Below are positions 1-55,547 of a stretch of 55,547 nucleotides of DNA, one piece after another (the stretch's first letter is position 1; the number at the start of each line of letters is the position of its first letter). The DNA comes from a virus: positions 1 through 55,547 of IMG/VR virus record IMGVR_UViG_3300037961_002849; one strand, 5' to 3'. The position numbers and the translations under genes were made by a program. The notes below the pieces were generated by a model, which searched no databases, was not told the origin of the DNA, and saw only the letters and a program-made list of their open reading frames with translations.

Positions 1-6
1 GACCAG

Positions 7-231
7 ATGGGGCTGTCTAGAAAAAAACTTGGCCCCCGGGTGGTATATCCTTTAGTAAAGAGGGAATATATATACAAGCACTTTGATAAGCTGTCACCAA
101 AGACGGAGCTCGATCAGATGTTCCATGAAAATAAATACAATTACCGGGTGAGGTATGCTTTGTCCCAGAGGGGACGTTTGAACGTACAAAGATTCTACCG
201 CAAGCTAGAGGCTCCGGATAGTATCATCTAA
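7..231 (+). CDS. Hypothetical protein, possibly 5'-partial
   Basis: A 74-residue basic protein read from the first ATG in the window. The frame is open to the window edge (two further codons), so the true start may lie outside. I recognise no domain; it is rich in Arg, Lys and Tyr. Its 3' end overlaps the end of the convergent gene at 224-466 by 8 nt. If the two window ends are adjacent, its ATG would overlap the stop of the rightward ORF that begins at 55418, which is the tight packing seen elsewhere in this genome. Confidence 0.55.
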   Translation: MGLSRKKLGPRVVYPLVKREYIYKHFDKLSPKTELDQMFHENKYNYRVRYALSQRGRLNVQRFYRKLEAPDSII

Positions 232-466
232 ATCTTTTTACAATCTTTTGGATATCGGCAGAGTACCTAGCGAATTGCTTCCCCTTCTTGGTGGCTTTTC
301 TTTTCTGCCTCATAGCCTTAGCATAGAGCCCCGCCTTTTTTAGTGCGGCTACTGCCGCTGCAGGGAAATACGGCTCCCCGGTTTTTGAGCTTTTCTTACC
401 GCTGGCTGTTTTCCAATTTTGCTTGGTCCAGTTCTTTAACGACTGTTGTGGTTTTTTGAGGGCCAT
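224..466 (-). CDS. Small basic phage protein, NWTKQNW motif
   Basis: An 80-residue, very basic protein opening with ALKKPQQSLKNWTKQNW and containing GKKSSKTGEPYFP. This motif set recurs in small basic proteins of marine phages, where it is often linked to structural or lysis genes. No enzymatic motif is visible. Its ATG overlaps the stop of the 466-732 gene, so the two are translationally coupled. The charge and the conserved Trp/Lys pattern suggest nucleic-acid or virion binding; that is inference. Confidence 0.75.
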   Translation of the reverse strand: MALKKPQQSLKNWTKQNWKTASGKKSSKTGEPYFPAAAVAALKKAGLYAKAMRQKRKATKKGKQFARYSADIQKIVKRFR

Positions 467-732
467 TAGTTCTTATACCCTCCCCCCGCGGCTTTATATC
501 GTTTGGCTAGCATTTGAGCTTTTCTGGCAGACCACTGACCAGCGCGCCCACCTTTAGTGCCACGCATGATCGCCTGGAATAACCGCTTCCTCAACCCGGG
601 TTTTGTATAGTTACCAGATTCATTGACACGCGATTTTACCTTACCCCCCTTTTTATAGGAAGCAGGTAACTTACCAGCCTTCTTCTTCTTAGCAATTGCT
701 ATTGCTGCTTGTTGTGCTCTACTCTTCGCCAT
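466..732 (-). CDS. Small basic phage protein, NYTKPGLRKRLF / WSARKAQ motif
   Basis: An 88-residue basic protein beginning MAKSRAQQ, with the block VNESGNYTKPGLRKRLF (about residues 38-54) followed by GQWSARKAQMLAKRYK. These blocks are recurrent in phage proteins of unknown role. An upstream ATG at 768 would add 12 hydrophobic residues, but the promoter box TATCTTTG lies at 744-737 inside that extension, so the start at 732 is preferred; it leaves only 4 nt between the box and the ATG. It forms an operon with the 224-466 gene. The N-terminal half of the lysis-cluster transglycosylase (37541-38425) has a similar character. Confidence 0.75.
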   Translation of the reverse strand: MAKSRAQQAAIAIAKKKKAGKLPASYKKGGKVKSRVNESGNYTKPGLRKRLFQAIMRGTKGGRAGQWSARKAQMLAKRYKAAGGGYKN

Positions 733-736
733 CAAG

Positions 737-744
737 GCAAAGAT
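737..744 (-). promoter_or_regulatory. Late-type -7 box TATCTTTG
   Basis: Leftward TATCTTTG fits the Bacteroidetes -7 consensus TAnnTTTG. It lies 4 nt upstream of the ATG of the 466-732 gene, so transcription would begin at or next to the start codon. The same box recurs at 25.1, 30.8, 34.2, 35.2, 38.4, 39.2, 44.8, 47.2, 49.6 and 55.4 kb. Confidence 0.6.
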
Positions 745-745
745 A

Positions 746-826
746 CTAAATAAACAAAATAATATCACCGGACTCTACTTCATCGTAGAACTCGCAGATA
801 CAGTAATCAGAATTACATTCACACAT
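746..826 (-). CDS. Possible Cys-rich micro-protein (26 aa)
   Basis: This short leftward ORF reads MCECNSDYCICEFYDEVESG and ends six residues later. The two CxC pairs suggest metal binding. It is preceded by purine-rich GGGGGGAGATC directly before the ATG, and its stop lies next to the promoter box of the following gene (737-744). It fits the strand and C/G skew of the region. There is no homology evidence, so it is a candidate only. Confidence 0.35.
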   Translation of the reverse strand: MCECNSDYCICEFYDEVESGDIILFI

Positions 827-901
827 GATCTCCCCCCATTAATAATTAAACACAGCACACCCTTCTTACACTCCTAAGTTAGCATCTCGGGTTTTTAGCG
901 G

Positions 902-967
902 TTAAAGACCGGGGTCGTCAGAACCCCGAGTCATTATCTCTCGCAAGCTTAGTGCGAAGTTACACAT
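902..967 (-). CDS. Possible micro-ORF (21 aa)
   Basis: Leftward ATG at 967 after an A/T-rich leader (TTTTATAAAATAAAATG), encoding MCNFALSLREIMTRGSDDPG plus Leu. The leader and amino-acid content are protein-like, but the ORF covers the strongest hairpins of the region, so the same bases could instead be a structured RNA. Confidence 0.25.
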   Translation of the reverse strand: MCNFALSLREIMTRGSDDPGL

Positions 968-1407
968 TTTATTTTATAAAATCAAGCCCCTGCGGCATTT
1001 TTGTATTACCGAATAATACACGCCAGACTTAAAGCAATACTTCAACTTGGCACGGTTAAAATACCCTCAAACAATTTATCAGTAATACGGATCGTGGGGA
1101 TTATACGTAGTATGACGACGCTTGCAAACAAAACCGGAAACGGATTCTGCAACCCAGCCCCCTACATATACACTCAGAACTCGCAAAACTTTCAGCGTTT
1201 TACCTACTAACAATCTGAGGTTCAGACTACTAACTATCGATACCTATAGCGGTACATTAACTGCATCCTGCTAACATGTTCAGACTGAGGCAATTACTGA
1301 AATGTAACGCAGTCCCCTAGTTACATCTGACAATCCCCACCCCCTTTATAGTATGAATAACTCAAATCCACCCTAGGGCACAAACTACCACATTATCCCA
1401 CATGCCT

Positions 1408-1500
1408 TTATGGTACTGCCTTACGGGCGATATTGCACTCTAAGTATTTAATACCTTTCTTACCCCGCCTCTTGACTTGTATCCAATATTGGTTATACAT
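1408..1500 (-). CDS. Possible micro-ORF (30 aa) at the divergence point
   Basis: Leftward ORF starting MYNQYWIQVKRRGKKGIKYL, basic and protein-like. Its start codon overlaps the -7 box of the rightward early promoter (1496-1503). If real it would be the first leftward gene of the divergon; a chance ORF is equally possible. Confidence 0.25.
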   Translation of the reverse strand: MYNQYWIQVKRRGKKGIKYLECNIARKAVP

Positions 1501-1503
1501 TTG
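1472..1503 (+). promoter_or_regulatory. Early rightward promoter (TTG-N21-TACATTTG)
   Basis: TTG at 1472-1474 and TACATTTG at 1496-1503 match the Bacteroidetes -33/-7 promoter (TTTG and TAnnTTTG) with the usual spacing. Transcription would start near 1508-1510, giving a leader of about 12 nt before the ATG at 1522. This is the best candidate for the main early promoter. Confidence 0.65.
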
Positions 1504-1521
1504 TGCTGTAATCAAAAACAT

Positions 1522-1764
1522 ATGAAATCAAAGAAAGTTAAAAAGGGGCTCTACCTAGTGGAGTACAAGGGTCACAAGGTCTACATTGAGGACTGCTCAT
1601 TTGCCCTCCTCGAGCGATACATACACGGCGTACTACGATGGGCTATTTGGAGCGATACGCTTAACGTGTATGGTAATGAGGGGGAGTGGGATACATCCTA
1701 CGCCACTAAGTGGGAAGCCCTAGAAAGGTTAACCGACATACTCGAGACATCGAAACCTTGGTGA
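1522..1764 (+). CDS. Hypothetical early protein
   Basis: 80 residues starting MKSKKVKKGLYLVEYKG. The frame can be extended to a TTG at 1477, but the promoter at 1472-1503 lies there, so the ATG at 1522 (leader AATCAAAAACAT) is chosen. The pattern YLVEYKGHKVYIE followed by an aromatic-rich centre is compatible with a small beta-rich fold. I recognise no family. It is the first gene after the early promoter, where phages commonly place host-takeover genes; its role is unknown. Confidence 0.6.
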   Translation: MKSKKVKKGLYLVEYKGHKVYIEDCSFALLERYIHGVLRWAIWSDTLNVYGNEGEWDTSYATKWEALERLTDILETSKPW

Positions 1765-1782
1765 TTTAGCACCTAGCCAAAC

Positions 1783-1817
1783 CCTCGCCCCGCACTGAAA
1801 CAAATGCGGGGTTGAGG
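1783..1817. other. GC-rich hairpin between early genes
   Basis: CCTC-G-CCCCGCA pairs with TGCGGGG-TT-GAGG around a loop of about 10 nt, just after the 1522-1764 gene. No T-tract follows, so it is more likely an RNA processing or stability structure than an intrinsic terminator. Confidence 0.5.
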
Positions 1818-1853
1818 TGGTAGAAAACATTACTAATTAAATTATTTGTCTTT

Positions 1854-2120
1854 ATGTCTTACAACGGATACTCCTCTTACGAGGCATGGAATATCGCTCT
1901 ATGGATTGACAATACATACGAGCTTCAAAAGACCTTTAACCACATAGTTGAACTTGCGAATGATGAGAAAATCATTGGCGCAAAGGATGACATTGTCACC
2001 ATAATGATGGGGGAATGTTTCAACGAGTTCCGTGGGGAATGTAACCCCGATGGAGTCATGGTCACACGAGAGAGAATTGAGGAATACGTTAGCATGTTCC
2101 TTGAGTATGAGGGTGCTTAA
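1854..2120 (+). CDS. DUF7249-like small protein
   Basis: 88 residues beginning MSYNGYSSYEAWNIALWIDN. The motif N-G-[WY]-x-[NS]-Y-E-[TA]-W-x-x-x-L-W-[IM]-D-N is widespread in small phage proteins (assigned to DUF7249 from memory); the function is unknown. The rest is acidic and helical. The leader is AT-rich (TTAAATTATTTGTCTTT) with no Shine-Dalgarno. Confidence 0.7.
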   Translation: MSYNGYSSYEAWNIALWIDNTYELQKTFNHIVELANDEKIIGAKDDIVTIMMGECFNEFRGECNPDGVMVTRERIEEYVSMFLEYEGA

Positions 2121-2123
2121 TCA

Positions 2124-2141
2124 AAAAACTATATCAGTATG
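2124..2141 (+). repeat. Repeated translation leader, copy 1
   Basis: AAAAACTATATCAGTATG, ending in the ATG of the 2139 gene. A second exact copy is at 2236-2253 and ends in the ATG of the 2251 gene. The identity of 18 of 18 bases points to a duplicated start region or a conserved initiation signal. Confidence 0.75.
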
Positions 2142-2276
2142 GAATACAAGACTTGCGATTATTGTTGCTACGATATCGTGTATGAGGGCGGTCCTTGGCA
2201 CGGAGAAATCATGGAACACGAATGTATAACCGAAGAAAAACTATATCAGTATGAAAAAGCTAGAATTGACTTATGA
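2139..2276 (+). CDS. Small Cys/His-rich protein (45 aa)
   Basis: MEYKTCDYCCYDIVYEGGPW, then HGEIMEHEC. Cys6, Cys9, His/His and Cys29 form a plausible zinc-ribbon-like set. It starts within the conserved 18-nt leader and overlaps the start of the 2251 gene by 26 nt in another frame. It is short enough to be missed by length filters. Its function is unknown; small zinc-binding proteins in early phage regions often bind host proteins (inference). Confidence 0.6.
   Translation: MEYKTCDYCCYDIVYEGGPWHGEIMEHECITEEKLYQYEKARIDL
2236..2253 (+). repeat. Repeated translation leader, copy 2
   Basis: Exact second copy of AAAAACTATATCAGTATG. It lies inside the 3' end of the 2139-2276 gene and supplies the start codon of the 2251 gene. 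Confidence 0.75.
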
Positions 2277-2484
2277 AAGCATAGCCGAAGAAATCCAATG
2301 CGGCTATTTTGGAGAGGGTGACAGCGCTGAAATTAAAGATAGGCTTAACCACCTTATTGGGGCTATCGTAGAGGCTTCAAACTATCTACCCGATGATTGG
2401 GGATGTTCAACCAAATGGGCTGAAACTGAGGAAGCCCTTTTACATACTCAAAACCTATTGACCAAGATACTTTTTAAACTTTAA
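2251..2484 (+). CDS. Hypothetical early protein
   Basis: 77 residues, acidic and mainly helical, containing the stretch YLPDDWGCSTKWAETEEAL. The start is fixed by the duplicated leader at 2236-2253. No family is recognised. It belongs to the run of small, closely spaced early genes. Confidence 0.6.
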   Translation: MKKLELTYESIAEEIQCGYFGEGDSAEIKDRLNHLIGAIVEASNYLPDDWGCSTKWAETEEALLHTQNLLTKILFKL

Positions 2485-2488
2485 ATTA

Positions 2489-2503
2489 ATCTAATGCCTT
2501 ATG
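2489..2503 (+). repeat. GCCTTATG start-region motif (5 intergenic copies)
   Basis: The block TAATGCCTTATG ends in the start codon of the 2501 gene. The same GCCTTATG precedes or contains the starts at 3794, 4537 and 34302, and a fifth copy lies at 38495. In most copies an upstream ATG sits 7 nt before the real start in another frame (ATGCCTTATG), creating a short overlapping upstream ORF. The role is unknown; translational control is a possibility. Confidence 0.6.
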
Positions 2504-3601
2504 TTATCATTTGATAAAGTAATCAACCTAGACAGCGCTTTTAGCGCTTACAAATCAGCAGCAATAAATCTGCGTGATGAAAACAAAGAACTGCTCGAAA
2601 AAAGCCTAACAATATCCGCAGGGGATTTTGTGAAGGAGTTAAAAGCGACCAACGAACGATTCACCATTGAAGCGCTCGATGGGCCCGATAGATTTAACCG
2701 AAGAAATAAATACTACTATACGGACGGAAATAGAACTCTATACTTCTACCACGAAGGCGAAGACGGGAAATTTGTTCGTGTCAATATGTTGCGTGCCACC
2801 ATCGAACTAGGGTTAGGTAAATTGACTACCGAGCTTCGGTTTGTTCAGTCCAAATCTTACGAAGAGTTTGCTGAGTTTACAGCCGATGGACTTCCCCGAG
2901 GTGAGCGTAATTATAAGCAAGGCACACGCAAAGTAACGCCAATCATTGAGTCTCAGATTCACCTTGCTACTAAAATGGACGTGAAGGACGGAGAATACGA
3001 AAGCCTCCAATCGCTCAGCGATAATATGGGTATGTTGATGAATCAACTCAATAGAGCGGTTGATGGGCTAAATGAGAAAGACCTCACGCTTCAATTACAC
3101 AAGAACTTCACTGAGTACAATCAAAAGCAAGAGGAGTACCAAAATCAGTACTTTGGGTTGACAAGACTAGCCGAAGAACGACATGATAAGTTAATGAAGA
3201 ATATGCGCGCAGAACGTGACCTACTCATCTCGGAACTCAAGTCTAAGTATGCAGAAGGGTGGAGCAGTAAAGACGCTGAGGAGTTTTTTAACGATACCTT
3301 GCCTTGGGATGTAACCACCAACCATAAAGGTGAATTCGTTAAAGGTGGATACCCTTTAGGGAAGGCTGTCAACTCAATGTTCAAAAACTTCCACGGGGAC
3401 GTGGTTATCACTATAGACCCGCCAAAAAGAAAGAACAGCAAGCGCTTGGACGTCACGTACGAGGTAAGCGGAGAAGACGGAGAATACACCCGTAAAAACA
3501 CCATCGACCACGAGGATTGGTATAGAAATTTGCGATGGGGTTGTGAGCATATTGTATGCGGACGCAATTTTGAAATTAATCTAGTAAATGAAATACAATG
3601 A
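2501..3601 (+). CDS. Large early protein of unknown function
   Basis: 366 residues, the longest gene of the early small-gene block. The N-terminal half mixes beta and charged segments (RRNKYYYTDGNRTLYFYHEG). About residues 150-260 are strongly helical and likely coiled coil. The C-terminal part (from about 260) contains GDVVITIDPPKR and a terminal segment with WYRNLRWGCEHIVCG, including two Cys. No catalytic motif is convincing. The start follows the TAATGCCTTATG motif. Its stop overlaps the ATG of the next gene (ATGA), so the two are coupled. Confidence 0.7.
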   Translation: MLSFDKVINLDSAFSAYKSAAINLRDENKELLEKSLTISAGDFVKELKATNERFTIEALDGPDRFNRRNKYYYTDGNRTLYFYHEGEDGKFVRVNMLRATIELGLGKLTTELRFVQSKSYEEFAEFTADGLPRGERNYKQGTRKVTPIIESQIHLATKMDVKDGEYESLQSLSDNMGMLMNQLNRAVDGLNEKDLTLQLHKNFTEYNQKQEEYQNQYFGLTRLAEERHDKLMKNMRAERDLLISELKSKYAEGWSSKDAEEFFNDTLPWDVTTNHKGEFVKGGYPLGKAVNSMFKNFHGDVVITIDPPKRKNSKRLDVTYEVSGEDGEYTRKNTIDHEDWYRNLRWGCEHIVCGRNFEINLVNEIQ

Positions 3602-3777
3602 AAAAAGAAGAAGCAGATCGATTGAAGGCAAAAAGCCTTGAGGACACCTTGTCCTATGTGGACACCCTTAATGAATGCGAAGAGGTCTACGAGAACGAAG
3701 AGGGCGAGCAATTCATAGTGCCCTTTGAGATTGTCAGAGATTTCTCTAGAGCAGAAAAGTTAGAACCAAATAAATAG
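3598..3777 (+). CDS. Small acidic protein (59 aa)
   Basis: Starts MKKEEADRLKAKSLEDTLSY and continues acidic to LEPNK. It is coupled to the 2501 gene by a 4-nt ATGA overlap. It is 59 residues long, hence easily dropped by length cut-offs. The composition is clearly protein-like (helical, Glu-rich). No family is recognised. Confidence 0.65.
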   Translation: MKKEEADRLKAKSLEDTLSYVDTLNECEEVYENEEGEQFIVPFEIVRDFSRAEKLEPNK

Positions 3778-3793
3778 TAAAAATAAATGCCTT

Positions 3794-3997
3794 ATGAAAA
3801 AATTCAGATGGACCGATAGAGCCGCAATCGCATTCGTGAATGTGTACAGCGGTAACTTCAACAAAACTACGCCTACAACATCTACGTACGCAAAGTACGC
3901 AGGTTTGAAGATGGAAGAAAAACTAAAAGTATTCAAGCGAGATTGGGTTGAGGCGGAGCCCTTGGTATGCCCTTGCTGTAAAAATCATGCGGTATGA
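3794..3997 (+). CDS. Hypothetical protein with C-terminal CPCC
   Basis: 67 residues, MKKFRWTDRAAIAFVNVYSG, ending VCPCCKNHAV. A C-x-C-C plus His cluster at the C terminus suggests metal binding. The start follows AAATGCCTTATG. It is coupled to the next gene by a 4-nt overlap. Confidence 0.6.
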   Translation: MKKFRWTDRAAIAFVNVYSGNFNKTTPTTSTYAKYAGLKMEEKLKVFKRDWVEAEPLVCPCCKNHAV

Positions 3998-4242
3998 CTA
4001 GAGAGCATTTTTCAGCCTACATCCTAAAGAAAAAGGGGGATTGCTACTTGACGGAAGACGATAGATGGAAGTCATTCTGCAATACCACTAGACACTTCAC
4101 AAGTCTTGAACTCGTGAAGGAAATCAAACGGAAATCCCGGGCCAAGATAAATGTCGTAGCGGTCTACGATACCTACGAAGGATTTAACTCTATCACGAAA
4201 TACGAGAGGGTAGAGCGGGTAATAGAAATAGAGGAAGATTAA
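3994..4242 (+). CDS. Hypothetical protein
   Basis: 82 residues, basic N-terminal half and acidic end (RVERVIEIEED). It overlaps the preceding gene by 4 nt. No recognised family. It is followed by the 4248-4267 hairpin. Confidence 0.55.
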   Translation: MTREHFSAYILKKKGDCYLTEDDRWKSFCNTTRHFTSLELVKEIKRKSRAKINVVAVYDTYEGFNSITKYERVERVIEIEED

Positions 4243-4247
4243 ATAAC

Positions 4248-4267
4248 GAGGGGGCGAAGACCCCCTC
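4248..4267. other. Hairpin GAGGGGG/CCCCCTC
   Basis: A 7-bp perfect GC stem with loop CGAAGA between the 3994 and 4286 genes. It is followed by ATAAAAACC rather than a T-run, so it may be a partial terminator or an mRNA-end structure within the early operon. Confidence 0.5.
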
Positions 4268-4269
4268 AT

Positions 4270-4290
4270 AAAAACCATTTTAAACATGGA
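4270..4290 (+). repeat. Repeated leader AAAACCATTTTAAAC[A/T]TGGA, copy 1
   Basis: Copy 1 (4271-4290) ends at the ATG of the 4286 gene. Copy 2 (4470-4489) differs by A to T, so the ATG becomes TTG. Copy 2 is followed by an open frame (4485-4586) reading MEVIQDYINFTAVNNKPYDK if TTG is used as a start. This suggests either a duplicated gene start or a small TTG-initiated gene. Confidence 0.6.
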
Positions 4291-4468
4291 TAACACAATA
4301 GAAGAACTAAAAGATAAGATAATCTTTGTCTACGATATAGACCTAGATAATTGCACGCTAAGCCACGAAGATTGGGCGGGAATATTGTCTGAAGCTTTAG
4401 TCAATCCTAGTGAGTTTGTTGAAGACCTCAACAACGATTATAATGAAATGATAGAAGAAAGACTATGA
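4286..4468 (+). CDS. Small acidic protein
   Basis: 60 residues, very acidic (MDNTIEELKDKIIFVYDIDL). Conserved-looking DIDLDNCTLSHEDWAGILSE centre. No family is recognised. The start is defined by the duplicated leader at 4271-4290. Confidence 0.55.
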   Translation: MDNTIEELKDKIIFVYDIDLDNCTLSHEDWAGILSEALVNPSEFVEDLNNDYNEMIEERL

Positions 4469-4536
4469 CAAAACCATTTTAAACTTGGAAGTTATCCAAG
4501 ATTATATTAACTTTACAGCAGTAAACAACAAGCCTT

Positions 4537-4821
4537 ATGATAAAATTATTCTTATCCGACTTCGAGTACAAGGTTACCGAAGTTGATTCAAAACTAGACG
4601 AAGCCCTAAACAAAATCACCGACAAAATGTGTAGTGATTTAGAACACGGCGACGAAATCCAACTCAATGACACCTACACATTATACCGCCATTCGGATGA
4701 GGACATGTGGGATGTATTCAACACCGCGGAGTGGGAAGAAGTAGCCTCAGTGATGTGGACATCAGCTGAAGATATTGCGTTTGACATTCAAGACAAATCT
4801 TTAATGCAGATTGACCTATGA
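4537..4821 (+). CDS. Hypothetical protein
   Basis: 94 residues, acidic, with alternating beta and helix pattern (DTYTLYRHSDEDMWDVFNTA). The start lies in the AAGCCTTATG motif. Its stop overlaps the next ATG by 4 nt. No family is recognised. Confidence 0.6.
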   Translation: MIKLFLSDFEYKVTEVDSKLDEALNKITDKMCSDLEHGDEIQLNDTYTLYRHSDEDMWDVFNTAEWEEVASVMWTSAEDIAFDIQDKSLMQIDL

Positions 4822-5000
4822 GCAAGAGAAGAAAACCAATCGTAACAACGATGTCTCGAGAAGAGATTATGGACACATGGATTTGGCTGCCGAGGCTGCA
4901 GTTCTGCGCGTCACTTGTGCTAGGAAAGAAATGGCCTAACTGCAACCAAGATGAGCAGTATGAAGTAAGAAAATATATAATTGAAAATTACGAGTTATGA
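4818..5000 (+). CDS. Hypothetical protein
   Basis: 60 residues, MSKRRKPIVTTMSREEIMDT, with an aromatic central segment (WIWLPRLQFCASLVLGKKWP). Coupled on both sides by 4-nt ATGA overlaps. Unknown function. Confidence 0.55.
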   Translation: MSKRRKPIVTTMSREEIMDTWIWLPRLQFCASLVLGKKWPNCNQDEQYEVRKYIIENYEL

Positions 5001-5257
5001 GTAAACCAAATGTAGAGGTAACGGGGATACGTTACTTTGAAACCCGAAGAGGTATAGGATACCAATGCAAAACCAATCTCGGCTTTGAGATTTGGAACGA
5101 TGGAGATGGAGGCGCCACTTACATAGACGGCGCAGGAGTGATGCCCAACCGAGAGGTGTACAGCGTATTGAAAGAGCAATTCCCAAATGCAAACCCGCAG
5201 GGGTACGATTTCGAGGAAGCGTTAGAAGGTTTAATCAATAAGTACGAGGGAGTATGA
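4997..5257 (+). CDS. Hypothetical protein
   Basis: 86 residues. The N-terminal two thirds look like a small beta sheet (EVTGIRYFETRRGIGYQCKT) with Gly-rich turns, ending in an acidic helix. Coupled to its neighbours by 4-nt overlaps. No family recognised. Confidence 0.55.
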   Translation: MSKPNVEVTGIRYFETRRGIGYQCKTNLGFEIWNDGDGGATYIDGAGVMPNREVYSVLKEQFPNANPQGYDFEEALEGLINKYEGV

Positions 5258-5394
5258 CATCGAAACAAGCCCACGAAAAAATCGACAGCGTGAAGTTCAT
5301 GCTTAGTATGAGAGATAATGTGCTAGGAGTGCATTACCTCGAAGCGGTGGAGCAATACATCGCAGAGTTAGAAGTTAAATTAAATAATAAATAG
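5254..5394 (+). CDS. Small helical protein (46 aa)
   Basis: MTSKQAHEKIDSVKFMLSMR, then VLGVHYLEAVEQYIAELEVK. Overlaps the preceding stop by 4 nt and ends 1 nt before the next ATG, so it fills the gap in the operon exactly. Probably a single helical hairpin. Unknown function; the packing is the main evidence. Confidence 0.65.
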   Translation: MTSKQAHEKIDSVKFMLSMRDNVLGVHYLEAVEQYIAELEVKLNNK

Positions 5395-5395
5395 T

Positions 5396-6154
5396 ATGCC
5401 GAATTGGGTAAGTAATGTAATGCATGTTGTTGGAAGGCCCGACAACATAGAAAAATTCAAGCTAGCCTTGAGAGAGAAAGACGGGGGAGAGAATGTGTTT
5501 GATTTCAACCGCTTCATAAAAATGCCTAGTCAGCTAGAGAACACAGCAGCGCCATCTTTAACCGAGCAGATTGAGTTCGCAAAGAAGAGCGGCGTTGACC
5601 CAACAAAAAACATGACCGAGTTGGAAGTGGAAGCTCAGCTAGATAAAGACGCTGAGCTCAGAGAAAAATTTGGAGCTGACAATTGGTACACATGGAGACT
5701 CAAAAATTGGGGGACCAAGTGGAATTCTTGTGATGCTGAAATCGTTGAAGAGATAGTTCAAAGTAACGGGATAGTCAACCTAACCTATCACTTCAGCACA
5801 CCATGGAGCACTCCCAATGGAATCATTGATGCCCTTGCGCCCATGGCCAAGGCTATGAGACTTACAATTGACATCTACTCCGAAGAGGAGGGAATGTACT
5901 TCGATTGTGTAACTAGGATTACTCCAAATTCTTACGAGAAAAACATTGGACAACCATTCTATTACCTAGAAGGAGATGACGGGAATCTATATCAAGTTGA
6001 TGGACTCGAAGATGATGAGATTAAAGAGTTGGGTCTAGATCCCGACGATGTGACAGCAAGTCAGCGTGGATTTGTGTGCGACAACACGGGAGATTTGTTT
6101 ATTGATTTTGAACGCACCGATAAAAAAGTAATATATGCAAAAGAAAAATCTTAA
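5396..6154 (+). CDS. Api92-like / YubB-type ferredoxin-fold protein
   Basis: 252 residues opening MPNWVSNVMHVVGRPDNIEK, the characteristic PNW[VC]xN...V.G start of the Api92/YubB ferredoxin-like family of phages and plasmids. A second family block is visible at NWGTKWNSCDAE (about residues 104-115), followed by LTYHFSTPWSTPNGIIDAL. The C-terminal acidic extension (about 190-252) has a YYLEGDDGNLYQVDG segment. Family members are known from phages and plasmids; the molecular role is not established. The next gene starts inside its 3' end. Confidence 0.75.
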   Translation: MPNWVSNVMHVVGRPDNIEKFKLALREKDGGENVFDFNRFIKMPSQLENTAAPSLTEQIEFAKKSGVDPTKNMTELEVEAQLDKDAELREKFGADNWYTWRLKNWGTKWNSCDAEIVEEIVQSNGIVNLTYHFSTPWSTPNGIIDALAPMAKAMRLTIDIYSEEEGMYFDCVTRITPNSYEKNIGQPFYYLEGDDGNLYQVDGLEDDEIKELGLDPDDVTASQRGFVCDNTGDLFIDFERTDKKVIYAKEKS

Positions 6155-6512
6155 TGTAACGCAGAAGGTTCTTAGGTTTATCAAGAACGAAAAACCCGAG
6201 CACCTGCATCAAGTACAATCGTTTGTGAGAGCGGTTAGTAATGCGAAGAGTGACAGCAACGAAGGCTTTTACTCTAGCAATATCAAGAGGCTCCTTGACC
6301 GGGGGTTGATTAATAGAATCCACACCGGGAAGTATATTGTAACTGAGTTGGGGGAGCTCTACATTGAAGACCGAATGGCGGCTAATAGAATCATAATTCA
6401 AGAGCACCAAAAAATCAAAATCAAAGATGCTTGTGAGCTACTTGATAAGATAAAGCAGCAGCTCATTGATGGAGAGTATGAAGAAGGAGATACGATAACA
6501 ATAAAGGTTTAA
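6135..6512 (+). CDS. Hypothetical protein, possible winged helix
   Basis: 125 residues, starting inside the end of the 5396 gene (20-nt overlap). Residues about 8-80 (VTQKVLRFIKNEKPEHLHQV ... SSNIKRLLDRGLINRIHTGK ... YIVTELGELYI) have the helix-helix-wing pattern of winged-helix DNA-binding proteins. The C terminus is a charged helix. It could be an early transcription regulator; this rests on pattern only. Confidence 0.6.
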   Translation: MQKKNLNVTQKVLRFIKNEKPEHLHQVQSFVRAVSNAKSDSNEGFYSSNIKRLLDRGLINRIHTGKYIVTELGELYIEDRMAANRIIIQEHQKIKIKDACELLDKIKQQLIDGEYEEGDTITIKV

Positions 6513-6514
6513 TC

Positions 6515-6823
6515 ATGAAGTATTATATAGTTTATAATCCCGACACCGAGCAGTTTGACCTGCGCGACAAAGAACTATGCAAGACGATATTCTCGTCTTC
6601 ATCACGAGGAAGATGCGAAGCTCGCCTCGAAGAGATTGTAAGAGAAAGTTACAAGCCCGACATGGAGAAGATGTACTACTTGATGGATAGGATGGGTGAG
6701 ACTTTACAATGTATCAAAGAGTGGGAAGGACAGCGCAAAGGTGTGCAAGATTTCGATCTCACAAGAGCACTACATTTGCACGCTCAAATGCAAATCGCTC
6801 TTGGTTTACCGCTCAAATATTAA
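6515..6823 (+). CDS. Hypothetical protein
   Basis: 102 residues, MKYYIVYNPDTEQFDLRDKE then mostly helical. No recognised family. It is the last gene before the internal promoter of the recombination cassette. Confidence 0.55.
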   Translation: MKYYIVYNPDTEQFDLRDKELCKTIFSSSSRGRCEARLEEIVRESYKPDMEKMYYLMDRMGETLQCIKEWEGQRKGVQDFDLTRALHLHAQMQIALGLPLKY

Positions 6824-6834
6824 TAACTTAGCAC
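6801..6834 (+). promoter_or_regulatory. Promoter of the recombination cassette
   Basis: TTG at 6801-6803, 20 nt, then TAACTTAG at 6824-6831 with GCAC following. The late rightward promoter at 34243-34276 has the same TTG-N20-TAACTT[AG]GCACTA[AG]TTAA layout. The two share 18 of about 20 positions around TAATAACTTnGCACTAnTTAA, so this is a repeated control element. It lies 20-50 nt upstream of the Erf gene ATG. Confidence 0.6.
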
Positions 6835-6851
6835 TAATTAAATTCAATCTT

Positions 6852-7412
6852 ATGAGTAAATTAAACTCCGCACTCGTAGCAGTGCAGTCAGCGTTGAAGG
6901 CGCCTAAGGGTCAGTTCAACAAGTTCGGTAACTACAACTACCGTAGCGCCGAAGATATCCTAGAGGCAGTCAAGCCTCTACTCGCAAAGAATGGTTTGTC
7001 TATGACCATATCTGATGAAGTGAAAGAGCTTGCCGGAATACTATTCATTGAGGCCGTGGTTCAAGTAACTGATGGCGATTCCATAGCAGCAGTTTCAGCG
7101 CAAGCAGGTATCGACCCTAACCGAAAGGGGATGGACATAGCTCAGTGCTTTGGAGCTTCAAGTTCATACGCTAGAAAGTATGCCCTCAACGGCATGTTCT
7201 TGATAGATGATACTAAAGATGCAGACGCAACCAACACGCACGGCAAGAGAACGTCTTCACCTGCGGCAAAGGATGGCGAGTGGTTTACTAAAGCGGTAGA
7301 CTACATCAAGAAAAGCAAGGACAAAAACCAAGCGTTTGAAATGGTCCTTAGCAAGTACAAAGACAGCGCCAGCGAAAAGCAGATTGAAGCACTCAAAAAG
7401 TTTGTGCGATAA
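6852..7412 (+). CDS. erf: Erf-type single-strand annealing protein
   Basis: 186 residues. ERF-superfamily recombinases pair complementary single strands in phage recombination. Visible family blocks are KFGNYNYRSAEDILEAVKPL (residues about 24-43), LSMTISDEV, and the C-terminal core block QCFGASSSYARKYALNGMF (98-116) with DD at 119-120. A longer frame opens at 6696, but it overlaps the previous gene in another frame and spans the promoter, so the ATG at 6852 is chosen. The C-terminal 55 residues are a Lys/Asp/Ser-rich region. Next in the operon is an exonuclease (TAATG junction), so the pair acts as exonuclease plus annealing protein. Confidence 0.85.
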   Translation: MSKLNSALVAVQSALKAPKGQFNKFGNYNYRSAEDILEAVKPLLAKNGLSMTISDEVKELAGILFIEAVVQVTDGDSIAAVSAQAGIDPNRKGMDIAQCFGASSSYARKYALNGMFLIDDTKDADATNTHGKRTSSPAAKDGEWFTKAVDYIKKSKDKNQAFEMVLSKYKDSASEKQIEALKKFVR

Positions 7413-8179
7413 TGGAGTTCGCCACCTTACTACAAGAAAAGGTAGGCAAAGGATACTTGTCTTACAGCAGTATAAAGCATGCTCTTAGCGACATAAGGCT
7501 ATGGGAAATGTATATGGCTGGGCAACTGAAGAGAGAGTCGCAGGCTCTAAGCTTTGGGAGCGTGTACGACACACTATTATTTGAACCCGCCGAATATACT
7601 AACCGCTTCTTTACCTTTGACGACAAAGAGATTTGTGATGAAATCGGAGGCAAGAACCCACGGGCCACAAAGAAATACAAAGAGTGGCGCGACGATCTGA
7701 TAAGCCAAGCAGAGAAAGAAGATAAGCGGATAGTTTCTGAAGATGATTACATCATGGCAATCGACATGATATCTAGGCTCGATGATTGTGGTCTGCTTGA
7801 CAGCCACCTCAGCGGGGAAGTGCAGCTAGAGTTTAACAGCTGGATTGAAGATGTTCCGGTCCGTGGGTTTTTGGACTGCAAGATTCCCAACGTAATCATT
7901 GATAGCAAGAGCACCCGTAGTATCGGAGGCTTTAAGCGTGATGTGTTTTCTTTTGGATACGACATACAAGCATACATCTACACTTCGGTATTTCCGGACA
8001 ATGAGTTTGCTTGGGTTGCACAAGAGAAAGCATACCCGTATCTTCCTGCACTAATTCATGCCAGCGAGGATACACTTCGTAGTGGAGAGTTTAAGTTTTG
8101 GAAAGCGGTTGATACTATCAAGAACCACTTTGCAATTGACCGACCCGCCACTACCTTTTATAAAGAATTCTATGTTTAA
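7412..8179 (+). CDS. RecE/YqaJ-like PD-(D/E)XK exonuclease
   Basis: 255 residues. The pattern matches exonuclease VIII-type or DUF3799 nucleases: N-terminal helix with SFGSVYDTLLFEPA (47-60), GFLDCKIPNVIIDSKST (152-168) carrying D155 and the D164-S-K166 catalytic pair, then YDIQAYIY (183-190) with the conserved Gln and Tyr. Such enzymes resect double-stranded ends for the annealing protein encoded just upstream (1-nt stop/start overlap). The DxK instead of ExK is within family variation. Confidence 0.8.
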   Translation: MEFATLLQEKVGKGYLSYSSIKHALSDIRLWEMYMAGQLKRESQALSFGSVYDTLLFEPAEYTNRFFTFDDKEICDEIGGKNPRATKKYKEWRDDLISQAEKEDKRIVSEDDYIMAIDMISRLDDCGLLDSHLSGEVQLEFNSWIEDVPVRGFLDCKIPNVIIDSKSTRSIGGFKRDVFSFGYDIQAYIYTSVFPDNEFAWVAQEKAYPYLPALIHASEDTLRSGEFKFWKAVDTIKNHFAIDRPATTFYKEFYV

Positions 8180-8194
8180 TTTAATATCTATATC

Positions 8195-8503
8195 ATGAAC
8201 CAAAACGAGAATGTTTTAGCAGGTTACTTCAACGAGATGAAAGTTTGGAGTGACACGGACAGCAAGTTTGTCCCATTTACCACCGGAGTTAGTGGAGAAT
8301 TTAGCTTCACCTTAGAGGAGCTTGAGGATGTGAAGAAGTTCGCAACCCATAACGCAAAGACACCACGAGTTTACTTTGAGCTCAAGATGTCTCGCAAGAC
8401 CGGGCGTCCTTACGCTATCGTAAAAGACCCGAGCACCTGGGGGAAAAAGCAAGACAATAAATCAGCACAAACTGCTGAGGCGTCTGATGATCTCCCGTTC
8501 TAA
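8195..8503 (+). CDS. ssDNA-binding protein-like, DDLPF tail
   Basis: 102 residues. The C terminus is ASDDLPF, the acidic Pro-Phe tip by which bacterial SSBs recruit partner proteins. The body (YFELKMSRKTGRPYAIVKDP) is beta-like but a full OB-fold signature is not evident. Position between the exonuclease and primase-helicase supports a role coating single strands during recombination and replication. An alternative is a different beta-sheet protein that mimics the SSB tip to hijack host partners. Confidence 0.65.
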   Translation: MNQNENVLAGYFNEMKVWSDTDSKFVPFTTGVSGEFSFTLEELEDVKKFATHNAKTPRVYFELKMSRKTGRPYAIVKDPSTWGKKQDNKSAQTAEASDDLPF

Positions 8504-8825
8504 GATAGAAGATACCTTGTACCTTTTGTTATGTTTTGCGTGGGGGATGGAGAGAGTCAGCTCTGTCCCCCCAATATACAGCGCCAAAAGGGCAGGCAAG
8601 GAAGTGTCGTTTACCATAGACATCATAAAACATGACGACAAAACAATAACGCTCAGTAAAAAAGGAGAATCTGATTACCGGGTAATCATAATACCTAACA
8701 AAGTTGGAGACAACCTAATCTTGCTAGAAAGCAAAGATGTTAGGGGCAGAGATGCCATGACCTTTCAAGAGCTTGCACCACTGATTAAGTACAAAGAAAG
8801 AATCGAATTTAAAGATGGAGTATAA
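8487..8825 (+). CDS. Hypothetical protein
   Basis: 112 residues, starting within the codons for the DDLPF tail of the upstream gene (17-nt overlap). A hydrophobic N-terminal helix (DTLYLLLCFAWGM) is followed by a beta-rich body (VSFTIDIIKHDDKTITLSKK). No family recognised. Its 3' end overlaps the next start by 11 nt. Confidence 0.6.
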   Translation: MISRSKIEDTLYLLLCFAWGMERVSSVPPIYSAKRAGKEVSFTIDIIKHDDKTITLSKKGESDYRVIIIPNKVGDNLILLESKDVRGRDAMTFQELAPLIKYKERIEFKDGV

Positions 8826-9165
8826 TTTAGAAGACACCCCCGAATACTACATAGGAGAGCATAAGGGTATTGAGGCTATGGATGTGGTCTTAGATTTTCA
8901 GAGGAATAATTATAATATAGGGACAGCACTTACCTACTTGATGAGGGCTGGGAACAAGCCCGATAATCCAATGAAACAAGACATCATAAAAGCAATAGTA
9001 CACCTAAAAAAAGAACTCGACCTTATCGACTATGAAAGTAACAATATATCAATCAATAACAGACACCAAGAATCCATTTCATATCCCTATTGGTACAGCA
9101 CTCGAACGGATAAAGCACGGGAAGAGCAAGGACATAATAGAGAAGATAAGGGACACGGGGAATAA
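8815..9165 (+). CDS. DUF3310 family protein
   Basis: 116 residues. Residues about 9-75 carry the DUF3310 pattern: YYIGEHKGIEAMDVVLDFQR, NIGTALTYLMRAGNKP and KAIVHLKKELDLI. DUF3310 proteins are common beside phage replication genes; a nucleotide-kinase association has been proposed but is not proven. The last 39 residues, after the domain, lie in a 134-nt overlap with the primase-helicase gene in another frame and are not domain-like. Confidence 0.8.
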   Translation: MEYNLEDTPEYYIGEHKGIEAMDVVLDFQRNNYNIGTALTYLMRAGNKPDNPMKQDIIKAIVHLKKELDLIDYESNNISINNRHQESISYPYWYSTRTDKAREEQGHNREDKGHGE

Positions 9166-10867
9166 AGATTATAAGATATCCCTGCCAGCGGTATTGTTTA
9201 GTGGTGTGTTTGAAGAACGCAAAGACTCGGGCATAAAGCAACACAGCGGGTTCTTGGTCCTAGACATTGACGACCTCAGCGATCCTTCTGAAACAAAAAA
9301 CACTTTGTCTCTAGACTCATACACTTATGCATGCTGGATATCACCTAGCGGTAAGGGGGTTAAGTCACTAGTAAGAATCAACGACAGCGCCCGTCATCGG
9401 GAACACTTCTTTGCCATAGAGAAATACTACCAAAAGAATTACTTGATTGATGTTGACCCCACCGGCAAGAATATATCAAGAGCCTGCTACGAAAGCTATG
9501 ACCCCGAGCTGTATCTAAACGAAGACAGCGAAGTCTTTACCGCTTTTGTTAGTGAAGAGAAAAAAGAAACCAAGCCCAAGCAAGAGGTAGTAAAGCCTCA
9601 AGAGTATACTGACTACAACAAGCTGAACATTGCAGCGTCAATGATTCGTAATGCTGCGGACGGCGAGAAACACCATGCCCTTTACAATGCCTCGAGATTA
9701 TGTGGCGGGTATATCGCAGGCGGGAGGATGCTTGAGGATGAAGCAATTCGGGTGTTGGAATATGAGATATCTCTAAGGGACATCAAAGATTTTGAGCATG
9801 CAAAGAGGACTATAAAAGATGGCATCAACGAGGGCAAGGGCATGCCTATCCACGAGGTGCTTACCTTTGAGAAAACCGAGCAAAGAAAGCAGCGCATAAA
9901 GGATGGGGACATGAAGTTCATAGCCCCTACTGACGATGACTTTAAATGGATTGAAGACTTTGCTAACGGCAAGATCGAGCTGGGCCTCACAACGGGGAGC
10001 GAAACACTAAACAAATTCTTTAGATACAAGAGAGAGTTTACTATACTCAACGGGCACAGCAACGTGGGTAAGACAACCTTTTGCTTGTTCCTAATGGCTA
10101 ACGCCAGCATACAGCATGATTGGAGGTGGTGTGTGTACAGCTCAGAGAACACTACGGCCAGCACGAAGATGAGGCTGATGGAGTTTGTTACCGATAGGAA
10201 AGTACATCGGATGAACAACAAGGAGCTAGCGAGCGCATACAGCTGGGTAAACAAACACTTCATCTTCTTTAGCAATAGAGACATGTATTCTTTCCACGAC
10301 ATTCTAGCTTTCACTGACAAGGTGCGTGAGAGCCAGCATATAGATGCCCTATTCATCGACCCCTACAACTCACTAAAGATTGAGATGGGTCAGCACTCTA
10401 AGATAGGTGTTCATGAGTACCACTACGAAGCGGCATCAGAGCTATTAAATTACAGCGTCAATAATGAACTCGCAATTTGGTTAAACACTCACGCTGTAAC
10501 TGAGGCGCAACGACGCAAGGACCCGGAAGGATATCCTATCGCGCCTTATGCTGAGGACAGTGAGCACGGTGGCAAGTGGGTCAACCGCTGTTCCTGCTTC
10601 CTCACGATACATAGAAAGGTCCAGCACCACGACCCTATAGTACGCAAGACAACAGAGCTGCATGTGCGGAAGGTTAGGATTGTTGAAACCGGAGGTGCAC
10701 CTACTCCTCTTTATGAGCCCATTGAATTTCAAATGAATATCACCAACACCGGATTCTATTGCACGAAGGATAACGGCAAAAAAATATTCAAGCCTATCAG
10801 CGAGGAATTCGAAACGTACATTCCTCCAAGTAGCAGTGAGGAAGCATTTGATTTATCAGACATATGA
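9032..10867 (+). CDS. Primase-helicase (BT4734-like N-terminus, RecA-like helicase)
   Basis: 611 residues. The N-terminal part (1-150) matches the BT4734/VirE-N type domain found in Bacteroidetes: ALERIKHGKSKDIIEKIR, LPAVLFSGVF (51-60), HSGFLVLDIDDL (71-82). The middle (about 200-275) is helical and PriCT-like. The C-terminal part is a RecA/DnaB-like ATPase with Walker A GHSNVGKTT (341-349, K347) and Walker B ALFIDP (D443), then LNTHA as sensor-like segment. It is the replicative primase and helicase by position and domains. Start ATG at 9032 is supported by the family N-terminus even though it lies 134 nt inside the DUF3310 gene. Confidence 0.8.
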   Translation: MKVTIYQSITDTKNPFHIPIGTALERIKHGKSKDIIEKIRDTGNKDYKISLPAVLFSGVFEERKDSGIKQHSGFLVLDIDDLSDPSETKNTLSLDSYTYACWISPSGKGVKSLVRINDSARHREHFFAIEKYYQKNYLIDVDPTGKNISRACYESYDPELYLNEDSEVFTAFVSEEKKETKPKQEVVKPQEYTDYNKLNIAASMIRNAADGEKHHALYNASRLCGGYIAGGRMLEDEAIRVLEYEISLRDIKDFEHAKRTIKDGINEGKGMPIHEVLTFEKTEQRKQRIKDGDMKFIAPTDDDFKWIEDFANGKIELGLTTGSETLNKFFRYKREFTILNGHSNVGKTTFCLFLMANASIQHDWRWCVYSSENTTASTKMRLMEFVTDRKVHRMNNKELASAYSWVNKHFIFFSNRDMYSFHDILAFTDKVRESQHIDALFIDPYNSLKIEMGQHSKIGVHEYHYEAASELLNYSVNNELAIWLNTHAVTEAQRRKDPEGYPIAPYAEDSEHGGKWVNRCSCFLTIHRKVQHHDPIVRKTTELHVRKVRIVETGGAPTPLYEPIEFQMNITNTGFYCTKDNGKKIFKPISEEFETYIPPSSSEEAFDLSDI

Positions 10868-11316
10868 GAAGGAAAAAGAGAACGGGCGCAGTAAAGAATG
10901 TCCGCAAGGCAACATATGACGGCATAACATTTCAGTCTAGACTAGAGCTTTATTGTTACAAGAAGTTGAAGTCTGCAAAGATTTCTTTTAAATATGAGGG
11001 GCAAACCTTTGAGGTGCTCGAACCTTTTAGACACGAGGGATTCTATGGGAAGAAAGCATCTAGGGGGTTCAGCTTGAAAGAAAACAAACTGATCAGAGCG
11101 GTCACTTATACACCAGACTTTGTCTCTCACGATCATGGGTTTGTCATAGAAACTAAGGGGTTCGTGCCATCGAACCACAGCTTTACGCTTAGATTCAAGA
11201 TGTTTCTTTATTGGCTGAAGAACAATTCTATGGGGGGATATGATGTTTACATACCCCGAAACCAGAAGGAAGTAGACGAGGTTATACAACACATTGTTAA
11301 TAAGATATCGAGTTAA
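10864..11316 (+). CDS. DUF1064-type PD-(D/E)XK endonuclease
   Basis: 150 residues. It has the nuclease-fold pattern E28 (SRLELYCYKKL), YTPDF with D85, then VIETKGF with E96-T-K98. DUF1064 proteins are related to Holliday-junction resolvase-like phage nucleases. The N terminus is very basic, suiting DNA binding. It overlaps the helicase stop by 4 nt (ATGA), so it likely resolves branched replication or recombination intermediates. Confidence 0.75.
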   Translation: MRRKKRTGAVKNVRKATYDGITFQSRLELYCYKKLKSAKISFKYEGQTFEVLEPFRHEGFYGKKASRGFSLKENKLIRAVTYTPDFVSHDHGFVIETKGFVPSNHSFTLRFKMFLYWLKNNSMGGYDVYIPRNQKEVDEVIQHIVNKISS

Positions 11317-11366
11317 ACAGAGGGATGGTGCGCGGTTTGTTTTAATTTAAGGAAAACGAAACAGCC

Positions 11367-11576
11367 GTGGATTCGAAAGAACTTTCCAGATTATATTACA
11401 ACGCTTGTGAAAATGCTCATAGAGAAATCGATGAGCTGTACGAAGCCTGCCATTCGGCTCAAGGGAAACCAAATGTAGATACAGAAAAAATAATACAACT
11501 TCTACAGAGAGTAAATCAAAAGGTAAGGATAGAACTTGATTTAATAAAAACGGCTGTCATAGAATATCACGAATGA
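11367..11576 (+). CDS. Small helical protein, GTG start
   Basis: 69 residues, all helical, starting MDSKELSRLYYNACENAHRE from GTG at 11367 after an A-rich leader. It overlaps the next gene by 4 nt. No recognised family. Confidence 0.55.
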   Translation: MDSKELSRLYYNACENAHREIDELYEACHSAQGKPNVDTEKIIQLLQRVNQKVRIELDLIKTAVIEYHE

Positions 11577-11926
11577 CAGACCACGCCACGCACCGCTGCA
11601 GTAAATGCAAGGAAGTTAAACCTAAACATCAATTCCATAAAAGCAACACCCACTCTGCGGGAGTTCAGCGGTATTGCAAGGGGTGTAAGAAAAAGATAGA
11701 CAGCAAAGGGCACGGGAAGTACAAGGGTAAATATGCCGTGTACTACCTACCAAAACACAACTACATTGGAATGTCAAAGAACTTGACAAAGAGAATGCAG
11801 AAGCATAGAAAGCGTGGCAAAAATACCACGGGATTCAGAGTGTTAATCGCAACAAAAAATGCAAAACTTGCACATACAATAGAAAGTCTTTTTCATATTC
11901 TAGGTTTTAAAGGTTTTAGATATTAA
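11573..11926 (+). CDS. GIY-YIG nuclease with N-terminal zinc ribbon
   Basis: 117 residues. N-terminal C9-x2-C12 and C35-x2-C38 form a zinc ribbon. The GIY-YIG module follows: AVYYLPKHNYIG (55-66, YYL and YIG), R74 in KNLTKRMQKH, and catalytic-type E104 in IESLF. The order zinc ribbon then GIY-YIG is typical of small free-standing homing-type endonucleases of phages. It is the last rightward gene of the early block and overlaps the end of the convergent late gene by 4 nt. Confidence 0.75.
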   Translation: MTDHATHRCSKCKEVKPKHQFHKSNTHSAGVQRYCKGCKKKIDSKGHGKYKGKYAVYYLPKHNYIGMSKNLTKRMQKHRKRGKNTTGFRVLIATKNAKLAHTIESLFHILGFKGFRY

Positions 11927-12390
11927 TCATAATCAATGTAAGTAATACTTACTTCTCCCCCTTCTTCAAGCTCCTTAGCAATCGCCGGATAGATTCTCTT
12001 ATACGCACTAACGCTAGAGCCAATGAATCCATCACTACTACCAAAGTTTGTTTTCTGAGTATCACCAACAAGAAGACACCCAGCAGTGTGCTCATCAGTA
12101 TTACCAGTGTGAATAAGAATGTACTCAAAGTTAGGTACATCACGAACCCATAGCATTCCCTTGTGCATCTCGCCATACTTAGCTGTATATCTGCTATGAA
12201 ATCCTCCAGTAGTACGAAGCGTAACCTTGTAAGTTCCTGCCGGGACTCTAGTCTCTGACATAACCTTTACACTTCTGTGCTCATCCTCTAACGTATAGCA
12301 TAAGAACTTACGCTCCCCACCGCTAACATCAAACAACAATCCGTTTGTGCTGTCTGATTCACTACTAAATCTTAAAACTTCTAGCTCCAT
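11923..12390 (-). CDS. DUF5675 family protein, lysis-associated
   Basis: 155 residues with the DUF5675 pattern: RVPAGTYKVTLR, GMLWVRDVPNFEYILIH, TGNTDEHTAGCLLVG. The block NFEYILIHTGN...H..GC resembles L,D-transpeptidase/YkuD-type active sites with His and Cys. It lies directly after the holin (stop/start overlap of 1 nt), so a role in cell-wall cleavage is likely but not proven. Confidence 0.75.
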   Translation of the reverse strand: MELEVLRFSSESDSTNGLLFDVSGGERKFLCYTLEDEHRSVKVMSETRVPAGTYKVTLRTTGGFHSRYTAKYGEMHKGMLWVRDVPNFEYILIHTGNTDEHTAGCLLVGDTQKTNFGSSDGFIGSSVSAYKRIYPAIAKELEEGGEVSITYIDYD

Positions 12391-12842
12391 TATTTATCAC
12401 TTTTAACTGCTGCCCCAAAGTAATATCCAAAGATCGAAAGGGCAACCCCCTCAACAATACCTATGAGGTGAATGAATATCTCTTTGTTTGTAGCGGGGAC
12501 CTCCAGGAAAACAATTGATAGTACCAAGAACCCAAACGCCGCCAAGCCGACAAGGCCAGTGACATTAAACAACCAATCCTTAGCTCCAGCCTTGATCATG
12601 TCTGACTGACGCTTGCGTGCGCTATCACGATCCGCAACTTCTAGCTTATAGATATCCATCAGTTGATTGTTCAACTCTTGCTTTTCCTCTGGGCTTATCG
12701 GAGTTATATCTGGGTCATCAATCAATCTCTTAACGATGCCCAACGCTCCTTGGTCTGGGAGTAAATCACCTACTACATCTAAAACCTTTGGGGCCTTTTC
12801 TTTTAGAAGCTTCCCCAGCTTCATGTTCTTAATCTTATCCAT
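12390..12842 (-). CDS. Holin, 3-TM GTA type
   Basis: 150 residues. The linker contains ADRDSARKRQSDMIKA, the hallmark of three-TM holins (GTA holin type), followed by two clear membrane helices (TGLVGLAAFGFLVLSIVFL and IHLIGIVEGVALSIFGYYFG) and a short charged tail AAVKSDK. The N-terminal 45 residues are amphipathic. It forms the pore that triggers lysis, together with the DUF5675 protein next to it. It is separated from the giant gene by 1 nt. Confidence 0.75.
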   Translation of the reverse strand: MDKIKNMKLGKLLKEKAPKVLDVVGDLLPDQGALGIVKRLIDDPDITPISPEEKQELNNQLMDIYKLEVADRDSARKRQSDMIKAGAKDWLFNVTGLVGLAAFGFLVLSIVFLEVPATNKEIFIHLIGIVEGVALSIFGYYFGAAVKSDK

Positions 12843-12843
12843 C

Positions 12844-15800
12844 TTAGTTATCTTCTAAATCCAAAAAATAATTTCTAACAATACCGTCTCTGTATGCTCT
12901 CCAAGGATAGACACCGCCAGTATAAGTTCCGCGAGAGTGTCTGTTGTATATGGACTTGAGCGCAGATATTTTCTGAGAGTTGTTCATCTTTTGATAAGCA
13001 GGGCTAGTAACAAGTCTTTTTACATCTTTATACCGAGCTTGACCAAATGATTTCATCATAGCATGAGCGTCCTTAGGCATTATAGATATGTAGTTAGGCT
13101 CATTAACATTAAGCCCATAGTAAGCAGACTCCTGCTTGGTAAGTAATATTTTTAGTTTACCTACCGCTGAAGGGTATCCCGGAATTACATCAGTATCTCC
13201 CGTCTCTTTAAACAAGTTGTATATGTCGATCTTAACCGGGTCTTTTGAGCTTATTCTAGATTTGAATACTCCAAAAGTATTGTACAACCAAGGGTACTCT
13301 TTGTCGCTATCAAAGAAAAGAGAGCCTCCGCCTTCTGGAGTTTGAGTTATAGACTCACCCCAAATGTTTACTCTAGGCACAACGGACTCTCCTAGACCAA
13401 AGAAGTTGAAGGTCTTATCTCGGAGTATGTTTTCCATTGAGTTGTCAATACCCGGGTTCGGATCTCTATAGTCGGGCAAGTACTCGCGTCCAGAGCGGTA
13501 GAATGCACTGAGTGAGTTAGGCAATACAACTGAGAATCCTGCACGCATGATGTTGTCTAAGTACTTGGTTAGCTGTCTCTCATTCGGGTCAGCCAACAAC
13601 TTAATAACCCCATCAATACCAGTCAAGAACGACTGGTCCATCATAGACCCTAAGACCCCGGGGACAACGCCCGTGATATCAGAAATGAAGTCCATAAAGT
13701 TATCAGAGCGGTTCAGTACCTTGGCGTCCATCTGAGCGTCACGCATCACAGCCTTAATACCTACAGCTTGAGCAGCTATAACAGCACCGCCCAGACCAAG
13801 CTTCTGATAGTTAAACCAAACATCATCTGCTTGAAGCGTTGGGTCTTCACCATTAATCAGCCTCTTGACACCGCTAATATTTATAGAGTTCGGAGGAGCA
13901 GTACTATACTTCATGTCTCTTTCCTTCTTTCCGTCCGCATCTATAGGGGTGGTGATCAACCCATCCTCCATCAACTTTTGAGTTGTTTTGTAAAGCAACC
14001 AGCTGATAAATGATTTGGCAAGAAGCTCAGAAAGCTCTCGGTCAGAAACCTTTTTCCCGCCTCTAATAGTTTTCTTTAGAACTAACGATAGCAATGGCAT
14101 AACCGGATGAGCAAGCTGTATACTCTGAGACAAGATATTCGCTGGTGTTTTTATATAAGGGATGTGCATACGCACCATAACACGGAAAGCGTTTTCCAAA
14201 AACGTACTTCTCTCGCCAAGAATATCAGATGCTTTAGCTATAGACTTATTTATAGCTGTGGCAAATTGGTTATCCTCTTGGAAGGTAACTCTTAGTCCTG
14301 CCTTTTCAGCTCTAGCCTTATACTCTTCATTAGGATATTTTAAGAATCTGTTTAGCTCTTCACCCTTCAGACCCAAAGACTTTCCTATACGATGAAGCTC
14401 ATAGCCCTCCATTAATCTATAGAAAGGCATATCACCAAACGCAAGCAGTCTAAACATGATATTAGCGGGACCACCGCCAACAGCCTCTAGGAATTTCTTA
14501 GCACGGAAATTAATCTCGTTTAACTTTGTGCCGTTCTTAACTGAATCCGGGAGCCTATCGCTGTTAGCTAGAATCATACCGAATGCTTTGATAGGAGCCA
14601 GCTGAAGCTGCATGTTGTATTCAAACTTATCATTAGCAATCGCCCTACCAATAGCACTTAGATAAGCTTCTCGAGCGCCAACTCCAAATTGCTTAGCCGC
14701 GTGTATTGCTGCTGGTATAGAAGGTGGCAGTGTAGCAAGAGAAGGGTCGACTTCTCTGCCCATAGATTTCTTAATGCCTCTGATAAGAACCTCAGCACCA
14801 TAGCCCAATGTCTTGTCAGCCAACATTATAGGAAGTGTAGCAAGGTTAGCGGTAATGTTTACCAGCTGAGAAACCGGGGTAAGAAGATTCCCTTGGATTA
14901 TCAACCCAATGAGCCTGCCCCAAGTCGTAGCAAAGTTTGTATTGAAGTCGTTAAGTTTACTGGTAGCTTCAGAAACTCTGTTTCTAGCATCTTCCAGTCT
15001 GTCTTCAATAGCTGGTATCTTGTTAGTCTCTGAGGTTTCTGACAGCTCCTTAATCAAAGACTGAACGTCTTGTTGCGCGTCGAACAACTCATCAACAATA
15101 CCCCCCATGGTTTCATACTCAGAATCAGATAGAGTTGTGCCGTTAGCCTCGTAGATATTGTCTACTAGATCTTTCATGCCTGCCGGGGTTTGCCCTTTAA
15201 CCTCAGCAAACTGGCGGAGCAACTGCCCCACAGCAGTACCCGTCTCAAAGAAACGCTTCAAGACAGCTCTGTATTCTTTTGTCTTCCCTTGATTCTGTAA
15301 TCTTTTTAAATATTCAAGTGTCGCTAGCACACGGAAGTCTCCACCAGCTAAAGAGCTCATCGCGTCGTTGATTACAGAAGGATTATCGCCATCAGAAATA
15401 GCGATATCTTTCATCTCAGCAAGCAACTCCTCAATAGACATTGTCTCTAGCTCAGATTTAATCTGATCGATCTTCTGAGGCTCATAGAACCTAGACATAT
15501 CTTCAGCTAAATCCTTTCTGATTGACGCCTCAAATGGGACGTTAGGGTCTAAGCTCTTGAACATCTTGCGAGCATGACGTCTTTCTTTTGTCTCTAGCCT
15601 AGCTCGATCACCGCTATCTACATACCATTCTGGGTAGAAGATACCGCCGGCTCTCTCAAATACTTGATCTTGAGCTTCATCGAAAGAAATGTTTCCGTCA
15701 GCATACTCTTGCCATATAGCACGAACGTCAGACTTGTTTTTCTTCTGAGCCTTAAATCCAGGCGTGAATAAAGTCCTAACGGCTTCCCAAGTAATAGACT

Positions 15801-18800
15801 GCATCTCTCTTGCGAGCAAGCCTTTTTGTTCTGCAGCATTACGATAAGCCTCAGCGTAAGCAAAGTATACACCTTTGATTCCAAGGTTAGAGCTACCAGC
15901 TTTAACATCGATAGCCGCAGTACCACCACCAAAGTTATGGAAGACCTCAGCGTCTGAGCCCGATAGAGGGAGAAGTTCTGCAGCAGCTACAGCATGAGTG
16001 TCTATGGTTACGTCTCCCGTGTCTGAGTTCGGGTCGTTGATGTTGTTAAAGAATGATCTCACTTTGTGCTGATCGCCTACTTTAGAATCAATGTTTTCCA
16101 TCGTGCCATCGATAGCGATAGAGGTAGCAGAGGAAATCTCAGCATAAGAACCCCAGGCCATTGTCTTCATCTCTCCATTAGCCTTCTTGCCATATCCAAT
16201 GCGCTCGCCAATAGGGCTGACGATGTGATAGTTGCGATCCTCAAACATCTCGTTATATGTACGCACGAACATCGCAGACTCCAAAGCAGCGTTATCGCCT
16301 TCAATTATTTCTCTTAGAGACTTGCCCACCATGCCTTGAAGCACAGCCTTTCTTTTTAAGTATGATTTGTAAGCCTCTTTAGTGGCCTTTCTTTTAAAGT
16401 CTTGCTGGTTTAGAATTTTATTCTTGACCTTCCGCATATTTCTCAGAGCGGTATTATACATAGACTTGCTAAACTCAGTGTCTTTCTGACTGCTCATCAC
16501 GCGCATCACTGACTCGCCAAGGGCGATGTTCTGATACCAATCCTTCTGAGGAGAAAGCGCAGCCAAGATACCCGCAGCCTGCTCTTGAGTATAGCCATAG
16601 CGAACAGCTAGGTCTTGAGCGGTAAGGTTTGCACCTACGTACCAAAGCTTTGAGTACTTCCTTACATCTTCGCTAAACGAATCATGAAGTTTGATTAAGT
16701 TTCTAGTAGCTCGGTCAACAAAAGTTTTGTAGATTTCATCTGCTCTGGTAATCTCTGCATCAGTGGGCTCGCGTTTGATGTCTAATTTTTTAGCATCCTT
16801 AATGTCCGACATGAAAGTGTGTGTAGACAAAATATAAGCACCACGAACATATACCTTAGGAGCAAACTCTTTGGTATACTCCATTGTAATTTGTCGAGAG
16901 CCGTCAAAGTTAGTGGTATTGTCAGCTGACGCAGAAGTGTTTCTAGCTGGTGATACTCTGCTTCCAGCCCCAACCTTATCTACAGCTTGTGCTACAATCT
17001 TATCATCTAGACGCGCGCGATTGCCGTTCTGCATGTAGTCAAGCTTATCTTTAAGAGACTGCAATATCTCTGCCTCTTGCTTAGCTCTTTGCTCAAATAT
17101 CCCTTGGAACCTAGTCTGAATGCTTTCGGGTTCAAACAGCGGAGTCTCAAATCTAGAAATCATATCCTTGAGTCCAGGCTCGTCTATGTTTTTAGTAAGC
17201 TCTTCTGCTATGACTCCAGCAGAAAAAGGTATAGATGAATTATCTCTATATGCGGCAAACAAACTGGTTCCGTCAACATAAGGAATCTGTATGCCATATC
17301 CGGACTGCGTCACTAAATCTCTAGCCGGATCTACTTCGATAGAGATAGGATTCACATCGGGGAGCCTTAGGTCTTCACGAAGATTATATCCATCTTTAGG
17401 CTTATGCAAAACATCATGCTGTGTTATTATCGCCTCGTCTTTTATTGTGGCATATTGAGGGATAAACTTGTTCTTTGTTCCCTCACTGACTTCGTTCTTA
17501 AAGAAAAGATTTCTAGCAATGGTACTTTCATTACCCATTAACATGTGGTTACTTTGATGACCGTCTATATCAAACACCTCGAACATCGGGAATCCGTTAA
17601 TGGTAGTTTGAGTTTTTGAGAAACCCACATTAAAGTCATGAAGATCTGGAGCAGCAATCCCAAGCTTTGCCATTGAACCAGTCATCTGCCAAATGTTCAT
17701 CGCATACCCTACGAGATCATCAATGGTCATTCTACCATCGCGCTCTGCTCTACCAATAGGATTATCAGCAGATCTTGTGAATCCATCTTTTTCAAGGATA
17801 TCGTTGAGTGCTCTAGAGGCCTCTTCGTCTTGCATCACTGCTAACAAATGCAAACCAACATTTTCGGTTTTTGCTATATCTATAGCGGTTTCGTAGATGT
17901 CTCCTGGACTTGGACCAATAGTCTCTACTAGACTAAATGACTTGTAGTAAACATCATGAATAGCTCTAACAATAAGTCTATAAATATCTTGAGCAGTGAC
18001 ATCTACGCCTCTATCAAACTTATCTGTTTTAATATCTACGTAATCCTTTGTAACAAACACGTGAGAGCCAGTGCCCATAAACGTATCAGCAGCATCTAAG
18101 AACATCGCGCCCATCCCATGATACTTAGCAAGCCCAGGGAGCTTTCCATTATACTTGTTTAAGTATATGGCCGATATCTGAGACTCTCTTAAACTCCTTG
18201 TTTGTTTAACTACTGTTTTACCGTCAAGTGTTTCAACCTCATAGGCGACTCCATAAGCACCATCACCGAGCCTTCTAACCTTAGAGATAGCCATGCCTTG
18301 AGACAGCATATACTCTTCAAGCCTAGCTCTATTAGCGGTAGTTGGTGTGCTCTTTTGTTCTGCCGATTGAGCGCTTTCAACACGGTACTCATTTATAATT
18401 TCTTGTATTTTTTCACTAACCCGCCCTCGATAATCTATAAAGTCGTCGCCGTTTACAGCAAGTCTAAAAGCCTTGGATGAGGTTGACTCATCAACAAAGA
18501 AAAGCCTATTGTGCATTACCCGCATGAACCTATTGTCTTGCTCAGAGTGCATAAGATTAACAACACCCAGGGTGTCTAGTATTTTTCTTATGGCATCTGA
18601 ACCCGGCTCACCAACAGACTCAGCATCCGATATAGATACACCTTCGGCGTCAAGGATAGACTTTATCATTGTTGGTGTGATAATATCCAACCCTGCCTGC
18701 TCGTAAAAATATTTTGCTGAAAACTTGTTCTCGCTAGGACCATCTGAATAAAAGACATCTGTTGATGATTCTTCGCGAATGTTTCTTGATGCAGTATTAA

Positions 18801-21800
18801 TGTTATCTCGATAAATTTTAATAACACGAGCTTGATGCTCGGTAGGCTCTAAATCATCGAATCGCTTCATCTCATTCACAAGTTGGCCGTCTATATCAAA
18901 CAACTTGTACTGAGAATACTTCTGAAACTTATCAGTGCTTTGAGGCTGAGCAAATCCAATGTTGCCGTAGTGAACATCTGGCGCAATGAAACCAATCTTC
19001 TCTAAACTCTCACTCATTTGGTAAGCATTATCTAAATAAGCTAATGCAAGATCAAACATCTCGAGTTTTGTAAATGGTATTGTAGAATCATATACCTCAG
19101 AATAATCATCTGGGAAATTCATTTCTGTGAATGCTCGCGCACCGCTTTCTATTATGTCTGCTAGATAAGTATACATAGATTCACTTACAGCGCCAGGAAT
19201 GGTACTGTCTGATCCAATATATTCTCTTAAAAAATTGTTTATTATTTCCCCAATTTCAAGAGGCGTGACAGTGCTCCCTTCTTCAGCAGTCATGATTGTC
19301 GGCACAAACTCTTTAATCTGATAAATCAAAGGCTCTGTCTTGCCGGTAGCAGAAACAGCAACATCATAATACTCTGCAAGGCCGGGTAGGTTTCCGTTAA
19401 ACTCACGCACATACACAGCGGAAGCTATTGTTTCTGTAACAGATTGAGCTTCTTTAACTACCACGTTGTTACCGCTAGCGTCTTTAACCAAGAATGCATA
19501 TCCAAAAGCTCCAGACCCTAGGACCTTCATCTCTGATAGGTCTAGGTTTCTATCTAAGGCAAAGTCTACCAGTCGAGCTCTGTCTCCATCATTAGCATCG
19601 CGCTCTTGACGCATTGCCTTACCCGGATTATTGTTCGGGTTTTCTTTGATTCGTTTAGCGATATCAAGGATATATATCTTCTGACCGCTACGATATCCCT
19701 GCGTTACTCTTTCTACTAAGTTTACGAGCTCATTCTCGCTCTTGAGTTTGAAACTAGAGAGCTTGCCAGATAATATTTTATTTATAGCACGTCTAGACTT
19801 ACCCTTAAATGTTGCATCAAGCTGATTTAAGTTGTCGTTTATGTCTGCTATAATACCAACGATCACCTCTTCCTCCGCAACAGCTATGGCGTGTTCTTCG
19901 GAATGCCCTCTCTCTATATAAAATGTAACGTAGTCATTGAATCGCTCATCCATTTTTTGACGAAGAGATTCATTATTGATGCTTTGTAAATCGTTGTATA
20001 AAGAAGTGCGAACCCTTGGCTCTAGAACCATGATATTACGCAGACCTGCGTGAGCAAATTCCTCGCGGATCGCCGCAGTAGTTGCGTTGAACATAACGTG
20101 AATAGCTGGTCCACCTTCTCTTTCGTGCTCATAGAACGCTTCATAAGGGCCTCCAGTAGCACGCTGTAAAGACTGTTTTGTTCTATGAATGATAACACGG
20201 GGGGCTTCAGTGTACTTATCTGTAAACGCATTGTATGCGCTGTTAAGCATCTTCGCTATACGAGGGGTAACTCCGTGACGTTTTGGATTTACCGCACCAC
20301 CACGAATCTCTATAGAATTATCTATCTCCTCAGAAGCTTCTCTTGCTTGCTCTAGAGATGACGCTGCCTCCTCCGCGGCGCTTGGCGCTACTCGCTGGGC
20401 TGGCCTAGGAGCTGGCTCAACACTTGGTTGCGCTTCTGTTGCGGCAGGTTCATCAACCTCTGGTATAGATCGTTCTGCTGTTTGCTCTGCTGCGAACTCT
20501 CGTTCGGCTTGCTCAATGGCTTGTCTTGCTGTTTCATTGCTCTCAATTATTTGGTTAACTTTTGCTCTATCTGATGGGTTTTCTCTAGCTGATAATAATA
20601 TTTGATATGCAGCATCCATAGCATCTTGCCCGTATAGCTCAACTACTGCACCGCTTTCGTCTTTCATTTGCACACGAACACCGCGCTCTGCCTCTGCAGA
20701 AATAGCGGTTGGTGTTTCTAATGGTACAAACTGACCCCCACCAAATATAGATATCGCGTTTACCCCAACCTCTGGGTCAATGCTAAGTCTTGTGCCTTCT
20801 GCTATGTTCGGGTTATCTGGTTTTTGGTACAAGAAAGTACCGTCTTCTTGAACCGCTAATGTCTGACGTTCAGCAATCGCAGGCTCAAACATTCTAATAG
20901 TAGATGGGTCCACCTCGCTGCGCTGCCCAAGTTCTACTTTTTCTGTTTCAGTCTCAACCACCAATGTAGGATTCTCTGGAGTACCCTCAAGGCGGAGAGT
21001 ACCTTGTACCTCTGTCCCGTCTATAGGTCTTTCTGCGATAACCTCAGTGCCATCTTCAAGTGTATTGATAGTTATAGGGTCTACTGTAGAAGCGCCTTCT
21101 GCTACGGAGCGAGCTTCAGTAGGAACGACTGGTGTAGCCAACTGGTCCATGTCAATTGGGTCAATAGCTGGGGCAACTTCCTCAACTTCAAAGACACCAA
21201 AATTATCCATTAGGGTTACAATCTCAGCACCTAATCTTGATTTAAGTTTTGTATCTGTGGCCTCCCGCATTTCTTGTTGGAGGGAAAATATTTTTTGACT
21301 CTTGTCAATTAAATCTAATTGTTGATCTTGAGTCAGTTCTTCGAAAGCTCTAATGTTTGCATTGAGCATTTCGTATTTTTTATTTCTAAACTCTTTTAGG
21401 TCGTCTTTTAGGGTTTGCTTAGCTTCTTTGCCCCTTACTTTTTTAAGCTGGTCTTTAGTCTCTTGTATCTTTTGCTCTACTACTTGTACTTGACCATCAC
21501 CCATAAGTGAAGCAGCGGTTGTTATACTACTTCCGTTGGCTTTGTTTTTTTGCGCCCACTGAACATAGGTTCTCTCTGAAGTAGGTGTCATAAGTTCGTT
21601 ATAGCGTGAGCTTACAGCTCGAGTAGCTGCCGCAGGAGCTGCCATCACTGGCCCCCCGAGCGCTTCCATAACAATATCAAGACCCGATGTAACTTCCCCT
21701 TCTTCAGCAATCTGACCGGCAGTTTCACCTAATGCACCACCAGTAGCGTCAACTAATATTTCTGCTCCTGCAGCCTTCATTACGCTACCGCCAGCTTTTC

Positions 21801-22818
21801 TTACAGCTTGTGCGGTTGTCCCCCCAGCTCCGGCCAATAATGCGTCAACAGAAGCAATAATAGCTGCGCGCACTTTCCTGCGCTCCATTGCATCATGAAT
21901 TTTTTTTAAGCCCTCTTCTGACTCAAATGTCTTTGCGATTTCTTCGGGGTCGGTTGTGTCGATGTGTAGTTCTTCCATTGCCATACTTATGGCCTCAGAC
22001 ATCTCAAGGGCATAAGACCCTGCAAATGCTGTCCCCGTGGCCAAACCAACACCAGTACCTATAAGATAACCCGCGGGTACAGTAATCTCAGCAAGTGGAC
22101 CACCAGCAAGACCACTAGCAACTCCAACAGCCTGGCCTTCGGCAACACTAGCGGATACTGTTTTAAGCGCCCCCTCACTAGCAAAGCCCGAGACTACAGA
22201 AGAGAAAAAATTACCAAGCAATTCTGGGAGAACAACATTTGTAATTCCGGACACACTGCCAAAAGAAGCCCAAGTCAATGGGTCTTTTTCGTTTCTGTAT
22301 TTTTCTTGAAGCTCGTTGTAATAAGCTAATCGCTCAGCAGCATCTATATTATTCTCTGGATCGCCATCTAATAAATCCTCTTTAGCACCAGTAGCCAATC
22401 CAGTGGCTACAAAGTTATTATACCATCTAGCAGCGCTGCCAAACCAGTCGTCTCTTTCTACAAACCAGTCGTCAGCAATAAGTGCATGACGATATTCTCT
22501 ATCGTTTATTTCTTGGGGCTTATTATTGGGGGCTGAGCTTTGTACAAACCTTTCTTCTAAAAGGTCATCCGAGAAATTTGTAAAGTCAGACTTTTGCTCG
22601 TATGATAAGTCCAAACCAGTATCTTCCAATCCAAAATCCGTAGTAGGAGTGACTTGGGGCGGTAGTTGAGTTTGAACTTTTTTTTTACTAAAAGATTCTA
22701 GGGCACGAGTTACTTCATCATAAGAAAACCCATTATCAATACCCATTGCGAACAAGCGGTCCTCGCTGTATCCACTATCAAAGCCGCTCTGCAATAACTG
22801 CAGTAATTCCTCGTTCAT
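12844..22818 (-). CDS. Giant internal virion/ejection protein with two kinase-like domains
   Basis: 3324 residues, the largest gene. Modules in order: acidic helical start; Gly/Ala-rich hydrophobic segments (about 215-275 and 315-375); coiled-coil and acidic linkers (430-900); a zincin-like block EEFAH (919-923) with the first His lost; kinase-like module 1: G-loop GSGAFG 1101-1106, K1122, D1281..N1286, DIDG 1308-1311; kinase-like module 2: GDGAYG 1518-1523, K1538, D1725..N1730, DIDG 1750-1753; a module with ALSPQKDW (about 2082-2089) and IDTHA (about 2272); then a long C-terminal core/ejection region with hydrophobic stretches (about 2640-2680). A (D/N)RARL motif begins at 1079, 1496, 1933 and 2404, at module boundaries. 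Its position after tail-tube and internal proteins suggests ejection into the host; enzymatic activity is not shown. Confidence 0.75.
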   Translation of the reverse strand: MNEELLQLLQSGFDSGYSEDRLFAMGIDNGFSYDEVTRALESFSKKKVQTQLPPQVTPTTDFGLEDTGLDLSYEQKSDFTNFSDDLLEERFVQSSAPNNKPQEINDREYRHALIADDWFVERDDWFGSAARWYNNFVATGLATGAKEDLLDGDPENNIDAAERLAYYNELQEKYRNEKDPLTWASFGSVSGITNVVLPELLGNFFSSVVSGFASEGALKTVSASVAEGQAVGVASGLAGGPLAEITVPAGYLIGTGVGLATGTAFAGSYALEMSEAISMAMEELHIDTTDPEEIAKTFESEEGLKKIHDAMERRKVRAAIIASVDALLAGAGGTTAQAVRKAGGSVMKAAGAEILVDATGGALGETAGQIAEEGEVTSGLDIVMEALGGPVMAAPAAATRAVSSRYNELMTPTSERTYVQWAQKNKANGSSITTAASLMGDGQVQVVEQKIQETKDQLKKVRGKEAKQTLKDDLKEFRNKKYEMLNANIRAFEELTQDQQLDLIDKSQKIFSLQQEMREATDTKLKSRLGAEIVTLMDNFGVFEVEEVAPAIDPIDMDQLATPVVPTEARSVAEGASTVDPITINTLEDGTEVIAERPIDGTEVQGTLRLEGTPENPTLVVETETEKVELGQRSEVDPSTIRMFEPAIAERQTLAVQEDGTFLYQKPDNPNIAEGTRLSIDPEVGVNAISIFGGGQFVPLETPTAISAEAERGVRVQMKDESGAVVELYGQDAMDAAYQILLSARENPSDRAKVNQIIESNETARQAIEQAEREFAAEQTAERSIPEVDEPAATEAQPSVEPAPRPAQRVAPSAAEEAASSLEQAREASEEIDNSIEIRGGAVNPKRHGVTPRIAKMLNSAYNAFTDKYTEAPRVIIHRTKQSLQRATGGPYEAFYEHEREGGPAIHVMFNATTAAIREEFAHAGLRNIMVLEPRVRTSLYNDLQSINNESLRQKMDERFNDYVTFYIERGHSEEHAIAVAEEEVIVGIIADINDNLNQLDATFKGKSRRAINKILSGKLSSFKLKSENELVNLVERVTQGYRSGQKIYILDIAKRIKENPNNNPGKAMRQERDANDGDRARLVDFALDRNLDLSEMKVLGSGAFGYAFLVKDASGNNVVVKEAQSVTETIASAVYVREFNGNLPGLAEYYDVAVSATGKTEPLIYQIKEFVPTIMTAEEGSTVTPLEIGEIINNFLREYIGSDSTIPGAVSESMYTYLADIIESGARAFTEMNFPDDYSEVYDSTIPFTKLEMFDLALAYLDNAYQMSESLEKIGFIAPDVHYGNIGFAQPQSTDKFQKYSQYKLFDIDGQLVNEMKRFDDLEPTEHQARVIKIYRDNINTASRNIREESSTDVFYSDGPSENKFSAKYFYEQAGLDIITPTMIKSILDAEGVSISDAESVGEPGSDAIRKILDTLGVVNLMHSEQDNRFMRVMHNRLFFVDESTSSKAFRLAVNGDDFIDYRGRVSEKIQEIINEYRVESAQSAEQKSTPTTANRARLEEYMLSQGMAISKVRRLGDGAYGVAYEVETLDGKTVVKQTRSLRESQISAIYLNKYNGKLPGLAKYHGMGAMFLDAADTFMGTGSHVFVTKDYVDIKTDKFDRGVDVTAQDIYRLIVRAIHDVYYKSFSLVETIGPSPGDIYETAIDIAKTENVGLHLLAVMQDEEASRALNDILEKDGFTRSADNPIGRAERDGRMTIDDLVGYAMNIWQMTGSMAKLGIAAPDLHDFNVGFSKTQTTINGFPMFEVFDIDGHQSNHMLMGNESTIARNLFFKNEVSEGTKNKFIPQYATIKDEAIITQHDVLHKPKDGYNLREDLRLPDVNPISIEVDPARDLVTQSGYGIQIPYVDGTSLFAAYRDNSSIPFSAGVIAEELTKNIDEPGLKDMISRFETPLFEPESIQTRFQGIFEQRAKQEAEILQSLKDKLDYMQNGNRARLDDKIVAQAVDKVGAGSRVSPARNTSASADNTTNFDGSRQITMEYTKEFAPKVYVRGAYILSTHTFMSDIKDAKKLDIKREPTDAEITRADEIYKTFVDRATRNLIKLHDSFSEDVRKYSKLWYVGANLTAQDLAVRYGYTQEQAAGILAALSPQKDWYQNIALGESVMRVMSSQKDTEFSKSMYNTALRNMRKVKNKILNQQDFKRKATKEAYKSYLKRKAVLQGMVGKSLREIIEGDNAALESAMFVRTYNEMFEDRNYHIVSPIGERIGYGKKANGEMKTMAWGSYAEISSATSIAIDGTMENIDSKVGDQHKVRSFFNNINDPNSDTGDVTIDTHAVAAAELLPLSGSDAEVFHNFGGGTAAIDVKAGSSNLGIKGVYFAYAEAYRNAAEQKGLLAREMQSITWEAVRTLFTPGFKAQKKNKSDVRAIWQEYADGNISFDEAQDQVFERAGGIFYPEWYVDSGDRARLETKERRHARKMFKSLDPNVPFEASIRKDLAEDMSRFYEPQKIDQIKSELETMSIEELLAEMKDIAISDGDNPSVINDAMSSLAGGDFRVLATLEYLKRLQNQGKTKEYRAVLKRFFETGTAVGQLLRQFAEVKGQTPAGMKDLVDNIYEANGTTLSDSEYETMGGIVDELFDAQQDVQSLIKELSETSETNKIPAIEDRLEDARNRVSEATSKLNDFNTNFATTWGRLIGLIIQGNLLTPVSQLVNITANLATLPIMLADKTLGYGAEVLIRGIKKSMGREVDPSLATLPPSIPAAIHAAKQFGVGAREAYLSAIGRAIANDKFEYNMQLQLAPIKAFGMILANSDRLPDSVKNGTKLNEINFRAKKFLEAVGGGPANIMFRLLAFGDMPFYRLMEGYELHRIGKSLGLKGEELNRFLKYPNEEYKARAEKAGLRVTFQEDNQFATAINKSIAKASDILGERSTFLENAFRVMVRMHIPYIKTPANILSQSIQLAHPVMPLLSLVLKKTIRGGKKVSDRELSELLAKSFISWLLYKTTQKLMEDGLITTPIDADGKKERDMKYSTAPPNSINISGVKRLINGEDPTLQADDVWFNYQKLGLGGAVIAAQAVGIKAVMRDAQMDAKVLNRSDNFMDFISDITGVVPGVLGSMMDQSFLTGIDGVIKLLADPNERQLTKYLDNIMRAGFSVVLPNSLSAFYRSGREYLPDYRDPNPGIDNSMENILRDKTFNFFGLGESVVPRVNIWGESITQTPEGGGSLFFDSDKEYPWLYNTFGVFKSRISSKDPVKIDIYNLFKETGDTDVIPGYPSAVGKLKILLTKQESAYYGLNVNEPNYISIMPKDAHAMMKSFGQARYKDVKRLVTSPAYQKMNNSQKISALKSIYNRHSRGTYTGGVYPWRAYRDGIVRNYFLDLEDN

Positions 22819-22826
22819 CTAGTATG

Positions 22827-24209
22827 TTATTGTGGGGGCATCGGAGGTCCCGGAAGCGAAGACTTTTCTTCGTCAACTAATTCTATCTTAGCCCCTTGGT
22901 TTAACGCATTTTGTTTTTTAAGTGCATTCACATAAGCGGCGTATTCTTTACGCCCCTCTGTCCCAATAGGTCTGATAACTCTACTTACGTTCTGATAACG
23001 AGTTTTCTCGTCCCAACCCATCACTGGAGTATTGCTTATTTCTCCGGTGCTAGGGTCTTGATAATATGCAGTTGCGACATTTTCCTTAACAACAATCCCC
23101 GTTTCACCCTCAAGTCTTGCTGCGCCTAGCACAACTCTTTGGTAAGTAGGGGTGGCTTCTTGTCCTGGATCAGCCTCAATCAATACCTTAATTGGTTTTT
23201 CAAAGGTAGGGATTTTTGCTTTTAATTCTGTGGTAGTCTTTGTTTTAGAATCATAGTCATAATCCTCTTTGACAAATGTCACCGTGTCAGAGCCATCATA
23301 GCTTACACCAGCATTTTCTTCATCTCTTCTTCGTGAGTTAATAGAACTAGCCTGGCTCCACGCTTGATCCATATACATCTGACGAGCTTCAGCCATTTTT
23401 GCTGGGTCGCCTAAAATATCTTGAATTCCAAGACCTATATCTTCTTGCCCATAATCTCTTAGAGACATCAAAGCAGCTGCCGAATAGTTTAAGCTTTGTC
23501 CATTAGAGTTGTTAGCGTTAAATCTAGCGGTCAAAGTGTTCATGAAATCTTCCTTGCTTCTCCCGTAGTATAGCGCGGCGTTGCTATTCCCGTATTGTTC
23601 TGGAGCAACAACTGATGGGATCTTTGAGGTTGACTCAAAAACCAATGCATTATTAGGGTTAAACATAGGATCTTGCGAGGCCCTCATTGTGCTGCCAGCA
23701 CCAGTACCGCTAACAACAACAGTTCCTAGTTCAGCATCCCATCTAGGAGCAGTTTCATATCCTTTATAGCGGTCATTAAACTGCATGCTCATGCTCTCTG
23801 GTGTGGTGGTAAATTTTTCAGAATTACCTAGCCCAGTAAGCAGTGTTGATCTATCTGCATTATACAGCCCCTCATGACGAGAAATGTATTCATTAGCTTC
23901 ACCAATTATACGGTTGATTGAGTTTAAATTTTCTTGCGTTGGATTTTCAGAATACTCTTCCAGAGCGATTTCATATCCGTCATGATACGCGGAAAAAACT
24001 TGCTGAGCCTTTTCAGACATAAATTTAACAGAACCCTCAGCGCTAGACATTGCTTTCTCAAATGCCCCTACCCTTGCAGCCGACTGCTTAGCTTCTCTAC
24101 GCTGCTCCTCAGCGCGCATAGAAGACATCTGTATTTGATCGCGGATACCTTGTACCGCTGCTCGAGTAGCTCCAGAGCTATAGTCTAGTGGTTGTGATAT
24201 TAAACTCAT
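22827..24209 (-). CDS. Internal virion protein
   Basis: 460 residues, hydrophilic and helical at the N-terminus (RAEEQRREAKQSAARVGAFE), Pro/Gly-rich at the C-terminus. It lies between a second internal-type protein and the giant gene, the usual place of internal core proteins in podoviruses (T7 gp14-16 order). It overlaps the upstream gene stop by 4 nt. Function inferred from context. Confidence 0.65.
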   Translation of the reverse strand: MSLISQPLDYSSGATRAAVQGIRDQIQMSSMRAEEQRREAKQSAARVGAFEKAMSSAEGSVKFMSEKAQQVFSAYHDGYEIALEEYSENPTQENLNSINRIIGEANEYISRHEGLYNADRSTLLTGLGNSEKFTTTPESMSMQFNDRYKGYETAPRWDAELGTVVVSGTGAGSTMRASQDPMFNPNNALVFESTSKIPSVVAPEQYGNSNAALYYGRSKEDFMNTLTARFNANNSNGQSLNYSAAALMSLRDYGQEDIGLGIQDILGDPAKMAEARQMYMDQAWSQASSINSRRRDEENAGVSYDGSDTVTFVKEDYDYDSKTKTTTELKAKIPTFEKPIKVLIEADPGQEATPTYQRVVLGAARLEGETGIVVKENVATAYYQDPSTGEISNTPVMGWDEKTRYQNVSRVIRPIGTEGRKEYAAYVNALKKQNALNQGAKIELVDEEKSSLPGPPMPPQ

Positions 24210-25069
24210 TTTGCTGCGTCTTTTTCAAATCTATTAAGTAGCGTGGTAACGTATCTAGAAAGTGGTGACTTTTCTTGTTCAGCCAATTCTTTCATTTTCT
24301 TAGACTGTGTAGGATTAAATACATACTCACCCCCAGTAGCCTCTCCAATTTTTTTACCGTTTCTTACTAGGTCAATAGGGTTGTCTTCATGACTAAACTC
24401 CCCGGGGGTTAGCATTCCGCCTCGTTCAATACTGCCGTATCCACTCAGTTTACCGCTACTATCTTGATTGCTACTGCCTCCACCGCTTTTATTGCCACGG
24501 CTTGGATAGTAAATATCCATGTAGTCGCTATCAGAATAAGCGCCAACTGCCATAGTACCAGCTTGAGCTAGGTTATTGATAGCACTTGCTTGCATCTGTC
24601 TACCAGCTTGATAGCCCGCTTGAGCAGCCCCCAAATCAGTAAAGTAGCTTTGAGCACCAAACTGAGTATTTATCATATTAGTGCGCTGTTGAGCTCCAGC
24701 CAATCCTTCTAGTGCAGAAAGTTCTTGCTGCTGCGCTTGTGCTCCAATACCTGCAATTGTTGCGTCCGTTCTGCGCTGAGCTGCTGATAGACCCCCAATC
24801 AATGCGCGAGAACCGCCAGCCTGCAGAGCCGCAGCAGTATCGGCCATGCCTTGCTGCGCCTGCATAGTAGCAAGCTGAGCGCCTTTGTTTTCTTTGGCCT
24901 TCATATATAGGTCAAAGTATTCTTGCGGCGTCTCCATTTTAGGGATGCCGGCAGAGCGAATCTCTTCCTCTCGTCTTTCTGCTTTCTTAGCTTCTGCTCG
25001 ACCAGAGAGGTATTGAGCTCCCGCTGAAACCCCTTGGATTATAAGCATTCCGGTTACTGGATCTATCAT
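24206..25069 (-). CDS. Internal virion protein, Gln/Ala-rich
   Basis: 287 residues with a long Ala/Gln helical segment (about 60-165) and a C-terminal motif GGMLTPGEFSHEDNPIDLV and GEATGGEYVFNP. That C-terminal motif recurs in internal or tail-associated proteins of podophages. It has its own -7 box at 25087-25094 and opens the internal-protein unit ending at the lysis genes. Confidence 0.7.
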   Translation of the reverse strand: MIDPVTGMLIIQGVSAGAQYLSGRAEAKKAERREEEIRSAGIPKMETPQEYFDLYMKAKENKGAQLATMQAQQGMADTAAALQAGGSRALIGGLSAAQRRTDATIAGIGAQAQQQELSALEGLAGAQQRTNMINTQFGAQSYFTDLGAAQAGYQAGRQMQASAINNLAQAGTMAVGAYSDSDYMDIYYPSRGNKSGGGSSNQDSSGKLSGYGSIERGGMLTPGEFSHEDNPIDLVRNGKKIGEATGGEYVFNPTQSKKMKELAEQEKSPLSRYVTTLLNRFEKDAAK

Positions 25070-25086
25070 AATAGTATACTATTTTA

Positions 25087-25094
25087 CAAATTTA
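25087..25094 (-). promoter_or_regulatory. -7 box TAAATTTG
   Basis: Leftward TAAATTTG, 17 nt upstream of the ATG at 25069, matching TAnnTTTG. It would drive the internal-protein, holin and DUF5675 unit (25069-11923). Confidence 0.5.
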
Positions 25095-25098
25095 ATAA

Positions 25099-28000
25099 TT
25101 ATCTCTGATTCAACGCCGAGTGCATAGGGCTGTCAACAAAAATAGTGTTAATACCATAAAGCTCTGATTTTGAATCGTGTACTGAATTAGTTAGTTCAAC
25201 TTTAGCGTAGTAGTCTCTTAATGCATCACCCTCATCTTTCGCGGTAAGTTTTGCTACAAGTATCTTACCCTCTTCTGAAGAGCTTAGCGCAGTGTTGGTA
25301 GTTATTTTTTTAGAACCATCAATACTTGATATCGTTGCATTAAGGTTTGTCATAGTAGTGCCGTCTACCTTGTGCAAGGCTGCTCCCAAAGGAATAGGCA
25401 TTCTATTTATTCTGTTATCAAATGTTACCGCAGTACCAGTAACATCATCTACTGTGCCAATGGTAATGTAGTTAGCGGTAGATGCTGTGGTATCTCTAGG
25501 TATTGCCGCATAGTAACCACGCTCTCTCTCATCAAAATCACCAGTAGCAATACTCGTGGTTTGGTCTGAGGTAGACACAGTTGCCGACCATAAAGAGTCT
25601 CCTTCTATAGATAGCGCTTGAAATGCTTTGACCATGGATGGGTTTGCGTTTGCAACAATCGTAACCTTTGCGCTGTAGTTTGACCCATAGAAATTGCCGT
25701 AGCTTGAGCTAGCACCATGCTTCCACATGATTTCGGTCTGACCGCTAACCGTAACGGGTTTAAAAGAAAAGAAGGTATCATTCAAGTGGGCGTACATATG
25801 TGGCGAGAAAGAATAAAAAGATGTAAACACGCGCTTGTTATGGCTGTAGGCCAAAGTAAAGCCCGTATAGCTTCCTCTATCCTTACTAGTTAATACGTAT
25901 TCAGAATTATCTGGGTCGAATCCAGCTACGATATCCATTTCTGTTTTACCGCTTTGGGTGAGATATGTAGAGAAATTTTTATCAAAGAAAGAATCCATAT
26001 TAGGATCGCTGATAGGAGTAATGCCGTCTCTTGAAATACGAAGCACTCTTTGAGCCTTAACGTCAACAAAGTACATCATTCCAAATCGCTCTACAACAGC
26101 AGCAGGATAGCCACTAGAACCAAAATCTCCAGCGTAATAGTTTGGCGTACTAAATACTACATTAGAAACAACAACATTTTGATCGCTCAAAGTCTCTAAC
26201 AAGTTTCTGTTTACCCCAACAATTCCGACCTTGTTTTCTTGAAACACATACAGCCTATCTGTCTGATCAACAAGTCGATCTATCTTACCGTGCCTAATCT
26301 CAAAGTCTGAGAAGTTGGCGGTAGTTGCATTAAAGCTGGACAAGCCCAAGACACTGCTATCCGCAATGAACGGGTCTGAATATGTAACAGAAGAGCGTCG
26401 GCGAACCTGCTTAGCGTCATCGTTTATAGCATGAGGCCTGCCCATTGAAGTTACAGCAGAGTCATAGAAGTCACTGGCTTTAGGAGACTCTACATATTTA
26501 CGAACGTATAGATACTCGTTATAAAGATCTTGGTCATACTCTGAATTAGACGTGTCGTATTTAGCCATAAGTAGGTCACGAGGTCTGAAATATACATCAC
26601 CGTCTGTAAGTTGAACAACTGGATACCCGCCATCGGTTGCATCTCCTACGTGTGCTCCGCCAGTAATGTTGTAGACCTCGCCAATTTCATGGTATATCGT
26701 GTCGTTGTTTACCGTATTAGGGGAAAGTATCTCCACGATAACTCTTTGACCCCAATCGTCACTTGACGCCTTAACCTTTGTAAGAGTAAAACCATTGTAA
26801 GTCTTGAGAGAATAATCTTCGTCCCTAATCACAACAAATGTAGATGCTCGGCTTGGGGTAACATCTGAAGCGTTGGTTATTACTTCTTTGCCCAATACTT
26901 TAAAAACCTGCTCGTCTATGTACTGCTGGGTTTGTGTTGAATCATTGAAGGAAATAATACGTAGTACATCTCCTTCTTTATACGTATACTCTAAATTAGC
27001 GCCCTTGTCATTTGAGTAAGAATCTGGACTTCCCTCAATAGGGAATATGTCTAAGAATATCTTTTCATCTGAATCTTTGTAGTGTGCGCCCGCAACACCA
27101 AACTGCATAAAGTTAGAGTAGGTTTCGTTGCCTCCGTATACTATCTGATATTTCTTTGCCCAAGAAGGAGGAGTGTGCTTGATCTTTAGATCGATTCTAA
27201 CCGCGCCGTGATTACTACCACGACCAGCGGCCTTGTATCCGCCAACATGTACACCGTCTATTTTCTGAACAAAAGAAGACCTTCCTTTCCCGTCATAATA
27301 TACGATACCAAAGTTATGAACAGCACTTGTTTTAAACGAAGTAATGCCAGCTTCGAAAGTGTCATCTGCACCAACAGATACGCTTATGGCGCTGGTATCA
27401 TATGTAAATTCCGAAGGTGTTAAAGTAACAACACTTGTAGCGTTGGTATCTGAGACAGTGTTATTGTTTATACGAACAGCTCTCAAACCGCTGACATAAG
27501 ATATCTGAAGCTTTAGCGAAGATAGCCTTAGGTTTATCCTTCTCTTACCCGTGCTTGAAAAACTGGTGTCTTTTTCTATGTTGACGTTTACCTCCGTGAA
27601 ATTTACAGCCGCTTCAACATCGTCGTTTAGGCTAGCCGAGCTACCCCCTCCAGAAACAGCGGTGACTATCCCGTTGACATTGTATACAAGTGAATTGCCT
27701 TGGGTAAATGTGTAGTTGATGTCAGACTCAGCAGCGAATGCATCAGCGACTGCATCTAGTATCTCATCCTTAGTCATCTCACTTCCTACTACTATAGTGT
27801 GGCTAAACACCTTGGAGGTAGTAAACGGAACGTCAATAAAACCACTACTGGCATTACCGTATCCAATACTACCAGTATTTGATCCAATATCAAAAGTATC
27901 AGTAAATAAAAATCCACTACTTTTCGTCAGTCTATACTTACCAGAAGACGTACCAGATAGAGTAGCCTTTAATCTAATGATAGAGCCTTTAGGGTAGCTG

Positions 28001-29172
28001 TCATCCATAGCCGTACCATCAATGATAATAGCTGGACCGACAGTGGTATTGCTGTTATTTTGGAACGTAGCGGTAATCTTTCCGGAAGCAGGCTTAGACT
28101 GATACACGACAGAGGACTCTACATCGATATTTATATTGTCAAAGCTTTCTGTATAGTCTCCATACACCAATCTATTTCCAGATATGCTAAGCGCGCTTGC
28201 TTTTAGCGGTACATTATCAAAGGTTTTGTCTACCTCTGAAGTAGCCACCGCTGGAAACATACCGTCATTAGAAAAATTAAATGTACCGCTAGCTGAAGTT
28301 CCGTTGTCTACTTCCCCAATCTTATAGAAGACTGTAGTCCCACCAAGACGGGCAAGGAATCGAATAGACTCAACTTCCGATCCGCCGTTCTGATAGGACA
28401 AAACAATCTTATTATTTTCTCGCTCAAACTCTTTCTCTATAACTCCAGCACCATAGGTGTTTGGGTTGATAGCTATCTTAGAGTATGTTGAAATAGCACT
28501 AACCTCTCCATCTTTGTAGATATATTGGTACGCAAACTGAAAGGTTTTGTCTAAAACGTTGTTACTTTTAGACGTTGAGTCTGTAGCGTAAGTAAAGGTG
28601 ATTGGTTGTAGCGGTGGGGTTTTACACACCGAAAAGAACTCTTTCCTTTCTTCATCTGTATAATAGTTGGAATTGGTTGAATCTCTCCAAATCTTATCTC
28701 GACTTGTGAGCATTCTATCAACATTAATTTTGTTTGGTTCGCCCTCCCCATCTGTAAAATACACAATAGCCTCATCGTCGCTATTAAAAACAACAGCTGC
28801 ATCTACAAAGCTATCTGCATTAAAAGTCAAAATACCGGTGGCTGAAAACAGTTTTTTATATTTGTCCGATACGGCATCGTACAGATATATCTGGTGGGTT
28901 GGGCCGACACTAACATGACAAAAGAAAAGAACGTACTGCTTCTTAGGCACAGTGATCGTACCCACAACGTTTACATTGGCACTGATAAAGCCACCATCAC
29001 TAGCGGCATCTTCTGAAATATGAGTGTTACCCTTAATGGTTTTAATAACACCAGCATTTCCATCGTCATCAGACGAAACCCTTACGTTCTCTGCATTCAA
29101 CATCTCTATCGGCTTGAGTAGCTTCTCATCCGAAGATTTGTTGAGATATTGTGGTACGTTTTTAATTATCAT
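25099..29172 (-). CDS. Tail tube/stabilisation protein (gp12/gp10-like)
   Basis: 1357 residues. The N-terminus MIIKNVPQYLNKSSDEKLLK and the RLYVFQENKVGIVGV and YYAGDFGSSGYPAAVVERFG blocks (about 960-1030) match the large tail-tube or stabilisation proteins of podoviruses (T7 gp12, P22 gp10 and their crAss-like relatives). Family members form the distal tail nozzle. The gene overlaps the adaptor gene stop by 4 nt, supporting joint translation. Confidence 0.75.
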   Translation of the reverse strand: MIIKNVPQYLNKSSDEKLLKPIEMLNAENVRVSSDDDGNAGVIKTIKGNTHISEDAASDGGFISANVNVVGTITVPKKQYVLFFCHVSVGPTHQIYLYDAVSDKYKKLFSATGILTFNADSFVDAAVVFNSDDEAIVYFTDGEGEPNKINVDRMLTSRDKIWRDSTNSNYYTDEERKEFFSVCKTPPLQPITFTYATDSTSKSNNVLDKTFQFAYQYIYKDGEVSAISTYSKIAINPNTYGAGVIEKEFERENNKIVLSYQNGGSEVESIRFLARLGGTTVFYKIGEVDNGTSASGTFNFSNDGMFPAVATSEVDKTFDNVPLKASALSISGNRLVYGDYTESFDNINIDVESSVVYQSKPASGKITATFQNNSNTTVGPAIIIDGTAMDDSYPKGSIIRLKATLSGTSSGKYRLTKSSGFLFTDTFDIGSNTGSIGYGNASSGFIDVPFTTSKVFSHTIVVGSEMTKDEILDAVADAFAAESDINYTFTQGNSLVYNVNGIVTAVSGGGSSASLNDDVEAAVNFTEVNVNIEKDTSFSSTGKRRINLRLSSLKLQISYVSGLRAVRINNNTVSDTNATSVVTLTPSEFTYDTSAISVSVGADDTFEAGITSFKTSAVHNFGIVYYDGKGRSSFVQKIDGVHVGGYKAAGRGSNHGAVRIDLKIKHTPPSWAKKYQIVYGGNETYSNFMQFGVAGAHYKDSDEKIFLDIFPIEGSPDSYSNDKGANLEYTYKEGDVLRIISFNDSTQTQQYIDEQVFKVLGKEVITNASDVTPSRASTFVVIRDEDYSLKTYNGFTLTKVKASSDDWGQRVIVEILSPNTVNNDTIYHEIGEVYNITGGAHVGDATDGGYPVVQLTDGDVYFRPRDLLMAKYDTSNSEYDQDLYNEYLYVRKYVESPKASDFYDSAVTSMGRPHAINDDAKQVRRRSSVTYSDPFIADSSVLGLSSFNATTANFSDFEIRHGKIDRLVDQTDRLYVFQENKVGIVGVNRNLLETLSDQNVVVSNVVFSTPNYYAGDFGSSGYPAAVVERFGMMYFVDVKAQRVLRISRDGITPISDPNMDSFFDKNFSTYLTQSGKTEMDIVAGFDPDNSEYVLTSKDRGSYTGFTLAYSHNKRVFTSFYSFSPHMYAHLNDTFFSFKPVTVSGQTEIMWKHGASSSYGNFYGSNYSAKVTIVANANPSMVKAFQALSIEGDSLWSATVSTSDQTTSIATGDFDERERGYYAAIPRDTTASTANYITIGTVDDVTGTAVTFDNRINRMPIPLGAALHKVDGTTMTNLNATISSIDGSKKITTNTALSSSEEGKILVAKLTAKDEGDALRDYYAKVELTNSVHDSKSELYGINTIFVDSPMHSALNQR

Positions 29173-29996
29173 AATTTAGGAGCCTGCTTGGTATTCTTAC
29201 GAATAGTCTTGAGCGCTTCTTCTTTGGTGAATGTTTTCATTCTAGAATTAGCAAGTCTACGCTCATTGTAATATTCTGTGCGTGCGCGCATCTTTTCCCC
29301 CATGGGGACACTAGCCTTGTTCTGAACGAGCTTGTAATATATGTATGCACGCAATGCCTCCTCCATAAACACATGGACCGTAGGGTTCTTACTGCGCGCT
29401 TCATCACAAACATACTCCATAACAACAGCGCTTACGCCATCATTTATGCTTAATTCTATACGGCTTTGATCAAGGTTGATTCTATACTCACCGTTGTACT
29501 GTCCTCCACCAAGACCATATAACTGACCATTACTATTTTCGTACAAGTAGTTTCTAAATACATAAGAGTCGTATCCCCTAAGAGCGTTATACTCTTCTCC
29601 ACTCTCTGTAACATCTACTCTATCGAAAACTCCATCAGAGTCAGAATCTATAGCGTTGGCTGCAACTAGGTCGCTGCCGGAGGTAACCTTATACTTTTGG
29701 GCAATATGCATATTTCTGTTTTCACCAAAAACATACACCAGGCCGTCAGCACCAATAACACCAATCTTGATTAAGTCCACATAATCGTCTGGTAATTCAA
29801 CGGTATTATTGGTCGCATTTACATTCATCTTTAACGACCTAATCTTTTGAGAGATATCAAAGCCCATTTCGCGAATACCGCGAAGTGCAAATGTTCTTAC
29901 GATTGTATCTGTAGCATTGGCCACAAAGTCATCTCCATCAATGGTGATGATGAAGTCGTTAACTATCTGTTCTAAGTTTACGTAATTCCTAGCCAT
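29169..29996 (-). CDS. Tail adaptor, tail tubular protein A-like
   Basis: 275 residues with an N-terminal helical half and a beta-rich core (VELPDDYVDLIKIGVIGADG), the pattern of gp11-type adaptor proteins that bridge portal ring and tail tube. Its ATG overlaps the stop of the upstream gene and its stop overlaps the tube gene. Assignment rests on pattern and gene order. Confidence 0.7.
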   Translation of the reverse strand: MARNYVNLEQIVNDFIITIDGDDFVANATDTIVRTFALRGIREMGFDISQKIRSLKMNVNATNNTVELPDDYVDLIKIGVIGADGLVYVFGENRNMHIAQKYKVTSGSDLVAANAIDSDSDGVFDRVDVTESGEEYNALRGYDSYVFRNYLYENSNGQLYGLGGGQYNGEYRINLDQSRIELSINDGVSAVVMEYVCDEARSKNPTVHVFMEEALRAYIYYKLVQNKASVPMGEKMRARTEYYNERRLANSRMKTFTKEEALKTIRKNTKQAPKL

Positions 29997-30733
29997 TATT
30001 TACTTTTTTTAATATCCTCTTGGCTTGCATAGGTAAACACATCTTTGTCTCTCAAGTTAATGCCTATAAGCATCGCAAGCTCAATCACTAGTTCGGGAAC
30101 ATAATGATCTGGCAATTCAAAATCTACACTCGTAGCTGCATTATATACATGCACGCCATTAGATGTGTTAAACCCAAATGAAGGCAAACTAGCTGTACGG
30201 GCCCCCGTTGTGGGATTTATTCCTTCTGGGTATTTGTAGTATGTCATTCTTACCTTCTGAATACCGGTAGGGAAAACCTCTATATCATCTGAAACCAAAG
30301 CTATTGGATGAGATTCACTGGGAGCGGACAAATCACTTTTTAATATGTAGTCGATCTTAGACTCATCATATAATATTTCTACGTTGACCCTTGTACTTTC
30401 GCCCAACAAAATAGACCCGGTAGAAGTTATTGCTATCAAGTACGCAAAATCGTCTGGTTTTGCAAATACCCCATTAGCCCTGGACAAAGTAGATGTTTTA
30501 GCCAAGATAGATAAATCTTCTTTCGTTTGATTAACGGTAGACAAATGACGTCCACTATCAGCTTGGCGTAAGCGTAAGCGCTTACCTTTATTAAGCCCTT
30601 CAAACATGCCTCTAAAGACATTTACCTGCGCGATCTGAGCAAAGTTGTTGAACACAGATGGCGTGACAAAACCTTTTTGCTCCTTATTTGCGAGGTCTTT
30701 TAGGGTGTTATATACCGTATTAACACTAGCCAT
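29996..30733 (-). CDS. Head-tail connector/ring protein
   Basis: 245 residues with N-terminal helices (ASVNTVYNTLKDLANKEQKG, FNNFAQIAQVNVFRGMFEGL) and a beta-rich rest. The position directly upstream of the adaptor and downstream of the capsid genes suggests a ring protein of the connector. It has a -7 box at 30755. Confidence 0.6.
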   Translation of the reverse strand: MASVNTVYNTLKDLANKEQKGFVTPSVFNNFAQIAQVNVFRGMFEGLNKGKRLRLRQADSGRHLSTVNQTKEDLSILAKTSTLSRANGVFAKPDDFAYLIAITSTGSILLGESTRVNVEILYDESKIDYILKSDLSAPSESHPIALVSDDIEVFPTGIQKVRMTYYKYPEGINPTTGARTASLPSFGFNTSNGVHVYNAATSVDFELPDHYVPELVIELAMLIGINLRDKDVFTYASQEDIKKSK

Positions 30734-30754
30734 TTTATTACTTTTAGATACTTA

Positions 30755-30762
30755 CAAATATA
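30755..30762 (-). promoter_or_regulatory. -7 box TATATTTG
   Basis: Leftward TATATTTG, 21 nt upstream of the ATG at 30733, directly after the terminator of the preceding unit. It would drive the connector, adaptor and tail tube genes. Confidence 0.55.
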
Positions 30763-30763
30763 C

Positions 30764-30791
30764 CAAAAAGAAAGGGGCGGTTTCCCGCCCC
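30764..30791 (-). terminator. Intrinsic terminator after the 30822-31604 gene
   Basis: Stem GGGGCGG/CCGCCCC (30774-30791) with loop TTTC on the plus strand and, in the leftward direction, a following U-rich run (TTTCTTTTTGG). Confidence 0.75.
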
Positions 30792-30821
30792 TCGCCTTAT
30801 AACTTAATGAGTATCAATATA

Positions 30822-31604
30822 TTATAAATTACCCACTTTTTGCTCTAACTCGCTAAGGACCAAGGCCCCTTTATCTGTCATACAGAAACGAGTTAATACA
30901 TCTATCGAATCTTGTCCTGCTGGTGTAGAAACGATTAGTCTACCGCTATCAAACCAATAACAACCAGACGGGTCTATTTTGATTACTTGATACATGTCAG
31001 CCTTCTTAACCGTAGCTCTTACAGCAACCATGGGGTTGTCAAAGCTTTGCAAGAAGCCTCCGGGATTAGAACGAGCCTGCTGCAGAAGATCAAAACGAAT
31101 CTCACTTGCAGGTCTATCTACGTTTATGTTATAGAATAAAGCAATAGGAACAAGATCGTCAATACCTTTATCTCTTACCGCATTTACTGCATCAAGAACT
31201 TCAAACTCTTGATTTAACTGCTCCTCAGCATTCTTCTCGTTGTCAACCATGTGGAATCTATCTCCTCCATTCGCAGCATTACCGGGATGCAAATCTAAAT
31301 ACTTAATTAGATTCGGCTTGGTATAGGGAACGTACAAAAGCTTGTCATAAAACATGACGTGTTCTCTTTTTGCAAATTCACTTTGTTCATCTCTCCAAAC
31401 AGATCTTTCGTTTGGACAATAACGCAACTCTCGAACAGTGTTGCTGGTTTCATCATAAACAGTTACTCCGCCTTGTGGCAAGGAGTATACAATACCTCCA
31501 CCTTTAGTAACTGCATATACTCTGTCTTTTTTTTCAAAGACTTCTTTTTTTGAAGCTGCTTTACTAGATTTTGTAGCAGCCTTTTTTACTGATGCTGATG
31601 CCAT
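30822..31604 (-). CDS. Capsid-associated protein of unknown type
   Basis: 260 residues with a Lys/Ala/Ser-rich N-terminus (ASASVKKAATKSSKAASKKE) and a compact alpha/beta body. It sits between the major capsid protein and the connector genes and is flanked by strong terminators on both sides, suggesting a separate, abundant transcript. It may be a decoration, cement or head-completion protein. No family is recognised. Confidence 0.6.
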   Translation of the reverse strand: MASASVKKAATKSSKAASKKEVFEKKDRVYAVTKGGGIVYSLPQGGVTVYDETSNTVRELRYCPNERSVWRDEQSEFAKREHVMFYDKLLYVPYTKPNLIKYLDLHPGNAANGGDRFHMVDNEKNAEEQLNQEFEVLDAVNAVRDKGIDDLVPIALFYNINVDRPASEIRFDLLQQARSNPGGFLQSFDNPMVAVRATVKKADMYQVIKIDPSGCYWFDSGRLIVSTPAGQDSIDVLTRFCMTDKGALVLSELEQKVGNL

Positions 31605-31641
31605 CTTATAATAGTATTAAATTAAAATAAAAAAGATATAA

Positions 31642-31661
31642 GGGGGAACCGAAGCTCCCCC
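31642..31661 (-). terminator. Terminator after the major capsid gene
   Basis: Stem GGGGGA/TCCCCC (31642-31647 with 31656-31661), with an additional C-G pair inside, followed leftwards by an AT-rich tract. Confidence 0.7.
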
Positions 31662-31674
31662 CATATCATAGTAA

Positions 31675-33039
31675 TTACTTAGTAATCAAAGCGTGACGGT
31701 TAGCGCCACGAGTTACCAAACAAACCTCAGAGCGGTAGTTGAACTGAGCAAAGTCATTACCGTCCGTGCTAGCACCTAACACAGAACCAGTTAGCCAGTG
31801 CTCCATCTCACGGCTGTAGCCGTTAGAAGCTTTGTAGTTCAATTCCAATGATGGGTTGCGATCACCAGTCTTAGCATCTACTACTGTAGATAGTGGGATA
31901 GCAGCACCAATAAACTCTTTAGCTTCTCCCAACAATTGTGGATCGTTCAAAAGCTTCCAGTCATGCTTGTGGAAAGTATATCCACCACGTTGGAAAGATT
32001 TGAAACCTAGCTGTACAGCCATGTCCGCATCGTTGTTGAATGCTCCGAATTGAGTTGCAATACCAGAGGTTAATGAAGAAGCGCTTCCTTTAGCTAGCAA
32101 GTCATCGATAGCTAAGTCTTGGTCACGGTTAACGTACAATGCGTACTCAGCGTTAGCACCTTGCTTGTCAAACTCTTTAATCAAGTTGTCAAAGTCAGAT
32201 AGAGCAAGCATTGCTGCTTCAGAAGCACAAGCGACATTGATACCGCGGTCAGCGATTGCTGCAAAGTAACCTTCAGAACCAGAAATACCGCTCAATGCAG
32301 CATCTGATGAAGTTACTTTTTGACCTAACAACATCATCATTTCACGCTTGTCCATGAAACGCTGACGAGTATCAGCTTCGTTTTTCATATACCAGCGGTA
32401 GTCACCGTTGCCCAAGTTAATCCAACCGATGTTAGTAGCTTGAGAACCAGAAACTTTGTAAGTTTCTTTCAAGATCATGTAATCGTTTGTACGCTTAGTA
32501 ACGTTGCTTTCGTAGAATTCGCTTGGCTGGTCAGTACCTTGTGCATACAAGTTACCAACGATTGCCATCTTACCAGAACCAACTGCGAGCTCTGGCAAGT
32601 TGCCAGTTACTAAGTTTTTGATAACGTAACTAGTACCCGCTGTTACTGCTGAAACGTAAGCACGCTGACCACCAGCTAGCAATACGACATCTCCTACACG
32701 AACAAAAGTAGTTTTAGAACCTAATGTTACAGTTTGAGAATTACCTGCAGCAATTGCAGAACTAGATACAGTGTACTCTTGGATCGGGTGTAGACGAGTC
32801 TCTTCCCACCATTGTACTTGGTCGTTAGTACCGGCAGCCTTAACAGCACCAGTAAGTTTCAAGAAACCGGTGATACCTTGATCACCGAATGTTTTTACCA
32901 ACAATTCACGGTTATCCGGCTTGTTGATTTCGTCGATAAAATCGCCTAGCGCGCTATATTTTTCAATCGTTGCGCGGCGTACGATATTTTCTGATGGGCT
33001 ATCAGCATCGTTATATGCCCCAGTAATTGTAGAAGCCAT
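31675..33039 (-). CDS. Major capsid protein
   Basis: 454 residues, directly downstream of a scaffold-like acidic protein and followed by a strong terminator. Sequence features fit an HK97-fold coat protein: helical N-terminus, QVQWWEETRLHPIQEYTV block, a spine-like helix, and a C-terminal LITK end. There is no obvious signal or enzymatic motif. Codon usage is more regular than in neighbours (many GCA/ACA/CTT), as in highly expressed genes. Confidence 0.8.
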   Translation of the reverse strand: MASTITGAYNDADSPSENIVRRATIEKYSALGDFIDEINKPDNRELLVKTFGDQGITGFLKLTGAVKAAGTNDQVQWWEETRLHPIQEYTVSSSAIAAGNSQTVTLGSKTTFVRVGDVVLLAGGQRAYVSAVTAGTSYVIKNLVTGNLPELAVGSGKMAIVGNLYAQGTDQPSEFYESNVTKRTNDYMILKETYKVSGSQATNIGWINLGNGDYRWYMKNEADTRQRFMDKREMMMLLGQKVTSSDAALSGISGSEGYFAAIADRGINVACASEAAMLALSDFDNLIKEFDKQGANAEYALYVNRDQDLAIDDLLAKGSASSLTSGIATQFGAFNNDADMAVQLGFKSFQRGGYTFHKHDWKLLNDPQLLGEAKEFIGAAIPLSTVVDAKTGDRNPSLELNYKASNGYSREMEHWLTGSVLGASTDGNDFAQFNYRSEVCLVTRGANRHALITK

Positions 33040-33061
33040 TTTTTAAAATCTTTTGGCGTTA

Positions 33062-34177
33062 TTATTTAAACTTCATCACGTTGTCTTTGCCTCCTAATAA
33101 AGCATTGACAATTTGATCTTCAACTGGATTTCGATCTTTAGTTTGTTGAACCGGGCTAGAGGCATCGACATTAGCGGCACGAGTTACAATGTTTTTCTGC
33201 CCATCACCAAGTCCTTGGCGGTAAGCAGACTGAACAATACTATCGATATTGTCGATAATAGTACGGTGTGCACTTAATGTCTCATGATCCCAAGAACCAG
33301 AGGCATCAACATATTGATCGAAAAACTCATCAAGTCGAGCATTCTTGTCTTTTAACGACGAGCGGTAATTGCTATCTATAGTATACTTGAACTCATTTCC
33401 TTTACCTAAATCGAAATCTAGGGATTCCATGTTGTCAACTACTTTAGACATAGTGCTTACCCACTTGTCGTCTATCGGACTTTGAATCTCTTGCTCTTGA
33501 GGCTCTGCTTTTTCTACTGGCAACATATATCCATTTCGGACTTCATTGATTTTAGAGCGCGCCTTATCAGCATCCATTTTTAACTGAAGCTTAGAGTATG
33601 AGATTTCTTGTTCATCGTACATATTCTCATCCACCTTGTACTTCTTGTCCATAAGGAGACTGATCTCTTCGTTAGAAAGATTAGGGAAATCACTTGCTAA
33701 TTCTAGCCTAACTACCGATAAATCGTCCATTTCGGACGGGTTTAATGATTGATAGCGAAACCAGTCTTCTGGGCTGCGACCCGTCTTCTCAACAAAGTCA
33801 GCAATAACCTTAATACTTTCTGGCAAAAGAATCTCTTCTTGAACCGGAGTTTCATTTCCAAAGCTAACGTCATCCCAAGAACTGAACTTGGTATCCATCT
33901 TTTCATTTAGATACTCTAAGAACGTAGCGTCTATATCGATGTCGTCATCTTCTGTCGAAGAACTTTGCTGTATTTGTTCCGGCTCAGCTTCCGGTTTATC
34001 TTCCTCCGCTATTGGGGCCTCTGGCTCCTCTACGGGTGTTTCTTCTTTTACCTCTTCTGTAGCGGTAGGTTCAACTACTTCAGCAGAAGAATCGCTTTTA
34101 AATTCCGGAGTATCGCTAATTTCGACACCCATTGCAGAAGCCGCAGCTTCTAGTGATGATTGAACTGAACTTGCCAT
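33062..34177 (-). CDS. Scaffold-like acidic protein
   Basis: 371 residues, very acidic in the first 120 (repeated Glu/Asp/Pro, for example EEVKEETPVEEPEAPIAEED) and helical after that. This composition and its position directly upstream of the major capsid gene (22-nt gap) are typical of capsid scaffold proteins. A -7 box at 34205 would start the scaffold-capsid unit. Confidence 0.75.
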   Translation of the reverse strand: MASSVQSSLEAAASAMGVEISDTPEFKSDSSAEVVEPTATEEVKEETPVEEPEAPIAEEDKPEAEPEQIQQSSSTEDDDIDIDATFLEYLNEKMDTKFSSWDDVSFGNETPVQEEILLPESIKVIADFVEKTGRSPEDWFRYQSLNPSEMDDLSVVRLELASDFPNLSNEEISLLMDKKYKVDENMYDEQEISYSKLQLKMDADKARSKINEVRNGYMLPVEKAEPQEQEIQSPIDDKWVSTMSKVVDNMESLDFDLGKGNEFKYTIDSNYRSSLKDKNARLDEFFDQYVDASGSWDHETLSAHRTIIDNIDSIVQSAYRQGLGDGQKNIVTRAANVDASSPVQQTKDRNPVEDQIVNALLGGKDNVMKFK

Positions 34178-34204
34178 ATAAATTGATTTTCAATAAATTA
34201 TACA

Positions 34205-34212
34205 CAAAGATA
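34205..34212 (-). promoter_or_regulatory. -7 box TATCTTTG of the scaffold-capsid unit
   Basis: Leftward TATCTTTG, 27 nt upstream of the ATG at 34177, next to the rightward promoter at 34243-34276 (divergent control region of about 125 bp). Confidence 0.55.
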
Positions 34213-34242
34213 GGTATAAAAACATTTTTTTTAGAGCAGGGG

Positions 34243-34276
34243 TTGAAATTGTAAACAAAAGTTAATAACTTGGCAC
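34243..34276 (+). promoter_or_regulatory. Rightward promoter inside the late region
   Basis: TTG at 34243-34245, 20 nt, TAACTTGG at 34266-34273, then CAC. The arrangement is the same as at 6801-6834, including TAATAACTT and GCACTA[AG]TTAA. TTGGCACTAGTTAAGC also has a GG-N10-GC spacing like sigma-54 sites, but lacks the TTGC element, so a vegetative-type reading is preferred. Confidence 0.6.
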
Positions 34277-34301
34277 TAGTTAAGCTTAAAAGATATGCCT
34301 T

Positions 34302-34676
34302 ATGAAGAATGTAATTCTAGTGTTAGCAATTTTATTAGTAACACAAACTCAAGCACAAAGTCTATTTAAAGACACCCGAGTGGTAAACGGAGTAAGATAT
34401 ACCGCTGCGTACAACAGCCCGGAAAAGGTAATGTATGTTCAGCAAGACCACTTTGATTTTACTCTAGCTGCAGACAGCTTTTCAATTCAAGTAATGAACG
34501 ATATTCAGTGGAATGCGTACGTAGACTTTATTGTTAAAGAAGAGGATGCTTTTTTTAGAGATGGGATGTACTATCTTCCCAATGATGAGCAAGTATTTAA
34601 TACAAAAAAAGAAGATGAGTTTTTAGATGGCACATACATCTACCATCTTTTTGGGTCAGTGGATAGTGGTCAATAG
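34302..34676 (+). CDS. Secreted protein in the late region, opposite strand
   Basis: 124 residues with an N-terminal signal peptide (MKNVILVLAILLVTQTQA, cleavage likely after A18). The mature part is beta-rich and acidic with many aromatic residues and no recognised domain. It is the only sizeable rightward gene within about 43 kb of leftward genes and carries its own promoter (34243), GCCTTATG start motif and bidirectional terminator. This autonomous layout is that of a moron-type accessory gene; a role in the host envelope or periplasm is inferred. Confidence 0.7.
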   Translation: MKNVILVLAILLVTQTQAQSLFKDTRVVNGVRYTAAYNSPEKVMYVQQDHFDFTLAADSFSIQVMNDIQWNAYVDFIVKEEDAFFRDGMYYLPNDEQVFNTKKEDEFLDGTYIYHLFGSVDSGQ

Positions 34677-34702
34677 GGTTTTTACTGATTGGTATTAAAA
34701 AG

Positions 34703-34725
34703 AAGAGGGGCTTAGCGCCCCTCTT
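34703..34725. terminator. Bidirectional terminator between convergent genes
   Basis: Stem AAGAGGGGC/GCCCCTCTT with loop TTAGC, flanked by T-run on the right and A-run on the left, so it can stop transcripts from both sides (34302-34676 rightward, 34727-35164 leftward). Confidence 0.8.
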
Positions 34726-34726
34726 T

Positions 34727-35164
34727 TTATTTGTCTCCGTATTTTTTGCGGAAATCAGCCACGGCTTTTGACCGGGCTTCATCATAAACGTTTTTTGATT
34801 TAGACATTTTTACAAGATCAGAATAATCAGAATCAGACATAGCCATGTCTTTACCCGATTCATCAATAGAATACTTTCCTCCTACACCGGCTTGTCTCAA
34901 ACCCTCACGCATATAATTAGCGGTCAGCATCATTAACTCTCTCTGCGGGTCAATTGCTCCGCCATCTTCGTACTCGTCTTCTGACATCATACCGCCTTTT
35001 GCCATCATGGATTCTTTCTCTGGCATCATACCACCATACTCCATGAGCATTTCCTTGGCTATCTCGCGTTGCTTAGGATCTTTTAGCAAAGCTGCCATCA
35101 TGCCGCCCGAAGCGTACATTTCTTTCATTTCGCCGCCTTTGGCATATTTCTTTCCTATTTTCAT
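34727..35164 (-). CDS. Met/Gly-rich small protein
   Basis: 145 residues, unusually rich in Met and Gly (repeated GGMM, for example YASGGMMAALL, MEYGGMMPEK, MAKGGMMSEDE). Three GGMM blocks at roughly 20-residue spacing make a low-complexity first half. The C-terminal half is helical and charged. Similar Met/Gly blocks occur in structural phage proteins. It forms its own transcription unit with a -7 box and terminators on both sides. Confidence 0.6.
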   Translation of the reverse strand: MKIGKKYAKGGEMKEMYASGGMMAALLKDPKQREIAKEMLMEYGGMMPEKESMMAKGGMMSEDEYEDGGAIDPQRELMMLTANYMREGLRQAGVGGKYSIDESGKDMAMSDSDYSDLVKMSKSKNVYDEARSKAVADFRKKYGDK

Positions 35165-35177
35165 AATTATGTCATTT

Positions 35178-35199
35178 GTTACGTAACGTCACAAAGATA
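35178..35199 (-). promoter_or_regulatory. -7 box TATCTTTG and palindrome GTTACGTAAC
   Basis: Leftward TATCTTTG at 35192-35199, 27 nt upstream of the ATG at 35164. Between box and start lies the perfect 10-bp palindrome GTTACGTAAC (35178-35187). Related TAACG-N6-CGTTA is at 49644-49659, near the portal promoter. The palindrome could be an operator. Confidence 0.5.
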
Positions 35200-35206
35200 A
35201 AAAAGA

Positions 35207-35232
35207 AAAGGCCCCCTTATCGGGAGCCCTCT
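35207..35232 (-). terminator. Terminator after the 35234 gene
   Basis: GGC-C-CCC pairs with GGG-A-GCC around TTATC, flanked by AAAA on the left; leftward transcripts end in a T-run. Confidence 0.6.
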
Positions 35233-35233
35233 T

Positions 35234-35410
35234 TTAGCTGTGCTGTGTCATTACCTTAAACGGAACCTCTAATGATCCACCCTTATGTGGCTTGAACTCG
35301 CCCTCGTGAGGCATCAAAAAGTAACGTCCTCTTTCGGTCATCCAATGATAACCGCTAGGAGCCTTGACGCTTACTTCCTTTTTTTTGTTTTCTTTTCTTT
35401 GAACTTTCAT
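35234..35410 (-). CDS. Small basic protein
   Basis: 58 residues, MKVQRKENKKKEVSVKAPSG followed by YHWMTERGRYFLMPHEGEF. A longer frame to 35434 would add MLKKISVA, but the element TATCTGTTG lies there, 2 nt before the chosen ATG, similar to the -7 boxes. The HWMTERGRYFLMPHEGEFKP block looks conserved; similar small proteins occur in marine phages. Function unknown. Confidence 0.6.
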   Translation of the reverse strand: MKVQRKENKKKEVSVKAPSGYHWMTERGRYFLMPHEGEFKPHKGGSLEVPFKVMTQHS

Positions 35411-35467
35411 CGCAACAGATATTTTTTTTAGCACACTTGCACTCCTTAGGTTCTAATACACACCACG

Positions 35468-35572
35468 TCATGAGCCACACGCTTCACAGTCTTCCGGGTT
35501 GGAGATGTTACACGTCGGTTGGTCAGCAGCTTCTAGATCAGTTACCCAAGAAGCAAAAGAGTCTTGTCCCAT
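35468..35572 (-). CDS. Small Cys-containing protein (34 aa)
   Basis: MGQDSFASWVTDLEAADQPT, then CNISNPEDCEACGS. Three Cys in CNI...CEAC suggest metal binding or disulfides. It fills the gap between the 35612 and 35234 genes on the same strand. It is too short for typical gene finders but strongly protein-like. Confidence 0.6.
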   Translation of the reverse strand: MGQDSFASWVTDLEAADQPTCNISNPEDCEACGS

Positions 35573-35611
35573 AGTATTATGAGTTTTAAAAATTAATAAA
35601 AAAAATGGTAA

Positions 35612-35794
35612 TTATTTACCCTTCACGGCATCTATAACATCCTTCGCCTCATCCACAGCATTGCTAGCCCTACGCTGCGTTTCTTCTACGGCTGCTATAA
35701 CTTTCTCGTCTAGCTCAGTCTGACCTAGAACGTATTTCCAAAAACGGCTATAGGTTTCTTTAATCCAAAGCCAAAATACTTTTAAATGTTTCAT
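35612..35794 (-). CDS. Small amphipathic protein
   Basis: 60 residues. The N-terminal MKHLKVFWLWIKETYSRFWK is an aromatic amphipathic helix able to lie on a membrane; the rest is a charged helix (ELDEKVIAAVEETQRRASNA). It is located in the envelope/lysis cluster (2 nt after the barrel gene), so a membrane-associated role is plausible. Confidence 0.55.
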   Translation of the reverse strand: MKHLKVFWLWIKETYSRFWKYVLGQTELDEKVIAAVEETQRRASNAVDEAKDVIDAVKGK

Positions 35795-35796
35795 AT

Positions 35797-36906
35797 CTAT
35801 CTAAACTGGTAATTAAGTCCACACTTTACTAAATAGAGCTCTCTATCCCAATACTTCATATATTCTCCCTCGATAAAGATACCCCAATTCAATCCAACTT
35901 TATACCCCAGTATTAGACCAGCGGAGTAGTCCATCCACTGCCCGGGTATCCAGTGGTTTGTAGTTTCTAGTTGATCCGCAAAATTCTCATAAGAAAAATT
36001 AAGATCACCTACAACGTGCCTATGCCAAGGCAATAAGTTTGCCCAAGAGTGAATCCAGAAGTCCTCGTTATAGTGATAATAGTCAACACCCATTATTGCG
36101 GACACGCTACCCAAAGCACCTATGCTGTCTAGTTTTGTTCTGTTGTAATCGTTGACGATGTCTCCATAAATATATTTACGAAAGTCTTCATCTGTATCAG
36201 CGACCTTAACTCCATTAGCATCTTCCCAGAACCAATCAAAATTATCTAGGACATCATCATTGTCATAATCAATGCCGTAGTAATAGTCTTCATATCCATA
36301 TTCAAAAGCAAGCTCCCACCAAGGGTTAAACTGTAAATAATCAGCAATAGGATTATAACCGTATGGCATATGCTGTCTGTACGCAGCTCCTAAGCTAAAG
36401 TCTAATTCTCCTAAATGAAGTCTTAAACGAGTATCAACCTGGGTATAGTTTAGATTAACCAGTCCTTGATCATAATACTCGCCCTTTACCATGAAGTACT
36501 TATTCAAGTACCTTAAAAAGTATCTTTGATTGATGTAGTCTCTACCCTGCTGTCTGCCTCTATCGTACTGAGCTAGGTATTCAAATCCCTTAACAGCTCC
36601 TACAGTAGCAGCGGTAGAAGTGTTTGACTGATTATGCCCATCGTAAAATCTATTCTGACGATTCTCATATTCAAATCTAGCTACACGACGAATCCCTACT
36701 GTAGCTCTGTAGTCAAAAGGATTTTCAATAGTTATGTTTTGCAAGTCGCCGCCTTGAGTGACATAGTATTCTGTCTGCGCCTCCATAGGAGATGCGGCCA
36801 TGGCACTAGTATAAACAGTGCTGTACTTAAAAAAATTCTTTACAATGTTTTGAGAAAACGATTGTGTTGATATGATAAAGAATGTTATTAAAAATATTTT
36901 TTTCAT
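35797..36906 (-). CDS. Outer-membrane beta-barrel-like protein
   Basis: 369 residues with a clear signal peptide (MKKIFLITFFIISTQSFSQ). The mature part is rich in Tyr, Trp and Asp with alternating beta pattern and ends in CGLNYQFR, close to the aromatic C-terminal strand signal of outer-membrane proteins. A phage gene of this kind could be a receptor mimic or block (superinfection exclusion), or take part in release through the outer membrane. It lies in a cluster with an exported thioredoxin-like protein, a TM/coiled-coil protein and a transglycosylase. Confidence 0.65.
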   Translation of the reverse strand: MKKIFLITFFIISTQSFSQNIVKNFFKYSTVYTSAMAASPMEAQTEYYVTQGGDLQNITIENPFDYRATVGIRRVARFEYENRQNRFYDGHNQSNTSTAATVGAVKGFEYLAQYDRGRQQGRDYINQRYFLRYLNKYFMVKGEYYDQGLVNLNYTQVDTRLRLHLGELDFSLGAAYRQHMPYGYNPIADYLQFNPWWELAFEYGYEDYYYGIDYDNDDVLDNFDWFWEDANGVKVADTDEDFRKYIYGDIVNDYNRTKLDSIGALGSVSAIMGVDYYHYNEDFWIHSWANLLPWHRHVVGDLNFSYENFADQLETTNHWIPGQWMDYSAGLILGYKVGLNWGIFIEGEYMKYWDRELYLVKCGLNYQFR

Positions 36907-36907
36907 C

Positions 36908-37261
36908 TTACCACTTGTTAGCCCCCGTTATTTTATCGACCTCTTCTTGAAGTTCTGAATAGTGAATGTCTAGATTTAATGAAAGACCTGCTTCCCACCG
37001 CTTTATCTCCTTACCATTATTATACAAAATAACAGTAGGGACAGAGCGTATACCTTCACTCTCTTTTAATTCTGGATCCTTGTCTATCCAAGCTTTGTAT
37101 ATTTTACAATCCTTTACTCTGGCTATATCTGAAAAATTGTTTGACGAATTAAACTCTGCGTTATAATGCACCAACACAATTCCTTTAACGCTAATCTTGT
37201 TCTTATTATCAAATGTTTGTGACGGCACTAAAAAGAGCACTGCTAGAATTAAGTTTTTCAT
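36908..37261 (-). CDS. Exported thioredoxin-fold protein without CxxC
   Basis: 117 residues with a hydrophobic N-terminal export signal (MKNLILAVLFLVPSQTF). VLVHYNAEFNSSNNFSD (29-45) occupies the position of the thioredoxin VDFWAxWCxxC block, but both Cys are absent. KIYKAWIDKDPEL, then RSVPTVILYNNGKEI (72-86) contains the cis-Pro loop. It should therefore be redox-inactive and may act as a binding or folding protein in the periplasm. It is 1 nt from the barrel gene. Confidence 0.7.
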   Translation of the reverse strand: MKNLILAVLFLVPSQTFDNKNKISVKGIVLVHYNAEFNSSNNFSDIARVKDCKIYKAWIDKDPELKESEGIRSVPTVILYNNGKEIKRWEAGLSLNLDIHYSELQEEVDKITGANKW

Positions 37262-37262
37262 A

Positions 37263-37541
37263 TCACTTCATTTCAAATAATCTTTCTTCGATCTTATCTA
37301 ACTGAGTTTTAATTTCCTTAACATCGCCCTGGGTGTTCATTATAGTTTCACGAACAAGCTCATCTTTGAGGTCGTATTCTGTTCGGCTAATTACTGGCGC
37401 AGGAAGCTCTTTTGCTTCTTCAATACCCGCTTGAAGATCAAAGTAGCCTATAGTTAGAACGCCTACACCCGCGACAATGGCCCCTATGGTTTTAAGAGAC
37501 AAGCCAATTACTGTGTTTTCAGATATTTCTTTTGGTTGCAT
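37263..37541 (-). CDS. Membrane/coiled-coil protein, possible spanin-like
   Basis: 92 residues with one membrane helix (IGLSLKTIGAIVAGVGVLTIGYF) and a C-terminal coiled coil (GDVKEIKTQLDKIEERLFEM). This topology suits an inner-membrane spanin or holin accessory. Adjacent to the transglycosylase (1-nt stop/start overlap). Confidence 0.6.
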   Translation of the reverse strand: MQPKEISENTVIGLSLKTIGAIVAGVGVLTIGYFDLQAGIEEAKELPAPVISRTEYDLKDELVRETIMNTQGDVKEIKTQLDKIEERLFEMK

Positions 37542-38425
37542 TATTTGCTTTGTTTTAAATCGTCGTATGCCTTCATATCCATGATAAAAGAGTTAACCCT
37601 TTCATCTTTATTTTTTTCTTTTCCTGCCCAATGATAGTCTGCCCAGTATTCTACCAATGGCATTTTACCAGTAAATAAGTCTGCTAAATCAGCTTTTGGA
37701 TGGGCAAGCTGATTCATTAAGAACAGATATTTTTGTTGCTCTAAAGATACGGTAGAAGCGTCAAAAGACTTAGAGGGGTATGCATCTTTAATCCAAGAGG
37801 GAATCTCGTACTTTGAGAGCTCTGGATGTGACTGATCTTTACCGCTGATAAGGTTGTACGCTCGGTTTATAGCGATGATGCCCCCATGTCCGTCGCCGAC
37901 TTCAAATTGAAAAGCACCACGCCCCGGTCCTCCGCCTTTTTGTTTTATGACTGGATCCCCCTTTGACTCATGAAATATAATTCTACTCATCACATCTTCA
38001 ATCTGTTCTGGAGACGACCCTTTTGTTCTGGCCACATAGCTTACAAGCTCTTGATAGCTGAGCTCTTTTTCTGGAGCATTTACAACACCGCCCTCTTCAA
38101 ATCTTCTTTTCTGGGATTTTGGTGGAGATTTCTTGCTTCCTCCTGGACCTGCCCAAAAAAGCTTGTCGGCCCAGTAAGCCGCGCTCATTTTACCCTTAGC
38201 GATGTTCTTAGCATGGCGCGCTTTAAAAGACTTACGCGCATCTTTAGAATAGTTGTGCCCCATCTTCTGATCTCCAAAACGAATCAAACGCACCTTGTTG
38301 CCGACCTTCGCGAGAACAACTCCTTTTTTTGTCGGGTGGCTTGGCGTGCGCTTAGCTTTGTTAACCCCTTTAAGACCGTGCTTTTTAAGGAGTCTCTTGA
38401 TTCTTTTTTTTAGATCGGTGCTCAT
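37541..38425 (-). CDS. Transglycosylase/lysozyme-like endolysin
   Basis: 294 residues. The N-terminal about 100 residues are basic and contain KKGVVLAKVGNKVRLIRFGD and KSFKARHAKNIAKGKMSAAY, a motif set often fused to or beside lysis/structural genes. The C-terminal half has MSRIIFHESKGDP with E153 as the catalytic Glu and GRGAFQFEVG (169-178), typical of transglycosylase-like lysozyme folds. It opens the envelope cluster behind a -7 box only 4 nt from its ATG. Confidence 0.75.
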   Translation of the reverse strand: MSTDLKKRIKRLLKKHGLKGVNKAKRTPSHPTKKGVVLAKVGNKVRLIRFGDQKMGHNYSKDARKSFKARHAKNIAKGKMSAAYWADKLFWAGPGGSKKSPPKSQKRRFEEGGVVNAPEKELSYQELVSYVARTKGSSPEQIEDVMSRIIFHESKGDPVIKQKGGGPGRGAFQFEVGDGHGGIIAINRAYNLISGKDQSHPELSKYEIPSWIKDAYPSKSFDASTVSLEQQKYLFLMNQLAHPKADLADLFTGKMPLVEYWADYHWAGKEKNKDERVNSFIMDMKAYDDLKQSK

Positions 38426-38429
38426 GAAG

Positions 38430-38437
38430 CAAAGATA
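38430..38437 (-). promoter_or_regulatory. -7 box TATCTTTG of the envelope cluster
   Basis: Leftward TATCTTTG, 4 nt upstream of the ATG at 38425. Transcription would start almost at the ATG (leaderless or nearly so). Confidence 0.6.
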
Positions 38438-38447
38438 AAAAATAAAA

Positions 38448-38466
38448 GGGGGGCAAAAGCCCCCCC
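38448..38466 (-). terminator. Terminator after the 38530 gene
   Basis: Perfect GGGGGGC/GCCCCCC stem with AAAA loop, followed leftwards by a T-rich run. Confidence 0.8.
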
Positions 38467-38482
38467 TTCAATAGTAAACCAA

Positions 38483-38515
38483 ACTCATATAAATGCCTTA
38501 TGAGTAGTTCAAAGA
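38483..38515. other. Inverted repeat and GCCTTATG motif
   Basis: ACTCATA-N9-TATGAGT (7-bp perfect arms) contains AAATGCCTTATG. A rightward ORF of 34 codons begins at the ATG (38500-38604) but runs antisense into the 38530 gene; I treat it as unproven. Confidence 0.5.
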
Positions 38516-38529
38516 TACATATAAAAACT

Positions 38530-38772
38530 TTATTCAGCGGTTTCTTGCTCAGTATATTCTCCGGTAGCTATATCGATACTGATCGATCCGTATTTTTCTT
38601 GTAGGTCTTTTTGAACTTCAGCAAGCTCTGTCTCTACTTGATCGAGTTGCGGTAAGGATTTCATAACAGCGGCAAAGCTTCTTCCTAAAGCCGCATAAAA
38701 GTTTGTTGATTGTGAAATTTTTTCACTAACCAAGGCAAGTTCTTCCTTGGTGATTTTCTTGGATTTTGCCAT
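38530..38772 (-). CDS. Small helical protein
   Basis: 80 residues, MAKSKKITKEELALVSEKIS, helical with a C-terminal QEKYGSISIDIATGEYTEQE. The terminal pattern is seen in small phage structural proteins. It lies in the fibre region, upstream of a strong terminator. Function unknown. Confidence 0.6.
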   Translation of the reverse strand: MAKSKKITKEELALVSEKISQSTNFYAALGRSFAAVMKSLPQLDQVETELAEVQKDLQEKYGSISIDIATGEYTEQETAE

Positions 38773-38808
38773 CTGAATTAAATTTAATTATGTAAAAGTA
38801 AAAAAATC

Positions 38809-39132
38809 TTACGATATATACTTGGTTACTGAAGTGGGATTAGCTCTTTCTGTAATCATCGCGTCTACAGATGCCTTTAGCTCCGCAACTTTATCAGCAC
38901 CCAATGCTGCCTCAACCCAAGCGGTAACAGAATCATTAGTCAAGTCGCTAAATGCTACGAAGCTTTCAATGCTGTCTGTAGCCAACGCGCAAGTTCCTAT
39001 TGTGCTATCTTCAACGCCATTGCTATCAACGCCTTTAAGACGCCAGTGTACTGTGTGAACTACGTCTGCGTTATCTCCAAGTGTGGGGTATGTGTCTACT
39101 GTTCTACAATCCCAAGAATAAGTGTTTGCCAT
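38809..39132 (-). CDS. DUF7936-like fibre-associated protein
   Basis: 107 residues with NTYSWDCRTVDTYPTLGDNA, then VVHTVHWRLKG and a helical C-terminus. This block recurs in small phage proteins near tail fibres; I recall it as DUF7936 but the number is from memory. A -7 box lies 23 nt upstream (39156-39163, TAATTTTG). Confidence 0.6.
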   Translation of the reverse strand: MANTYSWDCRTVDTYPTLGDNADVVHTVHWRLKGVDSNGVEDSTIGTCALATDSIESFVAFSDLTNDSVTAWVEAALGADKVAELKASVDAMITERANPTSVTKYIS

Positions 39133-39155
39133 TTTTTATGTTTTTATAGTTAATG

Positions 39156-39163
39156 CAAAATTA
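39156..39163 (-). promoter_or_regulatory. -7 box TAATTTTG
   Basis: Leftward TAATTTTG, 23 nt before the ATG at 39132, within TAnnTTTG. It would start the 38809/38530 unit. Confidence 0.45.
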
Positions 39164-39172
39164 ATCAAAATA

Positions 39173-40129
39173 CTAGATTTGAACTACTGTCTGGCTGTTC
39201 GCATTCGCAAAGTCATAGTTTCCGCTATCGTCAGCATCGTTTACAGAAGGTGCGCTCGTTGATGTATCTCCAAATATTAAGTTAGAAGTGTAACCAGCAT
39301 TTGCTGCTGTTATGGGTTTCCCAGAATTATACATTGCGGTAATGTTTGAGCTAGAGGACAGAGCGTCCCACATATGCATATACATATAGTCCGCAATACG
39401 GCTACCCCCGGTGTTGTGGTCGTTACCACAGAAGGTTAATTCGTCAAGTGTCATATTAACTCTGCTCCCATTATTGCTTGCAGCCGAAGTTGTCAATTCT
39501 GTTCCGTTCCAATACAAGTCAAATGCTGCATCAGCTGTAGACTGAGAGGCGTCATAGTTTAAAAATAAATGAACAAAGTTATCGCTATTTACATTTCCTC
39601 TATTTGAACCTGCCCAATTGTTGCTAGAGCTTGTCCCAGTGCCACAAGCTGAATTGTTATCGTGGAGCGCCCACTGCCTATCAAAGTTTGTAGAACCGCT
39701 TCTATATCTAGCTATAAATCTGTTTAGACCATAGTCGTATTGTAAGAAGAATCTATTTGCAGTAGATGTAGTGCCAGATGGGGTTAAGTCAAAAATAATT
39801 AAGTTCAAGTCTGTTGTTGCCCATTGCGGTCTAATCCATAATGAAATACTAAAGTCTTCGGATGTAGATTCAAGCGGCTTGTCTGTTGCTGAATCCCATT
39901 TAAGATCCGTATTCAAATCCCAATAATAAAAAGCAAAATCATGGTCATAGCTGTACCATTCGCTTATAGCATGAGGCTGTTGGTCATTGGGAAAGCTTGG
40001 ACTTGAAGTGTTGATTGGCTCAACAATACTTTCAACAGCTTCGGTAATGCTTAATTGAAAATTTGATGCTTGATTTAACTCCGTGGATATATCAGAGAAG
40101 CTTATCTGTCCGCTACTTGGTAATGCCAT
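39173..40129 (-). CDS. Tail fibre protein with LamG-like domain
   Basis: 318 residues. The first 40 (MALPSSGQISFSDISTELNQ) are the common phage fibre start. Residues about 85-290 look like a LamG/concanavalin-type sandwich: FSISLWIRPQW, FLQYDYGLNRFIARYRSG, VHLFLNYDAS, NMTLDELTFCG. Likely a receptor-binding module. Its ATG overlaps the stop of the large fibre gene. Confidence 0.7.
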   Translation of the reverse strand: MALPSSGQISFSDISTELNQASNFQLSITEAVESIVEPINTSSPSFPNDQQPHAISEWYSYDHDFAFYYWDLNTDLKWDSATDKPLESTSEDFSISLWIRPQWATTDLNLIIFDLTPSGTTSTANRFFLQYDYGLNRFIARYRSGSTNFDRQWALHDNNSACGTGTSSSNNWAGSNRGNVNSDNFVHLFLNYDASQSTADAAFDLYWNGTELTTSAASNNGSRVNMTLDELTFCGNDHNTGGSRIADYMYMHMWDALSSSSNITAMYNSGKPITAANAGYTSNLIFGDTSTSAPSVNDADDSGNYDFANANSQTVVQI

Positions 40130-43100
40130 TACAATCTATTTTCTAAATCAATAATGCGCTCTTCTAACTGAGATATGATTTCTTGTTGCTCCTTTACAGC
40201 CTCAACCAACAAAGCGGTAATGTTGCCGTATGCTACAGAATGTATTCCGTCTTCGTTCTCGTGAACTACCTCTGGTAATACCTCTTTGAGTTGCTGTGCA
40301 ATAAAACCAATCTTTTGCTTCTTGTCTTCATCGTTCTTCTTAACGAATGAAACACCTTGAATCGCTTGTACCTTTTCAAGAGAGTTTTGTAATGGCTTAA
40401 TATCTTCTTTTAGTCTTTCATCAGAGAAAGCGGTAATATCTGCTGCGGCTGTTACATTACCCGAGGAATCAATAGATAATTTAGCAGAAGATAAGTTATC
40501 ATTTGCATTATCAAATACAAACGAAGTGCTACCTGCGGGCACACCTATACGCCAAGCGGCAGAACCGTTACTCTCAAACTTTTGATTTACAAGACCCGAG
40601 CTAGCCGTAGTAAGGTGTAACTTTGCGTCAATGCTTGTTTCACCAACACCTACATTACCATTTGAGTTAATGCTCAATCCTAAGGTAGAACCTCCTCCCG
40701 TATAGAGGTTCATGCTCTCGTTGTCTAATACAGTAATTCTTGCTCTTTCGGCTGAATCATCTCTAAAGAAAACATAATTCGCTTGATTGCCCATAGACTC
40801 AATATCAAACGATGCCCAGTTTGTTGAGCTAGCTCTAACCTTAATTGTTGGATTAGACCCTACAACCTCAAGGTCTTCAGCAGGACTAGTGGTACCGATA
40901 CCCATATTCCCCCCAGTAAAATAACTATCCCCGTATGAACGCAGTAATATAGTTGTTACTCCACCATCAACAGCTTTAATTACGCCTCCGCTAGCATTAG
41001 ACTCTAATTGTGACCAGTGGCTTGTATTATACTGCGACCTAACATAGCTGCCAGTAGAGGTAATAAAGCTAGTTGCCTCAAATCCACCCGTTACATTAGC
41101 GCCTGCTGAAGAAGTTTCAAACTTCTTTGAATTGTCATAGTACAATTCTGCGGCTCCATCAGCAGTAAACAACGCCATTGTTTCGTTGTCATGCTTTCTA
41201 ATTCTTACTGCATTGCCCGAGTTAAGTCTTAATTCTCCCGTACCATTGTCATGAACATAACTATTATTGCCATCGTGATATATTTCTAAATCAACGGCAT
41301 TACCAAAATATGCCTTAACATTATCAGCGTGCTGTGTGTTTTTACTAAAAATTGTTGCTACAGACCCGCCATCTAATCTGAAGTATTCAGTAACACCACC
41401 CGAGCCATCATCACATATAAACTGAATGTCAGCATCGTCAGCTTGCTGATATATCTGCAAATTACCCGTGATATTGTTTAACACGCTGTTAGTGCCATCG
41501 TGATAAATCTGTAGGTCATTACCATTACCAAAGCCCGCTAAGACACTATCGGCGTGTTTTGTGTTTTTATCAAACTGCGTAAGTTCTGCACTGCCGTCAA
41601 TTCTAATGTATTGAGCGTTACCACCGCTTCCATCATCGCAGTGAAAAATTATATCTTTATCATCAGCCGCGTTTCTTATATATAAATCACCAGTGGCATT
41701 TTCAAAATAAGAATTTGAACCATCGTGGTGTACTTGTAAATCACTTGAAGCACCAAGTTGTACTCTTGCGCCATCTGCGAATCTAAATGATTTAGAACTT
41801 TCTGTTCTTTCAGTACTACCATCTAATCTAAAGTATTCAGCTACGCCACCAGACCCGTTATCAGACTTAAATATGATGTCTTTGTCATCAGCTTTATTCT
41901 GTATAATTATATCACCCGTTTCATTGGTAATAATTGAATCTGTTGCATCATGGCTAATTTTTAAATCTTCCGAATCACCAAATGCTGCTTTAGTATTATC
42001 TCTAAATAATGCAGTTGCGGCAAAGTTTATGTTTACAGCACTACCATCTAATCTGAAGTATTCAGTACGGCCACCACTTCCATCATCACATTGGAAAGTA
42101 ATATCTTGGTCATTAGCGTCATTTCTTATATATAGAGTCCCCGTTGAATTTGCAATAAGACTATTAGTTGCATCGTGTAGTATTTTTAAATCTCCGCCCG
42201 TACCTATTTGTATTTCACCGCTATCAACCATGCGTATATTTCTTTCAAAATATACTCTTGTTGCACTACCATCTATTGTGAAATATGTAGACAAACCACC
42301 GCTTCCATCGTCAGCTTTGAATATGATGTCTTTGTCATCATTGAACTGTTGGATGTATAAATCACCGATACCATTTGAATTTATGAGGGAGTCTGTTCCG
42401 TTATGGAGTAATCTTAAATCGTGGCCATTACCAATACGCAGCTGTACGTTATCATTAAGAGTAAGGTTACCACTCGTTATCGTTCCACCCGTAGTGGTCA
42501 TACCATTACTGCTTGTAAGGTAGCCAGCATCGTTATTGAATCCACTAATATCAACGGTTGCTGGATCGCCAGTAATATCAGTCCAAGTTACGGTGACACC
42601 ATTTAAAAAGGCTAATGAACCAAGTCCACGCTGCTCAACTTCCGTTCCGTTCATTACAAGGGCAGTAGTTGATGAGCTGTTAGCGTCTCTCGTTGCGATA
42701 GTTAACCTACCCCCTACATTTACATCTCCATTAGCTTTTACTCTAAAACAAACCTTGTCATAAGTGGTGTCTGTGGTATAGTTGCCACTACCCGAAAGCA
42801 CAGCAAAACTGTCACTTGCGTCATTGTCTTTAAGACCCAATACAAAATGACCGCTACTTGGTGCTTGTAGTAAACCACCAAATGTACTTCCATCAATTAA
42901 GCCATCAATATCTGTATCTGAAGAAGTCCAATTAGTTAGTAAGCCAAAGTTGTCAATAGTTACCGCTCCCGCGACGTGTAATTTTTGAGATGGGCTAGTA
43001 GTCCCAATACCAACGTTGCCCGATGAAATGATACGCATACGCTCCGTATCACCAGTAAAGAATCTTAAATAGTTACTAGCATTACTTCCGTCAATTCTAG

Positions 43101-44769
43101 CATCAGTACCACCCCATTGAATTTTATAGGTGTCACTAAGCTGCAAATGCCCCACGGTTACAGAAGCCCCCGTTGAGGTTGTTTCAAACTTCTTAGAGTT
43201 ATCATAGAACAATTCTACCGAACCATCCGCGGTAGCAACAATCATATTTTCAGCATCATCTTGCTTGTTTACCACAAATTTGCTGGTCAATACGGTTAAA
43301 TTACCCGTGCCTTGGTCGCTTATAAAACTATGTGAGCCGTTGTGATAGATCTGCAAATCGTTGCCTGCGCCTAAGTATAGAACATCACTATCGCCTAAAC
43401 TTAAATTAGCATCAACGGTTACATTGCCGTTAAAGTATGCAGTGCCTTGGTTGTAGAAGTTATAAGAAGCATGAGCCGTGCTTATACCAACCGCAAAGCT
43501 ATTCGTTACATTAGCATCTCCATTAACAGTCAGCTCCTCTGTGGGGCTAGTGGTATTAATCCCAACGTAGCCAGACGGCAATATGGTTACTCTAGAATCC
43601 CCTAAATCTGCACTTGCAGAACCCGAGGCGCTGTTAAGTATGTGGATGTTACCTCTTGCATCACCAAATGAAGCGTCATCTCTTTCAAATACAATCGCAG
43701 AGTGTCTATAGTTAGAGTTCCCCGTTTCCGAATAACCAAAATGCAATCCTGCGTACTCTCCCGCTGATATACCACCTGCAATACTTGCTACTGCATTGTT
43801 TGTACCTAGGTAAACATCTAATTTCTTTTGAGGGCTTGTAGTGCCGATACCAACATTAGAAGAAGTAATACGCATTACTTCGGAAGTACTTGAACCAGCC
43901 GTATTAGCATTTCCGCCCGTTTCAAATATTAAATTACCGCTAGTATTTTTGATTTCAATAGAGCCGCCATTGTCAGCCATTGCTAAAATCGTAGTGGCAT
44001 CACCGCTTTGTAAATATGCTAATGTATTTGTAGTGGGGTGATATATATGAAATTTTTCCGATGGACCAGTAGTCCCGATACCAACGTTACCGCTTCCATC
44101 TACAGCAAGTCTTGGTTGACTATTAGTCCCAATAAAATACTTGTTACTTCCAGCTACAAAAGCAACAAGGTCTGAACTGCTGTCTCCGAAGTTTACACCC
44201 GCCCAGTCACCAGTACCCCATCCGCCTCTAAAAGTAGAGCCATCGTATACTCTAAATGCTCCATTAGTTGTGTCAGAAGTGTCTATTTTCCCCTCAACAA
44301 CAAGTTCTGCATGAGGGCTAGTGTTCCCAATACCTACATTGCCCGCGGCTTCTAGCCTCATTATTTCAGAGCCATTTACTAATATGGTTCCTCTGTTTGT
44401 AGAATTATATTTTATAGAAGCGCCAGTGCCGCCATCTCCAATTTGTATATTCCCCGAAACATCAAGCTTTTCACTAGGGCTAGTAGTTCCGATACCTACG
44501 TTACCAGCCGCGATATAGTTAGCTGTGCCATCAGAATAAAATGATACTTTTGCGGTTCCGCCATCATATAAGTGGAAGCGTCCACCATTTGTAGACTTCT
44601 CTCCAATTGCAGCAATTACATCTGAACTGCCAGTTGCAATTAATCGTATTCCAGAATCAGCTGATGATGCAGAATTTGATTTAACATCTAAAGGAGCGCC
44701 TGGACTTGATGTTCCAATACCAGCTTTACCGTCTACGGTTATATCTGTTAAAAATCTATTTGATGCCAT
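40129..44769 (-). CDS. Large tail fibre with S74 intramolecular chaperone
   Basis: 1546 residues. Repeated GNVGIGTTSP blocks form the first third, then five to six units of about 75 residues (DNA 41300-42450) with LQIYHDGTNS ... DDKDIIFKADDGSGG ... YFRLDGS. The C-terminal 98 residues are a Peptidase S74 chaperone: FSDERLKEDIKPL with catalytic-type S1449, GFIAQQLKEVLP, VAYGNITALLVEAVKEQ. The chaperone trimerises the fibre and cleaves itself before S1449. Similar fibres are frequent in marine phages. Confidence 0.85.
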   Translation of the reverse strand: MASNRFLTDITVDGKAGIGTSSPGAPLDVKSNSASSADSGIRLIATGSSDVIAAIGEKSTNGGRFHLYDGGTAKVSFYSDGTANYIAAGNVGIGTTSPSEKLDVSGNIQIGDGGTGASIKYNSTNRGTILVNGSEIMRLEAAGNVGIGNTSPHAELVVEGKIDTSDTTNGAFRVYDGSTFRGGWGTGDWAGVNFGDSSSDLVAFVAGSNKYFIGTNSQPRLAVDGSGNVGIGTTGPSEKFHIYHPTTNTLAYLQSGDATTILAMADNGGSIEIKNTSGNLIFETGGNANTAGSSTSEVMRITSSNVGIGTTSPQKKLDVYLGTNNAVASIAGGISAGEYAGLHFGYSETGNSNYRHSAIVFERDDASFGDARGNIHILNSASGSASADLGDSRVTILPSGYVGINTTSPTEELTVNGDANVTNSFAVGISTAHASYNFYNQGTAYFNGNVTVDANLSLGDSDVLYLGAGNDLQIYHNGSHSFISDQGTGNLTVLTSKFVVNKQDDAENMIVATADGSVELFYDNSKKFETTSTGASVTVGHLQLSDTYKIQWGGTDARIDGSNASNYLRFFTGDTERMRIISSGNVGIGTTSPSQKLHVAGAVTIDNFGLLTNWTSSDTDIDGLIDGSTFGGLLQAPSSGHFVLGLKDNDASDSFAVLSGSGNYTTDTTYDKVCFRVKANGDVNVGGRLTIATRDANSSSTTALVMNGTEVEQRGLGSLAFLNGVTVTWTDITGDPATVDISGFNNDAGYLTSSNGMTTTGGTITSGNLTLNDNVQLRIGNGHDLRLLHNGTDSLINSNGIGDLYIQQFNDDKDIIFKADDGSGGLSTYFTIDGSATRVYFERNIRMVDSGEIQIGTGGDLKILHDATNSLIANSTGTLYIRNDANDQDITFQCDDGSGGRTEYFRLDGSAVNINFAATALFRDNTKAAFGDSEDLKISHDATDSIITNETGDIIIQNKADDKDIIFKSDNGSGGVAEYFRLDGSTERTESSKSFRFADGARVQLGASSDLQVHHDGSNSYFENATGDLYIRNAADDKDIIFHCDDGSGGNAQYIRIDGSAELTQFDKNTKHADSVLAGFGNGNDLQIYHDGTNSVLNNITGNLQIYQQADDADIQFICDDGSGGVTEYFRLDGGSVATIFSKNTQHADNVKAYFGNAVDLEIYHDGNNSYVHDNGTGELRLNSGNAVRIRKHDNETMALFTADGAAELYYDNSKKFETSSAGANVTGGFEATSFITSTGSYVRSQYNTSHWSQLESNASGGVIKAVDGGVTTILLRSYGDSYFTGGNMGIGTTSPAEDLEVVGSNPTIKVRASSTNWASFDIESMGNQANYVFFRDDSAERARITVLDNESMNLYTGGGSTLGLSINSNGNVGVGETSIDAKLHLTTASSGLVNQKFESNGSAAWRIGVPAGSTSFVFDNANDNLSSAKLSIDSSGNVTAAADITAFSDERLKEDIKPLQNSLEKVQAIQGVSFVKKNDEDKKQKIGFIAQQLKEVLPEVVHENEDGIHSVAYGNITALLVEAVKEQQEIISQLEERIIDLENRL
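41300..42450 (-). repeat. Tandem ~224-bp repeats in the fibre gene
   Basis: Five near-complete coding repeats of about 74-75 codons plus a sixth degenerate one. Each unit contains DL[KQR][IV].H[DN][GA]..S, D[DN]KDI.F..D[DN]GSGG and [FI]R[LI]DGS. They vary at amino-acid level but keep length. Confidence 0.8.
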
Positions 44770-44786
44770 ATTAGAATTGTATAGTG

Positions 44787-44794
44787 CAAAGATA
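44787..44794 (-). promoter_or_regulatory. -7 box TATCTTTG of the fibre unit
   Basis: Leftward TATCTTTG, 17 nt upstream of the ATG at 44769. Confidence 0.55.
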
Positions 44795-44801
44795 AAAAAA
44801 A

Positions 44802-44829
44802 GAGGGGTGCAGTATAAGCCACACCCCTC
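44802..44829 (-). terminator. Terminator after the 44852 gene
   Basis: GAGGGGTG/CACCCCTC stem, followed leftwards by a T-run (seven A on the plus strand). Confidence 0.8.
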
Positions 44830-44851
44830 CCCATACTAATATCAATATATA

Positions 44852-46447
44852 TTAATCTATTTTAGTAACCAAAACAACTACATCTCCAGTAGATGGAGCG
44901 GTGTTAAAATCTAGAGTTACTACACTTGCGCTTGTTCTAACAACTTGAGCATATACAGTTTCATAACTTGAGGCATCATAGAGCTGAACAATTACATCGC
45001 GAGTTCCAAGGCTGTGTGTAACTGCAATACTTGTAGCACTTCCGTCACCGATAGCTGTGCGGTAAGAACGAGCAGCAAGACCAGCAGGGGTAACTGCAAG
45101 CGTAGTAGAAGAACCATCAAGCGTTTCAGCAGTTGTGGCAAGCTCAACAACCCCTTTAACAGTTGTTGACGCATCAATACCAGCGATTGTTACAGCAGCA
45201 GTTTCAGAACCAGAACCCGATACAGAAATACCCGTCCCAGAAGTTGCAGCGATTGTGGCTACATAATTCCCAGTAGTATCTGTGCCAAGGGCTACTGCGT
45301 TTGCAACAATAGTAGCAGTTAATTCTACATCGGCAGATCCGTCAATAGAAACGCTACCCGATAAATCACCATCAAGAGTAATTGTGCGAGCAGTTTGCCA
45401 TTTAGTAGCGGTGGAAGCGTTCCCCGTTAATTGACCCGTAATATTACCTGCTACAAGATCAGCCAGCTCATCTTCCGAAAATGTTGTGTTTCCAGGCTCT
45501 GTAGGATTATTTCTGTAGAACCTCCAGGCTTCACCAGATACATCAAAGAATAAACCAGCATATACCGCGCTGCTTCCACTATTATAGCGTCCATAGTAAC
45601 CAAAGTCATTAGTACCAGCGTTGTCTGTCGCCACCTTAATGTGATGGTCGTCAATTGTTAATGTAGTTGAATTAACAGTGGTTGTTGTGCCGTCTACAGA
45701 TAAGTTTCCATTAACAACAAGATTACCGGAAGTTGTAATTTCTACAGAAGAGTTAGCCCCGATTGTAGTGTTAGAATTAATTTGACCCAAACGCGACATT
45801 AAATTTGACACGCTTACATCGTCAACTGTAGTATTTCCTTCTAGAGCTGTGGTAGCTGTAGTGCCATAAGTAACGGCAAGAGTAGGCGTTGACCCCTCAC
45901 CAGTGTTTCCAGAAGTGGTAAGACCCGTAAGCGTGCCCAACGTTGCCACGTAGTTCCCAGTGGTGTCTGTGCCCAGCGCAACAGAATTAGCAGAAATAGT
46001 TGCCGCACCCCCTGCCGCGATAGTAATATCACCGCTTACATTCCCAAAGACCGCATCCTCTAAATCAGAGAATGTTACTTTTTTTGTAGCCGAAGAATCA
46101 CTTGCATCTACAAGTGGAATGTGGTCGCCTTGTGCTACGGCTGAAATAGCGGTAAGTTCACTAAGGTCTAAGTCAAGAGTTACAGTACCAGTTGCACCGC
46201 CGCCACTTAAACCATTACCCGCGGTAACACCCGTAATATCTCCTGCAATAGAAGTCCATGCTGAACCATCATAGAAACGAACTTGATTCGTATCTGAACG
46301 GTAAATCATTCTACCCTCAAAGTTATTAGAAGAAGGGTCTGCCGTTAATGATTCAAATGTAGCATTTTTAATTTGATAGCTTCCGCCCGCGGTAAGGGTG
46401 ATGTTCCCGTCAACTACCAAATTGCTTAAAAATTTTACGTCAGCCAT
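44852..46447 (-). CDS. Tail fibre/baseplate-like structural protein
   Basis: 531 residues, very Thr/Ser/Gly/Ala-rich, beta-helical in character. N-terminus MADVKFLSNLVVDGNI is shared in style with other fibre starts; VALGTDTTGNYVA is repeated twice (about 155 and 385); the C-terminus has TSIAVTHSLGTRDVIVQLYD, a known tail-fibre end block. Likely a trimeric fibre or fibre connector. Confidence 0.75.
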   Translation of the reverse strand: MADVKFLSNLVVDGNITLTAGGSYQIKNATFESLTADPSSNNFEGRMIYRSDTNQVRFYDGSAWTSIAGDITGVTAGNGLSGGGATGTVTLDLDLSELTAISAVAQGDHIPLVDASDSSATKKVTFSDLEDAVFGNVSGDITIAAGGAATISANSVALGTDTTGNYVATLGTLTGLTTSGNTGEGSTPTLAVTYGTTATTALEGNTTVDDVSVSNLMSRLGQINSNTTIGANSSVEITTSGNLVVNGNLSVDGTTTTVNSTTLTIDDHHIKVATDNAGTNDFGYYGRYNSGSSAVYAGLFFDVSGEAWRFYRNNPTEPGNTTFSEDELADLVAGNITGQLTGNASTATKWQTARTITLDGDLSGSVSIDGSADVELTATIVANAVALGTDTTGNYVATIAATSGTGISVSGSGSETAAVTIAGIDASTTVKGVVELATTAETLDGSSTTLAVTPAGLAARSYRTAIGDGSATSIAVTHSLGTRDVIVQLYDASSYETVYAQVVRTSASVVTLDFNTAPSTGDVVVLVTKID

Positions 46448-46453
46448 TTTATA

Positions 46454-46789
46454 TTAGTTTAAGTATGCCGTGCCGCTTGTGGGGGCAGATAGGCTTATTG
46501 TTAGGTTGTTTAAATCCGTGTAAGAAACAGCTCCATGTATCAAGCTATCTGCACTGTCTGCTATAGAAACACTGGGTTTTTTACCTAAATTGTGATTAAT
46601 ATTCCAAGTAGTACTAGCAGAGCTTTGAGTAAAAGTAAAACTCTTATCTCCCGATGCCGATGCTGAGGCAATAACCCCAGTAACAGATACATTGGTAGAG
46701 GGCTGTGTTATCTTGGTTGAGGTTACTACTGTAGATATACCACTGATAGAAACAGATTGCCCAGATGATATTTCAATAATATTACTCAC
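46454..46789 (-). CDS. Small tail fibre-like protein
   Basis: 111 residues. The second half (TWNINHNLGKKPSVSIADSA, VSYTDLNNLTISLSAPTSGT, AYLN end) matches the end-domain often found at the tip of phage fibres. The first half is Ser/Thr-rich. Overlaps the upstream gene stop by 8 nt. Probably a short fibre or fibre-tip protein. Confidence 0.7.
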   Translation of the reverse strand: MSNIIEISSGQSVSISGISTVVTSTKITQPSTNVSVTGVIASASASGDKSFTFTQSSASTTWNINHNLGKKPSVSIADSADSLIHGAVSYTDLNNLTISLSAPTSGTAYLN

Positions 46790-47144
46790 TTACGTCCTCA
46801 TTTACTTTAAACAAACCATATACCCATGTTTTTACTACATTACTAGCGGTAGACTGCAGATCGTAAACGTATATACCTCCAGACACTCCAGCCATTGTAG
46901 AAGCTGCTGCTGTTATTGTTAGCTTTCCAGCCGCTGCATCTCCAGCATATTCAAAAGAACTATCAGCAATAATATCTCCAGAGGAAGTATCAGTTTCTTT
47001 TACATCCATCTTCCATTGATAGCCATCTAAATCTATAGCAGCACCTGCACTATCTGTAAATGTAAATTCAAGAGTAAATGTATCTCCTTTTCTACACGTG
47101 ATATCCACTCTTGTTGCGTTGTCTAAGTTTACTTGTGTTGCCAT
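46782..47144 (-). CDS. BppU-like N-terminal domain protein
   Basis: 120 residues. ITCRKGDTFTLEFTFTDSAG and IDLDGYQWKMDVKE match the phage domain (RKGDTF...DS.G..IDL.G) seen in baseplate or fibre attachment proteins of BppU type. It is the first gene of the fibre cluster, with a -7 box 5 nt before its ATG. Confidence 0.65.
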   Translation of the reverse strand: MATQVNLDNATRVDITCRKGDTFTLEFTFTDSAGAAIDLDGYQWKMDVKETDTSSGDIIADSSFEYAGDAAAGKLTITAAASTMAGVSGGIYVYDLQSTASNVVKTWVYGLFKVNEDVSE

Positions 47145-47149
47145 AATTG

Positions 47150-47157
47150 CAAAGATA
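47150..47157 (-). promoter_or_regulatory. -7 box TATCTTTG
   Basis: Leftward TATCTTTG, 5 nt before the ATG at 47144; near-leaderless initiation expected. Confidence 0.6.
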
Positions 47158-47162
47158 CTAAC

Positions 47163-49604
47163 TTACTGGTTATCAATTAAATCGGCTATGCTATCTGGAG
47201 TATCACTTAAAGGAGGTCTTTGGTCTTTTCTTTGCGCGATAAGCTTGGATTGCTCTATAGCTTGTTTTTCCACGCGACTGTCTTTTCTGTCCTCTTTCAT
47301 GATGTCCAAGCTTGCTTTGCTACGTTGTCCCATTGCAGTTTGCTGTGCGACAATCTGAGCCTTCATAGCTTGAATTTCTTTATTATACATATGCTCTAGT
47401 TCCATCAGCTGAGCTTTAATCTTGCTTTCCATTTGGAACTTTTGCATTTCAAGCTCTGCTTCCATCTGCATTTTCTGCGCGTCTGTCTGCATTGCCATCT
47501 GCTGATTCTGTGCATTTGCTTGCTGCTGCGCCTGGATGTTTTGAAGGTTCATCTCTTGCTTGGCTTTCATGCGCTTCTTGCGGCGAACAATCAACAGCTG
47601 CTCTGCTTGATCGATGTCTCTTAGACCGCGGATTCCTATGGCGTCCTCTAAGTCAATCTCTCCGGAGGCTAGTGCAACTTGAATATTCTGCTCTAGGTAT
47701 GCAGCATCTCTATCGTCCATGTTGCCCATTATCTGAACGCCGAAGTTGTACATCGGCAGTTCACTGAAGCTAGAGAGCACACTCATGTTTGTTTCACCAA
47801 TGGCGTTTACATATATCTGATGAAGGGTGCTTCCCTGCGGGATGATCTGCAGACAGCGAATGATGTCTTCACACACGCGCTTGTATAACACTTTGGAAGA
47901 GTGGGTAACGTCGTATATAGCGTTATTACCTGCGGCAAGCTGCTGCTGACGCACCCCAACAAGTTGATCTCCTTTGGGTGATGTGCCGTCCATTACCTCG
48001 TTGATTCCGGTAGTATCGCGAATCATACGCAGGTAGTGGTTGTATAGGGCGATCATTTCATTGATGTTCCTAATGCTGTTGTCTAGAGGTCTGATAGGAG
48101 GGTTTTGGAAACCACCGTCCGGATTTTTAGAGCGGTAGTAGAATACTCCCGTTTGCTCGTAAATATCCTGGAGCTCTAGTGGCTGAAGTTCTCCTCCAGA
48201 ACCTAGCTGCACGTTTTCCAATCCTTCAATATCAATAATGATCCCGTCTGGCTTTGCTTTGGCAATAGCCTGCTGGATTTTTAGGTGGGTAAGCTGTAGT
48301 TGATCTGCAAACCCTATGATAGAAGAAACCATAGACTTAGGCATCATGCGGCGTAAGTTTGTAGCAACTACGCTGTACGAAAGGCGAGCCTTGGTGATGT
48401 CGTGAATGTTTTTCGGGATATTCTTCTTTAGCCCGTAGTTATATATATGTTGTGTGCCTAGTATAAAACTACCACCATATACTGTTGTGTTGTGTAGGCA
48501 GTGGCCCACTCTCTCGTATACAGATTCGGCTGGCGGCTTGTATTCGCTGCCTTTGTAGAAGAAGTTCTTGTTCCCGTGTCTAGACTCTTTCTCCTCGTAG
48601 TAGATTTTGTCTACCGATAAGAATTCAAAGTCCATCACCTCTACAAAATACTCATCGTACCCGTAAGACGCACGTTGAAGGCTCTTGTCGTAGTGTGAGT
48701 GTGTAAGGCGAGAGGGGTCGTTCTGGAATCTATTTCTAACGGTCCTTGCTATTGCGTGATACTCCTCTTCTGTAAACTGATCACCAGCCAACCTCTTGAG
48801 CTCTTGTATGGTAACGCGCTTTATGTGTCCGGCGTATACTAGGTCCTCAAAGTTGGGGTCTTCTGTGTAGCTGTGTATGAAGTGCGACGGGTCTACGTAG
48901 TTTTCTGTGATCCCGTAATTTGGGTCGTTGTCCCGTTTAATTACCGCAATACCAATAGTTGCAAGGTCGTTGACAGAACGACGATATGTAGCGTCGTTAA
49001 AGTTGTTCCAGTCCAGCGTCATTTTTGTAGCGATCTGGCTGGCGATTTCTGCTTGCGTTTTTACGTTGGTATCCATGAAGATTTCAGCCTCTTCGATATT
49101 TTCTGGAAGGGCGTCTGGATCAACGTCTGTTTGCACGCCCGCACTTTTAGCTTTCTTTAGAAAGTCTTTAGTGAGGATTTGTGCTTTAAGCTTATTTTTT
49201 TGTTTGTCCCTTTGCATTCGAGAAAGCGGGTCTACGGCTTCCACGTTTGGATAAGGGTCAGCAGATAAGATCTTGTTTACCACGATCTTGATAAACTTCG
49301 GAACAATAGGAACCGGAGTCCAATCGAGATTAAGCAACGTACCGTCCCCATTGTTTGGGTCCAGAGAGTTGAGTATCTGCTTGTACTTTGATGTGTCTTG
49401 GGTTCCGTTCGCGTAATCGCGAGAAGCCTCAAATTCTTTTTTTCTGCGGTAGTAGAGGGAGCCCTCATCTGACGCATTACCCCATTGATTCTCTATAGCC
49501 ATGGCATATTTTAAGCCAAATGCTTTAGACAATTTTACTTCTGGTGAAGCTAGTGGGTCCGGGAAATTCCCGTATCTATCGGATTTTTTATTACTATCAA
49601 ACAT
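47163..49604 (-). CDS. Portal protein
   Basis: 813 residues downstream of the terminase. Portal-like features include the N-terminal helical region, RRSVNDLATIGIAVIKRDND (about 203-222), KIQQAIAKAKPDGIIIDIEG, RDTTGINEVMDGTSPKGDQ (about 533-551) and a long Gln/Met-rich coiled-coil C-terminus (about 675-780). These blocks match portals of T7/crAss-like podoviruses. It has a -7 box at 49628-49635. Confidence 0.8.
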   Translation of the reverse strand: MFDSNKKSDRYGNFPDPLASPEVKLSKAFGLKYAMAIENQWGNASDEGSLYYRRKKEFEASRDYANGTQDTSKYKQILNSLDPNNGDGTLLNLDWTPVPIVPKFIKIVVNKILSADPYPNVEAVDPLSRMQRDKQKNKLKAQILTKDFLKKAKSAGVQTDVDPDALPENIEEAEIFMDTNVKTQAEIASQIATKMTLDWNNFNDATYRRSVNDLATIGIAVIKRDNDPNYGITENYVDPSHFIHSYTEDPNFEDLVYAGHIKRVTIQELKRLAGDQFTEEEYHAIARTVRNRFQNDPSRLTHSHYDKSLQRASYGYDEYFVEVMDFEFLSVDKIYYEEKESRHGNKNFFYKGSEYKPPAESVYERVGHCLHNTTVYGGSFILGTQHIYNYGLKKNIPKNIHDITKARLSYSVVATNLRRMMPKSMVSSIIGFADQLQLTHLKIQQAIAKAKPDGIIIDIEGLENVQLGSGGELQPLELQDIYEQTGVFYYRSKNPDGGFQNPPIRPLDNSIRNINEMIALYNHYLRMIRDTTGINEVMDGTSPKGDQLVGVRQQQLAAGNNAIYDVTHSSKVLYKRVCEDIIRCLQIIPQGSTLHQIYVNAIGETNMSVLSSFSELPMYNFGVQIMGNMDDRDAAYLEQNIQVALASGEIDLEDAIGIRGLRDIDQAEQLLIVRRKKRMKAKQEMNLQNIQAQQQANAQNQQMAMQTDAQKMQMEAELEMQKFQMESKIKAQLMELEHMYNKEIQAMKAQIVAQQTAMGQRSKASLDIMKEDRKDSRVEKQAIEQSKLIAQRKDQRPPLSDTPDSIADLIDNQ

Positions 49605-49627
49605 TTCGTGAGATAAAGTATTCCTTG

Positions 49628-49635
49628 CAAATATA
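49628..49635 (-). promoter_or_regulatory. -7 box TATATTTG of the portal gene
   Basis: Leftward TATATTTG, 23 nt upstream of the ATG at 49604. The inverted repeat TAACG-N6-CGTTA (49644-49659) lies just upstream. Confidence 0.5.
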
Positions 49636-49658
49636 CTAAATCGCTTAACGTCATTACG

Positions 49659-51782
49659 TTAGGCATTAAACTTATACCTACGGAAAAACTTTTTCTCTGA
49701 AAAGTTAGATTTTACTTCTTCTTTTTTGACTTTTTGTGCTGCTAAAAGAGCAAGTCCAGAACTGATGGTAAGGTCAAACTTTGTTCTATTATCGATCTTA
49801 AATCCTATCCAATCTTCCAGCGTTCTGTTGAAGTACATGTTCCCAAGTGCATTGGTTTCTACGTTTACACCCACGTGGCTATGTATGTAGTCCTCTATAG
49901 CCTGGGCGTGCGACTGTATAACATCTGCAGAGTTAGAGGGTATCCCTTTTGTTTTGACGTTAACTTTACTGGAGCTTGAAGATAGATGCTGAGGTCTGTC
50001 CATCAGATACTCAGAATATCCGCGCTGCTCGAAATATCTAGCGATTCCGTATTTGTTGTTCTCTATAAGGATAGGGTATCCATAATAAACAGCAGCCATC
50101 AACACGTCTTCATAGAATATTTTAGCGAGGGGAGGTCGAGAAGCATACTCTACTACAAACATGTTGGATGGCGCTGTCATATTAAACTTGTTATAAAGAT
50201 GCATTGCACCTTTAGAGCCACGTCCATCAAGCGTAGCGTCGAGGTCGTAGCTATCGACCCCTCCAACACCAATGTGCGCGTTCCCTGGCTTTCGATGGCC
50301 ACGCTCATTGATCACTTTATTTCTTTCTTCGGCAGGGGGTTGCCAAGCAACCCGGAATCTGCCGTTAACGTCCGGGGAGAAAATCACCTTAGAATCTTGC
50401 ACACCGTTTTCCCAGACGAAGTTACCAATAACAACTGGATTTGGGTAGAGGTTGTCATTGTGTTGTACTTGTTCGTATATCTTGGTAAGATTAAATAGAG
50501 AACCTTGGATACTGTCTCGGAAGGCTTCATCCTCAGTAAAGGGGAACTGGCGTATGACTTCGTTAAGTTCCGAGTGGTCATCTTGAAGGGACTTCCTTTC
50601 ATTTTTTAAGAATGTCTTTGCGCCTATATCAACCTCTTCACTATCAATACCCATGATCGGTTCTTCTGGGTTTTCAATTATTGGGTTCCCAAACTTATCA
50701 AAGAATCCCTCCATAGCTTCATATGCGGGTATAAATATTCTGTATAGTCCAGAACGTGTCCTACCATTTTCGTTGCGGTGGTTGGGATCGGAGTCCGCCC
50801 ATAGGTCTTTATACTCTTTCCCGCCCTTGCTCATGGGGTTTACTGTAGAACCAACTATTGCTGTACCGATGATCTTGCGCCCCACTATCAAACACGTCTT
50901 TTGGATGCGCCACGCCTCACGTATATCTGTAGGCTTCTCCCATTTACCCGCTTCGTCGAGGTACATCATGTGCAGCTTCTCGCCATCGTATGCGTTATTG
51001 GTGGTGTTTTTCCAGTTGATGATTGTGTTTAGCGCCTCACCCTTACTAGAGGTCTTGTTGTTTTTTGTGATTCTCTTGCTGGGCTCACGGAATGCGAGCT
51101 CCACACGTGGGTTTGTTGTACCGTCTTGTATGGGCTTGAAGAAGAATGGGTAGGTCTTGAACATGTACACCACTTTCTTCATGAATATATTTTCCTGCGC
51201 GTCTTTCCCAGTCTTAGACTGTAGCCCAAGGAGCTTGTCTTTTACCTGGGTGGCCTCGTCTAGCAATACGGCTGCCGACATATTCGTATACCCAGAGCGG
51301 CGGCACTTAGTATATATCTGTCCCATGCTTCTGGGGTCTACCTCGCATGCTTTCTGATGGATGAAAAGTCTTTGCTGAAACTCTAAAAAGTACGGGTATC
51401 CTATGTCAAGCTTGGACCACTGCAACATCATGTAGTGCCTGCCAGTGATGTATGTGGGCTTACCGTTATTCATAAACCACATACCTTCTTTCCTGCGGTT
51501 GAACTCTTGCTGAATATAATGTATGTGTTTATCTCTGAATTCTTTTGGTGCTTCAAGCCACTCATCCATGGAGCGAACACGCTTGAGGTCGGAGGGCATT
51601 TCCCCGCGTTGCCAATATTGATCTTCTTTCTTGTTACTGCTAAAGAGAATATCTTTTTTAGCAGGCTTCTTAGGTAGCTGTATAAACAAGTCTGCGATTT
51701 CAATCACCTCTCCAGAAGTTCCATTTGGACAGATGTTTATGACCTTCTGATCATACCCCTCTATATCTACAAGACCGGCCAT
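49659..51782 (-). CDS. terL: Terminase large subunit
   Basis: 707 residues. ATPase part: a Walker A-like segment CRRSGYTNM (160-168) in place of the classical GKS/T loop, Walker B LHMMYLDEAGK (about 270-280) with the catalytic DE. Nuclease part: GGVDSYDLDATLDGRGSKGA (about 500-520) with Asp residues, and ENNKYGIARYF further on. The unusual Walker A is shared with Bacteroidetes-phage terminases of the crAss-like type. I see no small subunit. Confidence 0.85.
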   Translation of the reverse strand: MAGLVDIEGYDQKVINICPNGTSGEVIEIADLFIQLPKKPAKKDILFSSNKKEDQYWQRGEMPSDLKRVRSMDEWLEAPKEFRDKHIHYIQQEFNRRKEGMWFMNNGKPTYITGRHYMMLQWSKLDIGYPYFLEFQQRLFIHQKACEVDPRSMGQIYTKCRRSGYTNMSAAVLLDEATQVKDKLLGLQSKTGKDAQENIFMKKVVYMFKTYPFFFKPIQDGTTNPRVELAFREPSKRITKNNKTSSKGEALNTIINWKNTTNNAYDGEKLHMMYLDEAGKWEKPTDIREAWRIQKTCLIVGRKIIGTAIVGSTVNPMSKGGKEYKDLWADSDPNHRNENGRTRSGLYRIFIPAYEAMEGFFDKFGNPIIENPEEPIMGIDSEEVDIGAKTFLKNERKSLQDDHSELNEVIRQFPFTEDEAFRDSIQGSLFNLTKIYEQVQHNDNLYPNPVVIGNFVWENGVQDSKVIFSPDVNGRFRVAWQPPAEERNKVINERGHRKPGNAHIGVGGVDSYDLDATLDGRGSKGAMHLYNKFNMTAPSNMFVVEYASRPPLAKIFYEDVLMAAVYYGYPILIENNKYGIARYFEQRGYSEYLMDRPQHLSSSSSKVNVKTKGIPSNSADVIQSHAQAIEDYIHSHVGVNVETNALGNMYFNRTLEDWIGFKIDNRTKFDLTISSGLALLAAQKVKKEEVKSNFSEKKFFRRYKFNA

Positions 51783-51826
51783 TTAAAATATTTTTAGTAC
51801 TTTACATTAAATTAACACTGGAAAAT

Positions 51827-51958
51827 ATGAAACGATTACTTATTATTTTATCCGCTACACTACTAACGGCTTGCGCGAGCAGCTCCTCCAGCATAGACAT
51901 TACCCAGTGTGCTGTTGATGGTTGTGATATAGCTGCGATACATCATCACGCATGGTAG
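51827..51958 (+). CDS. Small outer-membrane lipoprotein (43 aa)
   Basis: MKRLLIILSATLLTAC carries a lipobox LTAC (Cys16), then ASSSSS and a short Cys/His-rich tail (CAVDGCD, HHHAW). It runs opposite to its neighbours, starts 44 nt beyond the terminase start, and overlaps the end of the 51900 gene by 59 nt in antisense. The leader is AT-rich (TTAAATTAACACTGGAAAAT). Similar tiny lipoproteins act as Rz1-type outer-membrane spanins or as exclusion lipoproteins; which one applies is unknown. Confidence 0.6.
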   Translation: MKRLLIILSATLLTACASSSSSIDITQCAVDGCDIAAIHHHAW

Positions 51959-52112
51959 AAATGTATTCTAGTAAAATTTCGTAACGACTCACTTTAGAGG
52001 ACATCCCAAATGTATTAGGGGATAGTGCTATTATTTGCTTGCAGTGTCTTATAGCTCCGTCGTACCCATTCCTTTCTATTAGAGACAGAGCTTCTTTTTT
52101 AAATGATTTCAC
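51900..52112 (-). CDS. Hypothetical protein
   Basis: 70 residues, basic N-terminus (MKSFKKEALSLIERNGYDGA), helical. Overlaps the upstream gene by 4 nt. No family recognised. Its end is antisense to the lipoprotein ORF at 51827-51958. Confidence 0.55.
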   Translation of the reverse strand: MKSFKKEALSLIERNGYDGAIRHCKQIIALSPNTFGMSSKVSRYEILLEYISTMRDDVSQLYHNHQQHTG

Positions 52113-52303
52113 TCTATCAACAATCTATCTATTTTCTCTGGATCAAACCTTCTAATTCTGCGTAAGCGCTCATTTTCTAGGGCTCGTGCTTTTTCATATT
52201 CCTCACGTCCGCTGTCAATGCCTAGGTCTGTAAACATTTTAGCGTTTCTGCGTAACACGCAGTCTATCACCATCTTGGCTTCTGGGTTTTCTGTATAGCT
52301 CAT
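52109..52303 (-). CDS. Hypothetical protein, charged
   Basis: 64 residues starting MSYTENPEAKMVIDCVLRRN. An in-frame ATG at 52345 would add 14 residues but overlaps the upstream gene; TATCTTTA at 52311-52318, 7 nt from the chosen ATG, resembles the -7 boxes. The C-terminal half is Arg/Glu-rich (RALENERLRRIRRFDPEKID). Confidence 0.5.
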   Translation of the reverse strand: MSYTENPEAKMVIDCVLRRNAKMFTDLGIDSGREEYEKARALENERLRRIRRFDPEKIDRLLIE

Positions 52304-52328
52304 AACGGTATAAAGATAAGAAAACCTA

Positions 52329-52610
52329 TTAAATGCCTTGGACAACCGTGCTCTCCCACTCTAGGTCATCAGCGAATATTGGGGTGTTTTCCCCTACATA
52401 TGCGTTAAATGTGTTGTATTCTAGGTAATCTATGGCCTCTTCTTCGTTTATTTTATCATCATGGCACATCTTCGCTATGCACAGTGATCTCGAGTATATC
52501 ACTTTCCATCCTACGGGGTCGAATCCTATGATGCACTCGTCCCACCCATCAGCAAAGAGAACGTCTTCTGTGTAGGAGTACATCTCTATGATAAGTTCTT
52601 TTTTATTCAT
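52329..52610 (-). CDS. Hypothetical phage protein
   Basis: 93 residues, acidic. The segment AIDYLEYNTFNAYVGENTPI is a pattern met in small phage proteins. Function unknown. It lies 1 nt after the PD-(D/E)XK gene. Confidence 0.6.
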   Translation of the reverse strand: MNKKELIIEMYSYTEDVLFADGWDECIIGFDPVGWKVIYSRSLCIAKMCHDDKINEEEAIDYLEYNTFNAYVGENTPIFADDLEWESTVVQGI

Positions 52611-52611
52611 C

Positions 52612-53106
52612 TTACAGTGTATTTAATTCTTCTAAATTCATTAGGTAGCAGTCATGCGAAAACCTCCAGTCTCTATTGGCCAACTCTCCCGGGTCGAGAT
52701 CCCCCTTTTTGTGGAATGAGGCTTTTTCGAAAAATTCTTTCTTCGGCATGTACCCTGCTATGTATACTTTACTCATGTCGTTCATCACATAGGTGAACAT
52801 GTAGTAATCGCACCGCTGCCTTGTGTTCCAAGAGGATACTGTAACTCGGAATCCTTCGCGCGGCTTGTAGTTTGTTCTTTTGCTTTTTACGTCGATGCTT
52901 AGTCCGTTAGCTTTGAGGTCGTAGTCATAGGTGCTTGTGTCGGTAACTTTGTTGCCTCTACCTTCCAACACGTCCAGCACAATGATCTCACCTAGTGCGC
53001 CAGCTAGGTTTCCATCACCCTTGGTGATAGATCCATTGAGCTCTTGAAACTCAAATCGAGTTCTAGCTCTTTCTAGCTGGTCCTTTGTAACACTAACTTC
53101 TATCAC
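52612..53106 (-). CDS. PD-(D/E)XK nuclease-like protein
   Basis: 164 residues. GDGNLAGALGEIIVLDVL (residues about 30-47) supplies the first-helix Glu; YDYDLKANGLSIDVKSKRTN (60-79) carries Asp62 and the D-V-K pair of the nuclease core. An endonuclease or resolvase role is likely. It overlaps the small TM protein gene by 14 nt. Confidence 0.65.
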   Translation of the reverse strand: MIEVSVTKDQLERARTRFEFQELNGSITKGDGNLAGALGEIIVLDVLEGRGNKVTDTSTYDYDLKANGLSIDVKSKRTNYKPREGFRVTVSSWNTRQRCDYYMFTYVMNDMSKVYIAGYMPKKEFFEKASFHKKGDLDPGELANRDWRFSHDCYLMNLEELNTL

Positions 53107-53191
53107 TATCTGTCATCTTTTTAAATAAGTAGATATGCCAGGCAATAATTAATAATATTACTACCGCCCATTCAATCAGATTCAATTCCAT
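53093..53191 (-). CDS. Small single-TM protein (32 aa)
   Basis: MELNLIEWAVVILLIIAWHI then YLFKKMTDSDRS: one membrane helix with a basic cytosolic end. It overlaps both neighbours (20 and 14 nt) like other genes in this block. Membrane micro-proteins here could be involved in inhibition or lysis timing; role unknown. Confidence 0.55.
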   Translation of the reverse strand: MELNLIEWAVVILLIIAWHIYLFKKMTDSDRS

Positions 53192-53306
53192 ATTCCTTTA
53201 AATCTCTAGTGCATATCTCAGCTATGCGATGTGTCTCATTTTTTTCTTTCTCAGAATTTAGTGAGTCGATTTTAATAAGCAATCGGCTCATAGTATTTTC
53301 TCTCAT
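53172..53306 (-). CDS. Small charged protein (44 aa)
   Basis: MRENTMSRLLIKIDSLNSEK and then EKNETHRIAEICTRDLKEYG. Overlaps the TM protein gene start by 20 nt. Helical, no family recognised. An internal ATG (residue 6) is a possible start. Confidence 0.5.
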   Translation of the reverse strand: MRENTMSRLLIKIDSLNSEKEKNETHRIAEICTRDLKEYGIESD

Positions 53307-53313
53307 TGCTCTT

Positions 53314-53499
53314 TTACATTTTAATTAGTCTAAGTCTTCTCTGGTACTTACGAATCAGTAGGGCTGAATTCGTTAATTGTTTTTGTAGTTCATCGGTCCA
53401 CCCAAACCTACTTGCTTGTATGGTTAAGTTGATTTGATCAAGCTCTAGCATACGGAGATACTTCTCTATCTCTCTTATGTGGCGTCTCTTTCTAATCAT
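53314..53499 (-). CDS. Small basic helical protein
   Basis: 61 residues, Arg/Lys-rich (MIRKRRHIREIEKYLRMLEL). Helical; no family recognised. Confidence 0.55.
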   Translation of the reverse strand: MIRKRRHIREIEKYLRMLELDQINLTIQASRFGWTDELQKQLTNSALLIRKYQRRLRLIKM

Positions 53500-53518
53500 T
53501 TCTCTTTGGTGTTAAAGG

Positions 53519-53656
53519 TTACCTTCCTTGTCCTCTGTATTTCTTTCTGTAGTTCTTCGATGTCTTCGTTCCGGAGTTTCTTGTTTTTGCATGTACTCCG
53601 GGGCGAGACTTCTTAGACTTTTTCAGATACACTCTTGCTGATTGCTTCTTAGCCAT
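53519..53656 (-). CDS. Small basic protein (45 aa), KKSRPGVHAKT motif
   Basis: MAKKQSARVYLKKSKKSRPG followed by VHAKTRNSGTKTSKNYRKKY. Lys/Arg-rich and likely nucleic-acid binding. The KSRPGVHAKT...SKNYRKKYRGQG pattern recurs in small phage proteins. It lies 4 nt from the 53661 gene. Confidence 0.65.
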   Translation of the reverse strand: MAKKQSARVYLKKSKKSRPGVHAKTRNSGTKTSKNYRKKYRGQGR

Positions 53657-53660
53657 TTCT

Positions 53661-53987
53661 CTATGTATTTTCTATCTCGTTGATTTCCAATGCGTTAGCT
53701 CTGTTTTCTTCAACCGCTAGTTTAAGTCCCCCTATCTCCTCCAGCGTCATGTCTAGGATGACGTCTACTTTAGATTTTATCTCGTCAAATAGATTGGAGT
53801 CCGTCATGTCGAGGGCAACAACCTTATCGTTGATTGTTTGCTCTATGGATTTCTCTAGGTTCTTGATCTTATTCTTTAGGCTGTGCTTGTAGATGTTTGT
53901 GCCTTTGACGTCGTCCATTGCCTCGAGCGTGCTCTGTAGCAGTACCGTTGTTTTTACTAGTATCTTGAAAAGATTTGCGTCTATCAT
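53661..53987 (-). CDS. Coiled-coil protein
   Basis: 108 residues, all helical with heptad-like spacing (LKNKIKNLEKSIEQTINDKV). No family recognised. Coupled to the upstream gene by a 4-nt overlap. Confidence 0.55.
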   Translation of the reverse strand: MIDANLFKILVKTTVLLQSTLEAMDDVKGTNIYKHSLKNKIKNLEKSIEQTINDKVVALDMTDSNLFDEIKSKVDVILDMTLEEIGGLKLAVEENRANALEINEIENT

Positions 53988-54277
53988 CTTGAAAACTTCT
54001 CTGCGAACCCACCGGAAAAATCCGACTGTTCTGTTATACCTCCCGTTTGTTTCAGCTCCTTGACCATCTGCTCGAGTCGCTGCCTTTCCTGCAGCAGCTC
54101 TCTGGCGTCGGTAGCTGTAATCTTTATCGCTTGTAGCTCAGCCTTGCGCTGTGACCCGCCGGCCTCTGGATCGACGGGCTTTTTTATTTCGTCGATCATA
54201 TTATTGATAGCCACTTCCATGGAGGCCATCAGCCTTTCAGCTGCATCAAGCGTTGTGAACTTCTTCGATTTCGACAT
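53984..54277 (-). CDS. Helical protein
   Basis: 97 residues starting MSKSKKFTTLDAAERLMASM; an ATG at 54292 would add five residues. The protein is helical with a Gly/Ser-rich end. It overlaps the co-chaperonin gene by 32 nt. Unknown role; it may belong to the head-assembly set with the co-chaperonin. Confidence 0.55.
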   Translation of the reverse strand: MSKSKKFTTLDAAERLMASMEVAINNMIDEIKKPVDPEAGGSQRKAELQAIKITATDARELLQERQRLEQMVKELKQTGGITEQSDFSGGFAEKFSR

Positions 54278-54842
54278 AAAGCAAATCATCAAATCTCATT
54301 CTCCAGTATTTCTCTCCGTCGATTTCTATTTCGTAGTCGGAATTCTTTGAAAACCCTACGATATCGCCTACCCTAATTCCAGCCTCTTCCAGAACCTTAT
54401 TTGTAAACGCAACCTTGCCGCGCTTATTTTCTTTCTCTTCAAAGCTTATGATTTGGATGGTGTTGCTCTTGAGCTCTTCTTCCTCTTCCATGGGGTGGAG
54501 CAGTACCCATCCCGATAGTGCTCGGATGCCGTTTTCATCTTTCACGGCGAATGCCTGGGATGAATATGGAGTGTCGGGGTGGTATCTTACTATGAATAGT
54601 TTTTCATCTTCATATACTAACCCTTGGCCTTTATCCATTACCACGTGGTGGTGGAAGTATAGTGTATCACCTTTGTTTGCGATATTTTCATCGCGCATGG
54701 GCACGGAGACGATCTCGCCTTCCATCACCCGGTGTTCAAACTCATTGTATTTTGAAGCTAGATAAAGCTCCTCCCCGTTCACCTCTATGGTGTCTTTAAA
54801 TCTCTTGGATAGACGCACCAAGAAATTCTCTACCATTTTCAT
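54246..54842 (-). CDS. GroES-like co-chaperonin
   Basis: 198 residues. The C-terminal block ALSGWVLLHPMEEEEE (about 108-123) and IRVGDIVGFSKNSDYEIEID with WRMRFDDLLYV (about 155-192) follow the GroES barrel pattern (L.GWVLL.P, VGD.V.F......I...G..Y..M...D.L). The N-terminal 105 residues appear to be a second, more distant barrel. Phage co-chaperonins such as T4 gp31 replace host GroES in folding the capsid protein; a similar job is inferred here. Confidence 0.7.
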   Translation of the reverse strand: MKMVENFLVRLSKRFKDTIEVNGEELYLASKYNEFEHRVMEGEIVSVPMRDENIANKGDTLYFHHHVVMDKGQGLVYEDEKLFIVRYHPDTPYSSQAFAVKDENGIRALSGWVLLHPMEEEEELKSNTIQIISFEEKENKRGKVAFTNKVLEEAGIRVGDIVGFSKNSDYEIEIDGEKYWRMRFDDLLYVEIEEVHNA

Positions 54843-54845
54843 ACG

Positions 54846-55079
54846 CTAGAAATTTAAGTCATATTCAATTAAGCAGGGTACGTTCTCTACTGTTTTCCAC
54901 AGCATCAAACCTTCCTCCCCTTTCAAATATACTAAATATCTTTTGATTGAGTGTTTTGCGAGATGTCTTTCGTCCAATATAATGGAGTCTACTTTCATTT
55001 GCCCTACGCGCATACCTACGTAATACGCCATTGCGTCCTTGGGATTTTGCCCAATGACAACTTTTCTAATAAGATTCAT
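54846..55079 (-). CDS. Small phage protein, NPKDAMAYYVG motif
   Basis: 77 residues with KVVIGQNPKDAMAYYVGMRV, a motif repeated in small proteins near phage chaperonin or terminase genes. Unknown function. Confidence 0.6.
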   Translation of the reverse strand: MNLIRKVVIGQNPKDAMAYYVGMRVGQMKVDSIILDERHLAKHSIKRYLVYLKGEEGLMLWKTVENVPCLIEYDLNF

Positions 55080-55080
55080 T

Positions 55081-55365
55081 TTAATTTAATCTATTTATCC
55101 ACCAGTCTATTGTTCCGTTTGGGGGATCGTCTTTATTTTCCTCCCAAGCTTGCATCATAAAGTCGGTAACCTCATCGAATTCATCGTCGTTGTCAAATAC
55201 AAAATCATACACTGCGTTGAGCTTGTTTGTCTCGGACTCATCATCGATAATGCCCACGAAACAAGAGAGCACGAGTCTGTCATCGATACCGATTTCGTAT
55301 GCCATTTCTTTTATGCTGGCAAGAACCGTGGCAACAGTCTCCAAAAACTCTTGGTCGCTGGTCAT
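55081..55365 (-). CDS. Acidic protein
   Basis: 94 residues, strongly acidic (DFVFDNDDEFDEVTDFMMQA), helical. No family is recognised. First leftward gene from the right tip; a -7 box TATATTTG (55390-55397) lies 24 nt upstream. Confidence 0.6.
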   Translation of the reverse strand: MTSDQEFLETVATVLASIKEMAYEIGIDDRLVLSCFVGIIDDESETNKLNAVYDFVFDNDDEFDEVTDFMMQAWEENKDDPPNGTIDWWINRLN

Positions 55366-55389
55366 ATTATTTTTAATTTAGCTGTTAAA

Positions 55390-55397
55390 CAAATATA
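55390..55397 (-). promoter_or_regulatory. -7 box TATATTTG of the rightmost late unit
   Basis: Leftward TATATTTG, 24 nt before the ATG at 55365, at the divergence with the rightward gene at 55418. Confidence 0.5.
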
Positions 55398-55417
55398 ATT
55401 TAAAATCTAAGGCGCCG

Positions 55418-55547
55418 ATGAAAGCTTCCAGATCTTTACCACCAATTATTTATTCACAGCATATGGCCGCCGCTCAACTCTGGAGGGACATTATTGATGA
55501 ATACCAAATAAAAACCAACCGGCAGCGCCGAAATGTTAGGGTGCGTC
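55418..55547 (+). CDS. Hypothetical protein, 3' partial
   Basis: Begins MKASRSLPPIIYSHSMAAAQ and runs off the window after 43 codons; basic at the end (KTNRQRRNVRVR). If the window ends are contiguous, the frame would stop at window positions 18-20, giving 49 residues and overlapping the ATG at position 7. Confidence 0.5.
   Translation, partial: MKASRSLPPIIYSQHMAAAQLWRDIIDEYQIKTNRQRRNVRVR

Follow-up and report, generated by a model that had tools for sequence, protein, structure and literature searches.

An exchangeable envelope module of a small membrane protein and a CxxC-less thioredoxin-like protein, with an optional putative outer-membrane barrel, in uncultured marine phages

We studied a cluster of envelope-related genes in a stretch of viral DNA of 55,547 bases (IMG/VR virus record IMGVR_UViG_3300037961_002849, taken whole), called here the window. 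The terminase and portal proteins of the window matched phage families: the terminase shared 42-47% identity with its counterparts in Flavobacterium elemo phages and a Manatee Spring podovirus, and Cellulophaga phages were also among the matches. The Bacteroidetes-type -7 promoter element TAnnTTTG was present within 60 nt 5' of 13 of the 58 window genes (2.0 +/- 1.5 expected). The terminase relatives and the enrichment of this element suggest that the host is a member of the Bacteroidetes, probably a flavobacterium. Elsewhere in the window, a 3,324-aa ORF (12844-22818) probably codes for a structural protein of giant size, like that of elemo phages, and a gene on the opposite strand within the late region (34302-34676, positive strand) encodes a 124-aa signal-peptide protein whose relatives are alike in the signal peptide and divergent beyond it.

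The genes of the cluster lie on the negative strand and are transcribed in the order 294 aa, 92 aa (TM92), 117 aa (pseudo-thioredoxin) and 369 aa (barrel), followed by a 60-aa gene (Table 1). The first two overlap by one base (37541), the 92-aa/117-aa and 117-aa/369-aa junctions are 1-base gaps, and the 60-aa gene starts 2 bases past the barrel gene. The initial annotation had described the first four as consecutive, overlapping or abutting genes behind one near-leaderless promoter; ORFs, order and coordinates were all as claimed, and the term near-leaderless is correct since 4 nt separate the end of the element TATCTTTG from the first ATG. The 60 nt ahead of each of the 92-aa, 117-aa and barrel genes contained no TAnnTTTG element.

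Table 1 Positions of the cluster genes and associated features in the window
Feature	Position	Strand	Remarks
Holin-like (150 aa, two C-terminal TMs) and DUF5675 gene pair	11923..12842	-	DUF5675 confirmed, and kept by relatives whether or not they carry the module; apart from the cassette
60-aa flank gene	35612..35794	-	Conserved right edge of the slot; kept whichever module fills it
369-aa putative 12-stranded outer-membrane barrel	35797..36906	-	Optional third part; AlphaFold2 models, Foldseek, signal-like N-terminus
Pseudo-thioredoxin, 117 aa	36908..37261	-	Module core; predicted signal peptide and thioredoxin fold, NxxN for CxxC, cis-Pro retained
TM92, 92-aa predicted type II inner-membrane protein	37263..37541	-	Module core; one TM (11-29), then coiled-coil-like
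294-aa flank gene	37541..38425	-	Conserved left edge of the slot; N-terminal basic domain (phrog_7595) and lysozyme-like motif
Bacteroidetes-type -7 promoter element TATCTTTG (TAnnTTTG)	38430..38437	-	4 nt ahead of the ATG of the 294-aa gene

Pfam and PHROG searches with the 369-aa protein gave no match, and a PDB profile search gave nothing useful. Its structure was judged from AlphaFold2 models, a first one with 21 relatives (pLDDT 69.9) and a second one with 47 relatives of identity as low as 35% (pLDDT 80.7, pTM 0.71; 76 to 81 over the five models), both showing a closed antiparallel barrel of 12 strands. If the N-terminus is placed in the periplasm, the periplasmic turns are short save for residues 75-106, and longer extracellular loops are predicted at 39-64, 180-264 (85 aa) and 300-325. 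The 32-aa segment 75-106 was modelled with low confidence, and its conservation among close relatives was 0.85 versus 0.78 for the strands. Foldseek matches were outer-membrane barrels (NanC, EspP, NalP and FapF); that to NanC had E-values of 3.8e-6 and 1.9e-5 and probability 1.0, with a query TM-score of only 0.31-0.36. Because global TM-scores on the query were low throughout (0.2-0.36), we limit the assignment to the barrel class and propose no relationship. The best match in BFVD was A0A516LKJ4 (25% identity, E 7e-25), and the N-termini of the family are signal-like. The protein is very probably a 12-stranded outer-membrane barrel. A barrel with a signal peptide was what the initial annotation had proposed, to be given up if the protein were found outside the outer membrane or its structure were not a barrel; on the structural half of this check the proposal survived. 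The module provides a putative family of phage-encoded outer-membrane barrels.

TM92 has a single TM followed by a coiled-coil-like region, as had been noted before, and the distribution of charges places the C-terminal coiled coil in the periplasm, a topology that we infer from sequence. PHROG matches of TM92 were weak and uninformative (phrog_1009, E 0.002), and an antisense ORF over its gene (cluster c9) was rejected as an artefact. Two TM92 relatives (L066:8779-9357 and L067:7429-8007) carry an additional N-terminal region in which one may recognise, by eye, the N-terminal domain of type II/IV secretion ATPases. Genes downstream in L067 encode pilin-like proteins that have the N-methylation motif (PF07963).

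The 117-aa protein of the window matched the thioredoxin family PF00085 with E 5e-4, below the cut-off of that family, which two of its relatives (L126 and L207) exceeded; a profile of the family found thioredoxins in the PDB with E about 1e-5. Active-site positions were numbered on the sequence of E. coli thioredoxin. Asn replaced the first active-site Cys in 107 of 116 family members and the second in 101, the cis-Pro was present in all 116, and a CxxC motif was absent from the mature part of every one. The N-termini were signal-peptide-like, many with AQ or SQ at the end; signal peptides ending in this way are typical of Bacteroidetes. The protein is probably exported and, with CxxC replaced by NxxN, has probably kept the fold of the thioredoxin family and its cis-Pro loop and lost the redox chemistry; we propose that it serves as a binding scaffold. 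It would represent a new family of redox-dead thioredoxins, with Asn conserved at the active-site positions. The earlier description of a Cys-less exported thioredoxin was right as to fold, signal and lack of CxxC but loose in wording, as the window copy has one Cys.

We then inspected 123 non-redundant loci, of which TM92 was present in 114, counts that are shaped by the searches that recruited the loci. The pseudo-thioredoxin gene directly followed TM92 in all 114, mostly at a spacing of -4, +1 or +2 bases, while 58 loci had the barrel gene behind the pair and 18 had it in front; in 37 it was unseen (some of these loci are short). The true unit is therefore TM92 plus pseudo-thioredoxin, with the barrel as an optional part; the occurrence of the pair in those 37 loci ruled out the barrel as the core. 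The dN/dS ratios of the three genes were 0.02-0.1 in most sufficiently diverged pairs, which indicates strong purifying selection and marks the genes as more than chance ORFs. When IMG/VR contigs were scanned with TM92, at least 562 relatives were obtained, and none of the three proteins gave a module match among 50,697 sequenced phage records, where the search for the pseudo-thioredoxin returned ordinary thioredoxins only. The pair is thus common in uncultured marine viral contigs and yet no laboratory phage has revealed it. A prophage or host origin of the module was considered and set aside, one MAG fragment being all that was found.

The four-gene unit proposed initially did not hold, as the 294-aa gene remains in place when the cassette is swapped (see below) and is a flank outside the module. 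It had been called a transglycosylase: the lysozyme-like motif (HES.GD..KQ.GGGPG.GAFQFE, with a catalytic-Glu-like residue) is real and conserved, but Pfam and PDB profile searches gave no SLT or lysozyme domain match, which leaves a muramidase or transglycosylase identity putative. The N-terminal 91 residues of the 294-aa protein form a basic domain (phrog_7595) common to cyanophages and roseophages, which is also present in a minor head/DNA pilot family and occurs alone ahead of the module in other lineages.

The flank genes delimit a slot that is filled differently in colinear phages. The window and five further loci (L002-L006) have TM92, pseudo-thioredoxin and barrel between the 294-aa and 60-aa genes. 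In three others (L219, L220 and L225) the same position is occupied by membrane/coiled-coil genes of 125, 96 and 103 aa, a module of multi-TM plus coiled-coil proteins, between homologous flanks (79% identity for the 294-aa gene, 73% for the 60-aa gene, 82% for a 66-aa gene and 69% for part of the capsid-side gene). In L224 the cargo starts with a TM protein of 52 aa, continues with a membrane PAS histidine kinase of 410 aa and a stand-alone receiver of 145 aa, and ends with proteins of 189 and 108 aa; kinase and receiver were both confirmed by Pfam. A scan with the u-spanin-like lipoprotein (see below) revealed a second slot, unrelated to the first, with a 2-TM holin-like gene on one side and the u-spanin gene on the other. 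Its cargo was the pair with barrel in 11 loci, the pair alone in 4 and the kinase module in L256 and L276; otherwise it contained the 103-aa module (5 loci with full upstream context) or DUF5675, or was empty. Two-component systems accompanied by coiled-coil/TM proteins were thus located in a slot of the TM92 module at L224:2762-5453, L256:489-3004 and L276:241-2977. The modules of the two slots are homologous, with identities of 50-65% for the kinase, 79-88% for the receiver and 53-55% for the 103-aa protein.

When 26 contigs were searched whole, TM92 was found in 19, the receiver in 3, the 103-aa protein in 4, and two module types together in none. This lack of co-occurrence is supportive rather than conclusive, as slot content guided the choice of the contigs, several of which are fragments, and as physical competition of the modules for one slot could be enough to explain such an absence. 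Three module types filling two unrelated slots, never together in these contigs, indicate that the module is accessory and exchangeable, and its accessory nature is also seen in 4 contigs that keep DUF5675 and have no cassette. In our view the cassette belongs to a set of at least three accessory envelope modules that replace one another in uncultured marine phages, whose hosts are probably flavobacteria.

The initial annotation had also pointed to a second lysis pair at the other end of the late region; it is present, its 150-aa member next to DUF5675 having two C-terminal TMs, and lies about 23 kb from the window cassette, which shows that adjacency of the module to a holin gene is not universal. 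A lysis-type gene was found within a few genes of the module in 71 of the 114 loci (raw count). In the second slot, the neighbour on one side belongs to a 138-aa family with, by sequence, a lipobox (SSC) and a TM at 114-132, in line with the definition of a u-spanin by an N-terminal lipobox and a C-terminal TM (PMC6139136). DUF5675 adjoins a holin-like gene, near the u-spanin, at L277:2528-3004 and L279:1482-1958, an arrangement which suggests that it is a lysis gene of these phages, perhaps the endolysin. The proposal that the cluster may be an outer-membrane remodelling or superinfection-exclusion system separate from the holin lysis pathway could be kept in part. The exported set with its barrel stands, and the cassette is dispensable to the holin/DUF5675 pair, as in the 4 contigs mentioned, but many relatives carry the module between 2-TM holin-like and u-spanin-like genes, against the claimed separation.

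Because the module encodes predicted envelope proteins beside lysis genes, is swapped with a sensor kinase module and is dispensable, we favour, tentatively, a role in the control of the end of infection: among the readings weighed here the most likely, though short of an even chance, is that it tunes lysis timing. In this scheme TM92 would sit in the inner membrane with its coiled coil extending into the periplasm, where the NxxN thioredoxin would serve as a scaffold, and the phage-made barrel would form an optional end in the outer membrane, so that the three together could connect both membranes across the periplasm. Such a complex may sense how the envelope stands, or that a further phage is arriving, and adjust lysis timing, akin to the action of RI on the holin T in phage T4. 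The T4 antiholin RI is a periplasmic protein with a cleavable signal peptide; it binds T and is believed to act as a sensor of superinfection (PMC8385771, PMC11413866). Compared by topology alone, both systems have a single-TM protein with a periplasmic part beside a secreted periplasmic partner and would act as accessory lysis control; they differ in that the partner in the module has a thioredoxin fold, that a barrel is often added and that other holin genes are present. TM92 is also much smaller than T. Against a role in lysis timing, known lysis-timing systems need no outer-membrane barrel. A bolder form of the proposal, possible but doubtful, is that the trans-envelope module is functionally equal to the phage two-component system, both belonging to a class of exchangeable control modules of lysis loci, and that infecting phages perceive the envelope or superinfection and set the time of lysis by several unrelated devices. 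Literature searches gave no match for control of lysis by two-component systems of phages, for phage thioredoxins that lack CxxC or for phage barrels in lysis cassettes.

The main rival, which we consider somewhat unlikely, is superinfection exclusion, in which the late barrel, pseudo-thioredoxin and TM92 would block adsorption or DNA entry and the other slot modules would be alternative exclusion devices. Accessory, exchangeable envelope proteins would suit this role, as would an outer-membrane barrel with conserved extracellular loops, but a histidine kinase with a stand-alone receiver is odd as an exclusion device, the pair persists without the barrel, and the PADLOC models of known anti-phage defence gave no match for the three window proteins. 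An improbable alternative is that the module acts in lysis itself, helping envelope rupture as an additional or substitute spanin-like step. It resembles the spanins (Rz/Rz1 and the T1 gp11 u-spanin; PMC6139136) in the envelope-spanning idea, in the holin/endolysin neighbourhood and in the i-spanin-like build of TM92, a type II membrane protein with a coiled coil; in one lineage it lies between holin and u-spanin, and the window gave no u-spanin match and has, as its sole convincing lipoprotein candidate, a 43-aa ORF (51827-51958) whose lipobox (MKRLLIILSATLLTAC) is good and which lies on the positive strand, the late genes being on the other. The trio differs from spanins, however, in having no lipoprotein, a lipobox being absent from the window TM92, pseudo-thioredoxin and barrel; the pair-bearing loci of the u-spanin lineage retain their u-spanin-like gene, which weakens the barrel as a spanin substitute, and colinear phages manage without the module.

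Quite improbable, too, is a host-physiology set, with the barrel as a nutrient or efflux porin late in infection and the pair aiding its assembly. NanC, FapF and porins were among the best structural matches, but the low TM-scores on the query make any inference of substrate weak, the pair is kept in the loci where the barrel was unseen, and the module is swapped with sensor modules. Prophage-encoded outer-membrane barrels are known near lysis or late genes, as with Lom of lambdoid phages and the NmpC/Lc porin; the module barrel differs in being tied to an obligate membrane protein/pseudo-thioredoxin pair, and in phages not known as temperate. That the proteins belong to the virion or its assembly is very improbable: the window module sits between tail fibre and capsid genes, but two of the three proteins have predicted signal peptides and the position of the module varies between lineages.

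The exchange of the module for a two-component system in the same slot amounts to a series of natural swap experiments, and the pattern suggests late-infection control by modules of a new kind. If these modules time lysis or exclude rivals, the decisions that phages take at the end of infection would be broader than the T4 model. Note that one 82-kb contig (IMGVR_UViG_3300021389_000010) carried two differing cassettes of TM92, pseudo-thioredoxin and barrel about 60 kb apart (L024 and L039), which may correspond either to joined phages or to a true duplication.
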